The notes beneath the pieces are model-generated. The model searched no databases, was not told the DNA's origin, and saw only the letters and a program-made list of their open reading frames with translations. Positions 1-64,000 of a stretch of 64,000 nt of DNA are shown here, piece after piece. Each line of letters begins with the position of its first letter. Positions within the stretch are counted from its first letter, which is position 1. This DNA is from Pararhizobium sp. IMCC21322. Lineage in GTDB: Bacteria; Pseudomonadota; Alphaproteobacteria; Rhizobiales; GCA-2746425. The DNA is taken from contig NZ_CP132335.1 in the NCBI RefSeq assembly GCF_030758295.1, forward strand, positions 1,836,412-1,900,411. The letters run 5' to 3'. Position numbers and translations under genes: made by a program.

Positions 1-93
1 GAACGTTGATCCGGGTCGTGTTTCCCAACACGCGGGTTTTGGCAGAGTAACAGGTCATTTGGTGGGGGGTGGCAGACCCTGGCATCTCCGCGC

Positions 94-124
94 AAAAAAA
101 CCGCCCGGCACAAGGTCCGGGCGG
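94..124 (-). terminator. Rho-independent terminator, minus strand
   Basis: Perfect 8-bp stem CCGCCCGG/CCGGGCGG (101-108 and 117-124) with an 8-nt loop. Read on the minus strand, it is followed by seven T residues (plus-strand A run 94-100). It would end transcription of the DUF1127 gene about 100 bases upstream on that strand. The rest of the first 228 bases shows no convincing gene. Confidence 0.8.
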
Positions 125-228
125 CTAGTAAAGCCAGTTCGGGCAGTTATGCAGATGGCCATGGTAGAGATGGCGCATCAGCACATCATGAGGGGGCTCA
201 CTGCCCGTTCGGCTTTTACGTCAGGCGA

Positions 229-630
229 TCAACCAGTAGGTGTATCGCGCTGATCTGTGGATCTATAGGGTTCACAATCTGAGGTCATGGAGCGTTGCGC
301 ACTTATCTTCCGGCGCTGCCGTATTTCTTTTGCCAATGCCAGTTCCGAGGCCTGCCGTTCCTGCGCCAACGTGCGAAGCCGAGAAGTCGGGTCGTTCGAA
401 TAGGGCAGGGTGGCGGCCGCGTTAACATCGCAACGCGTTATACCAATGTCTCTCAGCATATGATCATCCAGCGTTACGAGCTGTGTCATTGTGCTGCGAT
501 AAGCCCAGAAATTCCAGACCGATGAGATGCGCTTCCCAACGGAAAGCACAGCCGCTTTCAGCATAGAGGCGCTCGTAGCGGCTGCTGGGCTGATAGACGT
601 ATCAAGACTGTTTCTAGGTATCGCAGACAT
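229..630 (-). CDS. DUF1127 domain protein (YjiS-like)
   Basis: A 133-residue protein whose centre (about residues 43-70) carries the DUF1127 signature: a short basic-aromatic helix followed by LDDHMLRDIGITRCDV. DUF1127 proteins are small, arginine-rich proteins common in alphaproteobacteria; some members have been linked to RNA turnover and to phosphate or stress responses, but this one cannot be assigned a role. It is longer than the usual 45-90 residues, with an unmatched 40-residue N-terminus and a charged tail. The ATG at 630 has a good AGGAG ribosome site 7 nt upstream. It is divergent from the LysR gene at 760, so the two may share a control region. Confidence 0.7.
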   Translation of the reverse strand: MSAIPRNSLDTSISPAAATSASMLKAAVLSVGKRISSVWNFWAYRSTMTQLVTLDDHMLRDIGITRCDVNAAATLPYSNDPTSRLRTLAQERQASELALAKEIRQRRKISAQRSMTSDCEPYRSTDQRDTPTG

Positions 631-759
631 GGCAATCTCCTGTGTTGGGCCATGTGGAAGTGAATCTATTTAAAGATGACTTGGTACACATGATCTTTTT
701 CAATTGATAAGACCAGTGAATGTTTCTAATCTGATATATGAGAGTTATTGATGGATTAG

Positions 760-1671
760 ATGAACATGGCCGCTTTGCTGGATTTGGATCAACTCAGGAC
801 GTTCGTTGCTATTGCCGAGTCAGGTAGTTTTACCCGTGCAGCAGACACAGTTTTCCGGACTCAGTCTGCCGTATCAATGCAGATGCGGCGTTTGGAGGAG
901 CGTGTCGGCAAGCCGCTTTTTACCCGTGATGGCAGAAACAGCCGCCTGAGCGAAGAGGGTCTGAAACTGCTGGGCTATGCCCGCAAAATGTTGCGCTTGA
1001 ATGATGAAACGCTGGCGGTGTTCGACGATTCCGCTCTGTCAGGCAATGTTCGTCTTGGAACACCGGACGATTACGCAGACCGGTTTTTGCCGGAAATTCT
1101 GGCACGCTTTGCCAGATCAAACCCACAGGTGGAAGTGGCTGTTGAATGCGCACCAACCCCGGTATTGACCAACCAATTGAAGTCAAACGAGTTGGATCTG
1201 GCAATCATCACCTATATTCCTGAGCAGCATCCAGCAGAGATGATCCGGCGTGAACCGCTTTATTGGGTCACATCCAGTCGTCACCATCAGCATGAAGAAG
1301 AAGTGCTGCCGTTGGCACTTGGCCGTCCAACCTGCGAATGGCGCGGTTCTGCCATTGCAGCTCTGGAACGCGGCGCAAGAGCCCACAGAGTGCTCTATTC
1401 CAGTTGGAACTCCACCGCTGTCGGTGCCACGGTTCTGGCCGGTCTTGCGGTATCAGTGCTGCCGGAATCCGCCATTCGGCCCGGCATGCGCATTCTGACC
1501 GAGGCAGAGGGATTCCCCGAATTGCCATCCTGCAATATCGGCTTGCTGCGCTCCTGGCACCATTGGACGCCATTGATGGATGCGCTCGCAGCCCACATTA
1601 TCGAAAGCCTTGGCAACGTCACCGTCAAGGAAACGCTGCAAATCGCCAAACCGCTAACGGCTGCAGAGTAG
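760..1671 (+). CDS. LysR-family transcriptional regulator
   Basis: A 303-residue LysR-type regulator. The N-terminal winged helix-turn-helix (about residues 7-66) begins LDLDQLRTFVAIAESGSFT and contains the family's QSAVSMQMRRLEE recognition-helix pattern. A periplasmic-binding-protein-like effector domain follows from about residue 90. The effector is unknown. It lies divergent to the DUF1127 gene and tail-to-tail with the DMT exporter gene, with only two bases between stop codons. LysR regulators often control a divergent gene, which would make the DUF1127 gene a candidate target; this is inference from position only. A second in-frame ATG two codons downstream is an alternative start. Confidence 0.93.
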   Translation: MNMAALLDLDQLRTFVAIAESGSFTRAADTVFRTQSAVSMQMRRLEERVGKPLFTRDGRNSRLSEEGLKLLGYARKMLRLNDETLAVFDDSALSGNVRLGTPDDYADRFLPEILARFARSNPQVEVAVECAPTPVLTNQLKSNELDLAIITYIPEQHPAEMIRREPLYWVTSSRHHQHEEEVLPLALGRPTCEWRGSAIAALERGARAHRVLYSSWNSTAVGATVLAGLAVSVLPESAIRPGMRILTEAEGFPELPSCNIGLLRSWHHWTPLMDALAAHIIESLGNVTVKETLQIAKPLTAAE

Positions 1672-1673
1672 CT

Positions 1674-2605
1674 TCAAGCCGGTTTTTTGCGGGCCGATAG
1701 CACGAGGCCATTTCCGACCAAAGCCAGGGCAACGCCAACAAGGCCAAGCAGTGTCCACTGATAGTTTTCAAACAAGGTCGACACCAGAAGCGCCACGATC
1801 GGGAACATGATTGTGGCGTAACCTGCGCGTGCCGAACCAATACGACCCAGCAGCGTCAAATAGCACCAGAAAGCAAATACGGTGCCGGTCAAAGATAACC
1901 ACAACAGCGACAGGATGTAGCTTGCTGTTGGTTCGATGATGAACTCAGCGCCGCTGACAAAGGCGATCAAAGCGCTGAACACCGTGCCGTAGACCATGCC
2001 CCAGGCATTGCCGGACATGACGGAGATACCACTGCGCTGCATTTGGGCGGAAAACAGGTTTCCGATGCAAAAAGACACGGTCCCACCAAAGCACAGCAGC
2101 AGGCCAAAAAGCGTTCCTGGGTCTGCATCAGCCGCCATGATCTGCGGCCAGAACAGGGCCGCAACGCCGGAAACGCCCAAAACGGCTCCGAACACCACTC
2201 TGCGGGTCGGGATCTGGCCGTACAAAATCAGCGCAAATCCAATATTCACAATAGATGCCAGGGAAAACACCACTGATAGAAGCCCTGACGCGATCCATTG
2301 TGCGCCGTAATAAAACAGCGCGAAATTGGTGGAAAACAAAAAGATGCCGAGCAGCAGAAATCGCAGATGAGTTTTGGCCGAAAATTGCAGCGGCCTCTTC
2401 GTGACCATCACCAGTACCATCATGACGGCAGCAGCAATCATAAAACGCCATGTCAGCGACACATGGGGCGCAACGACACCAACCTGCATCTTGAGCGGAA
2501 ACCAGCTGGTACCCCACAAAAGACAATGCTGGCGTAAAGGCCCAAATTCTGAAAGCCAAAACCCTGCTCGGACGAGATAGGCTGTGTTTTTTGTGCAATG
2601 CTCAA
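1674..2605 (-). pseudogene. EamA/DMT-family transporter, frameshifted near its N-terminus
   Basis: Drug/metabolite transporter of the EamA family with about ten membrane segments and two EamA repeats. The main open frame, from a TTG at 2519, begins directly at the conserved WGTSWFPLK motif and lacks the first half of helix 1. The missing N-terminus is present in the neighbouring frame: translation from a TTG at 2605 gives MSIAQKTQPI followed by a helix ending NLGLYASIVF. The two halves join if one T is added to the TTTT run (plus-strand AAAA, 2518-2521), giving exactly 310 codons plus a stop. The TTG at 2605 overlaps the upstream stop as TTGA, supporting coupled translation. So this is either a real one-base deletion or a homopolymer sequencing error. 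Substrate unknown. Confidence 0.75.
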
Positions 2606-2853
2606 ACGGATATTCCTGAGGATGAAGGCCGGATCATGCGCCCGCGTCTGCGCCTGGTCCAGTCAGGATTATTGACCGATACATCAATCCCATAAATGAA
2701 GAAGTGACCGGTTTCGGCCATTCTCATCCAGGCCTGATCACCCAAATGATAGGCGTTTCGAATCTCGGCAGTTTTTCCCATACAGAGTTGGAACTGCGAC
2801 CGGTCACCGGCATCGGCAAATGGCCCCCAGACGGTTTCGCATTGTCCGGTCAA
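2602..2853 (-). CDS. Small hypothetical protein in the gshA-fosX operon
   Basis: An 83-residue protein I do not recognise. Two things argue that it is translated: its TTG start overlaps the fosX stop as TTGA (2850-2853), and its own TGA stop overlaps the TTG start of the transporter gene as TTGA (2602-2605). The sequence has aromatic/hydrophobic patches (for example GHFFIYGIDVSVNNPDW at about residues 49-65) and a very basic tail (RRRRGR). There is no signal peptide or membrane helix. It could be the remnant of a longer protein. No function can be proposed beyond its place in a detoxification-flavoured operon. Confidence 0.5.
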   Translation of the reverse strand: MTGQCETVWGPFADAGDRSQFQLCMGKTAEIRNAYHLGDQAWMRMAETGHFFIYGIDVSVNNPDWTRRRRGRMIRPSSSGISV

Positions 2854-3260
2854 TATGCGTCCTTTACGCCATAATGCTCAAGGCGTTGCTTGAGCGTTCC
2901 TGTATGCAGTTCCAGCAGATGATTATCATTATCGTAAAAATAGATGGATCGGCCTTCACCTTCTACCCGCGGGCGTGGGGGCCGTATCTCAAGGCCAAGC
3001 GCATTGATTTCGGCCAGACGATCATCAAAATCAGTGTCTTCAATTTTAAAGGCAATGTGATTGTAGCTGCGATCAGACAATGAATCGCCCTTCATCACGC
3101 CAATCCACACATCATCAACCAGAAAAAAACGTTCCTCTGACAAGGAAAATGTATTCTGACCGCTGGCATAGATGCATTTTGCCTTCAAAACCTGTTCCAG
3201 AATGATCTGCATACGATCCAAATCTTGGACGATGAAGGTAATGTGGCTGAGTGCTGACAT
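2850..3260 (-). CDS. fosX: FosX-type fosfomycin resistance hydrolase (VOC family)
   Basis: A 136-residue vicinal-oxygen-chelate metalloenzyme. FosX enzymes open the fosfomycin epoxide with water using Mn(II); FosA homologues use glutathione. Metal ligands expected for the family are visible: His6 (LSHITF), His68 (YNHIAF) and Glu117 (NHLLELHTG). Glu42/Glu43 sit where the FosX general base lies. The stretch GEGRSIYFYDNDNHLLELHT is typical of the FosX/FosA group. It starts 6 nt after the gshA stop with a GAGG site, so it is co-transcribed with glutathione synthesis. Whether it uses water or a thiol cannot be settled from sequence alone, and its natural substrate may not be fosfomycin. Confidence 0.85.
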   Translation of the reverse strand: MSALSHITFIVQDLDRMQIILEQVLKAKCIYASGQNTFSLSEERFFLVDDVWIGVMKGDSLSDRSYNHIAFKIEDTDFDDRLAEINALGLEIRPPRPRVEGEGRSIYFYDNDNHLLELHTGTLKQRLEHYGVKDAY

Positions 3261-3266
3261 AGGACC

Positions 3267-4640
3267 TCAATAGGCGAAATCATCAAATACCCGGTCGATA
3301 TTTCCGCCCCATTCTCCGTGGTATTTCCCGAGCATGATTTCAGCGGGTGTTTTTCCCGAAGCAACGGTTTCGTCAATCGGTGTGAGATACTGGCCTTCAT
3401 CAAACCCGGCACCATTCAACTGGCTGCGGCGTCTCAGACCCTGATGCGACAGCGTGACGACACGCTTGGCTACATCAAGCACTGTGCCACGCCGGAACGG
3501 TGTGTTCAGAGCCGTTTTTGGCACGGTGTCACGCATGGTCTGACGCTCTTCATCTGTCCAGTCAGCCAGATAATCTTCTGTCTCAGCCAGCGTGTCTTCG
3601 TCATAAAGCAGACCAACCCAGAAGGCTGGCAACGCGCAAATGCGCCGCCATGGGTTGCCATCAGCGCCGCGCATTTCCAGAAAGCTCTTTAGCCGTACAT
3701 CAGGAAAGACGGTAGAGAGATGGTTTTTCCAGTCGCCCTGGGTAACAGTTTCCTTTTCTGCGCCAGCCGGGCGCTTGCCGCTCATGTATTCGCGGAATGT
3801 GATGCTGGTGGCGTCTATATAGTTCACGCCACGTTTGATGAAATACATAGGTATATCAAGAGCGTAATCGACATACTGTTCAAAGCCGAACCCCTGATCG
3901 AATGCAAATGGCATAAGGCCTGATCGGTTATTATCCACATCGCGCCAGATTTCGCCGCGATAGGACAGGAAACCGTTGGGCTTTTTATCCAGAAACGGCG
4001 AATTGGCAAACATGGCGGTCGCAACGGCCTGCAAAGATAATCCAACCCGAATTTTGCGAACCATGTCGGCTTCGCTTTCAAAATCCAGATTGACCTGAAT
4101 GGTGCATGTACGATGCATCATATCAAGACCGTGCGTCCCCACCTTGGGCATGTAATTGCGCATGATGTTGTAGCGCGATTTCGGCATTTGCGGGGTGTCT
4201 TCCAAACTCCATTTCGGACTGGCACCCAGGCCCAAAAACCCGATCCCCAATGCATCAGAGATTTCCCGCACATGGGCCAGATGCCCATGAACTTCGCGGC
4301 AGGTCTGATGCAGTGTTTCCAGCGGAGCGCCGGAAAGCTCAAATTGCCCACCTGGCTCCAGCGAAATGGCACCGCCACCGACAGGATCGATCAGACCAAT
4401 AATATGCTCATGGTCATAAATACCTTCCCAGTCGAGATTGGCCTTCATGCCATTCAAAAGGGCTTTTACACCGCGCTCACCCTCATAGGGTACGGGCGAA
4501 TAATCCTCAGTATAGAAGCCGAATTTCTCGTGCTCCGTGCCAATGCGCCATGCCTCTTTCGGCTTGCAGCCTTCGCTCAGCGCTTCAATCAGCGCAGCGC
4601 GGCCCTCAAGGGGCGTATCGTCAGCAGTATCCCGGGCCAT
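3267..4640 (-). CDS. gshA: Glutamate--cysteine ligase (plant/alphaproteobacterial GCS2 type)
   Basis: A 457-residue enzyme catalysing the ATP-dependent joining of glutamate and cysteine, the first step of glutathione synthesis in the cytosol. It belongs to the plant-type GCS2 family: near residue 36 is IGTEHEKFG, then GGAISLEPGGQFELSGAP (about residues 90-107) and MMHRTCTIQVNLDFE (about 173-187), all diagnostic. Length matches the family. It is second in a minus-strand operon after rsmE (65-nt gap) and is followed tightly by fosX (6-nt gap), so glutathione synthesis and an epoxide-opening enzyme are transcribed together. Confidence 0.96.
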   Translation of the reverse strand: MARDTADDTPLEGRAALIEALSEGCKPKEAWRIGTEHEKFGFYTEDYSPVPYEGERGVKALLNGMKANLDWEGIYDHEHIIGLIDPVGGGAISLEPGGQFELSGAPLETLHQTCREVHGHLAHVREISDALGIGFLGLGASPKWSLEDTPQMPKSRYNIMRNYMPKVGTHGLDMMHRTCTIQVNLDFESEADMVRKIRVGLSLQAVATAMFANSPFLDKKPNGFLSYRGEIWRDVDNNRSGLMPFAFDQGFGFEQYVDYALDIPMYFIKRGVNYIDATSITFREYMSGKRPAGAEKETVTQGDWKNHLSTVFPDVRLKSFLEMRGADGNPWRRICALPAFWVGLLYDEDTLAETEDYLADWTDEERQTMRDTVPKTALNTPFRRGTVLDVAKRVVTLSHQGLRRRSQLNGAGFDEGQYLTPIDETVASGKTPAEIMLGKYHGEWGGNIDRVFDDFAY

Positions 4641-4705
4641 ATACCGAATTCCTTATTGCCAAAGCGGCGCGACCATACTGCGCGATTGCAGACCATGGCA
4701 ACCCT

Positions 4706-5458
4706 TTATCGGTAATCACCGATAAAAGCCTGAATGATAGCCATTGCAGCCACTGCGGCGGTATCGGCCCGCAGAATTCTGGGACCAAGTGAAAGCGCGT
4801 GAACAAAGGGTTTGCTAACAAGTAACTGGCGTTCTTCTTCGGTAAATCCTCCTTCAGGTCCAATCAGGATCGCCAGCGGTCGCCCCTCAAGAGATTGCAA
4901 TGCCTTCAGGCCATCTGATCCTTCAACCAGTTCATCGCAAAAGATAAGCGCGCGATCAGGGTGTTCTGACGCCCAATTTTCCAGCAATGTCTCCAGGGTA
5001 ACCAGTTCATCAAGCGTTGGAACAGATAAAATGCCGCACTGTTCCGCTGCTTCCACAAGATTGGCTGCCATCCGGTCGCTGTTGAGCTTCTGCACTTGCG
5101 TGTAGCGGGTGATAACCGGTTGCAGCTGACCTGCGCCCATTTCAACTGCCTTTTGAACCATGTAATCCAGCCTGGCCTGCTTCAGGGGCGCAAAACACAG
5201 CATCAGATCATATGGCTGGGGCTGAGGTCGAAGCTGGTCTCTTGGAACCAGCAGGCACGCCTTACGCCCGGTTGGCTGAATATTGGCCCGCCATTCACCG
5301 TCTCTGCCATTGAACAGAAGAACCGGGTCTCCGGCTTTCAGCCGCAAAACATTCAGCAGATAATTCGACTGGGCGCGATCAGCCTCAATCGCCACATCGG
5401 CCACAAGGTCCTCAGCCATATGCAGCCGTTTGGTCCGAAAATCGTAACGCTCGCCCAT
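4706..5458 (-). CDS. rsmE: 16S rRNA (uracil(1498)-N(3))-methyltransferase
   Basis: A 250-residue SPOUT-class methyltransferase that methylates N3 of U1498 in helix 44 of 16S rRNA using S-adenosylmethionine. The N-terminal PUA-like domain (LLNVLRLKAGDPVLLFNGRDGEW) is followed by the deep-knot domain with ILIGPEGGFTEEE and LGPRILRADTAAVAAMAII, both hallmark RsmE motifs. The ATG at 5458 (MGERYDFRTKRL) is preferred over one 14 codons upstream because it has a purine-rich AAAGAGA site and matches the family N-terminus. It heads the rsmE-gshA-fosX operon and is divergent from xseA. Confidence 0.95.
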   Translation of the reverse strand: MGERYDFRTKRLHMAEDLVADVAIEADRAQSNYLLNVLRLKAGDPVLLFNGRDGEWRANIQPTGRKACLLVPRDQLRPQPQPYDLMLCFAPLKQARLDYMVQKAVEMGAGQLQPVITRYTQVQKLNSDRMAANLVEAAEQCGILSVPTLDELVTLETLLENWASEHPDRALIFCDELVEGSDGLKALQSLEGRPLAILIGPEGGFTEEERQLLVSKPFVHALSLGPRILRADTAAVAAMAIIQAFIGDYR

Positions 5459-5568
5459 GGGTCTCTTTCTTGACGCGGTGGTAAATTGGGTGACACACAC
5501 AGACAGGTCAGGTCAACTTTTTCGAATCGCGGTGCCAGACGCAGATGCAGACACATGCAGGGTAATCC

Positions 5569-7158
5569 ATGAGCAAGACAGATAGTTTGCCCGGATCGGG
5601 TTCACAGGATAGCAATGTGGCGGAGTTTTCTGTCACGGAAATCTCTGCAGCTCTGAAGCGAACTGTTGAAGACACTTATGGCTATGTGCGTGTGCGCGGT
5701 GAGATTTCCGGCTATCGCGGCCCGCATTCTTCCGGCCATGCCTATTTCTCCATGAAAGATGACCGTGCGCGTCTGGAAGCTGTGATCTGGCGTGGCGTGT
5801 TCTCAAAACTGAAAATCCGTCCCGAAGAGGGTATGGAGTGCATCGCCACCGGCAAGCTGACCACATATCCTGGCTCGTCCAAATATCAGATTGTCATTGA
5901 GCGGATCGAACCGGCAGGCGTGGGCGCGCTGATGGCGCTTCTGGAAGAGCGCCGCAAAAAACTGGCTGCTGAAGGCCTGTTCGACAATGAGCGCAAGCAG
6001 CCCATTCCATTCCTGCCAAAAACCATCGGCGTTGTCACATCGCCTACTGGCGCTGTCATTCGCGATATTCTGCATCGGTTGCGGGACAGGTTTCCGACCC
6101 ATGTTCTGGTCTGGCCTGTGCGTGTACAAGGCGAAACAAGCGGCCGGGAAGTGGCTGCGGCCATCAACGGCTTTAATCAGTTGGACGGGTCTGAAATAGC
6201 AAGACCCGATTTGTTGATCGTTGCGCGTGGTGGCGGCAGTCTGGAAGATCTCTGGGGGTTCAACGATGAGGCCGTTGTCAGGGCCGTTGCTGCCTCGACG
6301 ATTCCGGTCATCTCCGCTGTTGGTCACGAAACCGACTGGACGCTGATTGACCACGTGGCCGATCAGCGCGCGCCAACGCCGACAGGGGCTGCAGAAATGG
6401 CGGTGCCAGTTCGGCATGATCTGGAAAACACGGTCGCCACACTGAATTTGCGCAATGTGCAGGCCATGCAACGAAGTTTGGATCAACAACGCAATGCACT
6501 GCGCAGTCTTGCGCGTGCCATGCCGGCGCTGGATAGCCTGTTCGGAATGCCACGCCAGAGGTTTGACACCGCCGCCCAACGCCTGACGGCAGCGCTCTCA
6601 TCCAACACAGTTGCACACCGCACCCGGCTCATTAAGGCAGGCAGTCAGGTCAGCCCCCGTATGCTGGCCATTCATTTTGCCCGTGCCCGGGACCGCAAGA
6701 CCCAGGCCACATTGCGTTTGGGAACCGTCATGGCTCGTATTGTCGAGCGCCGACGCGACAATTGGCGGCGTGTGGGTGCGCTGAAACCGGATATGCTTTC
6801 GCGTCAGATTACGCTCGGCAGAACCGCGCTTGGTGACCGCACCGCCAGAATGGATCGGGCCTTTGTCAGCAGCTTCAGAAGAGTGTCGCAAAAGCTGGAT
6901 GGTCAGGCACAATTGCTGAAACTGGTTTCCTATCAAAGCGTTTTGCAGCGCGGATTTGCACTTGTACGCGATGGAGAGGGCCAGCCCATCAGGGCCGCGT
7001 CCCAGACCAGTATGCTGCAACACATTTCTCTGGAATTTGCAGATGGCCGGGTTGCAGCTGTGGTTCAGGACGGCGCGGCAGCACCACAGACGCCAAAGCC
7101 GAAGCCTAAAAAAGCAACGCCGACAAAACCACCCGGAAATCAGGGTAGTTTGTTTTAG
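5569..7158 (+). CDS. xseA: Exodeoxyribonuclease VII large subunit
   Basis: A 529-residue XseA. With XseB it degrades single-stranded DNA to acid-soluble oligonucleotides. The N-terminal OB fold (about residues 18-115) is followed by the catalytic domain, with [18 protein letters not shown] near 155 and the glycine-rich [20 protein letters not shown] (about 214-233), then a long coiled-coil region. The C-terminal tail is rich in Pro/Lys/Thr and ends in QGSLF. It is slightly longer than E. coli XseA (456 aa), as usual in rhizobia. No xseB lies nearby. A decayed copy of the last 130 bases occurs about 0.9 kb downstream. Confidence 0.97.
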
Positions 7159-7284
7159 GCTCTGTTCTTGTAAGCACAATAAAACGGTGGCCAGAAAGAT
7201 GATGGATAAGCGGAACAGTTTTGCCTATCCGTAACAGCACTTTGCAACCCAACCGCAAGCTCAATCACACATGGTGTCAGACGT

Positions 7285-7905
7285 CTATTCCCAACCGTAG
7301 TTGAAACTCACACTGATGCGGTCATCATCTGCCATGTTGAGCGGGACTTCATGGCGCAACCAGCTTTCCCAAAGCAGCACATCGCCCACCTTTGGCGCGA
7401 CGTAAATGAAGCTGCGCAATTCGTTGCGGGCCTTGGGCTTGCGGCCAGGCGCTGCCATCATCATCGGCAGGCGCGGGTCCTCGAATTTAATGGCACTGGC
7501 GCCATCAGGCATGGCAACATAGGTCGTGCCGCTGATAACGCTGTGGGGGTGGATATGCGAGGTGTGCACACCGCCCGTCGGCAAAATGTTGATCCACATT
7601 GAATCCAGCTTGATCTTCTTGTCGCCAAGGTCGAATTGCAAATCCTTGGCAAAGGCCGCCACATGCTTGTCCAGCGCTTTCACCAAATCCTTGAACGCTG
7701 GAAACCGCCATGGCAAATCGGCCAGCGAAGCGTAGCTGGTGTAGCCCGGAAAGTCGTTTTCCTCACACCAGTTTTGGCCTGCCTCATCATCCACGGCTAT
7801 AGAAAGGCACGAGGCTTCCAGCTCAGCCGTATCCGGCGATTTGCCGAATTCAGACAGGGGCGCACGGTAAAGGCGGGTGACGAAAAGTGAATCAATTTTT
7901 GACAT
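7285..7905 (-). CDS. TIGR02466-family 2OG-Fe(II) oxygenase-like protein
   Basis: A 206-residue protein of the TIGR02466 / putative 2OG-Fe(II) oxygenase family. The double-stranded beta-helix core is recognisable from WINILPTGGVHTSHIHPHSV (about residues 104-123), which supplies likely metal-binding histidines. A distal histidine in SWLRHEVPLN and a 2-oxoglutarate-binding Arg in DRISVSFNYGW follow. Substrate unknown; members are often annotated only as conserved hypothetical. It lies convergent to xseA, between the intact xseA 3' end and a degenerate second copy of it, and beside dddL. That setting suggests the segment was inserted by recombination at the xseA end. Confidence 0.75.
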   Translation of the reverse strand: MSKIDSLFVTRLYRAPLSEFGKSPDTAELEASCLSIAVDDEAGQNWCEENDFPGYTSYASLADLPWRFPAFKDLVKALDKHVAAFAKDLQFDLGDKKIKLDSMWINILPTGGVHTSHIHPHSVISGTTYVAMPDGASAIKFEDPRLPMMMAAPGRKPKARNELRSFIYVAPKVGDVLLWESWLRHEVPLNMADDDRISVSFNYGWE

Positions 7906-7954
7906 TGCTCACCATAACGTCGCACGCAAAGAAGGGCGAGCGACAATTGCCGCT

Positions 7955-8047
7955 CTCTGGAATTTGCAGATGGCGGCACCGCAAACGCTGAAGCGGAATT
8001 TAAAAAAAGTTGCGCCGACAAAATATCCCAAAAATCAGAGTGATTTA
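7955..8047 (+). repeat. Decayed partial duplication of the xseA 3' end
   Basis: This stretch repeats the end of xseA in the same orientation. A 20-base block, 7955-7974, is identical to 7028-7047. After a gap of about 32 bases in this copy, 7976-8047 aligns to 7081-7152 at roughly 70% identity, including the shared GCGCCGACAAAA/CGCCGACAAAA core and the AATCAG before the end. No full-length reading frame remains. The repeat and the xseA end bracket the oxygenase-like gene as direct repeats. That is what a single-crossover or duplication event at xseA, followed by decay of the redundant copy, would leave. Confidence 0.8.
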
Positions 8048-8065
8048 TCCCTGACGCTCAACCCG

Positions 8066-8737
8066 TTATTTCCTTGAGAAATTCATGTCTGGTCCCATCA
8101 GTCGTTCCCTTGACCCAGTCCAGGCATATGCCAAAAGGCATGGATCAATGTCGCCTGTGGTTATTCTATGCTTGGCGCCAGGCGTGTTGAAGATAAGCGA
8201 GCCCGGAGAAAACACAGCAGAATTGTTTTCTGACCAGGATCCCGAGATCGAGATATAGCTTTCTTCGATTTCAGGATGATTGTGCTGGGGGTATGTCGTC
8301 GAGGGTGCAAATAGAACAAATCCGATGATCAGATTGTCAGCTTTCACAGGGCCGTTGGGACCAAGGACTTCGCAATAAGCGTATTTTTTGACCAATGACC
8401 TTGGAAGCTTCTGGTACCCGTACTCCCACACCAGATCTCCAAGAACCTTTCTGAGTGCGCGCGTAATCCCTTGCATTACGCCGCGTTCACCCAGATCCAG
8501 AGCGCGCGGTAAATGGGCTGTAACAGGTAAATTGACGGGAGGTTTCTTGATGATCAAGGGGTTTGACTTCACCTCATTTGATAATCTGTCGCGCACCCGC
8601 TTGCGATGACTGCGGATAATTGTACTGCCGCCCGACGAACCCATGCGATAAATCGCATCAAATTCTTGCAGCAAATACACCCAGTCTGGGTGATCTTGGA
8701 GGTGCGTAGCGTCTGCGCTGGATTCAATCTCGGCCAT
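8066..8737 (-). CDS. dddL: Dimethylsulfoniopropionate (DMSP) lyase, DddL family
   Basis: A 223-residue cupin enzyme that cleaves DMSP to dimethyl sulfide and acrylate. The C-terminal cupin has the DMSP-lyase metal motif TTYPQHNH-x4-ESY (about residues 147-161) with a later His in PGAKHRITTG, and the segments GFVLFAP and PCLLAYAWTG typical of DddL. The N-terminal half (HPDWVYLLQEFDAIYRMGS) also matches DddL rather than the shorter DddQ/DddW. The ATG at 8737 is chosen over a TTG at 8752 because GAGGG lies about 8 nt upstream. No acrylate-utilisation gene is adjacent. Family membership is confident; activity is inferred. Confidence 0.9.
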   Translation of the reverse strand: MAEIESSADATHLQDHPDWVYLLQEFDAIYRMGSSGGSTIIRSHRKRVRDRLSNEVKSNPLIIKKPPVNLPVTAHLPRALDLGERGVMQGITRALRKVLGDLVWEYGYQKLPRSLVKKYAYCEVLGPNGPVKADNLIIGFVLFAPSTTYPQHNHPEIEESYISISGSWSENNSAVFSPGSLIFNTPGAKHRITTGDIDPCLLAYAWTGSRERLMGPDMNFSRK

Positions 8738-8945
8738 GGCATGAGCCCTCAATCAGGTGTTGTGACTATCTATGACCGCAAGATCATTTCGGTCCCCATC
8801 TTATTCCAGATGGGTCGGATTACCGATACCTGACAGCTCAGGAATGTCCCATGATAGACGCTGCTCTTCAACGCGCCACTCTTACCAACAGAGTTAAATC
8901 AACGCGTTGCCAATATCGGTTGCGCAGACATAACGGGCAGCTGGA

Positions 8946-9572
8946 TCAGGTCGTCCGCGTTGCTCGTACCGTCATCACTCCGGCCACAAACAGGCAACTT
9001 GCGCCGATACGATTAAGTATCTTCATTGCCTTTGGTTTCCGGAACTGCTCTCGCATGCTGCTTGCAAAAAATAGCCAGAAGAGGCTGTTGATGGTTGCCA
9101 CAACAAGAAAAGTTGCAATGAGAATTGCGAATTGCTGAAAGCTTGATCCGGTTGCGCTTACGAATTGAGGAACAAATGCCAGGTAGAAAGCTGGACCTTT
9201 GGGATTCAAAACACTGATCAGAAAGGACTGCCAAAATAGCGATTTTAATGGTTTTTGTTCAGCGCTTCCATCTGCAGTGGCTCCCTCGACAGGGGCGGTC
9301 CAGAGAGAATATGCCAGCCAGATGAGATACATCGCGCCCGCCAGTTTGAGCAGCGAAAACAGGTAGGCTGATGTCGCCAAAAGCGCCCCTGCACCGGCAA
9401 GGGACAAAGACATAGCGATAAATGCTCCGGCCACGACGCCGGGAATGGTTGCCAATCCAGATCGTTTTCCGTCCCGGATCGCGTAGTTAACAGTCAGAAC
9501 GATGTTGGGACCGGGGATGAGGACGACAATCAAACTGGCTATCGTAAAGGCTATCCAGGTCTCGTAAGTCAT
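8946..9572 (-). CDS. LysE/RhtB-family amino-acid exporter
   Basis: A 208-residue inner-membrane protein with about six membrane segments. The N-terminal IVVLIPGPNIVLTVNYAIRDGKRSG is the LysE-superfamily signature (P-G-P-N followed by G-x-R-x-G). NPKGPAFYLAFVPQFV in the middle is also diagnostic. The family exports amino acids or their analogues driven by ion gradients; the substrate here is unknown. The ATG at 9572 (MTYETWIAF) is preferred over upstream starts because it matches the family N-terminus and follows an AGGGTG site. The gene stands alone between dddL and the DUF3422 gene on the same strand. Confidence 0.9.
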   Translation of the reverse strand: MTYETWIAFTIASLIVVLIPGPNIVLTVNYAIRDGKRSGLATIPGVVAGAFIAMSLSLAGAGALLATSAYLFSLLKLAGAMYLIWLAYSLWTAPVEGATADGSAEQKPLKSLFWQSFLISVLNPKGPAFYLAFVPQFVSATGSSFQQFAILIATFLVVATINSLFWLFFASSMREQFRKPKAMKILNRIGASCLFVAGVMTVRATRTT

Positions 9573-9742
9573 TTGTGCACCCTGATCCATTGGCTCGTTG
9601 TTCTGAGAAGACCGCAAAAAAAGCAGTTTGAACAGACAGTTTTCAGCGCCTGCCCAATTGGCAGGCTTGGGCTCTAGCAGTCATCCTACGCTTTCGGTCA
9701 ACAAGTGAGGTGATCTTCGACAAAACCCATTACACCGCCCAG

Positions 9743-11020
9743 CTACTCGGATTTATCGTCAACATGAGATTGTCTGATGCGGCGCACCACCAGCCACATG
9801 CCTGCCACCACAAAGGGCACAGAAATGGCGGTCAGGACAGCGCCGATATGGGGATAGCCAGACAGCGCCTGCAATGGCGCATCAATGCCTTTCAGCAGAT
9901 AGGCAATCAGGCCGACTACATAATAGCTGATGGCGGCGATAGACAGGCCCTCAACGGTTTGTTGCAGTCGAAATTGTTGCTTGGCGCGTCGGTTCATGGA
10001 GGCCAGCAAATCGCGGTTCTGACGCTCCAGCCCAACATCCACCCGTGTCCGCAACAGATTTGCTGCGCGTGACAATTTACGTGACAGGTTCGCCTGTCGT
10101 TCTTCCAGAGCTCTGATGGTTTGCATGGCCGGTTGCATCCGGCGGATCAGAAAGGCTTCCAGGGTTGGATGATGCTCATAACTGACTTCTTCAATGGCGT
10201 AGAGGCGCAGTTGCACAATTTCATGATAGGCTTTGCTGGCCCCGAACCGAAACAGACATGCAGCGGCATTTGCTTCCAGATCAGCTGACAGTCCTGTGAT
10301 CTCGTCAAGGAGTTGTTCACTGACACCCTGCATGTTGTCTTTCAGATCACTGGTCATCTGGGCCAGGCTATCTTCAATGCCACTGACAATGGGTCCGGTG
10401 CGCTGGGCCAGCGGCAATCCCAGTAAAGCCAGTGTTCGGTATGTTTCAATTTCCAGCAAACGTTGCACAAGCCCGCCGATGGCAATGTCGCTCGCACCCT
10501 GATTGAGAATGCTCATCCGTGTTGCGCCGTCATCTCCCTGCCGGAAATCCGTGGCGATGAGCGCCAAGCCCTGATGCACCTCGGAGACACAAAGCGAGCG
10601 TTTGTCATAAATGTCTTCAAAATTTACGTCGCTCGTGCTTGCCAGCACATCAATGCGTGTCATGGAGATAATCTGACCGAGGGAGCTTTTGGCCAGCTCA
10701 ATGACCATCGCCAATCCATCATGCGAATTGCGCGCCGGGGCATCCCAGGTCAGGGACCCGAATTCGGAATGCTGCTCCCAGCGCAATTTGCCGCCAAAGC
10801 CATCCAGCACACAATAGCGTGCGTCATGAGCGGGCGGCTCTGCGCCGGCTTTGTTGGCATATTGGCAAATTGCCTCATGCAGCGCAGCGGCTTCCTCCAG
10901 TCCGGCCAGTAGCGACACATGGCGGACAGTCCGGGGGGATGCGATGGGCTCAAACGGGCGCGCATGCACCTCGTCCAGGACTCGTGCTCGCTCAGGATGG
11001 GTGGATATGATGTTCGACAT
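9743..11020 (-). CDS. DUF3422 family inner-membrane protein
   Basis: A 425-residue protein of the DUF3422 family, found mostly in proteobacteria with no assigned function. It begins after a few residues with HPERARVLDEVHARPFEPI, typical of the family start; the ATG at 11020 fits this better than the frame's upstream extension. The central part is a long alpha-helical region (for example RALEERQANLSRKLSRAANLLRTRV), and the protein ends in two membrane helices (AAISYYVVGLIAYLL and AVLTAISVPFVVAGMWLVV) and a short basic tail. The likely topology is a large cytoplasmic domain anchored by a C-terminal hairpin. It is divergent from the gntR gene. Confidence 0.85.
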   Translation of the reverse strand: MSNIISTHPERARVLDEVHARPFEPIASPRTVRHVSLLAGLEEAAALHEAICQYANKAGAEPPAHDARYCVLDGFGGKLRWEQHSEFGSLTWDAPARNSHDGLAMVIELAKSSLGQIISMTRIDVLASTSDVNFEDIYDKRSLCVSEVHQGLALIATDFRQGDDGATRMSILNQGASDIAIGGLVQRLLEIETYRTLALLGLPLAQRTGPIVSGIEDSLAQMTSDLKDNMQGVSEQLLDEITGLSADLEANAAACLFRFGASKAYHEIVQLRLYAIEEVSYEHHPTLEAFLIRRMQPAMQTIRALEERQANLSRKLSRAANLLRTRVDVGLERQNRDLLASMNRRAKQQFRLQQTVEGLSIAAISYYVVGLIAYLLKGIDAPLQALSGYPHIGAVLTAISVPFVVAGMWLVVRRIRQSHVDDKSE

Positions 11021-11156
11021 GCTGGTTGCTCCGATTCGGGCGGCTGACCACATATCAACATCATTGGACGAAAAGGAAAGGTCTGGCTTGCAAAGCAATG
11101 TTGCCAAGTGACATGCAGCCTCGTTCCCACGTTTGTGCATGAGTGGGCAATTTTAT

Positions 11157-11169
11157 TGACCACTGGTCA
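11157..11169. promoter_or_regulatory. Candidate GntR operator in its own promoter
   Basis: TGACCACTGGTCA is a 13-bp palindrome with a single central base, 50 bases before the start codon of the FadR-type regulator. FadR-subfamily GntR proteins bind short palindromes of the TGGT-n-ACCA class. The same TTGACCA half-site recurs in the glcD promoter. Autoregulation is inferred. Confidence 0.5.
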
Positions 11170-11218
11170 GGTGACGCGGTACAATCGAGACAACAAAACG
11201 GAGTCACATCAGTCCGGC

Positions 11219-12025
11219 ATGATATTTACAGAAATCTCACACACCCGAACTGCCGACGAGGTGATTCATCAGATTGAAGAACTGGTGTTGCAAGGTGTGT
11301 TGAAGCCGGGAGACCGGATACCGGGCGAACGGGCTTTGTCAAAATCCCTGAATGTGTCACGGCCGGTCTTGCGCGATGCTCTGCAAAAGCTCGAAGCGCG
11401 CGGGTTGCTGCTAACGCGGCAGGGGGAGGGCAGCGTTGTGGCAGATGTTGTTGGCACTGTGTTTCAGGACCCCATTGTGGACCTCATTCGAAAACATCCC
11501 AAAGCAACCGCTGATTACGTTGAATTCCGCCGGCAGATTGAAGGCATCACAGCCGAAATGGCGGCCATTCGCGCAACTGACGCTGATCGCGAGCTTTTGA
11601 CGCGGCTGATAAATACAATGGCAGAAACCCATGAGTTGCAGGATTTTTCTGCTGAAGCTGAGGTTGATACCGAATTTCATCAGGCAATCGGCGAATGCGC
11701 CCACAATATTGTGTTGCTGCATATGCTTCGCTCCTGCTACCGGTTATTGGAACAGGGTGTGTTCATCAACCGCAGTCGCCTGTACAGCCACAATGGCTCG
11801 CGCAACGCGCTGTTGGCGCAGCACAAGGCCATCTACGCCAGCATTATGGCGCGTGATCCGCAAGCTGCCCGCAAGGCAGCGGAAGCGCATATGGATTTTG
11901 TAGCTGAGGCGGCCAGAGAAGTGGAAACAATTGGCGAGCGGGAAGCAGTTTCCCGCCTGCGGCTTGAACAACACAGCACCCAGAACAAAGTGGAACGCGC
12001 TGCGAAAGCAGCCAAAGCAAAGTAG
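11219..12025 (+). CDS. FadR-type GntR regulator of the lactate/glycolate block
   Basis: A 268-residue GntR regulator of the FadR subfamily. The winged helix (about residues 9-75) shows LKPGDRIPGERALSKSLNVSRPVLRDALQKLEARGLL; an all-helical FCD effector domain follows, with its metal/ligand histidines in DTEFHQAIGECAHN and AQHKAIYASI. The ATG at 11219 gives a normal N-terminus; the open frame runs further upstream but would overlap the operator. It sits 3 nt upstream of lutA and so heads the operon. By analogy with LldR/LutR/GlcC it probably senses lactate, glycolate or a related 2-hydroxy acid. A long Lys/Ala tail is unusual but harmless. Confidence 0.9.
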   Translation: MIFTEISHTRTADEVIHQIEELVLQGVLKPGDRIPGERALSKSLNVSRPVLRDALQKLEARGLLLTRQGEGSVVADVVGTVFQDPIVDLIRKHPKATADYVEFRRQIEGITAEMAAIRATDADRELLTRLINTMAETHELQDFSAEAEVDTEFHQAIGECAHNIVLLHMLRSCYRLLEQGVFINRSRLYSHNGSRNALLAQHKAIYASIMARDPQAARKAAEAHMDFVAEAAREVETIGEREAVSRLRLEQHSTQNKVERAAKAAKAK

Positions 12026-12028
12026 AAT

Positions 12029-12847
12029 ATGAGCGTATCAGACCAGAACTCTGCCCCGGAAACAATTACGATCGAAACGCCCAAAAACGTGGCTCTGTTT
12101 GTCACCTGCCTGGTTGATCTGTTTCGACCATCGGTTGGATTTGCCAGCGTCAAATTACTGGAAGACGCTGGTTGTACCATCTCTGTACCACCGGCCCAGA
12201 CATGTTGCGGCCAACCGGCTTACAATTCGGGCGATAAGGCGGATACGCGCGACATTGCCATGCAGGTGATCAAATCATTTGAATCCTATGACGCTGTGGT
12301 TGCCCCGTCCGGTTCCTGCGCGGCCATGATCAAAGTACATTATCTGGAACTCTTTGAAGAAGGCTCCGACTGGCATCAGCGCGCCGGCAGGCTGGCCGAT
12401 AAAACCTTTGAACTGACCAGCTTTCTGACCGACATTTTGGGCCGCAACCCGGTTACGGCGCATTTCGATGGCACTGTCACCTATCACGACAGTTGCTCAG
12501 GTTTGCGGGAATTGGGTGTTGAAAAGCAACCGAGACGGCTGCTGGAATCGGTCGACGGATTGACCGTGAAAGAGATGAAAGACAGCGATGTGTGCTGCGG
12601 GTTTGGTGGCACATTCTGCATCAAATATCCTGACATCTCCAACGCGATTGTTGAGAAGAAAACTAAAAATATCGATGATACATCCGCCGGAACCCTGCTG
12701 GCAGGCGATCTGGGCTGCCTGATGAATATGGCCGGTAAGCTGAAACGCGAAGGCAGCAATGTGGATGTGCGCCACGTGGCTGAGGTACTGGCGGGAATGA
12801 CCGACGTGCCGCCCATTGGCAAAAGCAAAAATGATAAAAAGGGATAG
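12029..12847 (+). CDS. lutA: Lactate utilization protein A, Fe-S oxidoreductase
   Basis: A 272-residue LutA/YkgE protein with two CCG (cysteine-rich) domains. The paired motifs PPAQTCCGQPAYNSGD (about residues 55-70) and DVCCGFGGTFCIKYPD (about 187-202) would hold an Fe-S cluster. LutABC is the iron-sulfur L-lactate dehydrogenase complex first defined in Bacillus subtilis, oxidising lactate to pyruvate. A 20-residue N-terminal extension precedes NVALFVTCLVDLF. It starts 3 nt after the regulator stop, and lutB follows after 8 nt, so gntR-lutA-lutB-lutC is one transcription unit. Confidence 0.93.
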   Translation: MSVSDQNSAPETITIETPKNVALFVTCLVDLFRPSVGFASVKLLEDAGCTISVPPAQTCCGQPAYNSGDKADTRDIAMQVIKSFESYDAVVAPSGSCAAMIKVHYLELFEEGSDWHQRAGRLADKTFELTSFLTDILGRNPVTAHFDGTVTYHDSCSGLRELGVEKQPRRLLESVDGLTVKEMKDSDVCCGFGGTFCIKYPDISNAIVEKKTKNIDDTSAGTLLAGDLGCLMNMAGKLKREGSNVDVRHVAEVLAGMTDVPPIGKSKNDKKG

Positions 12848-12855
12848 AGACGATT

Positions 12856-14295
12856 ATGCAGATCACATCCCCATATTTTAAGGAAAAATCCTCAGCCGCC
12901 CTGAAAGATGAGAATCTTCAGAAGGCCATGGGCAATGTCGAACGGGGTTTCATCGGCAAACGCGCCAAGGCGGCTGCCAACCTGCCGGAATTTGAGGCGC
13001 TGCGGGATCGCTCAAAAGAGATCAAGGACCACGTGCTGGATCATCTGGATCTTTATCTGGAAACCTATGAAGCAAAGGTTCAGGACACAGGTGGCCGCGT
13101 CCATTGGGCGGCCGGTGCTCAGGATGCCCGAAACATCATTCTCGACATCTGCAAACGCGCCAACGCCAAGACCGTGACCAAGGGGAAATCCATGATCGCG
13201 GAAGAAATCGCGATCAATGAACATCTGGAACGCAACGGCATAGAGCCAATTGAAACCGACCTTGGCGAATATATCATTCAGTTGCGCGGTGAGGCACCGA
13301 GCCACATCATCGCGCCAGCTGTACATGTGAACAAGGAGGAGGTTGAGGCGGATTTCAGGCGCACCCACAGGCACTTGCCGCCGGGGCGTAATCTGGAAGA
13401 CCCGACAAGCCTTTTGTCCGAAGCGCGTTCCGTTCTGCGCGATAAATTCCTGGCAGCCGATGTGGGCATCACCGGAGCCAACTTTCTGGTTGCCGAAACC
13501 GGCACGTCAATCATTGTCACCAATGAAGGCAATGGCGATCTCACGCAGATATTGCCCCGCGTCCATATTGTGATCGCATCCATTGAGAAGATCGTTCCAA
13601 CGCTGGAAGATGTCAGTCAGATTTTGCGCGTTCTGGCACGCTCTGCCACCGGGCAGGACATATCTGTCTATACGACGTTTTCAACCGGACCGCGCCGTGC
13701 AGAAGACCCTGACGGACCCGAAGAATATCATGTGGTGCTGCTTGATAATGGCCGTTCAGATATGCTTGGGACCGAGTTTCAGGACATGCTGCGCTGTATC
13801 AGATGCGGTGCCTGCATGAACCATTGTCCGGTCTATCACGCTGTTGGCGGCCATTCCTATGGCTGGGTCTATCCCGGCCCTATGGGAGCCGTTCTGACAC
13901 CAACGCTGATTGGCGTTGAAATGGGCGGTCATCTGCCCAATGCGTCGACCTTTTGTGGGCGCTGTGAAAGTGTCTGCCCGATGCGCATACCCTTGCCGAA
14001 AATGATGCGGCATTGGCGGGAGAAGGAATTTGAGCGACACACGACACCAGATAGAATGCGGCGTGGTCTGAGTGTTTGGGCCTGGATGGCCAAACATCCA
14101 AAACTCTATCATGCCGGCTCGCGGCTGGCGATTAATCTGCTCGGCTTGATGGGGCGCCGCAAAGGTGCGTTCAAAAAACTGCCACTGGCTGGCGGTTGGA
14201 CCGAGCATCGTGATTTACCTGCGCCGGAGGGGCAGACCTTCCAGCAGCAATGGGCTGCGCGGCATAGAAACTCCAAACTTGGACAGACCACCTAA
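12856..14295 (+). CDS. lutB: Lactate utilization protein B, ferredoxin-like subunit
   Basis: A 479-residue LutB/YkgF subunit. The N-terminal LutB/LUD domain contains KGKSMIAEEIAINEHLERNG and GANFLVAETGTSIIVTNEGN, which match the family's substrate/nucleotide-like fold. Two 4Fe-4S cluster motifs follow: CIRCGACMNHCP (about residues 315-326) and CGRCESVCPMRIP (about 372-384), expected to pass electrons from lactate. The C-terminal region resembles the DUF3390 extension. It lies between lutA and lutC in one operon. Confidence 0.95.
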   Translation: MQITSPYFKEKSSAALKDENLQKAMGNVERGFIGKRAKAAANLPEFEALRDRSKEIKDHVLDHLDLYLETYEAKVQDTGGRVHWAAGAQDARNIILDICKRANAKTVTKGKSMIAEEIAINEHLERNGIEPIETDLGEYIIQLRGEAPSHIIAPAVHVNKEEVEADFRRTHRHLPPGRNLEDPTSLLSEARSVLRDKFLAADVGITGANFLVAETGTSIIVTNEGNGDLTQILPRVHIVIASIEKIVPTLEDVSQILRVLARSATGQDISVYTTFSTGPRRAEDPDGPEEYHVVLLDNGRSDMLGTEFQDMLRCIRCGACMNHCPVYHAVGGHSYGWVYPGPMGAVLTPTLIGVEMGGHLPNASTFCGRCESVCPMRIPLPKMMRHWREKEFERHTTPDRMRRGLSVWAWMAKHPKLYHAGSRLAINLLGLMGRRKGAFKKLPLAGGWTEHRDLPAPEGQTFQQQWAARHRNSKLGQTT

Positions 14296-14308
14296 TGGAT
14301 CAGGTAAA

Positions 14309-15016
14309 ATGAACAGGCGTAGTGGAACCAGCAATCGTGCAACGCCCAATGGCCGCAGCATCATTTTGGCGAAGATTCGCAAGAATGTTAAAAACATCGA
14401 CGATCCTGTTCGTGAGGCCAGGGTTGCAGACCGCCTGTCCAGAAGCCCGGTTGGATTGATACCTGCACGCGCGCGCAAACCGCACGCCAAGCAGGTTGAT
14501 TTGTTTTGTGAGCAGGCCGTCAAGGTTCAGACCACCATCACCCGCATCAACAAGATTGAGGATTTGCCGACAGCGCTTGCAGAGTATTTGCGGGGCAGAA
14601 ACCTTCCCAAGAAAGTACGCATGGGCCATGCGCCGCTTCTGGAGCAGGCTGGTTGGGACAAGCTTGCCGACCTTGAGATATCGAAAGGGCCATCAGACGG
14701 GGACGACCCGGTTGGCCTGTCTCATGCCTTCGCTGGTGTCGCCGAAACCGGAACCTTGATGCTGGAATCGGGAGCAGACAATCCGACCACACTCAATTTC
14801 CTGCCGGAAACCCACTGCGTTGTGGTCCGCGCTGCTGACATTTCAGGCGATTATGAAACGGCTTGGGCTACAATTCGTGAAAAGCACGGCAAGGGCAACA
14901 TGCCGCGCACCGTAAACATGATCACCGGACCGTCTCGCTCCGGCGACATTGAACAGACTATGTTACTGGGTGCCCATGGTCCGCGCGCTTTGCAGATATT
15001 CGTTGTAAACGACTAA
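14309..15016 (+). CDS. lutC: Lactate utilization protein C
   Basis: A 235-residue LUD-domain protein, third subunit of the LutABC lactate-oxidising complex. The conserved core includes HAFAGVAETGTLMLESGADNP (split here as HAFAGVAETG and TLMLESG) and the end segment GPSRSGDIEQTMLLGAHGPR, typical of LutC/YkgG. The ATG at 14309 is 13 nt after the lutB stop; the open frame extends back into lutB, but that extension has no family match. A purine-rich ATCAGG precedes the start. A bidirectional-looking gap with a minus-strand terminator follows. Confidence 0.92.
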   Translation: MNRRSGTSNRATPNGRSIILAKIRKNVKNIDDPVREARVADRLSRSPVGLIPARARKPHAKQVDLFCEQAVKVQTTITRINKIEDLPTALAEYLRGRNLPKKVRMGHAPLLEQAGWDKLADLEISKGPSDGDDPVGLSHAFAGVAETGTLMLESGADNPTTLNFLPETHCVVVRAADISGDYETAWATIREKHGKGNMPRTVNMITGPSRSGDIEQTMLLGAHGPRALQIFVVND

Positions 15017-15030
15017 GCAGCATCAGCGAT

Positions 15031-15082
15031 AAAAAAAGCCGCGACGACCGTTTTTTCAAGACGGTGCATTCGCGACTTTGAA
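15031..15082 (-). terminator. Terminator for the cytochrome c gene
   Basis: Imperfect hairpin (TCGCG/CGCGA and CGGT/ACCG arms separated by a T-rich loop) that on the minus strand ends in seven T residues (plus-strand A run 15031-15037). It lies 26 bases past the cytochrome c stop codon and 15 bases past the convergent lutC stop. Confidence 0.6.
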
Positions 15083-15107
15083 GCGGTTGTTCAGGACTGT
15101 TCCTGTC

Positions 15108-15497
15108 TTACTCGGTTATATTACCTTCCAGATCGAACTGCGCCAGATAGGCGATCACGTTCTCCAGATCATCATCCTTTTTCAAACCTGCAAACGCCAT
15201 CTTTGTTCCTTTGACGAACTTTCGCGGATTTGCCAGATAAATTGTCAGCGTTTCCACGTCCCAGGTCAATTCAGAGGCCTTCATGGCTTTGGAGTATTTA
15301 TAGCCCTCAATTATCGCTACTTCACGTCCCACAATACCGTTGAGAACGGGTCCAACACGGTTTTTGGCGTTTGGACCGACAGCATGACAAGCCTTGCATT
15401 TCTTGAAAACTTTTTCGCCAGCGTCAACGTCACCTTCGGCCATTGCGCCAAGTGGCATCAGTGCGCTCATCAGCCCTGCGAGAATTATCTTATTCAT
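15108..15497 (-). CDS. Periplasmic class I c-type cytochrome
   Basis: A 129-residue exported cytochrome c. It has a signal peptide (MNKIILAGLMSALMPLGAMA, cleavage about residue 20) and one haem site, CKACH (about residues 34-38). The usual GPNAKNRVGPVLNGIVGR segment and a distal methionine in KGTKMAFAG follow. It resembles mitochondrial-type cytochrome c / cytochrome c2. The ATG at 15497 has a strong GAGGTG site; longer upstream extensions are not credible. It lies on the opposite strand between lutABC and glcDEF. A role as electron carrier for these dehydrogenases is attractive but only positional, because both complexes are thought to feed quinone or other carriers. Confidence 0.92.
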   Translation of the reverse strand: MNKIILAGLMSALMPLGAMAEGDVDAGEKVFKKCKACHAVGPNAKNRVGPVLNGIVGREVAIIEGYKYSKAMKASELTWDVETLTIYLANPRKFVKGTKMAFAGLKKDDDLENVIAYLAQFDLEGNITE

Positions 15498-15650
15498 ATA
15501 TTTCACCTCACTCACTCCAAATGTCCGGCCAGATAGACCGGAGTTATTCGCGCACCCAACTGATTTCTCGAATGTATTACCCTCCGCGTCAACCCCAATG
15601 GGTTTTTCCTCGCACGATACAGCTGAATTGTCGCATATACTTGGCTTTCC

Positions 15651-15677
15651 CAACTGGTAAAAAAAATTGACCAGTTG
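15651..15677. promoter_or_regulatory. Candidate operator upstream of glcD
   Basis: Perfect 8-bp inverted repeat CAACTGGT (15651-15658) and ACCAGTTG (15670-15677) with an 11-base AT-rich spacer, 42-68 bases before the glcD start. It contains the TTGACCA half-site also found in the gntR promoter palindrome at 11157. It also lies upstream of the divergent cytochrome c gene. I infer it to be a second binding site for the FadR-type regulator. Confidence 0.5.
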
Positions 15678-15718
15678 TGGATTCTCTGTCAAAATCAGGA
15701 AAAGCAAGGGAGAAAACC

Positions 15719-17164
15719 ATGGGCACAATTGCAATACCTGAACCGGATAAGGGTATTCTCGCGCGTCGGCAGGAGATCATTCAAAGCCTTCGAAAACTGG
15801 TGCCCGGCGAGGGCGTCATCAGCGACGCCACCGAATTGGTTCCCTATGAAACCGATGCCTTTACCGCCTATCGCCGCGTCCCGCTGGCCGTGGTGCTGCC
15901 AGAAACAACTGAACAGGTTTCTGCTGTGCTGAAATATTGCAACAAGGCGGGCTTGCCGGTCATTCCCCGTGGTGCCGGAACATCTTTGGCAGGCGGTGCC
16001 ATTCCGCAGGAAGATGCTGTTGTGATCGGCATTGCCAAAATGAGCCGCGTTCTTGACGTGAATTATAGCAACCGTTCGGCAAGAGTTCAGGCAGGCATCA
16101 CAAATCTGAACGTTTCCGACCATGTCGGGCCGGACGGATTCTTCTATGCGCCTGATCCATCATCGCAACTGGCCTGCACGATTGCTGGAAATATCGGCAT
16201 GAATTCAGGCGGCGCTCATTGTCTGAAATATGGCGTCACGACCAACAATCTGCTCGGCGTCAAGATGGTTATGCTGGACGGAACCGTTCTGGATATTGGC
16301 GGCGAACATCTGGATGCGCCCGGTTATGATTTGCTTGGCCTTGTATGCGGCTCGGAAGGTCAGATCGGCATCATCACCGAAGCTGTCGTTCGTATCTTGC
16401 CGAAGCCAGAAGGCGCGCAACCGGTTTTGTTCGGCTTTGAAACGGCCGAAAGTGCCGGGGCTTGCGTGGCCAGCATTATTGCTGCCGGTCTGGTGCCTGT
16501 TGCGATGGAATTCATGGACAAACTGGCCATCGAAATCTGCGAGGCTTTCGCAAAGGCCGGGTATCCGATGGATGTTGAAGCTCTGCTGATCATCGAGGTC
16601 GAAGGGTCTGATGCGGAAATGCGCGAGCAACTTGGCAAGATCATTGAAATAGCCAAACAGCACGGTGTGAAGACCATCAAGGAAAGTCAGTCAGCCATGG
16701 AGGCTGCCGCCATCTGGAAAGGCCGTAAATCGGCCTTCGGCGCGACAGGGCGGGTTGCTGATTACATCTGCATGGATGGCACCATTCCAACGGGACAACT
16801 GCCACATGTGCTCGCTCGCATGACCGAAATCATCGATCATTATGGCCTGCGTGTCGCGAATGTCTTCCATGCCGGAGATGGAAACCTGCATCCCTTGATC
16901 CTGTATGATGTCAATGATCCGGCAGAGCGCCAGAAAGCGGAAGATGCCGGCAATGATATTTTGACATTGTGCGTTGAGGTTGGCGGTTGCCTGACCGGTG
17001 AGCATGGCGTGGGCATTGAAAAGCGTGATTTGATGCGCGTTCAGTTCACCGAGGAGGATTTGCGTCAGCAAATGCTGGTGCGGGCGGTGTTTGATCCCGC
17101 GTGGCAGCTCAATCCCGCCAAGGTGTTCCCGTTGGATGGCCGTGTTTCAGGGCAGGCTGCATGA
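15719..17164 (+). CDS. glcD: Glycolate oxidase, FAD-linked subunit GlcD
   Basis: A 481-residue FAD-dependent oxidase subunit of the VAO family, oxidising glycolate (or D-lactate) to the 2-oxo acid. FAD-binding motifs are visible: PVIPRGAGTSLAGGA (about residues 80-94), LACTIAGNIGMNSGG and KYGVTTNNLLGVKMV. The C-terminal FAD-oxidase_C domain has VFHAGDGNLHPLILYD and GCLTGEHGVGIEKRD, with histidines typical of the family. The ATG at 15719 follows a strong AGGGAG site. Its stop overlaps the glcE start as ATGA, so the two are translationally coupled. Confidence 0.95.
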   Translation: MGTIAIPEPDKGILARRQEIIQSLRKLVPGEGVISDATELVPYETDAFTAYRRVPLAVVLPETTEQVSAVLKYCNKAGLPVIPRGAGTSLAGGAIPQEDAVVIGIAKMSRVLDVNYSNRSARVQAGITNLNVSDHVGPDGFFYAPDPSSQLACTIAGNIGMNSGGAHCLKYGVTTNNLLGVKMVMLDGTVLDIGGEHLDAPGYDLLGLVCGSEGQIGIITEAVVRILPKPEGAQPVLFGFETAESAGACVASIIAAGLVPVAMEFMDKLAIEICEAFAKAGYPMDVEALLIIEVEGSDAEMREQLGKIIEIAKQHGVKTIKESQSAMEAAAIWKGRKSAFGATGRVADYICMDGTIPTGQLPHVLARMTEIIDHYGLRVANVFHAGDGNLHPLILYDVNDPAERQKAEDAGNDILTLCVEVGGCLTGEHGVGIEKRDLMRVQFTEEDLRQQMLVRAVFDPAWQLNPAKVFPLDGRVSGQAA

Positions 17165-18354
17165 GCGATTTGAGACCAAACAATGAGACTGAACTTGTCA
17201 GCGTGGTCCAGCAGGCGCTGAGCGAAGCAACACCATTGCTTGTTCAGGGTAATGGAAGCAGATCAGGCTTGGGCCGAACGGTGCAGAGCGCCAAGACACT
17301 CAGTACATCCAATCTGTCAGGAATTACCTTGCTGGAGCCCGCCGAAATGGTGTTTTCGGCAAAGGCGGGAACACCGGTTTCTGTCGTGGAAGCGGCCCTT
17401 GCAGAACATGGTCAGGCCATGACCTTTGAACCCATGGATCATCGGCGGCTTTATGGCACGGACAGTGAGCCAACCATCGGCGCTGTTGCGGCAGGCAACA
17501 TATCCGGCCCGCGCCGCATTATGGCCGGTGCTGCCAGAGACAGTCTGATCGGTGTGCGTTTGGTGAATGGCAAAGGTGAGTTGATCAAGAATGGCGGCCG
17601 GGTCATGAAGAATGTGACCGGACTTGATCTGGTCAAGCTTCTATCCGGTTCCTGGGGCACTTTGGGTGTTCTGAGCGAGGTCACCTTCAAGGTTCTGCCC
17701 AAACCCGCGAGCAGCGCCACACTGCAGTTCTCAAATCTTGCTGATGACAAAGCGCTTGCCGCTTTATGCGCGGCCATGAAATCTCAATTTGAGGCCACGG
17801 GTACAGCGCATCTGCCAGCTGGAATTGATGGTGAAAAGGCCAAAACGCTGATCCGGCTGGAAGGCTTTGAATCGCAATTGCGCTATCGTCTGGAACAGAT
17901 GGCGAAACATCTGTCGGAGTTTGGCAAGGCCGAAGAAATCGCCGAAGCCGAAAGCGAAGTCTTGTGGAACAGCATTCGCGATTGCGGTCCGCTGGCAGAG
18001 CCATTCGGCCACGCGATCTGGAAAATTTCCGTAGCACCCACAAAGGGTGCCGCCTTTACGGCCCGTTTCACCAGCAAGCATGATGCAAAACACTATTTCG
18101 ACTGGAGTGGTGGGCTGATCTGGTTGGCAATCGACCCCGAACAATATGCCGATGCCGGAGCGGCTGCATTGCGTGAATTGCTCGCTGAATATGGCGGCCA
18201 TGCAACCTTGATGCGCGGGCCACCGGAATTGCGCAGTCGTATCGACGTATTTCATCCGCAGCCGGCTCCTGTCATGCGGATCACCGCTGAAATCAAAAAC
18301 ACGTTTGATCCGAAAAACATCTTCAATCCCGGCTTCATGTATTCCGGAGTATAG
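17161..18354 (+). CDS. glcE: Glycolate oxidase, FAD-binding subunit GlcE
   Basis: A 397-residue second FAD-binding subunit of glycolate oxidase. The FAD_binding_4 domain is shown by TPLLVQGNGSRSGLGR and the central YGTDSEPTIGAVAAGNISGPRR segment, with GRVMKNVTGLDLVKLLSGSWG following. It starts within the glcD stop (ATGA). The C-terminus ends FDPKNIFNPGFMYSGV, the usual end of GlcE. Its TAG stop is the first three bases of the MITE-like element, so insertion occurred exactly at or just past the stop codon without damaging the protein. Confidence 0.93.
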   Translation: MSDLRPNNETELVSVVQQALSEATPLLVQGNGSRSGLGRTVQSAKTLSTSNLSGITLLEPAEMVFSAKAGTPVSVVEAALAEHGQAMTFEPMDHRRLYGTDSEPTIGAVAAGNISGPRRIMAGAARDSLIGVRLVNGKGELIKNGGRVMKNVTGLDLVKLLSGSWGTLGVLSEVTFKVLPKPASSATLQFSNLADDKALAALCAAMKSQFEATGTAHLPAGIDGEKAKTLIRLEGFESQLRYRLEQMAKHLSEFGKAEEIAEAESEVLWNSIRDCGPLAEPFGHAIWKISVAPTKGAAFTARFTSKHDAKHYFDWSGGLIWLAIDPEQYADAGAAALRELLAEYGGHATLMRGPPELRSRIDVFHPQPAPVMRITAEIKNTFDPKNIFNPGFMYSGV

Positions 18355-18616
18355 AGCAAGTATTATGATTGTTGAACCATTTGATGCTCCCTATCGGCCC
18401 ACCGGCGTGGCAGGCGACGCAGCGCGATGCGGTGCATCGGGCAAGTTGGCTAACTCTGTCCGGTGGGCTGATAGGGAGCACCGAAGGCCGGGTTTGCGCG
18501 CCCGCCGGACATCGTTAAACCCCACTTATGGTCATAAAGACCACGGCGTGGAGTGTGCCTTGCCGACATACGCGCAAACCCGGTCAAATGATTTAACAAT
18601 CACAATACTTGCTCTA
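18352..18616. mobile_element. 265-bp MITE-like palindromic element between glcE and glcF
   Basis: The ends form a 33-bp terminal inverted repeat (18352-18384 and 18584-18616) matching at 30 of 33 positions; outermost bases are TAGAGCAAGTATT and its complement. Inside are two further inverted pairs: 18386-18405 with 18460-18479 (19 of 20), and 18488-18500 with 18571-18583 (13 of 13, core GGGTTTGCG). There is no coding capacity. The flanking TA on both sides would fit a TA target duplication as made by IS630/Tc1-type transposases, but the duplication cannot be separated from the repeat itself. The RNA would fold into a large multi-stem structure inside the glcDEF transcript. Confidence 0.75.
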
Positions 18617-18626
18617 AGGCTTAATC

Positions 18627-20006
18627 ATGCAGACAAATTTCACTGAGGCACAGCTTCAGGATCCGCAAGTCGCTTCGTCGGAAAAGATTCTCCGCACTTG
18701 CGTGCATTGCGGTTTCTGCACAGCCACATGTCCGACCTATCAATTGCTGGGCGATGAGTTGGACAGTCCACGCGGGCGAATTTATCTGATCAAGGATATG
18801 CTGGAAAACGATCGTCCGGCAGATGACAAGGTGGTCAAGCACATTGATCGGTGCCTGTCTTGCCTGTCCTGTATGACGACCTGTCCCTCGGGCGTGAATT
18901 ACATGCATCTGGTGGATCACGCCCGCTCTCACATTGAAAAGACCTATACGCGTTCCTGGCATCAGCGGCTGATGCGCACGGTACTTGCCAGTATTCTGCC
19001 ATATCCCGGAAGGTTCCGGATGGCACTGGCCGGGGCCTTCTACGCCAAACCATTTGCCGGATTGTTGAAGAAAGCTGGCGGCCCCTTCAAGCAGATCGGT
19101 GCCATGCTTGAACTTGCGCCATCCCGCATTGAAGCGCGCAGCCAACTATCCGCTGGCGATGTGTTTACGCCTGCCAACAAACCGGCCAGACGCGTTGCTT
19201 TGCTGACCGGCTGCGCTCAGCCGGTCCTGAACCCTGGTATCAATGAAGCCACTGTCAGCCTGCTTAATCGCGCAGGCGTGGAAATCGTCTTGCCAAAGGG
19301 AGAGGGCTGCTGCGGGGCTTTGGTGCATCACATGGGCAAGGATGAGGCAAGCCATCATCAGGCAAAGGCCAATATCGACGCCTGGTGGCGCGAGCTTGAG
19401 GGCGACGGCCTGGATGCTATCATCATAACGGCATCAGGCTGCGGCACCACAATAAAAGACTATGGTCATATGCTGCGCGAAGACGCTGATTATGCTGATA
19501 AGGCTGCCAGAATTTCAGCATTGGCGAAGGATGTCACCGAGTATCTGTCGGAGATCGAGCTTGGCACGCCCCAGCGCGGGTTTGATCTGACAATCGCCTA
19601 TCATTCTGCCTGTTCCATGCAACACGGGCAGCAAATCAAGACGCAACCCAAGAAGCTTCTGGAAAGTGCCGGTTTCAAGGTGATGGAAGTTCCTGAGGGG
19701 CATCTGTGTTGCGGGTCAGCTGGTGTTTACAACATTTTGCAGCCCGACATCGCGCGGCAATTGCGTGATCGGAAAATCGCCAATATCGAGCGCACCCGGC
19801 CTGATATCATTGCCACGGGCAATATTGGCTGCATGACACAGATCGGCAGTGGCACGGATCTGCCAATTTTGCATACTGCTGTTTTGTTGAATTGGGCCTA
19901 TGGCGGAGAAATGCCGGAAAAACTGCATGAATTGGGCTTTGAAAACACGGCAATCGGGACGGCGAAAAGCCGGGTAAAGGTGCCTTTATTCGAGGCGACA
20001 GAATAA
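18627..20006 (+). CDS. glcF: Glycolate oxidase, iron-sulfur subunit GlcF
   Basis: A 459-residue Fe-S subunit. Two 4Fe-4S motifs lie near the N-terminus (CVHCGFCTATCP, about residues 26-37; CLSCLSCMTTCPSG, about 76-89). Two CCG domains carry GEGCCGALVHHMGK and EGHLCCGSAGVYN. It is expected to take electrons from the flavins of GlcDE to the quinone pool at the inner membrane. The ATG at 18627 lies 11 bases past the MITE-like element, so no native glcE-glcF spacing remains. Expression of this subunit now depends on read-through of the structured insert or on a promoter within it. Confidence 0.95.
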   Translation: MQTNFTEAQLQDPQVASSEKILRTCVHCGFCTATCPTYQLLGDELDSPRGRIYLIKDMLENDRPADDKVVKHIDRCLSCLSCMTTCPSGVNYMHLVDHARSHIEKTYTRSWHQRLMRTVLASILPYPGRFRMALAGAFYAKPFAGLLKKAGGPFKQIGAMLELAPSRIEARSQLSAGDVFTPANKPARRVALLTGCAQPVLNPGINEATVSLLNRAGVEIVLPKGEGCCGALVHHMGKDEASHHQAKANIDAWWRELEGDGLDAIIITASGCGTTIKDYGHMLREDADYADKAARISALAKDVTEYLSEIELGTPQRGFDLTIAYHSACSMQHGQQIKTQPKKLLESAGFKVMEVPEGHLCCGSAGVYNILQPDIARQLRDRKIANIERTRPDIIATGNIGCMTQIGSGTDLPILHTAVLLNWAYGGEMPEKLHELGFENTAIGTAKSRVKVPLFEATE

Positions 20007-20084
20007 AGGCTCGAAACTTTTCAAACACTCTGCTAAACCCGCCAGCAATTGGAAAATAAACAGGAAGCAGCTGAGAGCTTTGTT

Positions 20085-20489
20085 ATGATCGAAGGCAATC
20101 AACTAGAAAAAGTCATCAATGTCGGCGCAAGCGACGACGGTAATTTGTCCTACGTGACGCTGCAGGTCGCCGGTGCTGGAAATGTCCGCCTGGTGGTTCC
20201 CAAAGAACAGGCCTCCACTTTGCTGTCTGCCGTAATGACGGCCAAGTCGGCTGCGGAAAACAACCGCGCCATCGCATCAGGTGAGAAATCAGGTCAGCGG
20301 GCCTTCTCTCCAGCAGGTGCTTTGCCCGTCAAGACGTTTGCCGTGGGTGCAGCTACCAGGTCTGATGGTGAGCGGAGTCTTTTCATCCGCATTGAAATCC
20401 CGAATGGCGGTTATGTCGATTTTGGTTTTGATGAGGAACAGGCCCAACATCTGGCCCGCGGTGTGCGCCAGACGCTTGAGCGCCGATAA
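20085..20489 (+). CDS. Conserved-looking hypothetical protein downstream of glcF
   Basis: A 134-residue protein I do not recognise. It appears soluble, without signal peptide or membrane helices, and alternates beta-strand-like stretches (SYVTLQVAGAGNVRLVVP and LFIRIEIPNGGYVDFGFDEEQ) with helices, suggesting a small alpha/beta fold. The ATG at 20085 is preferred over a TTG twelve codons upstream. It lies 78 nt after glcF in the same direction and is followed by a strong terminator, so it could be the last gene of the glc operon. No function is proposed. Confidence 0.65.
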   Translation: MIEGNQLEKVINVGASDDGNLSYVTLQVAGAGNVRLVVPKEQASTLLSAVMTAKSAAENNRAIASGEKSGQRAFSPAGALPVKTFAVGAATRSDGERSLFIRIEIPNGGYVDFGFDEEQAQHLARGVRQTLERR

Positions 20490-20510
20490 AGCTTACAGTT
20501 TATGTTATAA

Positions 20511-20550
20511 AAAAACCGGCAGTGCTGAAATGAAAGCACTGCCGGTTTTT
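20511..20550. terminator. Strong bidirectional terminator
   Basis: Near-perfect hairpin: arms AAAACCGGCAGTGCT and AGCACTGCCGGTTTT with an 8-base loop, flanked by A and T runs. It serves the glc-side genes on the plus strand and the L,D-transpeptidase remnant converging on the minus strand. Confidence 0.9.
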
Positions 20551-20567
20551 GATTTAAGGGTCGGAAT

Positions 20568-20987
20568 TCAGCCCTTAAAGATCACTTTCGCACCAAGTTT
20601 GACCCGGTTGTAAGGTCTTCCATATCCTTGTTCAGCATGCGAATGCAGCCCGACGATACAGTGTGACCAGGGGACCAGGGCTCATTGGTGCCACGAATTC
20701 GGTAAAGCGTGTCTTTGTTGCCCTGGAAAAGATACGGCGCACGTGCCCCCAGCAGGTTTTTTCGCTCCGCCCTTCATGACAGCCGGCAGGCGACGACCGT
20801 TTTTGCGTTCACGCGCAATCATGTCAGCAGGGCGACGCCATGTTGGCCATTCTGCCTTGCGCTTAATATTGACAATACCTGACAATCTGAAACCTTCACG
20901 TGCCACTCCAATACCGTACCGAATGGAGCGGCGGTTATATTTGCGCGCTGGTTTGGCTTGACGGGCCGGAAACACGTCGACCTTCAT
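20568..20987 (-). pseudogene. L,D-transpeptidase (YkuD) gene with two frameshifts
   Basis: The intact family motifs are spread over three frames. The first frame gives RYGIGVAREGFRLSG, KRKAEWPTW and [19 protein letters not shown]. After an A6 run (plus-strand T6, 20757-20762) the reading must lose one base to give [20 protein letters not shown] and the catalytic [19 protein letters not shown] base must then be regained near the CTTACAACC stretch to give [13 protein letters not shown] and the stop at 20568. The shifts are +1 and -1. The catalytic Cys/His motif is present, so an intact ancestor or a misread homopolymer is likely. The N-terminus is also shorter than normal, with no signal peptide visible. 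Confidence 0.75.
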
Positions 20988-21181
20988 ATAAGTCCGCCTT
21001 GAAGGATATAAGATTTCCGCGCATGCATGTGAATTGCGCTCTGTTGCATTTGCAGCGCAGAATTTATCACTGAAGAGCCTGATCCCACGCTAAACAAATG
21101 CGTTGGCTTGTTTGCGTTGAACCCTTGTCTTAACGCAGTGCATCTGGATTAAGTCCAAACCGGTATTGAAAGGACGCATGC

Positions 21182-21841
21182 ATGACCCAAACTGTTCCCA
21201 CAACTTTACCCGATGGTTTAATCGAAGGACCGGATGGCCAAATCCGGTGTTGGTGGCATGATAATAAGGAAGATTATCAACTCTATCACGATACGGAGTG
21301 GGGCTGGCCGGTTGATGAGGACAGACGCCTGTTTGAAAAAATCTGTCTGGAAGGGTTCCAGTCAGGACTGTCCTGGCTAACAATTTTGCGAAAACGCGAG
21401 AATTTCCGGGCAGGCTTCGCCAATTTTCAAATGGAAGAGGTCGCAAAATTTGGTGAGAAGGATGTCGCCCGGCTACTGCAGGATGTCGGCATTGTCCGCC
21501 ATCAGGGCAAAATCCGCTCCACCATCAACAATGCCGCTCGCGCATTGGAACTGACGTCTGAATTTGGCTCATTGGCAGCTTATTTCTGGGGCTATGAACC
21601 AACACCGGATCAGCGCCCCAAAACGCTTGATCATGCCACCGCTCTCACCCTTGGCAAAACCGATATCTCAACCACCATTTCAAAAGATTTGAAAAAGCGG
21701 GGTTGGTCATTCGTCGGACCAACCACAGTTTATGCCTTTATGCAGGCCATGGGGCTGGTCAATGATCATCTGGAAGGCTGCGTTTGTCGGGCCACGGTGG
21801 AAACGGCGCGCGACGCTTTCAAACGACCAACTGGAAAGTAA
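21182..21841 (+). CDS. tag: DNA-3-methyladenine glycosylase I
   Basis: A 219-residue base-excision repair enzyme that removes 3-methyladenine from DNA. Tag-family motifs are clear: RCWWHDNKEDYQLYHDTEWG (about residues 22-41), LFEKICLEGFQSGLSWLTIL (about 50-69), and FVGPTTVYAFMQAMGLVNDH (about 178-197) with the zinc-site residues Cys/His at both ends. Length fits the roughly 190-residue family plus a short N-terminal extension. It precedes hisS by 93 nt on the same strand; no functional link is implied. Confidence 0.95.
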   Translation: MTQTVPTTLPDGLIEGPDGQIRCWWHDNKEDYQLYHDTEWGWPVDEDRRLFEKICLEGFQSGLSWLTILRKRENFRAGFANFQMEEVAKFGEKDVARLLQDVGIVRHQGKIRSTINNAARALELTSEFGSLAAYFWGYEPTPDQRPKTLDHATALTLGKTDISTTISKDLKKRGWSFVGPTTVYAFMQAMGLVNDHLEGCVCRATVETARDAFKRPTGK

Positions 21842-21934
21842 TCTGCATTTTATCACGGTGCATCCATACTTGCCGCAGTCCGGCCAATGGGTTACGACAA
21901 CGCTCAAATTTCAAGCGAACCGATTGCGCATCCC

Positions 21935-23470
21935 ATGAGCACGAAACAGAACCGGAAGGCCGTTAAGGTCAAGGCCCGTAAACCACGTGGTTTTGGAGAT
22001 CGTGAGGTCCAGGAAATCCGTGCGGCCAATGCCATGATGGAGACTATTCGTGGCGTTTATGAACTCTACGGATTTGATCCGGTTGAAACGCCATTGTTCG
22101 AGTTTACCGATGCACTTGGCAAGTTTCTGCCCGACACGGATCGTCCCAACGCCGGCGTGTTTTCACTGCAGGATGATGATGAGCAATGGATGAGCCTGCG
22201 TTATGATCTGACAGCGCCACTGGCCCGTTTCGTCGCCGAAAACTATCAGGACCTGCCCAAACCCTATCGCAGCTACCGTGCCGGATGGGTGTTCCGTAAC
22301 GAAAAGCCGGGTCCGGGTCGCTTCCGCCAATTCATGCAATTTGATGCTGATACAGTGGGAACTGCCTCTGTCGCTGCGGATGCTGAAATCTGCATGATGG
22401 CGGCGGACACACTAGCCAAACTCGGGCTTAAACAAGGTGGCGCAGAGCGTGACTTTGTCATCTATGTCAACAATCGCAAACTGCTTGATGGCGTCATGGA
22501 AAGCGCTGGTCTCACGGGTCCTGAACAGGCCGGAACGCGCTTGTCCGTATTGCGTGCTATCGACAAGCTCGACAAATTCCCCGCAGATGAAGTCAAGAAG
22601 CTTCTGGGAAAGGGGCGGATGGACGAAAGCGGCGACTTTACCAACGGCGCCGGTCTTGATGAGGGGCAGATTGATACCATCATGGGCTTTGTTGATTTTC
22701 GTACCCTGGAAAGCAGCGAAGCAGAGGCAAACACTGCGACACTGGAAGCCCTTAAAGCATCTGCATTCATGAGCAATGACAGTTTTGCCGCTGGCGTGGA
22801 TGAACTGGAAACCATAGCAGCGCTGACGCAGGCTGCAGGCTATGACAGCAGCGCCATTGCCATAGCGCCCTACATCGTTCGGGGCCTGGAATACTATACA
22901 GGTCCGGTCTATGAGGCGTCGCTCACCTTTGAAGTTGAGAACGAGAAGGGCCAACCCGTACAGTTTGGATCGGTTGCCGGTGGTGGCCGCTATGATGGTC
23001 TGGTGGGACGCTTTCGCGGTGAAGCGGTGCCAGCCACAGGCTTTTCAATTGGCGTATCCCGATTGCTGACCGCCCTGCGGCAGAAGAAGCTTCTGTCACA
23101 GGGTGAGCAACTCGGACCGGTTGTGGTTCTGGTCATGGATCGCGATCAAATGGTGTCCTATCAGGCCATGACGCGCGAATTGCGCGATGCGGGCATTCGC
23201 GCTGAAATGTTTTTGGGCAATCCCAAGAATTTTGGCAAACAATTATCTTATGCGGACAAGCGCAATTCACCCGTCGCCATTATCGAAGGGTCCGATGAGC
23301 GCGCAGCTGGCGAGTTGCAGATCAAGGATCTGTTTCTTGGCAAGAAGCTGTCCGCAGACATTACAGACAATGAGCAGTGGCGGTCAGAAAACCCTGGCCA
23401 AACAACTGCCAAGCGAGCCGATCTTGTCGCAGCTGTCGCTGCGATCGTGGCAAAGTATCAGCAGGATTAA
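21935..23470 (+). CDS. hisS: Histidine--tRNA ligase
   Basis: A 511-residue class II aminoacyl-tRNA synthetase. Visible motifs: [16 protein letters not shown], the motif-2 region [20 protein letters not shown], the histidine-binding [14 protein letters not shown] and [12 protein letters not shown]. The C-terminal anticodon-binding domain is present (VVVLVMDRD onward). The motif-2 loop [17 protein letters not shown] is of the divergent alphaproteobacterial type, known to pair with a tRNA-His lacking the usual G-1. The ATG at 21935 ([10 protein letters not shown]) is preferred over 16 extra upstream codons. It leads hisS-hisZ-hisG. Confidence 0.96.
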
Positions 23471-23481
23471 AGGCGCGTCTC

Positions 23482-24639
23482 ATGTTGCGTGATGAAACAA
23501 CCAATTCTGCAACCGGTCTGACATTGCAGGCCTTCGATGCGCTTTTTGAGCGCTATCAGTGCGAGCAGATTGAAACTGCTATCCTCCAGAATGCCGATCC
23601 CTTTCTGGAAACAGCGGGAGAAGATTTGCGCCGTCGCATGTTTACGACCGTCGGTGGGGCAGGGGAAGAACTGTGCCTGCGACCTGATTTTACCATCCCT
23701 GTCTGCTTGCATCATCTGCAATTCAGTACTGGTTTGCCGCGTCGTTATGGCTATCTGGGCCCCGTTTTCCGGCAACGCGAGCAAGGTCTCCATGAGTTTC
23801 TGCAGGCCGGTGTCGAGCATTTAGGACGCACGGAAACGCCATATGTGGCGGATGCGGATCTCATGGCGATTGCTGTTGACGCAGCATTGATGCCCGACCC
23901 GCAGGCCGTGCTGACACTCAAGCTGGGCGATCCGTCCCTGTTCCATCAATTGCTGATGTCGTTGGAAGTCCCCACAGGTTTGCGCAATCGGTTGATCCGG
24001 GCATTTGGCAGAGGCCTTGATGAAGCATCACTCAAGAAAATTCTGTCGCCCACTGAGGCCGAAGATATGGCCTTGCCAGCCGATTTGAAAAAACTGCTGC
24101 ACGATCCCGAAGCGCTGGAGCAGGCCGTTGCGGATATGATGCTGGCGCAAGGGCTGTCTCTTCATGCAGGCCGCAATGCGCACGATATCGCGGAACGCTA
24201 TCTGGAAATCTATGGACCTCAGGACATCGGATTGACTGAATCAGACAAGGCGCGGCTGATGAACGTATTGGTGGATTATCTACGTCTGAACGGCCCTGCG
24301 CTTGAAATGCCGTCCAGGCTGACTGATTTTGAAGGCCGACATGACGTCGCCTTTGGTGCAAATCTGGTGCAGTTTACCGACCGCCTGTCAGAGTTTTCTG
24401 CCAAGGCAGGTGCTTCCATTCCAGCAGATTTTACCTTTGCCTCAGACTTCGCCAGGCCCCTGGATTACTATACGGGCTTTGTATTTGAGCTGTTTGTGAA
24501 TGGTGCATCCCGTCCAGTTGCAGCTGGGGGGCGGTATGATCGGCTGATGGAAATTCTGGGATCTGAAGACCCGGTTCCCGCTGTTGGTTTTTCATTATGG
24601 CTTGATCGCTTGCCGAATTGGGGTGCCAAAAATGGCTGA
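23482..24639 (+). CDS. hisZ: ATP phosphoribosyltransferase regulatory subunit
   Basis: A 385-residue HisRS-like protein lacking tRNA ligase function. It forms a hetero-octamer with short HisG and is required for the first step of histidine synthesis and its feedback control. Seen here: a partial class II fold with LCLRPDFTIPVCLHHLQF (about residues 70-87), YLGPVFRQREQGLHEFLQAG and DYYTGFVFELF, with no anticodon-binding domain. The ATG at 23482 lies 11 nt after the hisS stop. The last 8 bases overlap hisG, the usual arrangement. Confidence 0.94.
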   Translation: MLRDETTNSATGLTLQAFDALFERYQCEQIETAILQNADPFLETAGEDLRRRMFTTVGGAGEELCLRPDFTIPVCLHHLQFSTGLPRRYGYLGPVFRQREQGLHEFLQAGVEHLGRTETPYVADADLMAIAVDAALMPDPQAVLTLKLGDPSLFHQLLMSLEVPTGLRNRLIRAFGRGLDEASLKKILSPTEAEDMALPADLKKLLHDPEALEQAVADMMLAQGLSLHAGRNAHDIAERYLEIYGPQDIGLTESDKARLMNVLVDYLRLNGPALEMPSRLTDFEGRHDVAFGANLVQFTDRLSEFSAKAGASIPADFTFASDFARPLDYYTGFVFELFVNGASRPVAAGGRYDRLMEILGSEDPVPAVGFSLWLDRLPNWGAKNG

Positions 24640-25369
24640 TCTCACAATTGCAATTCCATCAAAGGGCAGGCTGAAGGAGCAATCCGAAGCGGTGTTCAAA
24701 AATGCCGGGTTTTCCATTAAAGCGCTTGGCTCTTCCCGTAGCTATTTTGGGCAGCTTGATGGGTTTTCTGATGGGCGCAGTGCGGATATTTCATTTCTGT
24801 CGGCAGGCGAGATTGCCCGCGAAACCATGCGCGGTGCCATTCATCTGGGTGTAACGGGTGAAGATCTGGTGCGCGAAACCCTGCGCAATGTGGATGACAA
24901 AATTGCGCTTCTGAAGCCGCTTGGTTTCGGACATGCCGACGTTGTCGTTGCCGTTCCCGAAAGCTGGATTGACGTCAATACGATGGAAGATCTGGATGAT
25001 GTGGCGGCTGGGTACAGACGGAACTATGGCCGTCGTCTAAGGGTGGCAACCAAGTACTGGATGCTGACCCAAAGCTATTTCGCGAGCCATGGTCTGGGTG
25101 TTTACCGGATTGTCGAAAGTCTGGGTGCCACTGAGGGAGCGCCTGCTGCTGGTACCGCCGACATTGTTGTCGATATTACCAGCACGGGGTCAACGCTTGT
25201 GGCCAATCATCTTAAAATTTTGGCCGATGGCGTGGTTCTGAAATCGCAAGCCAACTTGATTGGATCAAGAACTGCGGCATGGACATCTGCAAGTCTGGAA
25301 CTTGCGACAGATATTGTGCAGCGTATTGGGGGCGACCCGAAGGTGCTTGCGTCTGCGGTATCTCTCTAA
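24632..25369 (+). CDS. hisG: ATP phosphoribosyltransferase catalytic subunit, short form
   Basis: A 245-residue HisG_S enzyme joining ATP and PRPP, the committed step of histidine biosynthesis. Features: IAIPSKGRLKEQ at the N-terminus, LGVTGEDLVRE (about residues 72-82) and the PRPP-binding region ADIVVDITSTGSTLVANHLKIL (about 169-190, quoted in part here). It lacks the C-terminal regulatory domain of long HisG, consistent with the adjacent hisZ. The ATG at 24632 overlaps the end of hisZ by 8 bases, indicating translational coupling. Other his genes are not in the window. Confidence 0.95.
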   Translation: MADLTIAIPSKGRLKEQSEAVFKNAGFSIKALGSSRSYFGQLDGFSDGRSADISFLSAGEIARETMRGAIHLGVTGEDLVRETLRNVDDKIALLKPLGFGHADVVVAVPESWIDVNTMEDLDDVAAGYRRNYGRRLRVATKYWMLTQSYFASHGLGVYRIVESLGATEGAPAAGTADIVVDITSTGSTLVANHLKILADGVVLKSQANLIGSRTAAWTSASLELATDIVQRIGGDPKVLASAVSL

Positions 25370-25599
25370 AAGTCTTTTTTCTGAAGAGCATTTCTATATC
25401 TCCTGGCAGGACGGCTAGTCCGTCTCTGGGGTTCTGGAAACACCCAACCATTGGCCATTTTGTTATTGTTTTTGGCGGCCTTGTGGTCGGTGGTGTTTGT
25501 GAGCCGTTAAGCTCAGATCCCGTCGCCCTGCTTAGGGGGCGCGTTTAGGCGACGAGATCCTTGCCGCAACAAAGCGTATCTGTTGCGCTCTTCCAGCTA

Positions 25600-25761
25600 T
25601 TATTTGCCGGAAAGATCTTTGGCCAGACCAGTGTAACCTGGGGTCATTGCATCGGGTGAGCTGTCATTGGCTGGGTTGTATACATTTGCAGAAGCTGCAG
25701 ATGCGCCCAGTGCAATGGAGCCGAGGATCAGGATTGGTGCTGCGATTTTACGAAATGTCAT
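25600..25761 (-). CDS. Small secreted PDA-TPG motif protein, copy 1
   Basis: A 53-residue protein too short for many gene callers. A signal peptide (basic MTFRK, hydrophobic core, cleavage after ASA about residue 25) leaves a mature peptide of about 28 residues, NVYNPANDSSPDAMTPGYTG followed by LAKDLSGK. A clean AAGGAA ribosome site precedes the ATG at 25761. The protein is identical to copy 2 at 25876-26037; the two genes differ at six bases, all synonymous third positions. The same motif occurs three times in the protein at 28572-28994. No known family is recognised. Polar, Pro/Asp/Asn-rich and probably periplasmic or released. Confidence 0.85.
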   Translation of the reverse strand: MTFRKIAAPILILGSIALGASAASANVYNPANDSSPDAMTPGYTGLAKDLSGK

Positions 25762-25875
25762 TTTATTATTCCTTGTTCTTGCTTGACGTTTGTCAGGTGT
25801 TCCGGTTGCCGGTCATCTCATCTGTCAGGGAGGAGAACAGAGAGACAATCGACGTCCGGTAGAAGTATGTCTGGC

Positions 25876-26037
25876 TTATTTGCCGGACAGGTCTTTAGCC
25901 AGACCAGTGTAACCTGGGGTCATGGCATCGGGTGAGCTGTCATTGGCTGGGTTGTAAACATTTGCAGAAGCTGCAGATGCGCCCAGTGCAATGGAGCCGA
26001 GGATCAGGATTGGTGCTGCGATTTTACGAAAAGTCAT
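25876..26037 (-). CDS. Small secreted PDA-TPG motif protein, copy 2
   Basis: Tandem paralogue of the gene at 25600-25761, 114 nt upstream on the same strand, encoding the identical 53 residues. Six synonymous differences (ACT/ACA, GTT/GTA, GCC/GCA, GCT/GCC, GAC/GAT, CTG/CTT, this copy given first) and no replacement changes show the protein is under selection or was copied recently by gene conversion. The start at 26037 has an AAGGAAAAA site. Each copy has a separate upstream region, so they may be expressed separately. Function unknown. Confidence 0.85.
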   Translation of the reverse strand: MTFRKIAAPILILGSIALGASAASANVYNPANDSSPDAMTPGYTGLAKDLSGK

Positions 26038-26397
26038 GTTGTTTTTCCTTATTATTGATTTTCGGTTGTCGTCTTGTTTTGTTTGTTGCGAGTGGTGTTG
26101 GCCTCTCGATGAGTTGGATTTAAGGAAGAAGTTCAGAGATTTAAACAGCGACAATTTGTTCGCGAAACATGAACATTCACAGACGCGTGAGACCGGCAGA
26201 GCCAAACCGCAGAACTCTGCGGATCGCCAAAATCGACCTCACAGAAATACAGAAACACCTCACAACCCTGTGTATCGATGTGACAAAGCTGTGTTTGAAA
26301 AATTGGGGGAATTCAGCCTGGAAGGGCAAAGAACAGGCCGCGTTATGATGAAAATTGCTGTTTTTCGTCGGTTCAAACGAATGAGAATCGATCTAAC
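26038..26397. other. 360-base gap upstream of the small secreted protein gene
   Basis: No credible gene. It should hold the promoter for copy 2 of the small secreted protein (minus strand). One perfect palindromic hairpin, CCGCAGA-AC-TCTGCGG (26207-26222), is visible. The end near 26397 is the 3' side of the LysR gene, which has no obvious terminator here. Confidence 0.5.
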
Positions 26398-27294
26398 TCA
26401 GCTGAAAGCCTTGCCAGATAGCCGATCCGCATTTTCATCCATGATCGCAAGCAGGTGATCTGCGACAATCCTGACCCTGTGAGAACCAGTCAAATCAGAA
26501 TGCATGGCAAACCAGATCGGCTGATTGATACCCAGCTCTGCTTTCACAACGACAAGACCTGCTTCCAAGGCAAGGAAGTGTGGCAGAACCGCCAGGCCGA
26601 GACCTGATACTGCGGCGCTGAGTTGGGCCGACAATGTTGTCGTTGATATAGCGGCCATATCCCCCTTCAGAGTTTGGGCTACCCATTGTGCCGCTGAGAT
26701 ATGTGCCTGCTTCTCACTCCATCCAATGTAACGGTTTGATCGTGTGTCGCCTTTGGCAACATATGGGCGTTCTTCCAGATAGCCAGCAGATGCATATAAT
26801 CCCATGCCCAATGTTCCGACACGTTTTATGGTGACATTGCCCCTGTCGGGCCGAACCATTCGGATTGCGATATCGGCCTCGCGCCGGTCCAGATTAACGG
26901 TGGCAACATCGGTGATCACATCAACCGACAAAGCAGGGTGACGGCGCAGCAACTCGCACAGTGCAGGGATGATGATCGGATTGGCCAGATTCTCCGCCGT
27001 CGCAACACGGACCTGTCCCACAGCGCCTGTGCTGTCCTGTGCTTCGACCAGAAGGCCGCGCATTGTGTCTTCCAAAGCCACTGCCTTTGGCAGCAGCATC
27101 TCGCCTTCATGAGTTAGCCGATAGCCGGTCTGATGGCGTGAGAACAGCGGCAGATCAAGAGCCGCTTCAAGACGTGCAATCCGGCGTGAGACTGTGGCGA
27201 CGCCAAGGCCAAGCTCACGCGCCGCGATGGAAACCGCACCCGTGCGGGCTATAGCCAGAAATATGCGCGTATCGTCCCAATTGGGAGTGCTCAT
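26398..27294 (-). CDS. LysR-family regulator divergent to an aldo/keto reductase
   Basis: A 298-residue LysR-type regulator: N-terminal winged helix-turn-helix (WDDTRIFLAIARTGAVSIAA, about residues 5-24, then GVATVSRRIARLEAAL) and a substrate-binding-like effector domain. The segment WDDTRIFLAIARTG resembles the group of LysR proteins that control a divergent oxidoreductase. It faces the aldo/keto reductase gene across 98 bases that contain an extended inverted repeat. Target and effector are inferred from position only. Confidence 0.92.
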   Translation of the reverse strand: MSTPNWDDTRIFLAIARTGAVSIAARELGLGVATVSRRIARLEAALDLPLFSRHQTGYRLTHEGEMLLPKAVALEDTMRGLLVEAQDSTGAVGQVRVATAENLANPIIIPALCELLRRHPALSVDVITDVATVNLDRREADIAIRMVRPDRGNVTIKRVGTLGMGLYASAGYLEERPYVAKGDTRSNRYIGWSEKQAHISAAQWVAQTLKGDMAAISTTTLSAQLSAAVSGLGLAVLPHFLALEAGLVVVKAELGINQPIWFAMHSDLTGSHRVRIVADHLLAIMDENADRLSGKAFS

Positions 27295-27301
27295 CGGGGC
27301 T

Positions 27302-27357
27302 TTCCGTTTTTGGAATAAACTCTTCCGATTTCTGCCATTTATTTTCCAAATACGGAA
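27302..27357. promoter_or_regulatory. Inverted repeat in the LysR/aldo-keto reductase intergenic region
   Basis: Arms TTCCGTTTTTGGAATAA (27302-27318) and TTATTTTCCAAATACGGAA (27339-27357) are near-complementary; the core TCCGTTTTTGGA pairs with TCCAAATACGGA at 11 of 12 positions. Position and symmetry suit binding sites for the divergent LysR regulator. Confidence 0.4.
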
Positions 27358-27392
27358 GCCTAACTTTTGTGTGGAACGTCACAGGAGACATT

Positions 27393-28376
27393 ATGAAACA
27401 CAGACAATTATTGTCAGGCCTCACGGTTTCCCCTCTCGGGCTTGGATGTATGGGGATGAGTGAGTTTTACGGCCCACACGAAGACGCTGAATCTCTCCGG
27501 GTTCTGCACCGTGCTAATGATTTGGGTCTCAATTTTTTAGATACCGCTGACACCTATGGCAGCGGCCATAATGAGGAACTTGTGGGGCGATTTTTGCACG
27601 AAAGTCAGGCGTCGATGGTGATCGCTTCCAAATTTGGCATCGTGAGGGAGCCCGGCAGCTATGAACGCCGGATCGACAACAGCGATGCCTATATAAAGCA
27701 AGCCTGCGAAGCATCACTCTCCCGGCTGGGTGTCGAATGCATTGATCTTTATTATGCGCATCGGTTGAATCCGGATCGCCCTGTTGAAGACACCATGGAA
27801 AGCCTGTCGCGTCTGGTAACTGAAGGGAAGGTGGGCCACATTGGTCTGTGTGAAGTAAGTGCAGATACTCTTAGACGCGCTCACGCCATACACCCCGTAG
27901 CGGCAATTCAGACGGAATATTCACTTTGGACCCGCCATGTGGAGGAAGAGATTTTGCCAACATGCCGCGAGCTTGGTGTAGGCTTTGTGCCGTATTCGCC
28001 ATTGGGGCGCGGTTACCTGACCGGAACCTTGGCGGCAGACACAGATTTTGCGGAAGGTGATTTCCGGGTGAACCTGCCGCGCTTTCAGACAGAGAATATG
28101 AAGGCCAACCGCCCGATCATTGACACGCTTCATTCCATTGCAAAACAAAAAGACGCGACAGCTGCCCAGATCGCATTGGCGTGGTTGCTTGCCAAGGGCG
28201 AAGACATTGTCCCGATTCCAGGCACCAAGCGTATGAAGTACCTTGAGGAAAACACGGCTGCAGCCCAGATTGTTTTGACCCTGGATGACATTCAGGATCT
28301 CGATGCGGCTGGTGCGCCAGAGTTGGTTGTCGGTGAGCGATACACAGAAGAGGGCATGAAAGGTGTTGAGGTCTAG
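27393..28376 (+). CDS. Aldo/keto reductase
   Basis: A 327-residue NADPH-dependent aldo/keto reductase with the (beta/alpha)8 fold. The catalytic tetrad is visible: Asp in FLDTADTYGSG and Tyr four residues later, Lys in IASKFGI and His in YYAHRLN. The NADP site (GFVPYSPLGRGYLTG and IPIPGTKR-like PIPGTKRMKYL) is also present. It resembles the AKR13/YajO-like group acting on small aldehydes or ketones. The ATG at 27393 has a strong AGGAGA site. Control by the divergent LysR is likely. Substrate unknown. Confidence 0.93.
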   Translation: MKHRQLLSGLTVSPLGLGCMGMSEFYGPHEDAESLRVLHRANDLGLNFLDTADTYGSGHNEELVGRFLHESQASMVIASKFGIVREPGSYERRIDNSDAYIKQACEASLSRLGVECIDLYYAHRLNPDRPVEDTMESLSRLVTEGKVGHIGLCEVSADTLRRAHAIHPVAAIQTEYSLWTRHVEEEILPTCRELGVGFVPYSPLGRGYLTGTLAADTDFAEGDFRVNLPRFQTENMKANRPIIDTLHSIAKQKDATAAQIALAWLLAKGEDIVPIPGTKRMKYLEENTAAAQIVLTLDDIQDLDAAGAPELVVGERYTEEGMKGVEV

Positions 28377-28399
28377 GCCTTCAACGCCATTGTTTGGGG

Positions 28400-28447
28400 T
28401 CTGGGGTCTGGGGTCTGGGATCTGGGATCTGGGATCTGGGATCTGGA
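28400..28447. repeat. Seven-base tandem repeat (TCTGGGR)
   Basis: Nearly seven consecutive copies of TCTGGG(G/A): two TCTGGGG then four TCTGGGA and a partial unit, in the intergenic space after the aldo/keto reductase gene. One strand is G-rich. Copy number could vary between strains; no coding or CRISPR character. Confidence 0.9.
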
Positions 28448-28502
28448 CTCAATTCAATCTCTCAATTGGGTTCAGATTCTGAAAGCGACTGGTAGATAGC
28501 AA

Positions 28503-28541
28503 AAGGGCGCAAGGTGTTGCCACCATGCGCCCCATTTTTTT
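28503..28541. terminator. Bidirectional terminator
   Basis: Hairpin with arms GGGCGCA-a-GGTG and CACC-a-TGCGCCC around a TTGC loop, followed on the plus strand by seven T residues and on the minus strand by a T4 tract. It serves the aldo/keto reductase gene and the convergent three-repeat secreted protein gene. Confidence 0.8.
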
Positions 28542-28571
28542 ACAAAGTTGTCGAATACAGGCGACCGTTTG

Positions 28572-28994
28572 TTAGTTTGAGTTAGCTGTACCCGTTTTGC
28601 CTGGCGTCTGTGCATCTGGAGCAGTTTCATTTGCAGCGTTGAATACGCCACTGGATTCTTTGCCGCCAGACGTATCGGTCTCTGCAGTTCCATTGTTCTC
28701 AACTGCCGAGCCGGTACAGCCTGGCGTCATTGCATCTGGAGCTGAATCGTTTGCGGAGTTGAACACACCAGAGCTTTCACAATTGCGCATCGTGTCACCA
28801 GTTTCGGCTGTGGCATTATTGGTGTCAGCTGTTCCGGTTTTTCCAGGCGTTTGCGCATCTGGAGAGCCATCATTGCTTGCGTTGAACGTACCTTCTGATT
28901 CAGTTTCAGTGTGGCTCGCAGAAAAAGCAACTGATCCACTCAGTGCCAGTACACCTGAAATGATTGCGGGCGCGATAAATTTTGAGATCGTCAT
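28572..28994 (-). CDS. Secreted protein with three PDA-TPG repeats
   Basis: A 140-residue exported protein. After a signal peptide (cleavage about residue 26, after VAFSA) it contains three copies of a 22-23 residue unit: GTFNASNDGSPDAQTPGKTG, GVFNSANDSAPDAMTPGCTG and GVFNAANETAPDAQTPGKTG. Short linkers rich in Thr/Glu/Asn separate them. Two cysteines (RNCESS and TPGCTG) bracket the middle repeat and could form a disulfide. The unit is the same motif that makes up the mature part of the 53-residue proteins at 25600 and 25876. The ATG at 28994 has an AAAGGAAAA site. I do not recognise any described family; function unknown. Confidence 0.85.
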   Translation of the reverse strand: MTISKFIAPAIISGVLALSGSVAFSASHTETESEGTFNASNDGSPDAQTPGKTGTADTNNATAETGDTMRNCESSGVFNSANDSAPDAMTPGCTGSAVENNGTAETDTSGGKESSGVFNAANETAPDAQTPGKTGTANSN

Positions 28995-29649
28995 TGTATT
29001 TTCCTTTTATAATAATACGGTAATTTTCGTTTGCTGTATGTTTCAGCATTTGAATTCACGGGAGAAAAATACAAAAGTTTCAAAAAATAAAATTTATTTA
29101 ATTTAATAATTTTGGAAAATAAAAACTTAAAAATTTATTTAGAGGAATTATATATTTCGGCTATAATTATTTTTACTAAAACATTGTGGTGAGGTGGTCC
29201 GCGCATTATCGGCTTGGGGGAGGCAGTATCGGTCGCCTCTCCTGGGTCAGCCGTCGTGCGCCGGGGCTGGTGTCCAGCCGCTCCGCGTGCAGCAGGACAA
29301 AGCCTCCGGTCAACCTCTTTGGCAGCGTGAAAAATGCATGACAATTTTCGTTTTCATTCTGCTGTCGGGGAAACGGGCAGGCTTGGAAAAAGTTCCGGAT
29401 TTTAGATGACAATCTGAACATGGTGTTCAATTGTGTTCTGTGCTGTGCGAAAGCGGGCAGACAATGATCGCTGCATCGTGTCGCAGCACCAAATAAATTC
29501 AACCTTGGCTGGCTGGATCCACTTGCGTAGCGCAAGCGACAAATATAGAATAGGTGGAAGCGTGCCGCTACGCTTGCCTTCTCGCAAATTGCCGCGCGGT
29601 TCAAACGTGACGACATAAAAGCGTGAAGACATATATGAGGAAATATCAA
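28995..29649. other. 655-base intergenic region with an AT-rich island and structured GC-rich part
   Basis: No convincing gene on either strand. 29060-29180 is very AT-rich, far below the surrounding GC content, and would include the promoter of the three-repeat secreted protein gene. 29195-29345 is GC-rich with local inverted repeats, for example GGCTGG-TGT-CCAGCC (29265-29279) and GGGAGGC/GCCTCTCC. A 15-base palindrome CTTGCG-TAG-CGCAAG lies near 29522-29536, ahead of the gene at 29650. An untranslated RNA or a vestigial element is possible; neither is shown. Confidence 0.4.
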
Positions 29650-30123
29650 ATGCGTAATATTTGCCTGGCATTACTGGCGACATTTGCGGTGTCTACTGCC
29701 CATGCAGACGAAAAACGCACCTGTCAGGAATTTGACATCGGCAGCACTGGCGAATTTCGTGAACAGCATCTGGTTGATGCTGACATGAGCGGGGCCAAGA
29801 GCGCGGGCGACAGGTTGGTTGGTCAGCGCGATCTTGTTGATGCAAGTGGAAACAAGATTGGTGTCCGCCACTATGTTGGCCTCATCAAAGAAGTCACAGC
29901 GGACGGCAAAGAATGGCGACGCACGACTGAACTGATAAATGTATTGCAGGACGGCGCCATCCACGGGACAAAAGAACTGATCAATGGCAAGTTCAAGACG
30001 ACTGAGATCATTGGTGGGACCGGGGCCTATGTCGGCGTTACTGGCTCGGAAAAATCGTCTGTCAAAGACGGTTTGACGACCTATCATTTTAAGTTGAATT
30101 GTAACGAGCCAGATCCATCTTAA
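29650..30123 (+). CDS. Secreted protein, possible allene-oxide-cyclase-like barrel
   Basis: A 157-residue exported protein. The signal peptide MRNICLALLATFAVSTAHA is followed by a beta-rich domain. The end segment TTEIIGGTGAYVGVTGSEKS resembles the G-G-T-G-x-Y-x-G turn of the AOC-like/dirigent barrel fold, and a late TYHFKLNC strand agrees. Two cysteines (KRTCQEF and KLNCNE) could join the ends. Function unknown; the fold call is tentative. The ATG at 29650 has GAGGAAAT upstream. It is 58 nt from the outer-membrane barrel gene on the same strand, so the two may be co-expressed. Confidence 0.65.
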   Translation: MRNICLALLATFAVSTAHADEKRTCQEFDIGSTGEFREQHLVDADMSGAKSAGDRLVGQRDLVDASGNKIGVRHYVGLIKEVTADGKEWRRTTELINVLQDGAIHGTKELINGKFKTTEIIGGTGAYVGVTGSEKSSVKDGLTTYHFKLNCNEPDPS

Positions 30124-30181
30124 GAATCTGAAAAGACGAAATTGTGCAGTTAATCGACAACATCTCCAGGGACATACAAAC

Positions 30182-30886
30182 ATGAAATCCAGAAAGCTGG
30201 TCTTGCTGTCAGGTGCGGCCTCCATGGCGGCCATGTTTACCCAGTCGACAGCTCAGGCTGAGCAACCTTTTTATGTGTCTCTTGGTGCCGGGGTTAATAT
30301 CCTGTCCGACATCGACCTGAATTCTGACGATTTTGATATTCCGCAGAACACCAGGCAGCTTGAATTTGATACTGGCGTTGCCGTCCTTGGGGCGGTTGGC
30401 TACAGGTTCTCGTCGTATTTCCGCGCAGAAGGGGAAGTCTCTTACAGGCGCAACGGATATGATGACGCAACGGTTCAGAACGAAGGTCCGGCAGGTATCA
30501 ACGGCGATATCACAGCCTTCGGTGTAATGCTGAATGGCTGGGTGGATATTCCGACCGGGACTGTGATCACGCCTTACTTCGGCGGTGGCATCGGGGGTGC
30601 ACATGTATCTCTGGACGCCGACTACGGCCCGTTAGATAGCGGATTTTTCAGCGAACAATACGATTTCAACGATTCCGATTTCGTATTCGCCTACCAATTT
30701 GGCGGCGGTGTTGCTATCGGCAACCCGGATGGCATCCAGATAACGCTGGACTACCGCTATTTCAACGCTGATGGCATGAATGTTGATTTTAGTGGCGTAT
30801 CATCAGGTACCGCGCAATCAAGTGATTACGAGTCCCATAGCGGCACAATCGGTGTGCGGATTCCGTTTGGTTATAGCAGCCCGTAA
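30182..30886 (+). CDS. Outer-membrane beta-barrel protein (OmpA/Omp25-like)
   Basis: A 234-residue exported protein. After a signal peptide (cleavage about residue 26, AQA) come alternating amphipathic strands such as PFYVSLGAGVNIL, AVLGAVGYRFSSYFRAEGEVSY, ITPYFGGGIGGAHVSL, VFAYQFGGGVAIG and GIQITLDYRYF, ending in a strand with SGTIGVRIPFGYSSP. This fits an eight-stranded small barrel of the outer-membrane protein beta-barrel family. It has no peptidoglycan-binding domain. A CAGGGA ribosome site lies before the ATG at 30182. The role could be structural or adhesive; not assigned further. Confidence 0.8.
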   Translation: MKSRKLVLLSGAASMAAMFTQSTAQAEQPFYVSLGAGVNILSDIDLNSDDFDIPQNTRQLEFDTGVAVLGAVGYRFSSYFRAEGEVSYRRNGYDDATVQNEGPAGINGDITAFGVMLNGWVDIPTGTVITPYFGGGIGGAHVSLDADYGPLDSGFFSEQYDFNDSDFVFAYQFGGGVAIGNPDGIQITLDYRYFNADGMNVDFSGVSSGTAQSSDYESHSGTIGVRIPFGYSSP

Positions 30887-30895
30887 GAATGCCGA

Positions 30896-32269
30896 TCAGG
30901 CAAATTTGCAGATAAATTCTTCAAATTTCCCACTGGCGCCGCGCTCCAGCTTGTCACGATAGGAAAACCGGATACCGATTTTTTCCGGAAGGCGTGTCAG
31001 GATAATATTGCGAACTGTCTCTTCCTCCACAGCGGTCAAACTGCGTTCACAGACACATATGGCCTCCAGATCATTCGTGGAATGCTGAATGAATTGGGCC
31101 TGTTTGATGGGCGTAACCCGGCTGGCGCTTTTCAGACCAAAGGACGGCCAGAATTTAGCGCCATCTGAGGTCACCATCATGTTCCGGTGCCGTCCCATGA
31201 TTCTGTCCAGAACCGGTGAACCACGGCCACAACGGCAAGAACTTCCCACAGTCGCCATATCGCCGATCTCATAGCGGATGAGTGGTTTTGCGTAATTGTG
31301 CAACGCGGTGATGACCACGCGGCCCGTTTCGCCGGGCGCGCAATGCTCATCCTGTTCATTGAGCACTTCGACATACAGCGCTTCAGATTGAATATGATGA
31401 TGGTCGTAATCAGGGCATTGAATTGCGATCTCACCGACTTCGGCCGCTGAATACGTGTCAAACAGCTTCGCGCCAAAAGTTCTGCGCACGGTGGCGCGAA
31501 TGTCCTCCGGCAGTGCTTCGCCTAATGTGAGCACATGTTTGATCGACGGTAATTTGATGCCGTTGTCTCGTATATGCTGGCACAGCGCGTCCAGATTACT
31601 GGGAAACGTCAGCAGGATTCTTGGTTTTTGCACCTGTAACCAACTGATCTGTTGATCGATGGGGGTGGCCACACTCAAACCGGCAACGGGCCCGCTTATG
31701 GTGGGAATGGTCAAATCATCCGCCCAGCAATCGCCTGAAAAACCGTTTGGATAGTTCGCATTACCTGAGGCATACCGACGAATGGCTGCAAGTTTACGGT
31801 CCAGCCGGTTTTGCGCCCATAGTCGAGACCGCAATGTCAATGCGCGGTGCCAGTTGGTGCTGAGACCTGTATGCAGGATTGAAATAGGCTGGGCGGTCGA
31901 GCCCGACGAGCTGGATTGGCTGACAGCGCCGTGCTCTTCGGGAAAGCTGGAAGCTGTCAGTCCATCTCCTGCATCCTGCAGCATGGACCGGGTCAAAACC
32001 GGAAGTGTCTTGAATCGTTCTGGTGTCAGAGGGTGCGCCAAGTCGAATCCAGAGAGGCTTTGCGCATAGAACGGCACTTTGTTGGCGGCGTGTTGCAGCA
32101 ATGGCGTGATTTGCTGAAATTGAATGTTGTGGTGTTGTTCAGCGGTTCTCCATTGGCTTTGTTCCAGTTTCTCCTGAAATTGCCACGCCATTTGCGCGCC
32201 GTGAGATGGCAAAACGTTTCGTTTTGCCCACTTAAATCCCGGGGATGTATATCGCTTCAATGCAGGCAT
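30896..32269 (-). CDS. PaaK/CapK-like adenylate-forming ligase
   Basis: A 457-residue member of the phenylacetate-CoA ligase / CapK group of ANL enzymes. Seen: the phosphate-binding loop QSSSSGSTAQPISILHTG (about residues 118-135), the adenylate motif FDTYSAAEVGEIAIQCP (about 272-288) and the hinge region LIRYEIGDMA with CRCGRGSPVLDRIMGRHRN. CapK-type members occur in polysaccharide or natural-product loci and often lack a proven substrate. The ATG at 32269 is used because the longer frame would run into the groEL terminator. It is a lone gene, tail-to-tail with the barrel protein gene. Substrate unknown. Confidence 0.8.
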   Translation of the reverse strand: MPALKRYTSPGFKWAKRNVLPSHGAQMAWQFQEKLEQSQWRTAEQHHNIQFQQITPLLQHAANKVPFYAQSLSGFDLAHPLTPERFKTLPVLTRSMLQDAGDGLTASSFPEEHGAVSQSSSSGSTAQPISILHTGLSTNWHRALTLRSRLWAQNRLDRKLAAIRRYASGNANYPNGFSGDCWADDLTIPTISGPVAGLSVATPIDQQISWLQVQKPRILLTFPSNLDALCQHIRDNGIKLPSIKHVLTLGEALPEDIRATVRRTFGAKLFDTYSAAEVGEIAIQCPDYDHHHIQSEALYVEVLNEQDEHCAPGETGRVVITALHNYAKPLIRYEIGDMATVGSSCRCGRGSPVLDRIMGRHRNMMVTSDGAKFWPSFGLKSASRVTPIKQAQFIQHSTNDLEAICVCERSLTAVEEETVRNIILTRLPEKIGIRFSYRDKLERGASGKFEEFICKFA

Positions 32270-32312
32270 GGGCGGGTGTGTTCCGGATTTTAAATCTATA
32301 TGCCTGTGTAAC

Positions 32313-32341
32313 AAAAAAGGCGGCCAATTGGCCGCCTTTTT
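32313..32341. terminator. Terminator after groEL
   Basis: Perfect palindromic hairpin: GGCGGCCAATTGGCCGCC flanked by A6 and T5. It ends the groESL transcript 24 bases past the groEL stop and also lies just upstream of the PaaK-like gene. Confidence 0.92.
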
Positions 32342-32364
32342 CAAATCTGTCTGGGTACTGGACT

Positions 32365-34032
<1,668 letters not shown>

Positions 34033-34075
34033 TCAAGTCGTGAAAATCTAGAATGTGATTAAGGGCAGAGATGGC

Positions 34076-34363
34076 TTAGCCAACTACGCCCATAACGTCG
34101 GATTCTTTCATGATCAGCAGGTCTTCACCGTCAAGCTTGACTTCGGTGCCGGACCATTTGCCGAAAAGAACACGGTCGCCAGCTTTGACGTCCAAAGGTT
34201 GAACCTTGCCGGTTTCGTCACGTGCGCCTGCGCCCACTGCAACGATTTCGCCTTCTTGTGGCTTTTCTTTAGCGGTATCTGGAATAATGATACCACCGGC
34301 GGTCTTTTCCTCGGACTCTACGCGGCGAACTACCACACGGTCGTGGAGAGGACGGAATTTCAT
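34076..34363 (-). CDS. groES: Co-chaperonin GroES
   Basis: A 95-residue lid subunit of the chaperonin. It starts [20 protein letters not shown] and contains the mobile-loop region ([19 protein letters not shown]) and the [20 protein letters not shown] core, all canonical. It is the first gene of the groES-groEL operon, 61 bases after the CIRCE element. Confidence 0.97.
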
Positions 34364-34424
34364 CGTCTTCTTTTCCTTCTGCTAGGCATCCGAAATGGAT
34401 GCGAAACGTTGATCTAAAACTATG

Positions 34425-34451
34425 TTAGCACTCCTTTCAAGAGAGTGCTAA
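34425..34451. promoter_or_regulatory. CIRCE element (HrcA operator) of groESL
   Basis: TTAGCACTC-N9-GAGTGCTAA, a perfect match to the CIRCE consensus (arms 34425-34433 and 34443-34451), 62 bases upstream of groES. CIRCE is bound by HrcA, which represses groESL until heat stress. hrcA itself is not in the window. Confidence 0.97.
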
Positions 34452-34572
34452 CCGACTGCGGGGAGATAATGATTACAACGGCCTGTGTCAACAGCAGATC
34501 GCGAATTGTGTGCTGAATATCCGCCGAAATCATTCGGTTGTTTTAAAAACTGCGAAGATGGAAGATACGCGT

Positions 34573-35499
34573 CTAAGTGGGATGCGGCAGTTTCTTTCGT
34601 CCGGCGACAAGGCAAGCCAGGACAACAAGCGCGGCTCCGAACAATGTGCGACTTTCCGGGACTTCTCCAAAAAACAGATATCCGAACACAACCGCCCAGA
34701 TCAGAGCGGTATATTCTATCGGCCCCAATCGCGAGGCCGTCTCACGCTTCAACGCCCATACGATCATCAAATGACCGGCTGTTCCCAAAAACCCGATTGC
34801 CATGAAGAGTACAAACAGACGCCCGTCAACCGCGACCCAACCGGTTTGGGGCAGAGGCAACAGACCAAATGGCAGGGCCAACAGAAGGGCAAAGCCGGAT
34901 TGCAGCATAACCATTTCTTCCGGCGCGGTATGTGCGGTGTGCTTGCGTGACAGCACAATTGTCAGCGCATAGAACAGGCTTGCCAGTAAGGCACTGACCA
35001 TGGGGATCAAAGCACCGCCCAACGGTTCCAGAAATGCATCGCCAAAAATAACCAGCACGCCACTGAACCCGAGCGCGATTGCAACCAGGGCGGAAGCGGC
35101 AATGGGTTCACTCAGGATCACTCTGGACAGCAAAACCATAAACAAGGGCGCTGTGAAGACAATCGTTACCGCGCGTGCCAGAGGAAGCTCGGACAGGGCG
35201 AAAAAGAAGCAGCTGGCAGTGAGAACAACAAACACCGCTCGTATAAAGCTGGTGGACAGCAACCGCCAGGAAGCAAGCCCTGCCAAACGTGTAGAAAGGG
35301 ATGCTCTCGGCGTGCTGTAAACAAAGAAGATAAATGCAAAGACGACCCCGACACCGTAGCGCATGACCACGATTTGCCAGGTTTGCAGATCAAATGACGC
35401 TGTCTTGATACCAGCATCCAGCAGGGACAGGGCAAACAATGCGACCGTCATCGCTGCCAGCGGAGCCAGATCGTGTTTGCTGAGTGCAGTTTCGGACAA
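34573..35499 (-). CDS. EamA/DMT-family transporter
   Basis: An inner-membrane drug/metabolite transporter with about ten helices and two EamA repeats (for example LSELPLARAVTIVFTAPLFM and the second-repeat LGPIEYTALIWAVVFGYLFFGE). The start is uncertain: TTG at 35499 gives 308 residues and lies 7 nt after the GNAT stop, while ATG at 35451 would begin right at helix 1. Longer versions would overlap the GNAT gene and are rejected. Members of this subgroup are often annotated RhaT/S-adenosylmethionine-like exporters; the substrate is unknown. It ends the minus-strand trio with the GNAT and the secreted protein. Confidence 0.85.
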   Translation of the reverse strand: MSETALSKHDLAPLAAMTVALFALSLLDAGIKTASFDLQTWQIVVMRYGVGVVFAFIFFVYSTPRASLSTRLAGLASWRLLSTSFIRAVFVVLTASCFFFALSELPLARAVTIVFTAPLFMVLLSRVILSEPIAASALVAIALGFSGVLVIFGDAFLEPLGGALIPMVSALLASLFYALTIVLSRKHTAHTAPEEMVMLQSGFALLLALPFGLLPLPQTGWVAVDGRLFVLFMAIGFLGTAGHLMIVWALKRETASRLGPIEYTALIWAVVFGYLFFGEVPESRTLFGAALVVLACLVAGRKKLPHPT

Positions 35500-35506
35500 A
35501 GCGGGC

Positions 35507-36019
35507 CTATGATGGAGCGATTGGTGCGTTGCAGACAAACAGGTATTCCCAAGTCTGCCCGGCATCCCCCAGATACCGCACAACCGGCTGCTTGGCGAAT
35601 CCCTGTTTTTCGTAAAATCTGTGGCCGCTCGCAAAACGCGTATCAGTCCAAAGTCGCAGGGATTTCAGATCGTGTGCGCCTGCCCATTTTAAAGCTTCAG
35701 CATACAGCTCTTGTGCTAGCCCTGTGCCGCGCGCGCTTTTCGCAACATACATTTTAAACAATTCAAATACGCCTGGTTTCAGAGCAGGAACAATCGCCAG
35801 ACAGCCAATTAACGCAGTGCTGTTGCCTGGTGAGTCTGCCGCTCTGGCAACCCAGATTTCCCCGCCCAAATTTCGGAAATATGTGGACACGGCATCAAGC
35901 TCTCTAAATTCGTCCGCTACAAAGGGGCAATTCTCATATTCGCCATAGACCGTTGCAATGAGCATTGCCAGTCCGCTGCCAGATCCATCATCAGCTGTAT
36001 CGATTACAAAATCCGTCAT
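35507..36019 (-). CDS. GNAT-family N-acetyltransferase
   Basis: A 170-residue acetyl-CoA-dependent acyltransferase. The acetyl-CoA-binding motif A appears as LFKMYVAKSARGTGLAQELY (R-G-x-G-L-A, about residues 88-107), followed by ALKWAGAHDLKSLRLWTDTRF and GHRFYEKQGF, the classical GNAT end pattern. Acceptor unknown. It sits 8 nt after the secreted hypothetical gene and 7 nt before the DMT transporter gene, so the three are probably one operon; acetylate-then-export is a possible but unproven logic. Confidence 0.9.
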   Translation of the reverse strand: MTDFVIDTADDGSGSGLAMLIATVYGEYENCPFVADEFRELDAVSTYFRNLGGEIWVARAADSPGNSTALIGCLAIVPALKPGVFELFKMYVAKSARGTGLAQELYAEALKWAGAHDLKSLRLWTDTRFASGHRFYEKQGFAKQPVVRYLGDAGQTWEYLFVCNAPIAPS

Positions 36020-36027
36020 GCTGGACC

Positions 36028-36636
36028 CTAATTGCCTTGTTGCGGCATTGTCCCAAGAATGCCCTTGATGCTGAAGCCCTGCACAAATTGCGCAGCTTGT
36101 CCTGATGCCAGATCGCGCAGGGTAAAGGCGGCTTCATAATCTCCATCCAGCAGGGCAGGTGTTGTCAGGTTCATTTCAATGGAAAACTCGGCAACCCGGC
36201 CTGAAACTGTTTGGGAAACAGAGGCGAAGTCCTGCATGCTGGCCAACACGCGGCCATTGGCATGACGAATGTCCACATCAACAGCAAACGAAACGGACAG
36301 ATTGTCGTCGCTTCCCTCATAGCTGAACCCAGCCAATAAAGCGCTGATTGTGAGGGCCTCGCCGGATCGCAGAATTGCGGTCTGCTGCGGCTCGCCATCG
36401 ATTAATAATGTGGTCTCGACAATCTTGAACTGTTGCAGGCCCCACAACGCGTCTGCCGCCTCTTGCATACGCTCCATGGCCTCGGTCATGTTGCCCTGAC
36501 GCGCAAGGGCTTCGGCTTCCCGCGCCAATTCAGACGGGCTTGCCGCCATCGCGGTTGAAGCAGACCCTATCGAGATCACCAGTAAGGCAATTCGCAAAAC
36601 TTCTGAAAACGGCGCGTAAAAATTGCGGCAATACAT
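36028..36636 (-). CDS. Secreted hypothetical protein
   Basis: A 202-residue exported protein with an N-terminal signal segment (EVLRIALLVISIGSASTAMA, cleavage about residue 32). A short helical part follows (ELAREAEALARQGNMTEAME, resembling a TPR-like pair of helices), then a beta-rich domain from about residue 70, likely immunoglobulin-like (FAVDVDIRHANGRVLASMQD, YEAAFTLRDLASGQAAQF). It is not recognised. It is first in the operon with the GNAT and DMT genes. Probably periplasmic. Confidence 0.7.
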   Translation of the reverse strand: MYCRNFYAPFSEVLRIALLVISIGSASTAMAASPSELAREAEALARQGNMTEAMERMQEAADALWGLQQFKIVETTLLIDGEPQQTAILRSGEALTISALLAGFSYEGSDDNLSVSFAVDVDIRHANGRVLASMQDFASVSQTVSGRVAEFSIEMNLTTPALLDGDYEAAFTLRDLASGQAAQFVQGFSIKGILGTMPQQGN

Positions 36637-36680
36637 GATCAGGACCCATTACAAAGCGCCAAAAGTGTCTCACAATCCGG

Positions 36681-36718
36681 CGGGCCTTATTATCGCATGC
36701 GGGCCTTATTATCGCATG
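36681..36718. repeat. Two-copy 19-bp tandem repeat
   Basis: CGGGCCTTATTATCGCATG occurs twice back-to-back (36681-36699 and 36700-36718) without mismatch, 45-82 bases upstream of the secreted protein gene, in its likely promoter region. It may be a recent slippage duplication or a doubled binding site. Confidence 0.9.
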
Positions 36719-36755
36719 AAAGATGATCTGCGACAAAATGATCAAATAAAAAATA

Positions 36756-38297
36756 TTAAAGGCTTTGGCTCAACCAGGATTGGCGTTTTCGATAGATGGT
36801 AGACGGGCTTATTTCCAACGCCGCAGCCGCGCGGGAAATGTTGCCATCATAACGCGTGACAGCCGCTTCGATAATGGATTGTTCCTGTTGCCAGAATGGC
36901 AGACAATCATGTGCTTTGGAACGCCCTTCAAACGGATCTCTCACGCGTGCTTCCGCAATTGTGGTCTTGATACCTGCATCCAGAACTTCTGCCGCAACAG
37001 AGCTGGATCGCATGGAATTGGGCAACATATGCGCCTCAATAGCCTGACCGTCATTCATGACAATCGTGTGGCGAACCACATTCTGCAGTTCCCGCACATT
37101 TCCTGGCCAATGATAGTGCTTCAGACAGGCTTCAGATTGAGAAGAGAAATGTGTGAAGGCTCTTCCTTCTTCCCTGACGTAGGAATGTAGAAACCGATTG
37201 GCCAATACAAGAACATCTTCCTTGCGTACGCGCAAAGGTGGAACAAAAATTGGCAGAACATGCAGGCGGTAAAACAGATCTTCCCGGAACCGTCTGTCAG
37301 CGACAGCTTTGTAAGGATCACGATGGGTTGCGCAGATAATGCGGACATTCACCGACCGCATTTGAACATCGCCAATACGGCGCACGGTTCCGGTTTGCAG
37401 GAAGCGCAGCAGTTTTGCCTGTAGCGCCATATCCATATCGCCGATTTCATCGAGGAACAGCGTTCCCCCGTCAGCCTGTTCTGCGGCACCTGGATGATCG
37501 GCAACAGCGCCTGTAAAAGCGCCCTTGCAATGGCCGAACAACTCGCTCTCCATCAGGTCTTTTGGAATGGCGCTGCAATTCAGCGCCACAAAGGGTCTAT
37601 CCCCGCGGCCGGACCGTGCATGAAGTGCCTCGGCACATACATCCTTCCCGGTTCCGCTTTCGCCTGTGATGAAGACAGGTGCTGCAGATGGAGCGACGCG
37701 ATCAATTTGTTGATAGAGTTCCAGCATGGCGGCAGACCGCCCGCAAAAACCTTCAAAGGCCAGTTCATCGGTCTCGAGGGTCTTCGCCTTTGTTTCGATA
37801 GAGGAAACCGGCTTGGTGCTTTCCAACAAGGCGGCTTTTTTCTGTCTGGTTTTCAAACGTCGCTTGATATCTTTCTGATAGGAGGCAAGCGCCTCACCAA
37901 TGCGTTTTTGCAGCGTTGATATGCCTACGGGTTTGATGAGAAAATCCCAGGCGCCTGCCCGCATCGCATCAATGGCCGATGAGAGGGCACCAAGGCCGGA
38001 AAGGCTGATCAGCTTTGCATGTGGCGCCGCCGTCGTGAGGGCTTCAACCCCCTGAATACCGCAAACGCTTTCCATATCAGCCAGAATGATCGCTGGACCA
38101 TTTGCTGCAATCTGTTGATGGGCTTCCTCAAGATTACGCACAACTTCCAGGCTGGTGGTTTGATCCGCCGAGCTTTTAGCTGAACTGGATTGTCTGGAAA
38201 TGAAATCATTAATCAGCGCGCCAATGGCGCGTTGCTGGGCCTCATCTCCTTCAATGAGAAGGATCGAGTAGGATAATTCGTGCTCGGCATGCTGCAT
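36756..38297 (-). CDS. Sigma-54-dependent response regulator (NtrC/LuxO type)
   Basis: A 513-residue activator with three parts. The N-terminal receiver-like domain (about residues 10-140) has IEGDE in place of the acidic pocket, a likely phosphoacceptor Asp in IILADME and Lys in LIKPVG. The AAA+ domain has Walker A GESGTGKD, the sigma-54 contact loop GAFTGA, Walker [13 protein letters not shown] and [22 protein letters not shown]-terminal Fis-type helix-turn-helix ([18 protein letters not shown]) follows. It is complete, so it should activate sigma-54 promoters. No kinase is adjacent. The ATG at 38297 is chosen as the start nearest the receiver. It is divergent to the EAL protein gene. Confidence 0.93.
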
Positions 38298-38557
38298 CAA
38301 ATATGTTCCAGGCCTACGCTGAACCGATGGTCGCTGTCCGCTGTACTGGGGCAAGACACCAGAGACGCGTGCAGTCCATCACTGCTGAAAGGTCGAGCTC
38401 CAATTTTCGTCTAACAGGGTAAATAAACCGTTTCCGAGCGACAATTGGATTGGATTTTTCCCTGAATGTTCTCCAAACGTTAGTTTTCCCGTCTGATCAC
38501 CATGAAAATCTGACACGCTCCACTTGGAAAAAATGCCTTTGTCATTATTGTCGCTAT

Positions 38558-39865
38558 ATGGATCGAATCATCGCCACGCTGATATTCTGTTTTATGCTCG
38601 CAACCGCGATGGCTATTGCGGTGGGGGCGCGAACTATATTTGATTTGCCGTTGCTCGCCAGCATTCTGATCGCCGGATTTCTACTGTTGATATTCACATT
38701 GACGCAAGGGTTGGCAGTTCAGCGCAAGCACCATATGCGGCTGGAAACAGAAATAGATAATCTTGCTGAAGAAGTTACGACGGCCCGCAAAGGCTGGTCA
38801 GCCTGGAATTCACGTCTGAAAGTATGTGAGGAACGCGTTGATCTTCTGGCCGAGGATCTGGGAAAAGCGGAAGATTATGAAGCTCGTGCAGATATTGCCG
38901 AGTTGAGTGCCCTGATTAAAGACATTGTTGAGGCCATGGGCGATGTGGATATTCGCCTGCAAAATCATGGCCGGCTCCTGACATCTTTGCCAAGCCAACG
39001 ACCTGCGGAGCCGCAAGTGATGAAGCCTGCAGCAGATCCTGACCAGTCTGCAGCCGATGCCATTGAGGATCGCAACGTCGATGCGACAAAGCTGTCAGCG
39101 CTGCGCCGTGCTTTGAATAGCAATGCTGTCACCTTCGACTATGAGCCTGTTGTTCGCATGCCACGGCGGCAAATCTGGTCTGGCTTTGCCAAGGTCAATG
39201 TTCAGGTTCCCGGAGAACGCGATCAGGCCGTATTGCGAAAAATTGCTGCCGAAAACGGTTTGCTGCCGTGTATTGATCTCTTGACCCTGTCTCAGGCAAG
39301 CAAGGGCTCCAGCATCAAGCTGGCTGATGGTCAGGCGGCGCCAGTCATCTGTCAGTTGAACCTGGAAAGCCTGCTTCCCAATCCATTCTCCGATGCTTTT
39401 GAAGAGGCACTGGAAACACAGCGAGACAACGCACACAATATCATCCTTGAGTTTCCAGACAGGGCGATAACAAGTCAATTGGCCGCCAATGCGCGAGACA
39501 GTGAAAGCACAGCCTTACGCGCCAGACTGCGCCGGTATGCGCGCTGGGGTTACAGCTACGCTTTGCACAAAAACGCCAGAGTTGGTCTGGCTGCGGATTA
39601 TGGCATGCTTGCTGAACTGGGTTTTCGCTATGTCCGCATCTCGGCAAAGCCACTCATTACAGCATTGACTGCCATCGAGAATGGCGAAAAAACACCGTTT
39701 GATCTTCACCCTGCAGATTTGGCTGGGTTGACCGGTCGCTACGGCATGGAATTGATTGTCGGCGATCTGGAAAATGAAGCCATGGTGCTCGAAGCTTTGG
39801 AGCTCAACGCAGCTTTCGCAATGGGCTATGCTTTTGAAGTCAGCCCCGCCAGACGTGCATCCTGA
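38558..39865 (+). CDS. Membrane-anchored degenerate EAL-domain protein
   Basis: A 435-residue protein. Two N-terminal helices (IIATLIFCFMLATAMAIAV and LPLLASILIAGFLLLIFTLT) are followed by a coiled-coil segment (about residues 62-130), then an EAL domain. The domain is recognisable from FDYEPVVRMPRRQIWSGFAK, but the EAL signature itself is replaced (GFA), the N-x-S and E-x-E metal sites read NLE and LEF, and the DDFGTG loop is ADYGML. It should not hydrolyse cyclic di-GMP; it may bind it or act as a scaffold. The ATG at 38558 fits the membrane topology. It is divergent to the sigma-54 activator gene. Confidence 0.8.
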   Translation: MDRIIATLIFCFMLATAMAIAVGARTIFDLPLLASILIAGFLLLIFTLTQGLAVQRKHHMRLETEIDNLAEEVTTARKGWSAWNSRLKVCEERVDLLAEDLGKAEDYEARADIAELSALIKDIVEAMGDVDIRLQNHGRLLTSLPSQRPAEPQVMKPAADPDQSAADAIEDRNVDATKLSALRRALNSNAVTFDYEPVVRMPRRQIWSGFAKVNVQVPGERDQAVLRKIAAENGLLPCIDLLTLSQASKGSSIKLADGQAAPVICQLNLESLLPNPFSDAFEEALETQRDNAHNIILEFPDRAITSQLAANARDSESTALRARLRRYARWGYSYALHKNARVGLAADYGMLAELGFRYVRISAKPLITALTAIENGEKTPFDLHPADLAGLTGRYGMELIVGDLENEAMVLEALELNAAFAMGYAFEVSPARRAS

Positions 39866-39894
39866 CAATTTTTTGAGTGAGAGATTATGCAGCT

Positions 39895-39925
39895 GTGGAC
39901 CCTCGGAACAAGTCCGAGGGTCCAC
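39895..39925. terminator. Strong hairpin between convergent genes
   Basis: A 13-bp perfect stem (GTGGACCCTCGGA / TCCGAGGGTCCAC) with a 5-base loop, between the ends of the EAL gene and the M16 peptidase gene. Neither side has a long T run, so it may act as a 3' mRNA stabiliser or a weak bidirectional terminator. Confidence 0.55.
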
Positions 39926-39949
39926 GAAGTCGGCAATCATAAAAGCCAA

Positions 39950-41299
39950 TCAGCCCTTAATCTCTTCAGAGGCCTGAGCGACAGGCGGCTGCCCAACAAC
40001 GACGGTCAGCAGTGGGCTTGAGAAGATACGTTTGGCAACGCGCATGGCATCTTCCAGTGAGACGGATTCAATCAACTCATTACGCTGATTGATGTAATCC
40101 GCGCCGCGGCCCTGGATTTGGAGGCCCACCAACTGACTGGCAATCTTGTCAGATGTGTCGAAGCGCAGTGCATAAGCACCTTTCAGATAATCTTTCGCAG
40201 CGCGCATTTCGGTCATTGTCGGTCCAGATTCTGCCATCCGTTTCAACTCGGCAACAATCACTTCGCGCGCCTCTTCCGCCCGGTCACTTCGCGATCCGAC
40301 GCCAACAAAGAAAAAGCCGCGCTCGTCAAAGCTGGAAAGATAGCTGAAGACCGAATAGGCAAGGCCACGCTTTTCCCGCACTTCTTCATAGAGTCGGGAT
40401 GTGAAGCTGCCGCCCCCCAGAATGTGATTCACAACATAGGCCGTGATGAAGTCAGGATCTTCGACCAAAATGCTGTTGCCACCCATCCGGATGGTGGTTT
40501 GCGGCTTGTCCAGCGGCACCACGATTGTTTCTTCCATAATCGGGGCAGGAGCCACGATTTCCGGCAGTGCTTCACCTTCAGGCAGAGCACCAAAGGTTGC
40601 GTCGATATAGGCGCTGGCACTTTGCGCATCAATATCGCCGACAACGGCCAGCTTCAGTCCATTTTGTTTGAAAATCTGACCGTGAAGCGCACGCAAATCA
40701 TCCGGTGTAATACGGCCAACGGATTCAATTGTGCCGGAGCGTGGCGCGCCGTAGGGATGCGCAGGGAAGGCCGTTGCAAACCATGTTTCAGAGGCAATGC
40801 TGCCAGGATCCGTCAGATCACCGCGCAAACGCGCCTGAATACGGGAGACCATCCGCTCCACTGGTTCCTTGTCAAATCTGGGTTGTGACATGGCCTTTCC
40901 CAGAAGCTCGAAGGCAATGTCCTTGTTGGAAGACAGCGTACGCATGACGCCCGAGAACCGTTCGGCGCGAGAACTGAACGATAAGCGAACCGCAGCTTCT
41001 TCCAGTGTCGCCTGAAAGGTCTGGCTATCCATATCCGCAGCCCCTTCATCCAGCGTCGCTGACAGGAGTTCTGCCAGCCCTTCCTTGCTGGAAGGGTCCA
41101 GTACTGATCCACCTGTCAACGAGAAACTGACGGTAATCAGCGGGACTGTGTTGTCAGAAACCAGCCAGTAGTCCAGGCCGTTCGGGGTTGTGATTTCCTG
41201 AACCTCCACTGCCATTGTGGGCCTGACAAGAAAACTGGCCGCCAGAAGTGTGAAGGCGCCGATCAGAAGTGTTTTAACGACGAAAGGTCTTTTGAACAT
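39950..41299 (-). CDS. M16-family protein, catalytically inactive subunit
   Basis: A 449-residue exported M16 (pitrilysin-fold) protein. A signal/anchor segment (VVKTLLIGAFTLLAASFLV) precedes the fold. Where the zinc-binding HxxEH motif should be, it has GLAELLSATLDEGA, so it cannot bind catalytic zinc. The C-terminal half keeps the GGGSFTSRLYEEVREKRGLAYS motif that helps bind substrate in the partner. Bacterial M16 enzymes often come as an active/inactive pair; the preceding gene is the active one (23-nt gap). Periplasmic peptide degradation is the likely role. Confidence 0.9.
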   Translation of the reverse strand: MFKRPFVVKTLLIGAFTLLAASFLVRPTMAVEVQEITTPNGLDYWLVSDNTVPLITVSFSLTGGSVLDPSSKEGLAELLSATLDEGAADMDSQTFQATLEEAAVRLSFSSRAERFSGVMRTLSSNKDIAFELLGKAMSQPRFDKEPVERMVSRIQARLRGDLTDPGSIASETWFATAFPAHPYGAPRSGTIESVGRITPDDLRALHGQIFKQNGLKLAVVGDIDAQSASAYIDATFGALPEGEALPEIVAPAPIMEETIVVPLDKPQTTIRMGGNSILVEDPDFITAYVVNHILGGGSFTSRLYEEVREKRGLAYSVFSYLSSFDERGFFFVGVGSRSDRAEEAREVIVAELKRMAESGPTMTEMRAAKDYLKGAYALRFDTSDKIASQLVGLQIQGRGADYINQRNELIESVSLEDAMRVAKRIFSSPLLTVVVGQPPVAQASEEIKG

Positions 41300-41322
41300 G
41301 GTCAAATCCAATTATCCAGAAA

Positions 41323-42690
41323 TCAGGAAGGGTTTTCGTCATCTGCAGACAGCAGATAACCGGTGATGGAGCGGCCAGCATCGAGATATTGTTTTGCAGC
41401 GTTTTGAACATCATCTGTCGTTACCGACTGGAGCAATGCTGGCCAGTTCTGAATTTCTTCCAGTGTCTGGCCTGTGGTCAGACCAACGCCGATAATCCGG
41501 GCCAGGGACGCCTGATTGTCCTGCGCATAAACCGTGTCGGAAATCATGCGATTGCGCGCTTTGTCCAATTCATCCTGCTCAACACCACCGGTTTTGATGT
41601 TTTCGACAATGTCCTGAACTTTTTCGATCAGTTCCTCAAGCTTCTCTGAACCATTTGGCACTGCATAGACAGAGACACGGCCGCTATCGAGTTGCTGCCC
41701 CTGATACCAGCTGCCCGCCGCTGTTGCAGGTCCGCCATTGAGAACCAGTTCCCTGTAAAGGCGGCTGGTTGACCCTCCACCCAGAATCTCGGTCAGCAAC
41801 GACAAAGCAGCTGCCTCCGGGCCCTCGGCGGTGCTGTAGGAAGGCGTCAGAAATGAGCGGCGCACAGAAGGCTGCTTTACCTGCTCATTCGCCAGCGTAA
41901 CGGTGCGGGCTGTCTCCATAGGGGGTTCAACAGGGCGCAGCCGAGGCAACGCATCACCGTTGCGCGAAATTGTACCGTAAGTTGCCTTTGCAAGGTCAAA
42001 CACGTCTTGTGGCACCACATCACCTGCTACAATCAGAATTGCATTCTCCGGCGTGTAGTGTTTTTCGTAAAATGCAAAGGCATCCTTGCGGTTCAACTGC
42101 TTTATCTCGTGTTCCCAGCCGATCACCGGGAAGCGATAGGGATGGTTCTTGTAGAATGAGGCATCAATGGCTTCACCCAGCCGCGAGGATGGATTGTTGC
42201 CAATGCGAGAACTTCTTTCTTCAAGAACCACCTCCCGCTCAGGAAGAACAACTTCATCAGTCAAAACAAGATTGCGCATTCGGTCTGCTTCCAACGCCAT
42301 CATCTCAGCCAGATGTGTTGGGGCTACACGTTGGAAATAACCGGTATAGTCACTGGATGTGAACGCATTTTCCTGCCCTCCGATTTCCGCAATACGTTTG
42401 GAAAATGCCCCGTCAGGGTTTGCTTTCGTGCCCTTGAACAACAGATGCTCCAGAAAGTGGGCTATGCCGCTTTTGCCGGGCGTCTCATCTGCGGACCCAA
42501 CCTTGTACCACAGCATATGCGTTACGACCGGTGCGCGATTGTCAGGAATGACGACAATCTGCAAGCCGTTCTTCAGCATGCTGGATTCAGCATTGGGAGC
42601 AATTTTAAACGTTTCAGCGAAGGAATTTGAAACAAAAGATGCAGCAAAGATTGCTACAACAAAGTATCGGGAAATCGGCCAAAGTTTCAT
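41323..42690 (-). CDS. M16-family zinc metallopeptidase, active subunit
   Basis: A 455-residue exported zinc peptidase of the M16 (pitrilysin) family. It has a signal peptide (WPISRYFVVAIFAASFVSNSFA, about residues 3-24) and an intact inverted zinc site HFLEH (in GIAHFLEHLLFKGT) with the distal Glu in EREVVLEERSSR. The substrate-binding GGGSTSRLYRELVL follows in the second half. The ATG at 42690 is used, not an upstream non-ATG. It pairs with the inactive subunit downstream. It probably cleaves peptides in the periplasm; the substrate is unknown. Confidence 0.94.
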   Translation of the reverse strand: MKLWPISRYFVVAIFAASFVSNSFAETFKIAPNAESSMLKNGLQIVVIPDNRAPVVTHMLWYKVGSADETPGKSGIAHFLEHLLFKGTKANPDGAFSKRIAEIGGQENAFTSSDYTGYFQRVAPTHLAEMMALEADRMRNLVLTDEVVLPEREVVLEERSSRIGNNPSSRLGEAIDASFYKNHPYRFPVIGWEHEIKQLNRKDAFAFYEKHYTPENAILIVAGDVVPQDVFDLAKATYGTISRNGDALPRLRPVEPPMETARTVTLANEQVKQPSVRRSFLTPSYSTAEGPEAAALSLLTEILGGGSTSRLYRELVLNGGPATAAGSWYQGQQLDSGRVSVYAVPNGSEKLEELIEKVQDIVENIKTGGVEQDELDKARNRMISDTVYAQDNQASLARIIGVGLTTGQTLEEIQNWPALLQSVTTDDVQNAAKQYLDAGRSITGYLLSADDENPS

Positions 42691-42838
42691 GAAAATCACT
42701 CTTGTCAGAATTCAGTGTCCAGGTGCGGTCGATATACGGGCGTCAGATAGGGATGTCTGGCCCGACTACACAATTACATAGAGGAGGGCATGTCACTCGG
42801 CCACTTAACTTTATGTAAGTCGCACTCAGTTCCTGCAC

Positions 42839-43270
42839 TTAACGCTGTGCAAAACCTTCGGTCCGAATCGTTGGTTTCATGGAAAAATCCTGTCCGAGCA
42901 CATGCTCAATCTTGCCTCTCAATGTCTGAGCATTGAATGGTTTGAGGATGTAATCGTTAACGCCAGCCCTCTTGGCGGCAATAACACGCTCGGTTTTAGC
43001 TTCAGCGGTGATCATAATGAAGGGCGTTTGGGAGATACGGGGATGTTCGCGAACCTTTGTCAGCAACTCGTAGCCAGTCATCGGCACCATATTCCAATCG
43101 GAAATAACCAGGCCATATTGGCGATCTTCCATCAGTTTATACGCATCGTCACCATTGGCAGCGTCGTTGATGTCACCAAAACCAAGTTGCTTTAGAAGAT
43201 TCCGGATAATTCTGACCATGGTCGCGTAATCATCGACGATGAGTACAGGCATAGTGAGGTCAAGCGCCAT
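42839..43270 (-). CDS. CheY-like single-domain response regulator
   Basis: A 143-residue receiver protein without an output domain. The acidic pocket (VLIVDDYATM), phosphoacceptor Asp in VISDWNMVPMTG, Thr in MITAEA and Lys in YILKPFN are all intact and CheY-like. A 20-residue tail follows the domain. The ATG at 43270 is the first that gives a normal receiver. No chemotaxis gene is adjacent, so it may be a lone stress or motility receiver. It is divergent to ribF. Confidence 0.93.
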   Translation of the reverse strand: MALDLTMPVLIVDDYATMVRIIRNLLKQLGFGDINDAANGDDAYKLMEDRQYGLVISDWNMVPMTGYELLTKVREHPRISQTPFIMITAEAKTERVIAAKRAGVNDYILKPFNAQTLRGKIEHVLGQDFSMKPTIRTEGFAQR

Positions 43271-43509
43271 TTTCCATCTCTTCAGTTGGCAGGATATCTG
43301 AAAACGAAGATAGTTGGGTTTCTTGAAAGTTTGGTTAAAATGACTTTTCTTCTTGCCCGCTATAGGCCCGACGAAATTGTACAGCCAACAGGGGCAGATG
43401 CCATCTTGACCTTGAGCAGCCCGCACGGCAGTGTGCGCCAGCTTACAATATGCAACACGTTGTATGACCAAAGTAACGCCAGAAGAATCGTTATCGCCGG
43501 ACCTCCCTT

Positions 43510-44502
43510 ATGCCGCTGCCTGACATTGAGACTGATTTCGTTCTGCTGGATGGCGACGCTGAACTTCCTGCCCAATTGCGTGGCGCGATTGTGGTCATCG
43601 GGAATTTCGACGGACTACATGCAGGTCATCGTGTCATTTTACAGCATGCGCTGGATCTTGCTGCCGGCACGGTGCCGGTGCTTGCACTTACATTTGAGCC
43701 TCATCCAAGAAGCGTCTTTAAACCATCTGAGCCTGTGTTTCGCCTCAGCCCGATGCGGGAAAAAGCGTCCTTGTTGCAGGCTTGCGGGCTAAAGGGTGTT
43801 GTGAACTGGTCGTTCACCAAAGAATTCGCAAACCTCAGTGCCCAGACCTTTGTAGATGACGTTCTGATCAAATATCTGTCCGCTTCTCATGTGGTGGTTG
43901 GGTATGATTTTCATTTCGGCAAGGGGCGTGAAGGCAGTCCAGCTTTCCTGTTTGCCGCCGGCCAGGACGCTGGTTTTGGTGTTACAGTTGTGCCACAGGT
44001 GACATTGCCGGACGGTCTGGCTGTGTCTTCCAGCGCAATCAGAACCCATTTGGAAAATGCTGATGTGCGGTCTGCCAACAATGAGTTGGGATATCGCTGG
44101 TTTGTTCAGTCCAAAGTCATTCATGGCGAGAAACGCGGGCGGGATTTAGGCTATCCAACCGCCAATATGGTTTTGCCATCCTCTTGCAAATTGGCGCTTG
44201 GCATTTATGCAGTCAGTGTGCGCAGACAGGATGGAACGCTCTATCACAGCGTCGCCAGCTATGGCCGCCGACCGCAATTCGATAATGGAGCGCCGCTTCT
44301 GGAAGCATTTCTGTTTGATTTTTCAGGCGATCTTTATGGTGAAATGCTGATGGTCACATTTCACGAGTTTTTGCGTGGAGAGGCCAAGTTTGATGGTGTC
44401 GATGCATTAGTAGCGCAGATGGATAAGGACAGCGCCCAGGCCCGCGCGATCCTCAAAGACGCAACGCCGCTTTCTGCGTTGGATGCAAGGCTGTCTTTTT
44501 AG
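43510..44502 (+). CDS. ribF: Bifunctional riboflavin kinase / FAD synthetase
   Basis: A 330-residue enzyme converting riboflavin to FMN and FAD in the cytosol. The N-terminal adenylyltransferase domain has VVIGNFDGLHAGHRVILQHA (about residues 30-49), LTFEPHPRSVF and VVGYDFHFGKGREGS. The C-terminal flavokinase domain has HGEKRGRDLGYPTANM and the DFSGDLYGEMLMVTFHEFLR motif. Length is usual. It supplies the flavins needed by the FAD enzymes elsewhere in the window. Followed on the same strand by the MocR regulator after 100 nt. Confidence 0.96.
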   Translation: MPLPDIETDFVLLDGDAELPAQLRGAIVVIGNFDGLHAGHRVILQHALDLAAGTVPVLALTFEPHPRSVFKPSEPVFRLSPMREKASLLQACGLKGVVNWSFTKEFANLSAQTFVDDVLIKYLSASHVVVGYDFHFGKGREGSPAFLFAAGQDAGFGVTVVPQVTLPDGLAVSSSAIRTHLENADVRSANNELGYRWFVQSKVIHGEKRGRDLGYPTANMVLPSSCKLALGIYAVSVRRQDGTLYHSVASYGRRPQFDNGAPLLEAFLFDFSGDLYGEMLMVTFHEFLRGEAKFDGVDALVAQMDKDSAQARAILKDATPLSALDARLSF

Positions 44503-44602
44503 GTTTTGCGGGGGCAAGCCAACGTCTGCTGGTCTGTCGCGCCAGCTTTTGTGATGGCGGGCAATTCTCAGACATAGGGAACAGCTCAGAGAGGACGGAG
44601 TT

Positions 44603-46081
44603 TTGGTCGCAATACATTTCCTGAGGCTCCCCGAAAACTCGAAATTGTCCCTACGCAATCAGATTTGCGAAATGTTGAGCGACGCAATCTCCAAAAACAA
44701 CATTGTGCACAACGAGCCTTTGCCATCATGTCGTGCACTTTCAAAACAGCTTGGTGTCTCCAGAAACACTGTCTTTGCCGCTTATGTCCGTCTGATCGAT
44801 TCAGGCCTTATCCTGTCCAGAAACCGCAGCGGTTACTTCGTTAATCCCGAAACCGTAACGCGTGTGCGACAATCGGAAGGCGACAAAACGAAGGTTCACA
44901 CACCTCTCAAGCTCGATCTGAAACTTGATGGCGCAGATATTTTGCCTTCCGAGTTGCGCAAGGTCGAGCATCCGGATGATTGGAATACCTACCCCTATCC
45001 TTTTATATACAATCAGATGGACCCTCGGCTGTTTCCGCTTCAGGAGTGGCGCGAATGCATGCGCCTTGCGCTGAATTCCAAAGGCCTTGCGGATTGGAGC
45101 GGCGATTCTGGCGGAGCAGACAGTGCAAACCTCGTCAAACAGGTTCAGCAAAGGCTGCTGACGTATCGTGGGCTGGACGCCGGAGAAGATGAAATCCTGA
45201 TCACATCGGGCGCGCAAAACGCTATTTTCTGTCTTGCTACACTATTCGGGCGAAAAAACCGTGTGGTTGCCCTGGAAGACCCTTGCTATCCCGAGGCGCG
45301 CAATGCGTTCACCTTGGCCGGTTGCAAAATCGTCAATGTTCCGGTGGATGAATTCGGCATGAGGATTGAAGACATGCCCGATGATTGCGGGCTGGTCTAC
45401 ACAACGCCCAGCCACCAATTCCCGACAACGGTGACCATGTCGGAAGAGCGCCGCCTTCAATTGAGCCAGATGGCGGCTGAGAAAGGATTTGTCATTTGCG
45501 AAGATGACTATGAGGCCGAGATGAACTTCGTCACTGAGCGGGCGCTGCCCATTCGCTCATTGGACCGCTCCGGCAATGTTGTCTACATCGGCAGCCTTTC
45601 AAAATCGCTGGCTCCAGGATTGCGTCTTGGCTACATGGTGGCGCACCCGGATATCGTTAAGGAAGCAAAGGCTGTCCGCCGCGCCATGATGCGGCACCCG
45701 CCGACACTGCTGCAGGAAGCGATGGCTCTGTTTCTGGGGTTGGGCTATCAGGATGTGCATCTGCGCCGTTTGCATCGACGTTATAAAATTCGCTGGGAAG
45801 AGATGCGCCGCGCATTGCAGGCTCATCTGCCGGATTTGCATATTCAGGCATCGCAGGGCGGCACATGTTTCTGGATTGTCGGTCCGCCAACTCTGGATGT
45901 GAATCGTCTTGCTGAGCAACTCGAAAAGAAAGGCGTTCTGATTGACGTCGGCTCGGTGTTTTTTTCAGATCCGGAAAAGGGACGAGGCATGTTCCGGCTG
46001 GGTTTTGCAGCCATTCCCAAAAAAGCCATAGCGCCCGGTGTGCAGATCATATCCGAAGAGATCACTCAAATCCTGTCATAA
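44603..46081 (+). CDS. MocR-family (GntR-aminotransferase) regulator
   Basis: A 492-residue fusion regulator. The GntR-type winged helix (about residues 15-83) contains LPSCRALSKQLGVSRNTVFAAY. A long linker leads to an aminotransferase-like fold (about 130-490) with the PLP-lysine site YIGSLSKSLAPGLRLGY and DDYEAEM. MocR/PdxR-type proteins bind PLP or its adduct with an amino-acid effector. The TTG start at 44603 has a good GAGAGGACGGAG site. It lies next to the class III aminotransferase and the amino-acid ABC transporter it probably controls. Confidence 0.92.
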   Translation: MVAIHFLRLPENSKLSLRNQICEMLSDAISKNNIVHNEPLPSCRALSKQLGVSRNTVFAAYVRLIDSGLILSRNRSGYFVNPETVTRVRQSEGDKTKVHTPLKLDLKLDGADILPSELRKVEHPDDWNTYPYPFIYNQMDPRLFPLQEWRECMRLALNSKGLADWSGDSGGADSANLVKQVQQRLLTYRGLDAGEDEILITSGAQNAIFCLATLFGRKNRVVALEDPCYPEARNAFTLAGCKIVNVPVDEFGMRIEDMPDDCGLVYTTPSHQFPTTVTMSEERRLQLSQMAAEKGFVICEDDYEAEMNFVTERALPIRSLDRSGNVVYIGSLSKSLAPGLRLGYMVAHPDIVKEAKAVRRAMMRHPPTLLQEAMALFLGLGYQDVHLRRLHRRYKIRWEEMRRALQAHLPDLHIQASQGGTCFWIVGPPTLDVNRLAEQLEKKGVLIDVGSVFFSDPEKGRGMFRLGFAAIPKKAIAPGVQIISEEITQILS

Positions 46082-46232
46082 GCTGCGTGGCAACCGGCAC
46101 AGGGTGGATCTGTCTGTCCTTTTTTTTGAGATTAACTGTCCCTGTTTTCTCATTCCATTCAAACCTAGCGTGATGTCACCCAAGACAGGAATTCGCCAAA
46201 CATCTGTGGCGAACGGGTTGGAGAGACGCCAA

Positions 46233-47558
46233 ATGACAATACCGAAATGCCCCGTCGATTGGTCTACGCAGAAGATTATTGACAAGCGGAACCAATATTA
46301 CGCTGCCTCTCAGCGCGCCTTTGTTCCGTATCAGAAGCCGCTGATCCTGAAACATGGCAAAGGCCAATATATTTGGGATGAACTGGGCAATAAACTGACT
46401 GATCTTCTGGGCATGAATCTGTGCATCAGTGTTGGCCATGCCCACCCGATGGTTGTTGATGCTGTTAAGGAACAGGTCGAAGAGCTCACCCATTGCACCA
46501 CAATGTTCTATCATCCGGTGCCAGCGCATCTGGCAGAGGAAATTGCGGCGACCATGCCGGATGGGCATGACTGGGTCGTCCACTTCACAAATTCCGGAGC
46601 AGAAGCGATTGATCTGGCGTTGATGATGGCGAGAGCCAGCACCGGCAATCAGGATTTGATTGCCCTGCGCAATTCCTATCATGGCGCCACCTATGGCGCG
46701 CAGGGCGTGACCGGTGTGCAGAACTTCCGTCACAACATCGCGCAATTGCCCAATGTCAGCTTCGCTGCAGAACCCTGCCAGTATCGCGGCATTTTCGGCA
46801 AAGGCGTCCAACCTTATCTGGATGATCTTGACCGTACGATTTCCTTTGCCACCAGTGGCCAATTGGCCGGCATGGTGATCGAACCGGTGCAGGGCTATGG
46901 CGGCATTATTCCCATGCCACCTGGCTATATGAAGGGCGCTTTTGAACGCATACGTGCAGCCGGTGGAGTGTGTATTGCAGACGAGGTGCAGTCCGGATTT
47001 GGCAAGACAGGCGATGCCATGTGGGGTTTTGAATCCCATGACACAATTCCCGATATCGTTGTTATGGCAAAAGGCATGGGCAACGGCATTCCCATTGGAG
47101 CCGTGGTGGCGAAACGGGAGATTGCCGATGCCATGGGCGGTAAATTCCTGTTTCATACATACGGCGCGAACCCGGTGGCTTGTGCTGCCGCTCGTGCTGT
47201 GCTCAGAATTATCAAACAAGAAAACCTGATTGAGAACGCGAAAACCGTCGGCGCAAAACTTAATGAAGGTCTTCTTCAACTTAAAGAAGAGTTTGAAATC
47301 ATTGGGGATGTGCGCGGACTCGGTTTTATGCAGGCCATCGAGCTGGTCCGGGACAGAACGACCAAAGAACCGGCTGTGGAAGAGACTGCATGGGTCTTTG
47401 AGAAAACGCGTGAACATGGTTTGATCGTATCAAAGTCCGGCAACTTCAAGAATGTTCTGAGGATGGTGCCGCCGCTTTGCCTGTCGATGAGCGACGTAGA
47501 GCCGGTGATTACGGCTCTGAGGCGATGCTTCAGCGAGTTTGAGCGGGACTATTCGTGA
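46233..47558 (+). CDS. PLP-dependent class III aminotransferase
   Basis: A 441-residue omega-type (class III) aminotransferase. Motifs: FTNSGAEAIDLALMMARA, NSYHGATYG, the PLP-ring-contact Asp in CIADEVQSGFGKTG and the PLP-lysine in IVVMAKGMGNGIPIGAVV. It most resembles the alanine-glyoxylate / 2-oxo-acid transaminase (AGXT2-like) group. The start at 46233 (MTIPKCPVDW) has a GGAGAGA site. A polar amino-acid ABC transporter follows, so the amino donor is probably the imported compound. Substrate not known. Confidence 0.92.
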   Translation: MTIPKCPVDWSTQKIIDKRNQYYAASQRAFVPYQKPLILKHGKGQYIWDELGNKLTDLLGMNLCISVGHAHPMVVDAVKEQVEELTHCTTMFYHPVPAHLAEEIAATMPDGHDWVVHFTNSGAEAIDLALMMARASTGNQDLIALRNSYHGATYGAQGVTGVQNFRHNIAQLPNVSFAAEPCQYRGIFGKGVQPYLDDLDRTISFATSGQLAGMVIEPVQGYGGIIPMPPGYMKGAFERIRAAGGVCIADEVQSGFGKTGDAMWGFESHDTIPDIVVMAKGMGNGIPIGAVVAKREIADAMGGKFLFHTYGANPVACAAARAVLRIIKQENLIENAKTVGAKLNEGLLQLKEEFEIIGDVRGLGFMQAIELVRDRTTKEPAVEETAWVFEKTREHGLIVSKSGNFKNVLRMVPPLCLSMSDVEPVITALRRCFSEFERDYS

Positions 47559-47662
47559 ATTGAATTTGGGTCCGGAATGAAGACTGAGAGAATTGACAGA
47601 GGCAACCTGCCAATAACCGACCAAAGGTCGAAAACGAACTGAAACACGAAAGAGGGAATGTT

Positions 47663-48496
47663 ATGATAAGACATCTTAAATCCGTAGTAGCAATGGTCTC
47701 CATTGCCATTACGACAATGCTTTTTGCAGCAAGTGGCGCTCAAGCGCAGTCGACAATGGACGCGGTAAAGGACCGGGGCACATTGCGTGTTGGTGTGATG
47801 CAGGCACCACCCTGGTTCTACAAAGACCCTGCCGGTGATGAATGGACTGGCGTTGGCGCATCCGTTGGCAAGGCCATGGCTGAAACACTCGGCGTTGAGT
47901 TTGAGCCGGTAGAAGTGACTTGGGCCACATCAATTGCCGCTCTTCAGGCTGGCAAGATTGATATTCAGTTTGTGCTTGACGCCACGCCAAAACGGGCTTT
48001 GGCGGTCGATTTCCCATCCCAGCCGCTGCTTTATTACGCGCTGGCAGTGTTGGCAGATGAAGACCTCACAATTTCCGCTTGGGAGGATCTCAACAAGGAC
48101 GGCATGAAGCTTTCTGTGTCCAAGGGCACAACAATGGAAGTCTACATCAAGAAACATCTGCCTAATGCAGAAATCCTGAGCTTTCCTGGCAATGCTGAGG
48201 CACTTGCTGCCTTCCAGTCAGGCCGCGTGAACGCGGTCGTCCTGTTCCATCCACCGCTGATCACCATGCGGAAAAACGTTGGCCGCGGCCAGATTGTCAT
48301 TCCAACCCCGATCCGTGCATCCGCATCTTCCGCTGGCGTACGCAGGGAAGATGACAAGACCTTCCGTGACTGGGTGAACACCACCATCAGCTACATGTAC
48401 AACACTGGTGAAACACAACGCCTGTATGAGGATTTTCTTGTCTCCTTCGACGTTGACCCTTCTACAGTTCCAGCTATTCGCCAGGAAGACTGGTAA
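47663..48496 (+). CDS. Polar amino-acid ABC transporter substrate-binding protein
   Basis: A 277-residue periplasmic solute-binding protein of the amino-acid (family 3, SBP_bac_3) type. The signal peptide ends about residue 28 (SGAQAQ). The mature part has DRGTLRVGVMQAPPWFYKD and the lobe-crossing region FPGNAEALAAFQSGRVNAVV. Length and the RGTLRVGV start are typical. It leads the SBP-permease-permease-ATPase cluster, with a stable hairpin after it. Ligand unknown. Confidence 0.93.
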   Translation: MIRHLKSVVAMVSIAITTMLFAASGAQAQSTMDAVKDRGTLRVGVMQAPPWFYKDPAGDEWTGVGASVGKAMAETLGVEFEPVEVTWATSIAALQAGKIDIQFVLDATPKRALAVDFPSQPLLYYALAVLADEDLTISAWEDLNKDGMKLSVSKGTTMEVYIKKHLPNAEILSFPGNAEALAAFQSGRVNAVVLFHPPLITMRKNVGRGQIVIPTPIRASASSAGVRREDDKTFRDWVNTTISYMYNTGETQRLYEDFLVSFDVDPSTVPAIRQEDW

Positions 48497-48518
48497 TCCG
48501 TTGATATAAAACCTTGAT

Positions 48519-48545
48519 CCGGGCGGGATATTGAGCCCCGCCCGG
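48519..48545. promoter_or_regulatory. mRNA-stabilising hairpin after the binding-protein gene
   Basis: CCGGGCGGG and CCCGCCCGG arms with a 9-base loop between the SBP and the first permease, no T run. Such structures often keep the 5' SBP segment more abundant than the permease segment of the same mRNA; that role is inferred. Confidence 0.55.
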
Positions 48546-48575
48546 GCCTCTCATCTGATGCTGGGATAATCCGAA

Positions 48576-49256
48576 ATGGGATATGAGTGGGACTTCGCGA
48601 TTGTTTTTCGCGACTTTGATCTGCTGCTGCTTGGTCTGGTCAACACCTTGAAAGTCACAGGTTTTGCGCTGCTCTTCGGGGTGCCGCTCGGGCTGGTTCT
48701 GGCTCTTGCCCGGCTTTATGGCGTTGCGATCATTCGAGTTCCGGTTGGCTTTGTGATTGAGTTTTTGCGTTCCACACCGCCCATTGCTCAGCTGTTCTGG
48801 TTCTTTTTTGCCATGCCGCTGCTTTTGGACATAGAGATTGATCCATTCGAAGCGGCAGTCATTACATTTTCACTTCAGTCGTCGGCGTTCTTTGCGGAAG
48901 TCTTTCGCGGAGGAATTGCCTCGATTGACAGCGGCCAATGGGAAGCCTCCAAGGCACTTGGCATGGAACGCAATGCACAATTGCGCCGCATCATTCTGCC
49001 TCAGGCCATCAAACGCATGGTGCCGGCTTTCATGGAACGCGCCATCGAGGTCATGAAAACCACAACTCTTGTCGGCACAATTTCCTATGCAGACCTTCTG
49101 TATGAGGCCAACTCAATTGCCGAGGAGACCTATCGGTACCTCGAAGTTTTCACCGTTGCGGCAGGCATGTATTTCGTCGTGATTTTCATCTGCTCCATGG
49201 GCGTACGTCACCTTGAGCATTACCTTGGCCGCACCGGCGAAATTACAACAGGATAG
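48576..49256 (+). CDS. Amino-acid ABC transporter permease (first)
   Basis: A 226-residue inner-membrane permease of the His/Glu/Gln/Arg/opine family. About five membrane helices; the EAA ATPase-contact loop is SGQWEASKALGMERNAQLRR followed by IILPQAIKRMVPAF. It is 79 nt after the SBP gene and 9 nt before the second permease. The two permeases together form the channel. Confidence 0.93.
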   Translation: MGYEWDFAIVFRDFDLLLLGLVNTLKVTGFALLFGVPLGLVLALARLYGVAIIRVPVGFVIEFLRSTPPIAQLFWFFFAMPLLLDIEIDPFEAAVITFSLQSSAFFAEVFRGGIASIDSGQWEASKALGMERNAQLRRIILPQAIKRMVPAFMERAIEVMKTTTLVGTISYADLLYEANSIAEETYRYLEVFTVAAGMYFVVIFICSMGVRHLEHYLGRTGEITTG

Positions 49257-49265
49257 GAGGGGCTG

Positions 49266-49931
49266 ATGGAATATAGTTGGGATTTTGGCGCAGTCTGGAC
49301 CTACCGGGCCCTGTTGTGGACTGGCTTGCAGAACACAATCATTCTGGCTGTGCTGTGTCTCGTGTTAGGGTTGTTTTTTGGCCTGTTCGTAGGCGCGGCA
49401 CGTTACTCAACCAGACCCATCCTGAACTATCCGGCCACCGCTTTTGTCGAACTGTTCCGTAACACGCCCGTGCTCATTCAGATCATGTGGTTCTTCTTTG
49501 CTTTTCCCATCATTTCACCTTTTCAGGTCGATGCGTTTACGGCCGCCACGCTTGGCCTTGTTCTGAACACCACAGCTTTTTCATCGGAGATTTTTCGCGC
49601 CGGCATTCAGTCCATTGCGAAAGGGCAGTGGGAGGCCGCCAAGGCCCTAGGCATGACTTACATGCAGCAGATGAAACGTATCATTCTGCCACAGGCCATT
49701 CGGCGGATGGTGCCGGCTTTCATGAACCGCGCCGTCGAACTGGTGAAAATGACCTCTCTGGCGTCCGTGATCGCCTATGGCGAACTCATGCATCAGGCCA
49801 AATCAATCGCAGCGATCTCATTCAATCCCATCGAGATGTATACCGCCGTCGCGATTTTCTATTTCCTTCTCATTTTTCCATTCGCGATTTTAGTGCGCCG
49901 ATTGGAAATCAAATTCCAGCCGGGGAACTGA
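49266..49931 (+). CDS. Amino-acid ABC transporter permease (second)
   Basis: A 221-residue permease paralogous to the preceding one. The EAA loop reads [20 protein letters not shown] followed by [14 protein letters not shown]. It has about five helices. The stop is 4 nt before the TTG of the ATPase gene. Forms a heterodimer with the first permease. Confidence 0.93.
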
Positions 49932-49935
49932 TGAC

Positions 49936-50721
49936 TTGACCAACGTTCTTGAAATCAAAAAACTGTCCAAGTCTTTTGGCGATCTGAAGGTGCTGGATGA
50001 TATTGATCTGACAGTATCAAAAGGCAGCACTGTGGTCATCATTGGTGCGTCCGGATCTGGCAAATCCACTTTGCTGCGCTGTGTCAATTTCATGGAAATT
50101 CCAAGTGCGGGCCAAATTGTGCTGCAGGGTGATCTGGTCGGCAGCGGAACCGGCGAAACCATGAGCTACAGCGATTCCGAACTGGCCAAAATGCGTGCGC
50201 GCGTTGGTATGGTGTTTCAGCATTTCAATCTGTTTCCTCATATGAATGTGAAGCAGAATGTCATGGAAGGGCCACGCACGGTGCTGAAATGTAATGCAGC
50301 GGAATGCGAGCGCCGCGCTGACAGATATCTGGAGAAAGTCGGTCTTGGCTGGAAGGCGGATGCTTATCCTTCTCATCTCTCCGGTGGCCAGCAGCAGCGT
50401 GTAGCCATCGCACGCGCACTGGCCATGGAACCGGAAGTCATGCTGTTCGATGAGGCGACCTCGGCGCTCGACCCGGAACTGGTGGGTGAGGTTTTGCAAA
50501 CCATGAAAGAATTGGCGGATGATGGTATGACCATGCTGATTGTCACCCATGAGCTTGGGTTCGCCTACACGGTGGCCGACCGGGTTCTGTTTCTGTCCGA
50601 AGGAAAAATCCTGGAGCAGGGTGATCCCGAGGCCGTGCTGATCAACCCCAAAGAAGAAGCAACCAAGAATTTCCTGCGAGGTCACGGCTCGTTCCGACTA
50701 CCTGAACCCAACCTTGATTGA
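49936..50721 (+). CDS. Amino-acid ABC transporter ATP-binding protein
   Basis: A 261-residue ATPase (GlnQ/HisP-like). Walker [10 protein letters not shown] (about residues 36-44), Q-loop [10 protein letters not shown], signature [15 protein letters not shown], Walker [14 protein letters not shown] and switch His in VTHELGF. The start is TTG at 49936, the first good start after the permease stop; an ATG five bases upstream would stop at once. It powers the two permeases. Confidence 0.95.
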
Positions 50722-50729
50722 ACAATAGC

Positions 50730-51968
50730 ATGAAGCCCGTAATCGTCATTGGTGGAGGCATCGTTGGCATATCAACGGCCATCTGGCTGCAACGCACCGG
50801 CAAAAGCGTTACGCTGATTGACCGTGGTAACGCCGAAGCCCAGGCCAGCTATGGCAATGCTGGCGTGCTTGCTTCTTCGTCCGTCATTCCGGTCACAACA
50901 CCCGGCATTGCGCGCAAAATTCCGAAAATGCTTCTCGACCCGAAAGAGCCGCTTTTCGTTAAATTGTCCTATCTGCCAAGGCTGGCTCCCTGGGCGCTTC
51001 GCTATTTGTCGCACAGCAAGGCCAGCGAAGTGCGCCGCATTGCAACAGCCCTCCGACACATCATTGGCGACAGTCTTGAGGACCATTTGGCGCTGGCTGG
51101 CGGCACTATTGCCGAGACGCGTATTATCCCGACTGATTTTACCTTCATGTATGAAAATCAGAAGGCCTTTGAGAAGGACGGGTTCGGCTGGTCTGTCAAA
51201 AAGGAACTCGGCTTTGAATGGGACAGTCTGAATGAAGCCGAACGCCAGGCCTATGATCCTGTTTTTGCGGCGGACCTCACCTTTGCTGCCCGCCTTGGCA
51301 ATCATGGCCGTATCAATGACCCGAGCGCCTATGTGGCTGATCTGACATCCCATTTCTCGGCGCAGGGCGGCACAGTGCTGAAGGGCGAAGTCGAGGATTT
51401 TATCCTGGAAAACGGTCAGGTCACCGGCGTGCGGGTTGGTGGAGCCCCGTTAGAAGCATCAGCGGTTGCAGTTACAGCCGGTGCCTGGTCGACCCGATTG
51501 ACCAGCAAGCTTGGCATCAAAATTCCTATGGAAGCGGAAAGCGGATACCATCTGGAGTTTTGGGAGCCGAACAAAATGCCGCGCGCGCCAACGCTCATCC
51601 CAAGTGGCAAATTCATTGCAACGCCAATGGAGGGACGACTACGCGTTGCCGGAATGGTGGAGTTTGGCGGTCTTGAAAATCAGGCATCCAAAGCGCCGCT
51701 TGATCTGCTGCGCGAGAATGCAATACGCGCCATTCCAGGACTGACCTGGAAGGAAGAAACGCAATGGATGGGCCACAGACCCGCACCGACGGATTCGGTG
51801 CCGATTATCGATCAGGTTCCCGGCGCGCCGGGCGTTTTTCTGGGGTTCGGACATCAGCATGTCGGTCTGACCGGTGGCGCAAGAACCGGACAGCTTCTGT
51901 CTCAATTGATGTCAAATCAAAAACCCAATATCGACATGGCTCCCTACGCCTGTGACCGGTTCGCTTAA
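50730..51968 (+). CDS. DadA-like FAD-dependent amino-acid oxidoreductase
   Basis: A 412-residue D-amino-acid dehydrogenase-like (DAO family) flavoenzyme. It begins with the FAD dinucleotide-binding motif VIVIGGGIVGISTAIWLQRTG, shown here as IGGGIVGISTA. The conserved GNAGVLASSSVIPVTTPG, typical of DadA-type enzymes, follows, and the C-terminal HQHVGLTGGARTG completes the FAD site. It starts 8 nt after the ATPase stop at an ATG. It probably oxidises the imported amino or imino compound in the cytoplasm or at the membrane. Substrate unknown. Confidence 0.92.
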   Translation: MKPVIVIGGGIVGISTAIWLQRTGKSVTLIDRGNAEAQASYGNAGVLASSSVIPVTTPGIARKIPKMLLDPKEPLFVKLSYLPRLAPWALRYLSHSKASEVRRIATALRHIIGDSLEDHLALAGGTIAETRIIPTDFTFMYENQKAFEKDGFGWSVKKELGFEWDSLNEAERQAYDPVFAADLTFAARLGNHGRINDPSAYVADLTSHFSAQGGTVLKGEVEDFILENGQVTGVRVGGAPLEASAVAVTAGAWSTRLTSKLGIKIPMEAESGYHLEFWEPNKMPRAPTLIPSGKFIATPMEGRLRVAGMVEFGGLENQASKAPLDLLRENAIRAIPGLTWKEETQWMGHRPAPTDSVPIIDQVPGAPGVFLGFGHQHVGLTGGARTGQLLSQLMSNQKPNIDMAPYACDRFA

Positions 51969-52003
51969 GGTTCCGAATTGCGATTGTCTCCGGCATAGCC
52001 GTG

Positions 52004-52026
52004 CGTCAGAAGAGACGCGTCTGACG
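52004..52026. terminator. Possible terminator after the DadA-like gene
   Basis: CGTCAGA and TCTGACG arms with a 9-base loop, 35 bases past the stop codon; no clear T run, so the call is tentative. Confidence 0.35.
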
Positions 52027-52172
52027 ATCCACACATTTTCCAGGGCCTGAACCCAATTGGATAACGCAGTCTTAGGGTGTTCGCGTCGCATTGCTGTTCC
52101 CGGTTAGCATGTGATTCACTTCATTTTGGTAGCCTGCGGTCCGAGAATTCTGATGACCCAGGACAATCCAGT

Positions 52173-54260
52173 ATGCTGAGTTTATTGAGTTACATTGTTT
52201 ATGAGCACAATCTGGTATTTTTGATACTGGCTGTGATGACCCTTGGTTTGGGGTCTGTCGTGACGATGAAATTATTTGCGCGGATGCGGCGTACCGAAAA
52301 GGATGTCAGGCAATTATGGCTGATCCTGGCAGGTCTTATTGGTGGCGGCACAATCTGGAGCACTCATTTCGTTGCCATGCTGGCTTATGAGAGCAATCTC
52401 ATTTTAGGGTATGATCCGGTTCTTTCCATAATATCACTGCTTCTCGTCGTCGCCACGACAACACTCGGCTTTTATGTCGCCTCTCTAACTCAGCGGACAT
52501 ACCTTATTGAAATCGGCGGTTTGATTCTGGGGCTCGGTGTCGGCCTTATGCATTACTCCGGAATGGCAGCGATCCACTTGTCCGGTGTTTATCACTGGGA
52601 CACGACAGTCGTTGTGTTCTCTATCCTGTTCGGCGGCGGGTTTGGTGTTGTCGCACTCAATCGAATTTCGCGTCCGGTGACCCGTTTTTGTCAGCAGGGC
52701 GGCACAGTGGCGTTTTGCCTCGCAGTGGCCCTGATGCATTTTACCGGAATGTCCGGGTTCACGCTCACACCTTTAAACATTGATCTGGAAGTCACCGAGC
52801 TGATTTCGGAAGAGATTCTGGGCACTGGTATTGTGATTGTGATGGCCTTGTTGTTTTTGACGACATTCATCACCAGCACGATCGATCTTAAAAACGCCGA
52901 AGCGACATCGGAACATTATAAGCATTTGGCTTTGCACGATCCGCTGACAGGCGTTGCCAACCGTCTTGGTTGTGAGCAGTATTTGACCAAGGTGCTCTCC
53001 AGAACGGGTGATTCAACAACCAATGTCGCGGTTCTTTCCGTAGATCTCGACCGCTTCAAGAACGTGAATGATGTTCACGGCCATGCTGCGGGCGATCATC
53101 TGCTGCGCACAATATGCCAGCGTGTCACCGACATATTGGGAGATGGCGAGGTGTTTGGCAGATTTGGAGGCGACGAATTCATTGCCGTGAAAAGTAAAGT
53201 CTTTACGGAACGTGATGCGTTGGAGTTTGGCCACAGGATACTGGATTCAATTCGCAAACCGGTTGTCTGGCAGGAGGCGATCTTTGAAATGACCGCCAGT
53301 ATCGGATTCTCGTTGTTTCCGCGCGATGGCATTAAGCCCGTTGAACTGATGGAGAAAGCTGACCTGGCCATGTACAGGGCAAAGACGCGGGGCAGAAACT
53401 GTGCCGTTGGCTATGACGAGAAAATGGATACAGCTGTTAAAGAGCGGACTGCCTTGGCGATGGATCTTTCCAGTGCCATCGAAAACGACCAGTTGGAAGT
53501 CTATTATCAGCTTCAGAATAATGCGAGCACGCGCAATATCAGCGGCGTTGAAGCTCTGCTGCGCTGGCATCATCCACAACGAGGCATGGTGCCACCGGAC
53601 ATATTCATTCCGATAGCAGAAGAAACAGGTTTGATCACGGCTCTGGGCAACTGGGTTCTGCATCGGGCTTGTAAAGAGGCGTGTGAATGGTCGCTTCCTG
53701 TCAATGTTGCTGTGAACGTGGCACCGAAACAGATTTGTGATCCCGAATTCCCCGCAACAGTTCATGAAACGCTGCTAAAGACCGGCTTGTCGCCCGCACG
53801 GCTGGAACTGGAAATCACCGAGAGCGGAATTATCTCAGATACCGCACAAACGCTTCATATTATTCGCCAGTTGAAGAACCTCGGTGTGAAGATTGCCATG
53901 GATGACTATGGAACCGGCTATTCATCGCTGTCGACACTGCAAAACTTCCCTTTTGATAAAATCAAGATTGATCGGGAATTTGTGAAAGAAATTCACACCA
54001 ACAAGCACTCCTCGGCAATCATTAGATCGACGGTTATTCTGGGAAACAGCCTGGATATCCCTGTCCTTGCTGAAGGCGTGGAGACAGAAGCTCACCTTAA
54101 ATTCCTGCACGAACAGGGTTGTCAGCAGGTCCAGGGCTTTTTGTTCGGAAAGCCGATGCCGCATACAGACCTTCAAGCCATACTGGATTTGCAGAATGGA
54201 CTGGAAAACGTGAGCGAGTTTCCAAAAGTCGAAGAAAAACGTGCGCTCAGAGCATCCTAG
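52173..54260 (+). CDS. MHYT-GGDEF-EAL cyclic di-GMP protein
   Basis: A 695-residue inner-membrane protein. The N-terminal MHYT sensor (about residues 1-235, seven helices) has three MHYT-like motifs: STHFVAML, LMHYSGMAA and LMHFTGMSG, proposed to sense oxygen, CO or NO via a metal. The GGDEF domain retains GGDEF with DLDRFKNVNDVHGH (active-type synthase). The EAL domain retains EALLRWHHP, the DDYGTG loop and LAEGVE, so phosphodiesterase activity is possible too. The ATG at 52173 is the first before the sensor. Both catalytic signatures appear intact, so net activity is not predictable. Confidence 0.94.
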   Translation: MLSLLSYIVYEHNLVFLILAVMTLGLGSVVTMKLFARMRRTEKDVRQLWLILAGLIGGGTIWSTHFVAMLAYESNLILGYDPVLSIISLLLVVATTTLGFYVASLTQRTYLIEIGGLILGLGVGLMHYSGMAAIHLSGVYHWDTTVVVFSILFGGGFGVVALNRISRPVTRFCQQGGTVAFCLAVALMHFTGMSGFTLTPLNIDLEVTELISEEILGTGIVIVMALLFLTTFITSTIDLKNAEATSEHYKHLALHDPLTGVANRLGCEQYLTKVLSRTGDSTTNVAVLSVDLDRFKNVNDVHGHAAGDHLLRTICQRVTDILGDGEVFGRFGGDEFIAVKSKVFTERDALEFGHRILDSIRKPVVWQEAIFEMTASIGFSLFPRDGIKPVELMEKADLAMYRAKTRGRNCAVGYDEKMDTAVKERTALAMDLSSAIENDQLEVYYQLQNNASTRNISGVEALLRWHHPQRGMVPPDIFIPIAEETGLITALGNWVLHRACKEACEWSLPVNVAVNVAPKQICDPEFPATVHETLLKTGLSPARLELEITESGIISDTAQTLHIIRQLKNLGVKIAMDDYGTGYSSLSTLQNFPFDKIKIDREFVKEIHTNKHSSAIIRSTVILGNSLDIPVLAEGVETEAHLKFLHEQGCQQVQGFLFGKPMPHTDLQAILDLQNGLENVSEFPKVEEKRALRAS

Positions 54261-54466
54261 CCAGCCCCCAGCCGCGGATATGTGAGACATATGACCTTGT
54301 AGCAGAGCGTTCCGATTTAACTTTTATTCCAGGATGCTGACCCGCGCTTGATCGTATCGTACTGATTTAAAAGCATAACCCTCTTAGAATGCACCCCAAC
54401 AGCATTAACGATGTCTGTACAAAATCCACAAAAATTGTTCTCAAATGTGTAAACGGATTTGAAGGG

Positions 54467-54480
54467 ATATGCATGCATAT
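54467..54480. promoter_or_regulatory. Palindromic site upstream of the RraA-like operon
   Basis: ATATGCATGCATAT, a perfect 14-bp palindrome, 28 bases before the first gene of the ATP-grasp operon. A ten-base match (ATATGCATGC) lies at 61217-61226 beside the LysR gene. A regulator site is plausible; the binding protein is unknown. Confidence 0.35.
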
Positions 54481-54508
54481 TAGCATCCTAATAAGGGAAC
54501 CTTGAGAA

Positions 54509-55351
54509 ATGCGCGATAAAATCAAGAACCACAATCAGCTGGATTGGCGGGATCTCCGCAATCCAAACAATGTTCTACCCCATCGGGAAACGGACAAAGG
54601 CACTGTTGTTGTACCGCTTGTTCCCGCTGACAATACTGAAGGTGCCAATACGAGGCCGGCATCGTCCGAAATGCGCGGCGGGCCTGGCTTTCGTGTAAAC
54701 ACGCAGTTTGAAAGTGTTTCGGTCGCGCAGATCAAACAATTGCGGGAATTTGAAACGCCCGAGATTTCAGATGCGCTCAACCGCATGTTCACGATGGATC
54801 CGGCCATTCGTAATGTGGTGAATGAAGAAGCGCTCTACGGCCCGGCAATCACCGTGAAAGTCTTCCCCGGTGACAATCTGATGGTTCACAAGGCTTTGGA
54901 CATTGTAAACCCTGGTGATGTTATCGTTGTGGATACAAGCGGTCTGCCCCGCAATGCCTGCGTTGGTGACATGATTGGCAACAAGGCCAAACATCTGGGT
55001 GTGGCCGGATTTGTGATTGACGGGCTGGTGCGAGACTTGTCCGGGCTACGCGAGATCGGCCTTCCGGTCTATGCAACCGGCATTACGGCCTTTGGCCCTC
55101 TGCATCGGGGACCTGGCGAATTGTGCCATTCCATTTCCTGCGGCGGCATTGTCGTGAATGCGGGCGATGCGATTTGCGCCGACTCCAGTGGCATTGTCGT
55201 GGTCAACAAGAACTTTGTGACAGACACGATCAGCCATCTGGAAGATCAGCGCAAGAGCCTTGAGGATTACACGGCCAATGTCAAAAAGGGTAAATTCTCC
55301 AACGAGTGGGTCGACAAGCAACTTAGCTTTGACGGCTGCCTGTTTGAATAA
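54509..55351 (+). CDS. RraA-like / HMG-aldolase-family protein
   Basis: A 280-residue protein whose C-terminal two-thirds match the RraA / 4-hydroxy-4-methyl-2-oxoglutarate aldolase fold: YGPAITVKVFPGDNLMVHKA, GDMIGNKAKHLGVAGFVIDG and VRDLSGLREIGLPVYATG (the G-D-x-x-G and D-G-x-x-R-D active-site loops). A roughly 75-residue N-terminal extension, rich in polar residues, is unlike the usual family start. Enzymes of this fold cleave or decarboxylate 2-oxo-4-hydroxy acids or oxaloacetate using a divalent metal. It opens a five-gene operon. Exact reaction unknown. Confidence 0.85.
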   Translation: MRDKIKNHNQLDWRDLRNPNNVLPHRETDKGTVVVPLVPADNTEGANTRPASSEMRGGPGFRVNTQFESVSVAQIKQLREFETPEISDALNRMFTMDPAIRNVVNEEALYGPAITVKVFPGDNLMVHKALDIVNPGDVIVVDTSGLPRNACVGDMIGNKAKHLGVAGFVIDGLVRDLSGLREIGLPVYATGITAFGPLHRGPGELCHSISCGGIVVNAGDAICADSSGIVVVNKNFVTDTISHLEDQRKSLEDYTANVKKGKFSNEWVDKQLSFDGCLFE

Positions 55352-55366
55352 TCCGGACGGGACTCG

Positions 55367-56602
55367 GTGTCAGATATCAAGCTTCAAAACGCAAAGGCAA
55401 ATCCCATCGCGGCCAAAATCTGGTCGTGCTGGTATCGCTTGCGATTCTTCATGGATGTCCCATCCATATTGAGGCTTCTGCGTTACCGTAAACTGCGTCA
55501 GACATACTATGATGCGCTTTGGAGTGAAGCTGCAAAGAACATCGAAGCGGACATCGTTCTGAATTCCTTTGGAATGACCCGGATCAGCAAGGCTGGCTGG
55601 AGCACCTTTGTCCGGCAGCATGAAATGATGTTCGACAGTCCGCTGATGCTGAACCTGATGGGCAACAAGGCGTTGACCTATCAATTGCTAAGTGATTTGG
55701 GGGCACCGATTGTGCCACATCTCATCGTGTCCATGGCGCAGTTGGACAAGGCCAGAGGGTTTTTGGCCTCTCACAGCACGATCGTTGTAAAACCCGCCAG
55801 CGGCACCGGTGGCGGCCGAGGCGTGACAACGGGCGTTAAGACGGAAGGCCAACTGATGGCCGCCGCAAAGCTCGCCGCCCGATCTGACCGCAATCTGATT
55901 GTCGAAAAACAGGTTGAAGGGCAGTCATACCGGCTGTTGTTCCTTGATGGCCAGTTCATCGACGCCATTCGTCGCGATCTACCGGTCCTGATCGGTGACG
56001 GGCAATCGAACCTGCGCCAATTGATCAGGCAGGAAAACAAACGCCGTGAACATCAATTGCCCATGCGCGCACTAAGTCCGTTGGCAATCGATAAGGATAT
56101 GAAAAACTGGATGATGGCCAATGATATGCGCCTCTCCGATGTGTCGCCGAATGGTGAAGCCATACAAATCAAGCGCGCGACCAATGAAAACGACAGCAGC
56201 GGCAATGTGAATGTTACCCAATTGGTCAATGAAGATATTGTTTTGCGTTGCGCAGAGCTGGTGCAGAATCTGGGCGTAAAATTCGCAGGCGTTGATCTGA
56301 TATGCCAGGATATCGCTGGGTCATTCTCGTCAGAAAACTGCTATGTCGGAGAGGTCAACACCACTCCCGGTCTTCATCATCATTATCTCATCGCCAATCC
56401 AATTGACGGAAATCCTGTTGCAGAAATCGCGCTGGATTATCTGTATTCCCAAAAAATGGGCATCATGACTTCAGACAATCCGACCCACTCAGGTCTTTCC
56501 CCCGTGATCTCTGAAACGCAAAGCAAAACCCCGATCAGTGCAGAACAGGCAAATCAACGACCATCTGTTGCAAAGAGGGTTCTTGCTGATGAGCTCCACT
56601 GA
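55367..56602 (+). CDS. ATP-grasp ligase, cyanophycin-synthetase-like
   Basis: A 411-residue ATP-grasp carboxylate-amine ligase. The nucleotide loop is VVKPASGTGGGRGV (about residues 140-153), followed by VEKQVEGQSYRLLFLDG (about 179-195) and PVLIGDGQSNLRQLI (about 206-220), the pattern of cyanophycin synthetase and GshAB-type ATP-grasps. The metal-binding end is GVDLICQD with YVGEVNTTPGLHHHY. It lacks the Mur-ligase half of cyanophycin synthetase. The N-terminal 90 residues are unusual. GTG start 15 nt after the RraA-like stop. The last 14 bases overlap the next gene. Substrates unknown. Confidence 0.88.
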   Translation: MSDIKLQNAKANPIAAKIWSCWYRLRFFMDVPSILRLLRYRKLRQTYYDALWSEAAKNIEADIVLNSFGMTRISKAGWSTFVRQHEMMFDSPLMLNLMGNKALTYQLLSDLGAPIVPHLIVSMAQLDKARGFLASHSTIVVKPASGTGGGRGVTTGVKTEGQLMAAAKLAARSDRNLIVEKQVEGQSYRLLFLDGQFIDAIRRDLPVLIGDGQSNLRQLIRQENKRREHQLPMRALSPLAIDKDMKNWMMANDMRLSDVSPNGEAIQIKRATNENDSSGNVNVTQLVNEDIVLRCAELVQNLGVKFAGVDLICQDIAGSFSSENCYVGEVNTTPGLHHHYLIANPIDGNPVAEIALDYLYSQKMGIMTSDNPTHSGLSPVISETQSKTPISAEQANQRPSVAKRVLADELH

Positions 56603-57818
56603 TCTGCAGGCGTCGTTCGAAAACTGGGATGTGTCTGCGCTGGACAAATCCACACCTGTGCTCATTCTGGGTGGCAGGGAAAATTCACTATCCCTTGTCA
56701 GACGATACGGCGCTGTCGGAATAAAAACACGCGTGTCTGGACCATCTGATTGCTGGGGCATGAATTCGCGTCACTGTCACCAGAAATTGCCCATTCCGAG
56801 GGGTGTTTCTGACGCTGAATACTGGCACGACCTTCTTCTATCAGGCGCCAACACAAATCTGCATGGCAGCCTGTTGATCGGTTGCAGCGATTTCGCTCTC
56901 GAGTTTCTGGCCAATAACAGAACAGCTCTGGAACAGAATTATGTGCTGGATCACGCCAATTCTGAAATACAATTGGCGCTTTTGGACAAGCGCGAAACGT
57001 TGAAACTGGCTCGATCTGCCGGAGTTGCCACTCCGCAGTTCTGGGATGTCGAAACCGAAGCAGATCTTGAAATCGTTCGCCAATCCGTCTCGTTTCCAGT
57101 CATGGTCAAGCCGGTTCTATCGCACGAATTCATCAAAGTGTTTGGCCGCAAACTGTTCATCATCGAAATGGAATTTGATGAACTGGCTGAGAAAGTCAGA
57201 CTGTCCTGGGCCAAAAAGCTGGATGTCATGGTGATCGAGATGATCCCCGGGCCGGATTCACTGCTGAGCAGCTATTACACCTATATGGCTGACGATCATC
57301 AGCCATCTTTCGATTACACAAAATGCATCATCCGCAGATTTCCGCTCAATCGCGGACTGGCCTGTTACCACCAAAGCAAGTGGATGCCTGAAACGGCAGC
57401 AGTCGGTAAACAGTTATTCGAAGGGATTGGGTTTACCGGCTTCGGCAATGTCGAGTTTAAGCGCGACCCGCGCGACAACGTATTGAAGATCATTGAATGC
57501 AATGCACGCTTTACCTCCGCACAGGAGTTGATCGTGCGTGCCGGAGCGCCGATTGACTTCATCTATTATTGCAAGGCCACCGGGCAGCCAGCACCGACAT
57601 TCAAGGACTACAATCAGAAGCTGACTTTCTGGTATGCGCTGCGGGATTTTCTGGCCTTTCTTGAAATGCAAAAGGCCGGGAAAATCACGGCAGGACAATG
57701 GATCAAAAGCCTGTTCCCTTTGAACCATATTTCACCGCTTCATAGCCTGTCCGATCCATATCCCAGTTTTGCAGCGCTCATTACGCGGGTTGAACAAACG
57801 ATAAAGAGACTGCTGTGA
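56589..57818 (+). CDS. Second ATP-grasp ligase, carbamoyl-phosphate-synthase-like group
   Basis: A 409-residue ATP-grasp protein of a different branch from its neighbour. It begins with a Rossmann-like preATP-grasp fold (TPVLILGGRENSLSLVRRYG). The ATP-grasp part runs through MVKPVLSHEFIKVFGRK, VMVIEMIPGPDSLL and the metal-binding GNVEFKRDPRDN plus IIECNARFTSAQELIVRAG. It resembles D-aspartate-ligase-like enzymes that ligate an amino acid or carboxylate. The ATG at 56589 overlaps the previous gene by 14 bases. A helical tail ends near the Ldh2 start. Substrate unknown. Confidence 0.85.
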   Translation: MSSTDLQASFENWDVSALDKSTPVLILGGRENSLSLVRRYGAVGIKTRVSGPSDCWGMNSRHCHQKLPIPRGVSDAEYWHDLLLSGANTNLHGSLLIGCSDFALEFLANNRTALEQNYVLDHANSEIQLALLDKRETLKLARSAGVATPQFWDVETEADLEIVRQSVSFPVMVKPVLSHEFIKVFGRKLFIIEMEFDELAEKVRLSWAKKLDVMVIEMIPGPDSLLSSYYTYMADDHQPSFDYTKCIIRRFPLNRGLACYHQSKWMPETAAVGKQLFEGIGFTGFGNVEFKRDPRDNVLKIIECNARFTSAQELIVRAGAPIDFIYYCKATGQPAPTFKDYNQKLTFWYALRDFLAFLEMQKAGKITAGQWIKSLFPLNHISPLHSLSDPYPSFAALITRVEQTIKRLL

Positions 57819-58855
57819 CCCGTGATCGTGTCACCGCCACTGATCTGGAAGCCTATGTTTTGCGCCTGTTTGCAGCCCTGTCCGTTGAGGAAAAGCAGGC
57901 CCGATCCGTAGCGGCCAACATGATCTGGAGCGAACTGGTGGGACGTGAGAATTTCGGTGTTCTGCGCATCCCTATCCATGTGAAGCGTTTGCGCGCTGGG
58001 GTGCTGAACCCGCAAAGCAACCCTCACTTCGAGCGCACCGGAACAAGTGCAGGCGTTTTGAATGCGGAAAATGGATTTGGCTATTATGCCGGAGACCTTG
58101 CAACACAACACGCCGTGGATCTGGCGCGGGAGACCGGCATTGGCATTGTCGGCGTAAAGCACAGCAATTTTTTTGGAACAGGTGCCTACTTCGCCGCTCA
58201 GGCCGCAGACAAGGGCATGCTCTCGCTGGTCATGAGCAACTCATTTCCCAAAGTGGTGGCTCATGGCGGCCTATCTGCCGTTCTTGGCACCAACCCTTTC
58301 GCCTTTGGAGCGCCACGCGAAAATGGCGATCATCTGCTCGTCGATTTTGCCACATCATCCTTGGCAGGCTCCACAGTGCGGGAGTATCTGTCCAAAGGTG
58401 AAGCTCTGCCGCAAGGACTCGCAATCAGGCCGGATGGTCAACCCGAAACGGATCCGGCAAAAATCGGTGAGGCGGCGCTGCTACCCTTTGGCGGTGCAAA
58501 GGGATACGGGCTGTCTTTGATGGTGGAAATCCTGTCCGGTATTCTGAGCGGCGCAGGGTTTTCCGACGGGGTTAAATCGACCTATAGCAACTTTGCAGAC
58601 AACAGCGATAACGGCCACTGCGTGATTGTGATCGACGTGGAAAAATTCATGCCGCTGGCCGATTTCTTTGCGCGATTTGAAGCCTTTAGAGCGCTTCTGA
58701 AAGCGTCAAGTTCCGAAGCAGAAGTCCTGCTTCCTGGAGAAATTCGCTGGGCGAACTTCAAAGCCAATAGCGAAAACGGGTTGGATATTCCGCAAAAAAT
58801 CCAAGCTGAACTGGCTGCCCTGTCCGCAGAATTCAACATACCGACACCCTGGTAG
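57815..58855 (+). CDS. Ldh2-family (malate/lactate-type) NAD(P)-dependent oxidoreductase
   Basis: A 346-residue protein of the Ldh_2 family, which includes L-sulfolactate, ureidoglycolate and 2-hydroxyacid dehydrogenases and cyclic-imine reductases. The catalytic His and nucleotide site are seen in GVKHSNFFGTGAYFA, followed by SNSFPKVVAHGG and the loop LPFGGAKGYGLSLMVEILSG. It starts GTG at 57815, overlapping the ATP-grasp stop as GTGA, and ends 7 nt before the flippase gene. Probably makes or removes a 2-hydroxy-acid or imine intermediate used by the ligases; inference. Confidence 0.9.
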   Translation: MTRDRVTATDLEAYVLRLFAALSVEEKQARSVAANMIWSELVGRENFGVLRIPIHVKRLRAGVLNPQSNPHFERTGTSAGVLNAENGFGYYAGDLATQHAVDLARETGIGIVGVKHSNFFGTGAYFAAQAADKGMLSLVMSNSFPKVVAHGGLSAVLGTNPFAFGAPRENGDHLLVDFATSSLAGSTVREYLSKGEALPQGLAIRPDGQPETDPAKIGEAALLPFGGAKGYGLSLMVEILSGILSGAGFSDGVKSTYSNFADNSDNGHCVIVIDVEKFMPLADFFARFEAFRALLKASSSEAEVLLPGEIRWANFKANSENGLDIPQKIQAELAALSAEFNIPTPW

Positions 58856-58862
58856 GCACGCG

Positions 58863-60191
58863 ATGATGCCGAAACTTGCCAGTTTGCTTTCCACCCTGTT
58901 CGGCACGTCATTCTTCCTGACGGTGGCGCGGCTTGGTGGCGCGGGTACAGGCATCATTCTACAGATATTGATCGCAAGGTTTTATGGTGCTGATGTGCTG
59001 GGCACCTATTATGTGGCGTTGAGCCTTGGCGGTATCCTGTCAGTCTTTATCTCGATGGGATATCCGTGGATTGTCGCACCCATCCTTGCCGATCATGAAG
59101 CAGACAGTCATTCGACCAGCCTTAAGGCATTCCTTCAATTGGTTCGCAAGGATGCTTTGCTTCTGACAGGCCTGTTCAGCATCCCGATTGCGTTGCTGAT
59201 ATGGCTGTATCCGGAAATGGCCACTGACAAACGTTACGCATTGCTGATTGGTCTGGCCACGGCTCCCGTCTATCTGGTGATGCGGCTATGCGGCGGCATT
59301 GCAAACGCCATGAAGTTCTTTCAATTGGCCAATCTGCCGGAGCTGTTGTTCAGGCCGGTGCTGACGCTCTGTTTTGTGGCGGCAGCTTTGGCCTTTTCAG
59401 TGCCGATTGGCTCCGTTTCAATAGTCACGCTCAATTTTCTGATTGTCGTCGCCCTGACAGTCTGGATGGCATTGGCGTTACGCCAAAAGACCCGTTCTGA
59501 ATTTGTCGGTGCTGCAGGCGATGCTCCTCTGTCCGGCCAGGAGACGTCAAAACTCAGACGGCTCGCTGTTCCGATGATCTTCTCCACCTTGTTCGTCAAT
59601 ATGTTCGCGGACATGGATATCTTGATGATCGGGCTGATCCTGCCGGTTGACGAAGCGGGTATCTTTGGCGTTGCCATGAAAATAGCGGCCTTGCTGGTCT
59701 TTGCTGTTCAGGTCACCCACCAGATCCTGTTGCGCGATGCCGCCAACGCACATCTGGCGGCAGATAGCCAGAAAATGCATCGGATCATTGGAAAGGCCAA
59801 TGTCTTTGCAATTGTCTCCAGCATCGCATCACTGATTGGCCTGCTGCTCTTCGGGAAGTTTGTTCTGGGTCTCTTCGGCCCGGAGTTTCAGGCAGCCTAT
59901 GTCTGCCTTCTCGGATTGATCATAGCCCAGATCATTCGAGCCTCAGCAGGCCCTGCAATTCAGATATTGATGATCACCAAAAACCAGCGCGCCGGTATAC
60001 CGGTCTATATCTGCAGCACAGTCCTGCTCTTTGTCAGCAATCTGGTGCTGGTCCCGCTCTTCAAATATGAAGGCGCGGCAGCAGCGGTCATCATTACAAC
60101 CCTCTTCTGGTCTGTCTGGCTGAACCATCTGGCAAAACAGAAAACCGGGTATCAGGTGTCCATTTTCGGCAAATCCAGACGGGTACACTAA
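58863..60191 (+). CDS. Polysaccharide-type flippase / MATE-like exporter
   Basis: A 442-residue integral membrane protein of the polysaccharide-biosynthesis (Wzx/MATE-like) superfamily, with about twelve to fourteen hydrophobic helices (for example ILQILIARFYGADVLGTYYV, LMIGLILPVDEAGIFGVAMK, AVIITTLFWSVWLNHLAKQ). The helix-2 motif FYGADVLGTYYVALSLGGI is the usual pattern of Wzx-like proteins. It is last in the five-gene operon, so the product of the ligases may be carried across the inner membrane by it. It ends tail-to-tail with the MDR gene (stops overlap). Confidence 0.85.
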   Translation: MMPKLASLLSTLFGTSFFLTVARLGGAGTGIILQILIARFYGADVLGTYYVALSLGGILSVFISMGYPWIVAPILADHEADSHSTSLKAFLQLVRKDALLLTGLFSIPIALLIWLYPEMATDKRYALLIGLATAPVYLVMRLCGGIANAMKFFQLANLPELLFRPVLTLCFVAAALAFSVPIGSVSIVTLNFLIVVALTVWMALALRQKTRSEFVGAAGDAPLSGQETSKLRRLAVPMIFSTLFVNMFADMDILMIGLILPVDEAGIFGVAMKIAALLVFAVQVTHQILLRDAANAHLAADSQKMHRIIGKANVFAIVSSIASLIGLLLFGKFVLGLFGPEFQAAYVCLLGLIIAQIIRASAGPAIQILMITKNQRAGIPVYICSTVLLFVSNLVLVPLFKYEGAAAAVIITTLFWSVWLNHLAKQKTGYQVSIFGKSRRVH

Positions 60192-61171
60192 ATCCCGTCA
60201 TCCACGCTGATGATAACATTTCCCTTTTTGCGACCGGTATCCACATAGGCATGCGCCTTTTGAATCTGGTCAAGCGGATAGCATCGGTCAATGACGGGGC
60301 TGAACTGGCCAGCCTCCACAAGCTCTGCGATAAACTTCAATTCTTCGGCCTTCTCCGGGGCATAACCCCCGATGCCTTTTTTGCCATCGGTTTTCGTTGC
60401 AAAAATCATCGACAAAAGCTGCGGTAAATCACCGGAAACCATCAGAAAGCGCCCACCTGTGCGCAAAGCTTTTTGCGCTGATTTATAGGTGAGGGTGCCA
60501 GTTGTATCGAGAATGATGTCGTAGGCATTTTCTTGCCAGGAAAAGTCTTCCTGTGTGTAATCAATGACGCTGTCGGCTCCTATGGATCGAACAAGATCCA
60601 TATTACCGGCGCTGCAGACACCGCTGACATGTGCGCCAAAATACTTGGCGATTTGGACCGCAGCGGTTCCAACCCCGCCTGAGGCACCATTTATGAGCAC
60701 TTTGTCACCACTTTGGATCCCGGCCTTATCCCGCAAAAAATTCAGAGCAGTGGCACCGCCAAAGGACAGACCGGCTGCTTCCTTGTAGCTTGAAGAAGCA
60801 GGCATCAAAGCAATGGCTGCACCCTCGGCAATGGTTGCATATTCCGCATAACCGCCGAATTTAGCGCCGGGATAGGCAAAAACATCATCGCCAATCTTAA
60901 ACCGCGTGACGCTTTGTCCAACAGCAACAATTCGACCAGCATATTCAGTTCCAAGGATTTTGCGTCTTGGTGCGAAAGTCCCAAACACCAGACGACCGAT
61001 CAGCCCGTATCCCCTTGGCAAGTCCAGGCTGCGTGCCTTCTGGTCGCCGGTGGTCACGCTTGTTGCGTATATCTTGATGAGCACCTCATTGTCTTTCGGC
61101 GTAGGTTTGGTCACCTGACTGAGCTTGAGCACGTCGGGTGCGCCATATTGTTTATAGATCACAGCTTTCAT
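60188..61171 (-). CDS. Zinc-independent MDR (quinone-oxidoreductase-like)
   Basis: A 327-residue medium-chain NADPH-dependent reductase. The nucleotide site is in VLINGASGGVGTAAVQIAKY, and the N-terminal GroES-like domain is clear (VTKPTPKDNEVLIKIYATSV, GTEYAGRIVAVGQSVTRFKIGD). No catalytic-zinc cysteine set is seen. Members reduce quinones or enones. It is divergent from the LysR gene at 61262, its likely regulator. The stop codon overlaps the flippase stop. Confidence 0.93.
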   Translation of the reverse strand: MKAVIYKQYGAPDVLKLSQVTKPTPKDNEVLIKIYATSVTTGDQKARSLDLPRGYGLIGRLVFGTFAPRRKILGTEYAGRIVAVGQSVTRFKIGDDVFAYPGAKFGGYAEYATIAEGAAIALMPASSSYKEAAGLSFGGATALNFLRDKAGIQSGDKVLINGASGGVGTAAVQIAKYFGAHVSGVCSAGNMDLVRSIGADSVIDYTQEDFSWQENAYDIILDTTGTLTYKSAQKALRTGGRFLMVSGDLPQLLSMIFATKTDGKKGIGGYAPEKAEELKFIAELVEAGQFSPVIDRCYPLDQIQKAHAYVDTGRKKGNVIISVDDGI

Positions 61172-61205
61172 CGTTCAGCTCCAGATGAATAAGTTGATGT
61201 TAGAG

Positions 61206-61227
61206 CGCATGTATAAATATGCATGCG
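61206..61227. promoter_or_regulatory. Candidate LysR operator between the MDR and LysR genes
   Basis: CGCATG-N10-CATGCG inverted repeat in the divergent promoter, with ATATGCAT-type half-sites again at 61260-61267 just before the LysR gene. Position fits the LysR family's habit of binding between divergent genes. Confidence 0.45.
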
Positions 61228-61261
61228 TGGAAGGTAAATTGACTAATTACGCCTAAATTAT

Positions 61262-62164
61262 ATGCATTTATGCATGGAATGGAATGGCATTAAATTCGAC
61301 TGGAACCACGCAAAAGCGTTTCTCATCACGGCCGAAGAGGGCTCACTGTCAGCTGCAGCACGCGTGTTAGGGGCAGCTCAGCCAACCCTTGGCCGACAGG
61401 TCAACGCGCTTGAGGCTGAACTTGGCATCGTGCTTTTCCAAAGGGTGGGGCGAGGGCTGAACCTAACGGAGGCAGGATTGGAACTGCTGGATCATGTGCG
61501 GGCCATGGGCGAAGCAGCCAACCGGGTTTCTTTGACGGCCATTGGTCAATCGCAATCCATAGAAGGAATAGTCCGCATATCTGCAAGCGAGGTCTATGCG
61601 GCCTATTTGCTGCCACCCATCATTGCACGGTTGCGGCATGAGCAGCCGGGCATCGAGTTCGAGATTGTCGCTTCTCATTCCACCAGCGATCTGAGACGAC
61701 GTGAAGCTGACATCGCAATCCGAAATTTCCGGCCGACCGAACCCGATCTGATTGCCAGGAAAATCAGGGATGTACCCGCGCGACTTTATGCAGCGCCTGA
61801 CTATCTGGATCGGATCGGCAATCCAAAACTGCCATACGACCTTCGGAATGCCGAGTTCATCAACATCACCAGTGGTGATGTAATGATGCACGGCCTCAAC
61901 AGAATGGGTCTTGACCTTACAAAGGCAAACTTTCCCATCATGACCGAGAATTATCTGGTGATGTGGGAATACGTAAAGCGGGGCTTGGGTATCGGCGTTC
62001 TGGACGCTCACATTGGCGATGCGGAACCAGCCGTGATGCGTGTGCTCCCGGACCTTGACCCCCTCACGTTTCCCATTTGGCTCGTCGCCCATCGGGAAAT
62101 AAGTACCAGCCTCAGGATCAGAACAGTGTTTGATCTTCTGGCGTGCGAATTGGCGTTGCCATAA
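61262..62164 (+). CDS. LysR-family regulator
   Basis: A 300-residue LysR regulator: winged helix with FDWNHAKAFLITAEEGSLSA and AAQPTLGRQVNALEAELG, then the effector domain (about residues 95-295). The start at 61262 could also be the ATG at 61274 four codons later; the latter leaves the family start MEWNGIKFDW. It is divergent to the MDR oxidoreductase. A terminator separates it from the sugar ABC genes. Confidence 0.92.
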   Translation: MHLCMEWNGIKFDWNHAKAFLITAEEGSLSAAARVLGAAQPTLGRQVNALEAELGIVLFQRVGRGLNLTEAGLELLDHVRAMGEAANRVSLTAIGQSQSIEGIVRISASEVYAAYLLPPIIARLRHEQPGIEFEIVASHSTSDLRRREADIAIRNFRPTEPDLIARKIRDVPARLYAAPDYLDRIGNPKLPYDLRNAEFINITSGDVMMHGLNRMGLDLTKANFPIMTENYLVMWEYVKRGLGIGVLDAHIGDAEPAVMRVLPDLDPLTFPIWLVAHREISTSLRIRTVFDLLACELALP

Positions 62165-62167
62165 AAT

Positions 62168-62197
62168 AAAGGATGGGACCGAAGCCCCATCCTTTTT
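62168..62197. terminator. Bidirectional terminator
   Basis: AAAGGATGGG / CCCATCCTTT hairpin with T5 on the plus side and a matching A run on the other, between the convergent LysR gene and the sugar-type SBP gene. Confidence 0.85.
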
Positions 62198-62213
62198 CTG
62201 ATCAGCTCACTGT

Positions 62214-63356
62214 TTAGCGTTCCAGAGCACCGATGCCGGAGAAGCGGAAAGCTTCTTTTTCCAGAGCGTCGATTTCTTCAACGCTCATTTGATCATGGGC
62301 AATCGTGATGCGCCCAAGAAAGACAAGTGGAAGCTCTGCCTCTCGACCTTCCAGATGGGCTTTGATGGCTTCCGCTGTCGCAGCACCTACATCATCGCCC
62401 ATGCGCATGGGTGTTGCGTCCAGTTCACCACGGCGAATGGCATCCAGTTCCAAGCCGGTGCCACCCCAACCAGTTGAAAAGATTTCCTTTTCCTTGCCGA
62501 TTGCCAATTGTGCTTCAACCGACCCCATGGACATGGCTGTATTCGCGTTGTGAATGACTTTTGCTTCCGGATAGGCCTGAAGGATCAATTGGGTACCTTC
62601 AAAACCGCCTTCGCGCTGATACTCGCCATAATGCTCATAAACCACATTCCAGTTGGCTTTTTCCTTAACACAATCCTTGAAATCACCGGACCGCTGATTG
62701 TCCGTAATGCCCGGAATACCGCGGTTCATGGCATAGGTCACATCTTTGCCAAGCCGATCAACCATGTAGTCACAGATCTTGAGTGCACCATAGGCTGATG
62801 AAAAATCGAACCAGGCAGCTGGTTGTTGTTTCAGATATTTCAGCGGCGTGTGGAAAGCCCAGACAAAGGTAGTCAGATCCGGGTTTTGCGCCAGCTTGTC
62901 GATGTTATCGGCCTGTGTGGCCAGTTCAGAAGGGCCGAAAATCACGAAATCATAGAGATCTGCATCCTGGTCCACTTGTGCAGCATAAGTTGCCTGAAGC
63001 GAATGCTCGACCTGCCGCGAAGCAAATTCGCGTGTTTCATACTCTATGCCCAACTGATCCAGCCGTTTTGTGAGTGCCAGATAGTTGCGTGCCCAGAAAT
63101 CCGAAACATCTGCTGATGGATAGATCAGGGCGATCTGCAGGGGCTTGTCCTGAGTGCCGGTATATTTGGTGGCTTCCAGTCCCGTCGCATTTTGCAGGGC
63201 TTCCAGTGCGCCATCCTGATTGACTTCACCTGGCAGATAATGCTCCCGGTCTGCAAAGCCTTCCATTTCCTTCAATGGCAGTTCTGCTGCCATTGCCGTT
63301 GAGGTCAGCAAAGCTGCCGCAAGACCCATTTTTAGTCCCAGTTTCCAGTTTTTCAT
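62214..63356 (-). CDS. Sugar-type ABC transporter substrate-binding protein (LuxP/TorT-like)
   Basis: A 380-residue periplasmic binding protein (Peripla_BP_4 / ribose-type). Signal peptide to about residue 23 (TSTAMAAE). Core motifs include IALIYPSADVSDFWARNY and DADLYDFVIFGPSELATQAD, and TSMGSVEAQ-like AMSMGSVEAQLAIGKEKEIF near the hinge. LuxP/TorT-like members bind sugars or small signals such as AI-2. The start at 63356 has a strong GGGAGGG site. It is followed (in transcription, preceded) by a RbsC-like permease at the window edge. Confidence 0.88.
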   Translation of the reverse strand: MKNWKLGLKMGLAAALLTSTAMAAELPLKEMEGFADREHYLPGEVNQDGALEALQNATGLEATKYTGTQDKPLQIALIYPSADVSDFWARNYLALTKRLDQLGIEYETREFASRQVEHSLQATYAAQVDQDADLYDFVIFGPSELATQADNIDKLAQNPDLTTFVWAFHTPLKYLKQQPAAWFDFSSAYGALKICDYMVDRLGKDVTYAMNRGIPGITDNQRSGDFKDCVKEKANWNVVYEHYGEYQREGGFEGTQLILQAYPEAKVIHNANTAMSMGSVEAQLAIGKEKEIFSTGWGGTGLELDAIRRGELDATPMRMGDDVGAATAEAIKAHLEGREAELPLVFLGRITIAHDQMSVEEIDALEKEAFRFSGIGALER

Positions 63357-63417
63357 TTTTTTCCCTCCCGGAATTTGCAGTCATTTTAAAATTTTGACTG
63401 CGATGAACTTGTTGTTT

Positions 63418-63999
63418 TTAGCCGCTTGGGTTTGGTGACCCGCCAAGCATAAGGCTGACAATGCTCAGGATGATCGCTGCGCCAACGATGTAGCCCGTCA
63501 GCCTGAGAAGTTTTCGATTGTCGGGATTGCCCATTGCGGCCCTGATGCCACCAGACCCGTCGCGGTCTTTCTTTTGCAGCCATGTGTAAAGGGCCACCGA
63601 GAAAATGATCACCACACCTGAGGCGACAGATTGCCAGAAGAACTCGATGCGCAGTGTCACAAGTGCATTGATCATCATCGACAACAGCAGCACACCCGCC
63701 AGTGAACCGACGATGGAGGCGCGACCGCCAAACAGCGATGTTCCACCCACAACGACCGCCGCAATGACATGCAGATTGAAATAGGGCGCGGAGGTTGCCT
63801 GAATGGCGTTCAGCTTGCCCGTCAGCATAATGCCGGCAAGGGCGGCCATGGTTCCCATCAGCACATAGGCGTAGACCCGGTGCCGGTCGACAGCGATGCC
63901 GGTCATATCGGATGCTTCCGGATTTGAGCCAATGGCAATCGTGTAGCGCCCGAAATGGGTAGATTTCAGCAGTACATAACCGGCAATGAAAGTCAGCAC
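63418..63999 (-). CDS. Sugar-type ABC transporter permease (partial, RbsC-like)
   Basis: The C-terminal 193 residues of a ribose/xylose-type permease; the gene continues past the end of the window. Seen: THFGRYTIAIGSNPEASDMTGIAV, shown as FGRYTIAIGSNPEASD, and the diagnostic NLHVIAAVVVGGTSLFGGRA with several following helices. A 40-residue cytoplasmic-like insertion (WLQKKDRDGSGG) precedes a final helix, more than in RbsC. It lies 61 nt upstream of the binding-protein gene on the minus strand. Confidence 0.88.
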   Translation of the reverse strand: MLTFIAGYVLLKSTHFGRYTIAIGSNPEASDMTGIAVDRHRVYAYVLMGTMAALAGIMLTGKLNAIQATSAPYFNLHVIAAVVVGGTSLFGGRASIVGSLAGVLLLSMMINALVTLRIEFFWQSVASGVVIIFSVALYTWLQKKDRDGSGGIRAAMGNPDNRKLLRLTGYIVGAAIILSIVSLMLGGSPNPSG

Positions 64000-64000
64000 A

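Follow-up and report, generated by a model that had tools for sequence, protein, structure and literature searches.

A conserved operon with two ATP-grasp ligases and an atypical Ldh2 homologue: a candidate module for surface-glycan decoration

Five adjacent genes of Pararhizobium sp. IMCC21322, encoding an RraA-like protein, two unlike ATP-grasp ligases, an Ldh2-family homologue and a flippase, form a module that is real, widely conserved and biosynthetic, and for which decoration of a surface glycan is, in our judgement, a somewhat probable role. Bacterial polysaccharides often bear amide-linked amino or hydroxy acids, some of them antifreeze or antigenic, and few of the enzymes that join these groups are known; a compact module conserved in many phyla provides concrete candidate genes for such enzymes. 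No description of an RraA, ATP-grasp and Ldh2 gene set was found among open papers, in agreement with an earlier sequence-only reading of this DNA, which had recognised no known cluster. Related sets may be mentioned in the amidoligase-operon survey that Iyer and colleagues published in 2009.

Operon layout and genomic setting

The window (the whole stretch of 64,000 nucleotides analysed here) comes from a genome of 5.25 Mb assembled as a single contig. The operon consists of five open reading frames on one strand, listed below together with two codons of gene D that are discussed later:

54509..55351, + strand: gene A, RraA-like protein (HMG/CHA-aldolase fold), 280 aa; PF03737 match at 7e-43
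55367..56602, + strand: gene B, RimK/cyanophycin-synthetase-like ATP-grasp ligase, 411 aa; TIGR02068 match at 4e-44, far under the cut-off
56589..57818, + strand: gene C, second ATP-grasp ligase, 409 aa, ATG start; from profile match and AlphaFold model
57815..58855, + strand: gene D, Ldh2-family oxidoreductase homologue, 346 aa, GTG start; PF02615 match at 2e-98
57953..57955, + strand: codon of F47 in D, the position of AllD His44; from alignment
58169..58171, + strand: codon of F119 in D, the position of AllD His116 (general base); from alignment
58863..60191, + strand: gene E, flippase of the MOP superfamily (Wzx/polysaccharide-transporter type), 442 aa; PF01943 match at 7e-8

Genes A and B are separated by 15 nt, B and C overlap by 14 nt, C and D share a 4-nt GTGA overlap, and D and E lie 7 nt apart; an alternative GTG start of gene C is located at 56538. 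The sequence-only reading had given the coordinates, the strand and all four spacings correctly, and its family calls for A, B, D and E were borne out by the profile scores. The composition of the operon resembles that of the remainder of the window, and in a scan for promoters and terminators, promoter-like sites were no more numerous than in shuffled sequence.

The operon is flanked by amino-acid and sugar uptake genes, and a gene for an MHYT-GGDEF-EAL cyclic-di-GMP protein (52077-54260) is located about 250 nt upstream on the same strand. Positions 1-54300 of the window also carry a gene of the DMSP lyase family (PF16867), as well as LUD-domain, CCG and FAD-oxidase genes typical of lactate or glycolate oxidation. 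No glycosyltransferase was found in the operon, nor among 25 of the 41 families listed for positions 1-54300, and the two Bac_transf genes of the source genome lie about 0.65 Mb from the operon. No meaningful match to defence-system models emerged, the sole one, a weak match of E to BrxA (16.7 bits), being dismissed.

Conservation of the gene set and its polysaccharide context

With C as query, 297 genomes of the same order, in a collection that holds just five genomes of the source organism's family, yielded 12 close C places in 10 other genomes (45-70% identity), in addition to distant homologues. The arrangement A-B-C-D-E, in one order and on one strand, was found at six loci (L033, L034, L035, L039, L040 and L041) and is shared by several families of the order, while two further loci (L037, L043) show A-B-C-D. 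The operon is not a chance assembly, since its gene order and orientation persist in other species, genera and families whose proteins are 35-83% identical. Strains of Roseovarius, Henriciella and Maritimibacter are among the culturable relatives that carry the module. A pattern query with the single protein C gave no matches against the genome contigs and an alignment query was required; the scan of the collection with the C alignment retrieved 80 loci from many phyla, in which an A-B-C core, mostly accompanied by D, is present in Alpha- and Gammaproteobacteria, Planctomycetes, Acidobacteria, Ignavibacteria and others. Only Alphaproteobacteria closely related to the source organism have gene E in the operon, and E is therefore an addition to the core rather than part of it.

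Neighbours were counted at the 53 loci where C has 4 kb or more of sequence on either side; these loci were selected by C alone, its neighbours playing no part in the selection. A was found near C at 43 of these, B at 44 and D at 30, and none of the three at four loci, all four values being solved from a tally that mixes two kinds of keys. Pairwise identities between loci were correlated among A, B, C and D (r 0.58-0.84, values reached by none of 500 permutations), as expected if the set has been inherited jointly, with a contribution from shared species history. The genes around the second ATP-grasp ligase are thus conserved together, and the grouping proposed in the sequence-only reading survives comparison across genomes. 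Distant C homologues of the same order (about 21-30% identity, including L044-L050) and plasmid homologues from Priestia and Acetoanaerobium were set aside as outgroups; where the surroundings of distant homologues were read, A, B and D were absent. Some neighbour clusters in GC-rich loci proved to be antisense shadow ORFs and were dropped.

The closest sister species (G003) retains the locus in decayed form (L148, 8215-10233): B and C are gone, A is broken, D is reduced to its final 70 residues and E is still open. Its E is 83% identical to that of the window and its flanking proteins are mostly 88-98% identical; the transport genes on the flanks are intact despite the broken module, and the GGDEF/EAL gene is missing from the place just upstream of the operon. 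Together with the lack of C in two other species of the genus, this decay indicates that the bacteria can do without the module, in keeping with a product such as a surface decoration or specialised metabolite. Given that E persists here without intact A-D, it may serve a separate function, or its decay may simply lag behind.

In distant phyla the neighbours of the module include GT4 glycosyltransferases, MOP flippases, Wzy_C, Wzz/BY-kinase and Bac_transf proteins, as well as polysaccharide deacetylases, MBOAT and FemAB/GNAT proteins. Under conservative clustering of the neighbours, at least one gene of these kinds, E being counted among them, was found at 32 of the 53 loci, and none of the scored glycan clusters at the other 21, at least one of which (L116) does have a flippase according to Pfam. 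The ignavibacterial locus L108 comprises, in one run, a flippase, Wzy, a GT4, A-B-C-D, an oxygenase-like gene, a second GT4, a GT4-deacetylase, an asparagine synthase and a FemAB-like protein. A small recurrent neighbour with a conserved HKD...H motif and an Arg, resembling Fe(II)/2-oxoglutarate oxygenases, was observed at L082 (7416-8408), L033 (12633-13313) and about 20 other loci; it is absent from the window genome, and neither a Pfam family nor a clear relative in the PDB was found for it.

Predicted activities of the five proteins

Gene A belongs to the RraA/HMG-CHA aldolase family (146.8 bits against PF03737, cut-off 24.5), and its closest solved structure is the HMG/CHA aldolase 3noj. 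It shares with LigK and 3noj the family fold, by homology, and the D-X20-R-D signature (D154, R175, D176), of which the first Asp is present in 59 of 62 relatives and the RD pair in all 62; we take these residues, following the literature on 3noj, to be the metal/pyruvate site. Unlike these aldolases, A represents a distinct subfamily with an LHRGPGE motif and a biosynthetic gene context, and it scores below the equivalog cut-offs (108.6 bits for LigK/CHA aldolase, cut-off 304.5). Its relatedness suggests that A has aldolase or decarboxylase activity.

Both proteins that the sequence-only reading had called unlike ATP-grasp ligases were confirmed as such, with their catalytic residues kept. 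B aligns over about 270 residues with the ATP-grasp half of cyanophycin synthetase (CphA) and RimK-type enzymes, and its PDB relatives are CphA ATP-grasp halves; the ATP lysine and Mg-binding residues (K142, D310, E329, N331) are kept in at least 95% of 70 sequences. Unlike CphA, B (only 411 aa) has no Mur-ligase half and reaches 150.8 bits against the equivalog TIGR02068, far under its cut-off of 850. C was modelled with AlphaFold from 65 sequences (pLDDT 93.9, pTM 0.91), and full-length structural matches to the model include PurK, biotin carboxylase and, among L-amino acid ligases, 3vot (Z 23-27). The predicted fold is that of an ATP-grasp ligase and leaves the substrates unspecified. Conserved residues include K134, K174, E217, E289, E303 and N305, the last three of which, the Mg-binding residues, are invariant in the 65 sequences. 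The closest profile group of C is CPSase-like, although its score against the equivalog PRK12767 (37.7 bits) is below the cut-off of 218, and its PDB sequence matches are VanA/Ddl-type ligases only, confined to the ATP-binding stretch. No specific tie to D-aspartate ligase was seen for C, which the sequence-only reading had labelled D-aspartate-ligase-like.

The kinship of C to VanA invites comparison with VanH-VanA, in which a 2-hydroxyacid dehydrogenase is likewise paired with an ATP-grasp ligase (D-lactate dehydrogenase and D-Ala-D-Lac ligase). Unlike the module, that pair has a dehydrogenase of a family other than that of D, no aldolase, no second ATP-grasp and peptidoglycan as its target. 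Six loci from KSB1, Calditrichia and a deltaproteobacterium (L072, L074, L075, L084, L087, L089) contain B and C only, several of them with MBOAT and GDSL-type proteins, which raises the possibility that the minimal core consists of these two ligases. At L065 (6785-11161) and L038 (8701-12383) two copies of C were observed inside one module, which suggests a third ligation in some species.

D is a member of the Ldh2 family (330 bits against PF02615, cut-off 38.8), homologous along its length to the ureidoglycolate dehydrogenase AllD and L-sulfolactate dehydrogenase. For AllD, His116 has been proposed as the general base, the H116A variant is inactive and Arg48 is essential, and His44 and His116 have been stated to be invariant across the family (PMC3527362). 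In alignments to 1xrh, 1v9n and 1vbi, D keeps the GTNP region and Arg48 (as R51), whereas both histidines are replaced, His44 by F47 and His116 by F119. In 47 relatives of D, among them a few apparently ordinary Ldh2 proteins, an SNFFG-like motif occupies the second site almost without exception, and NFG, NHG, NQG or NYG stands at the first. Full-length Ldh2 proteins of the genus other than D, about 30% identical to it and including a paralogue in the source genome, retain both histidines. The loss of two residues described as invariant makes the reaction of D uncertain: D would either work as a dehydrogenase through another acid/base residue or perform different chemistry, and plain 2-oxoacid reduction is doubtful. 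A homologue of this kind gives an opportunity to probe for new chemistry in an enzyme family already studied well.

D is present at 41 of the 59 loci that have A and C. A dehydrogenase with NAD_binding_2 and DUF1932 domains, in which a conserved lysine is retained, lies near A or C at 10 of the 59, all without D, and no locus among the 59 has both; in a planctomycete, a D-2-hydroxyacid dehydrogenase immediately precedes A. Because different dehydrogenase folds occupy the same place, the step would appear to be a redox reaction on a small acid. Beside or near D, a neighbour with a GINT1_N domain, possibly with a formyltransferase-like N-terminal part, was observed at about 13 loci (e.g., L065, 12071-13864; L064, 12257-13849).

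E scores 32.7 bits against Pfam Polysacc_synt (PF01943, cut-off 28.2) and matches the O-unit flippase-like model NF041503 at 8e-6, under the model cut-off; no sequence relative was found for it in the PDB. The export step assigned to the flippase in the sequence-only reading agrees with this polysaccharide-type affiliation, but E is not a constant member of the module, given its restriction to close Alphaproteobacteria.

Proposed role and alternatives

In the glycan-decoration pathway that we favour, A and D (or, elsewhere, the unrelated dehydrogenase) would make or adjust a 2-oxo or 2-hydroxy acid, as the sequence-only reading had suggested; the enzyme types fit this supply, but D, lacking both histidines, is not a typical Ldh2. 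B and C would activate carboxylates with ATP and form two successive amide-type bonds, attaching this acid and/or an amino acid to a lipid-linked glycan unit. The acceptor group on the unit might be a sugar carboxylate or an amino sugar, and E, in the source organism, would flip the decorated lipid-linked unit to the periplasm. The substrates, the bond made by each ligase, the lipid-linked acceptor and E as carrier are our inference. That the module, widespread and undescribed, with a histidine-less Ldh2 or an unrelated dehydrogenase, carries out a two-bond acyl decoration of a new type on bacterial surface glycans, with D chemistry new to its family, is a possibility we put forward tentatively.

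In Campylobacter, the Cj1438 protein has an ATP-grasp domain that amidates capsule glucuronic acid (PMC11800379), and marine polysaccharides carry amide-linked malic, R-2-hydroxyglutaric and lactic acids as well as amino-acid amides of uronic acids (PMC3210612, PMC5852497). By analogy, these examples render the proposed chemistry plausible without pinpointing the product. The C-terminal amidoligase of C. jejuni Cj1438 resembles the module by role, being an ATP-grasp that forms an amide (capsule glucuronamide) within a surface-polysaccharide pathway; its ATP-grasp is TupA-like and fused to a glycosyltransferase. To our knowledge, it has no RraA-like, second ATP-grasp or Ldh2-like partner. We count against glycan decoration the lack of a glycosyltransferase in the operon, the distance of the two Bac_transf genes, the 21 loci without scored glycan clusters, the missing histidines of D and the persistence of E in the sister species without intact A-D.

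The first of these points would also fit a soluble pseudo-dipeptide or depsipeptide, composed of a 2-hydroxy acid and amino acids and exported by E as a free small molecule. This product is in keeping with two ATP-grasp ligases, with the closeness of the C fold to the L-amino acid ligase 3vot and with the ABC-transporter genes that adjoin the operon at L034 and L035, and yet we consider it unlikely, as E comes from a polysaccharide-flippase family, in which we know of no small-peptide exporter, and relatives of A-D are located in polysaccharide clusters. Both products had been offered in the sequence-only reading: the surface glycan gains from the clusters of the relatives, whereas no positive evidence emerged for the free pseudo-peptide.

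It is rather improbable that D performs imine (opine-type) chemistry, in which reductive amination would join an amino acid and a 2-oxo acid before B or C attaches the product to a glycan. The imine reductase DpkA, one of the solved relatives of D, belongs to the Ldh2 family, and D has lost the histidines that act as acid/base on carbonyls. However, the proposed acid catalyst of DpkA is also a histidine (PMC3527362), so that the double loss alone does not point to imines, the dehydrogenase replacing D retains a conserved lysine, and direct evidence of an imine substrate is lacking. Even less probable is a polyamide capsule or storage polymer (cyanophycin-like or of poly-amino acids) built by B and C with E as helper: the resemblance of B to one half of cyanophycin synthetase speaks for it, but B lacks the Mur-ligase half, falls far below the CphA cut-off, and A, D and the dehydrogenase replacement would be left unexplained.

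Finally, catabolic operons commonly include RraA-like and Ldh2-like enzymes, and uptake genes flank this one, but a degradative or nutrient operon, whose nearness to glycan genes elsewhere would be incidental, is very improbable, as a flippase and two ligases that consume ATP are anabolic components and the flanking transport genes of the sister species are intact where the module is broken.
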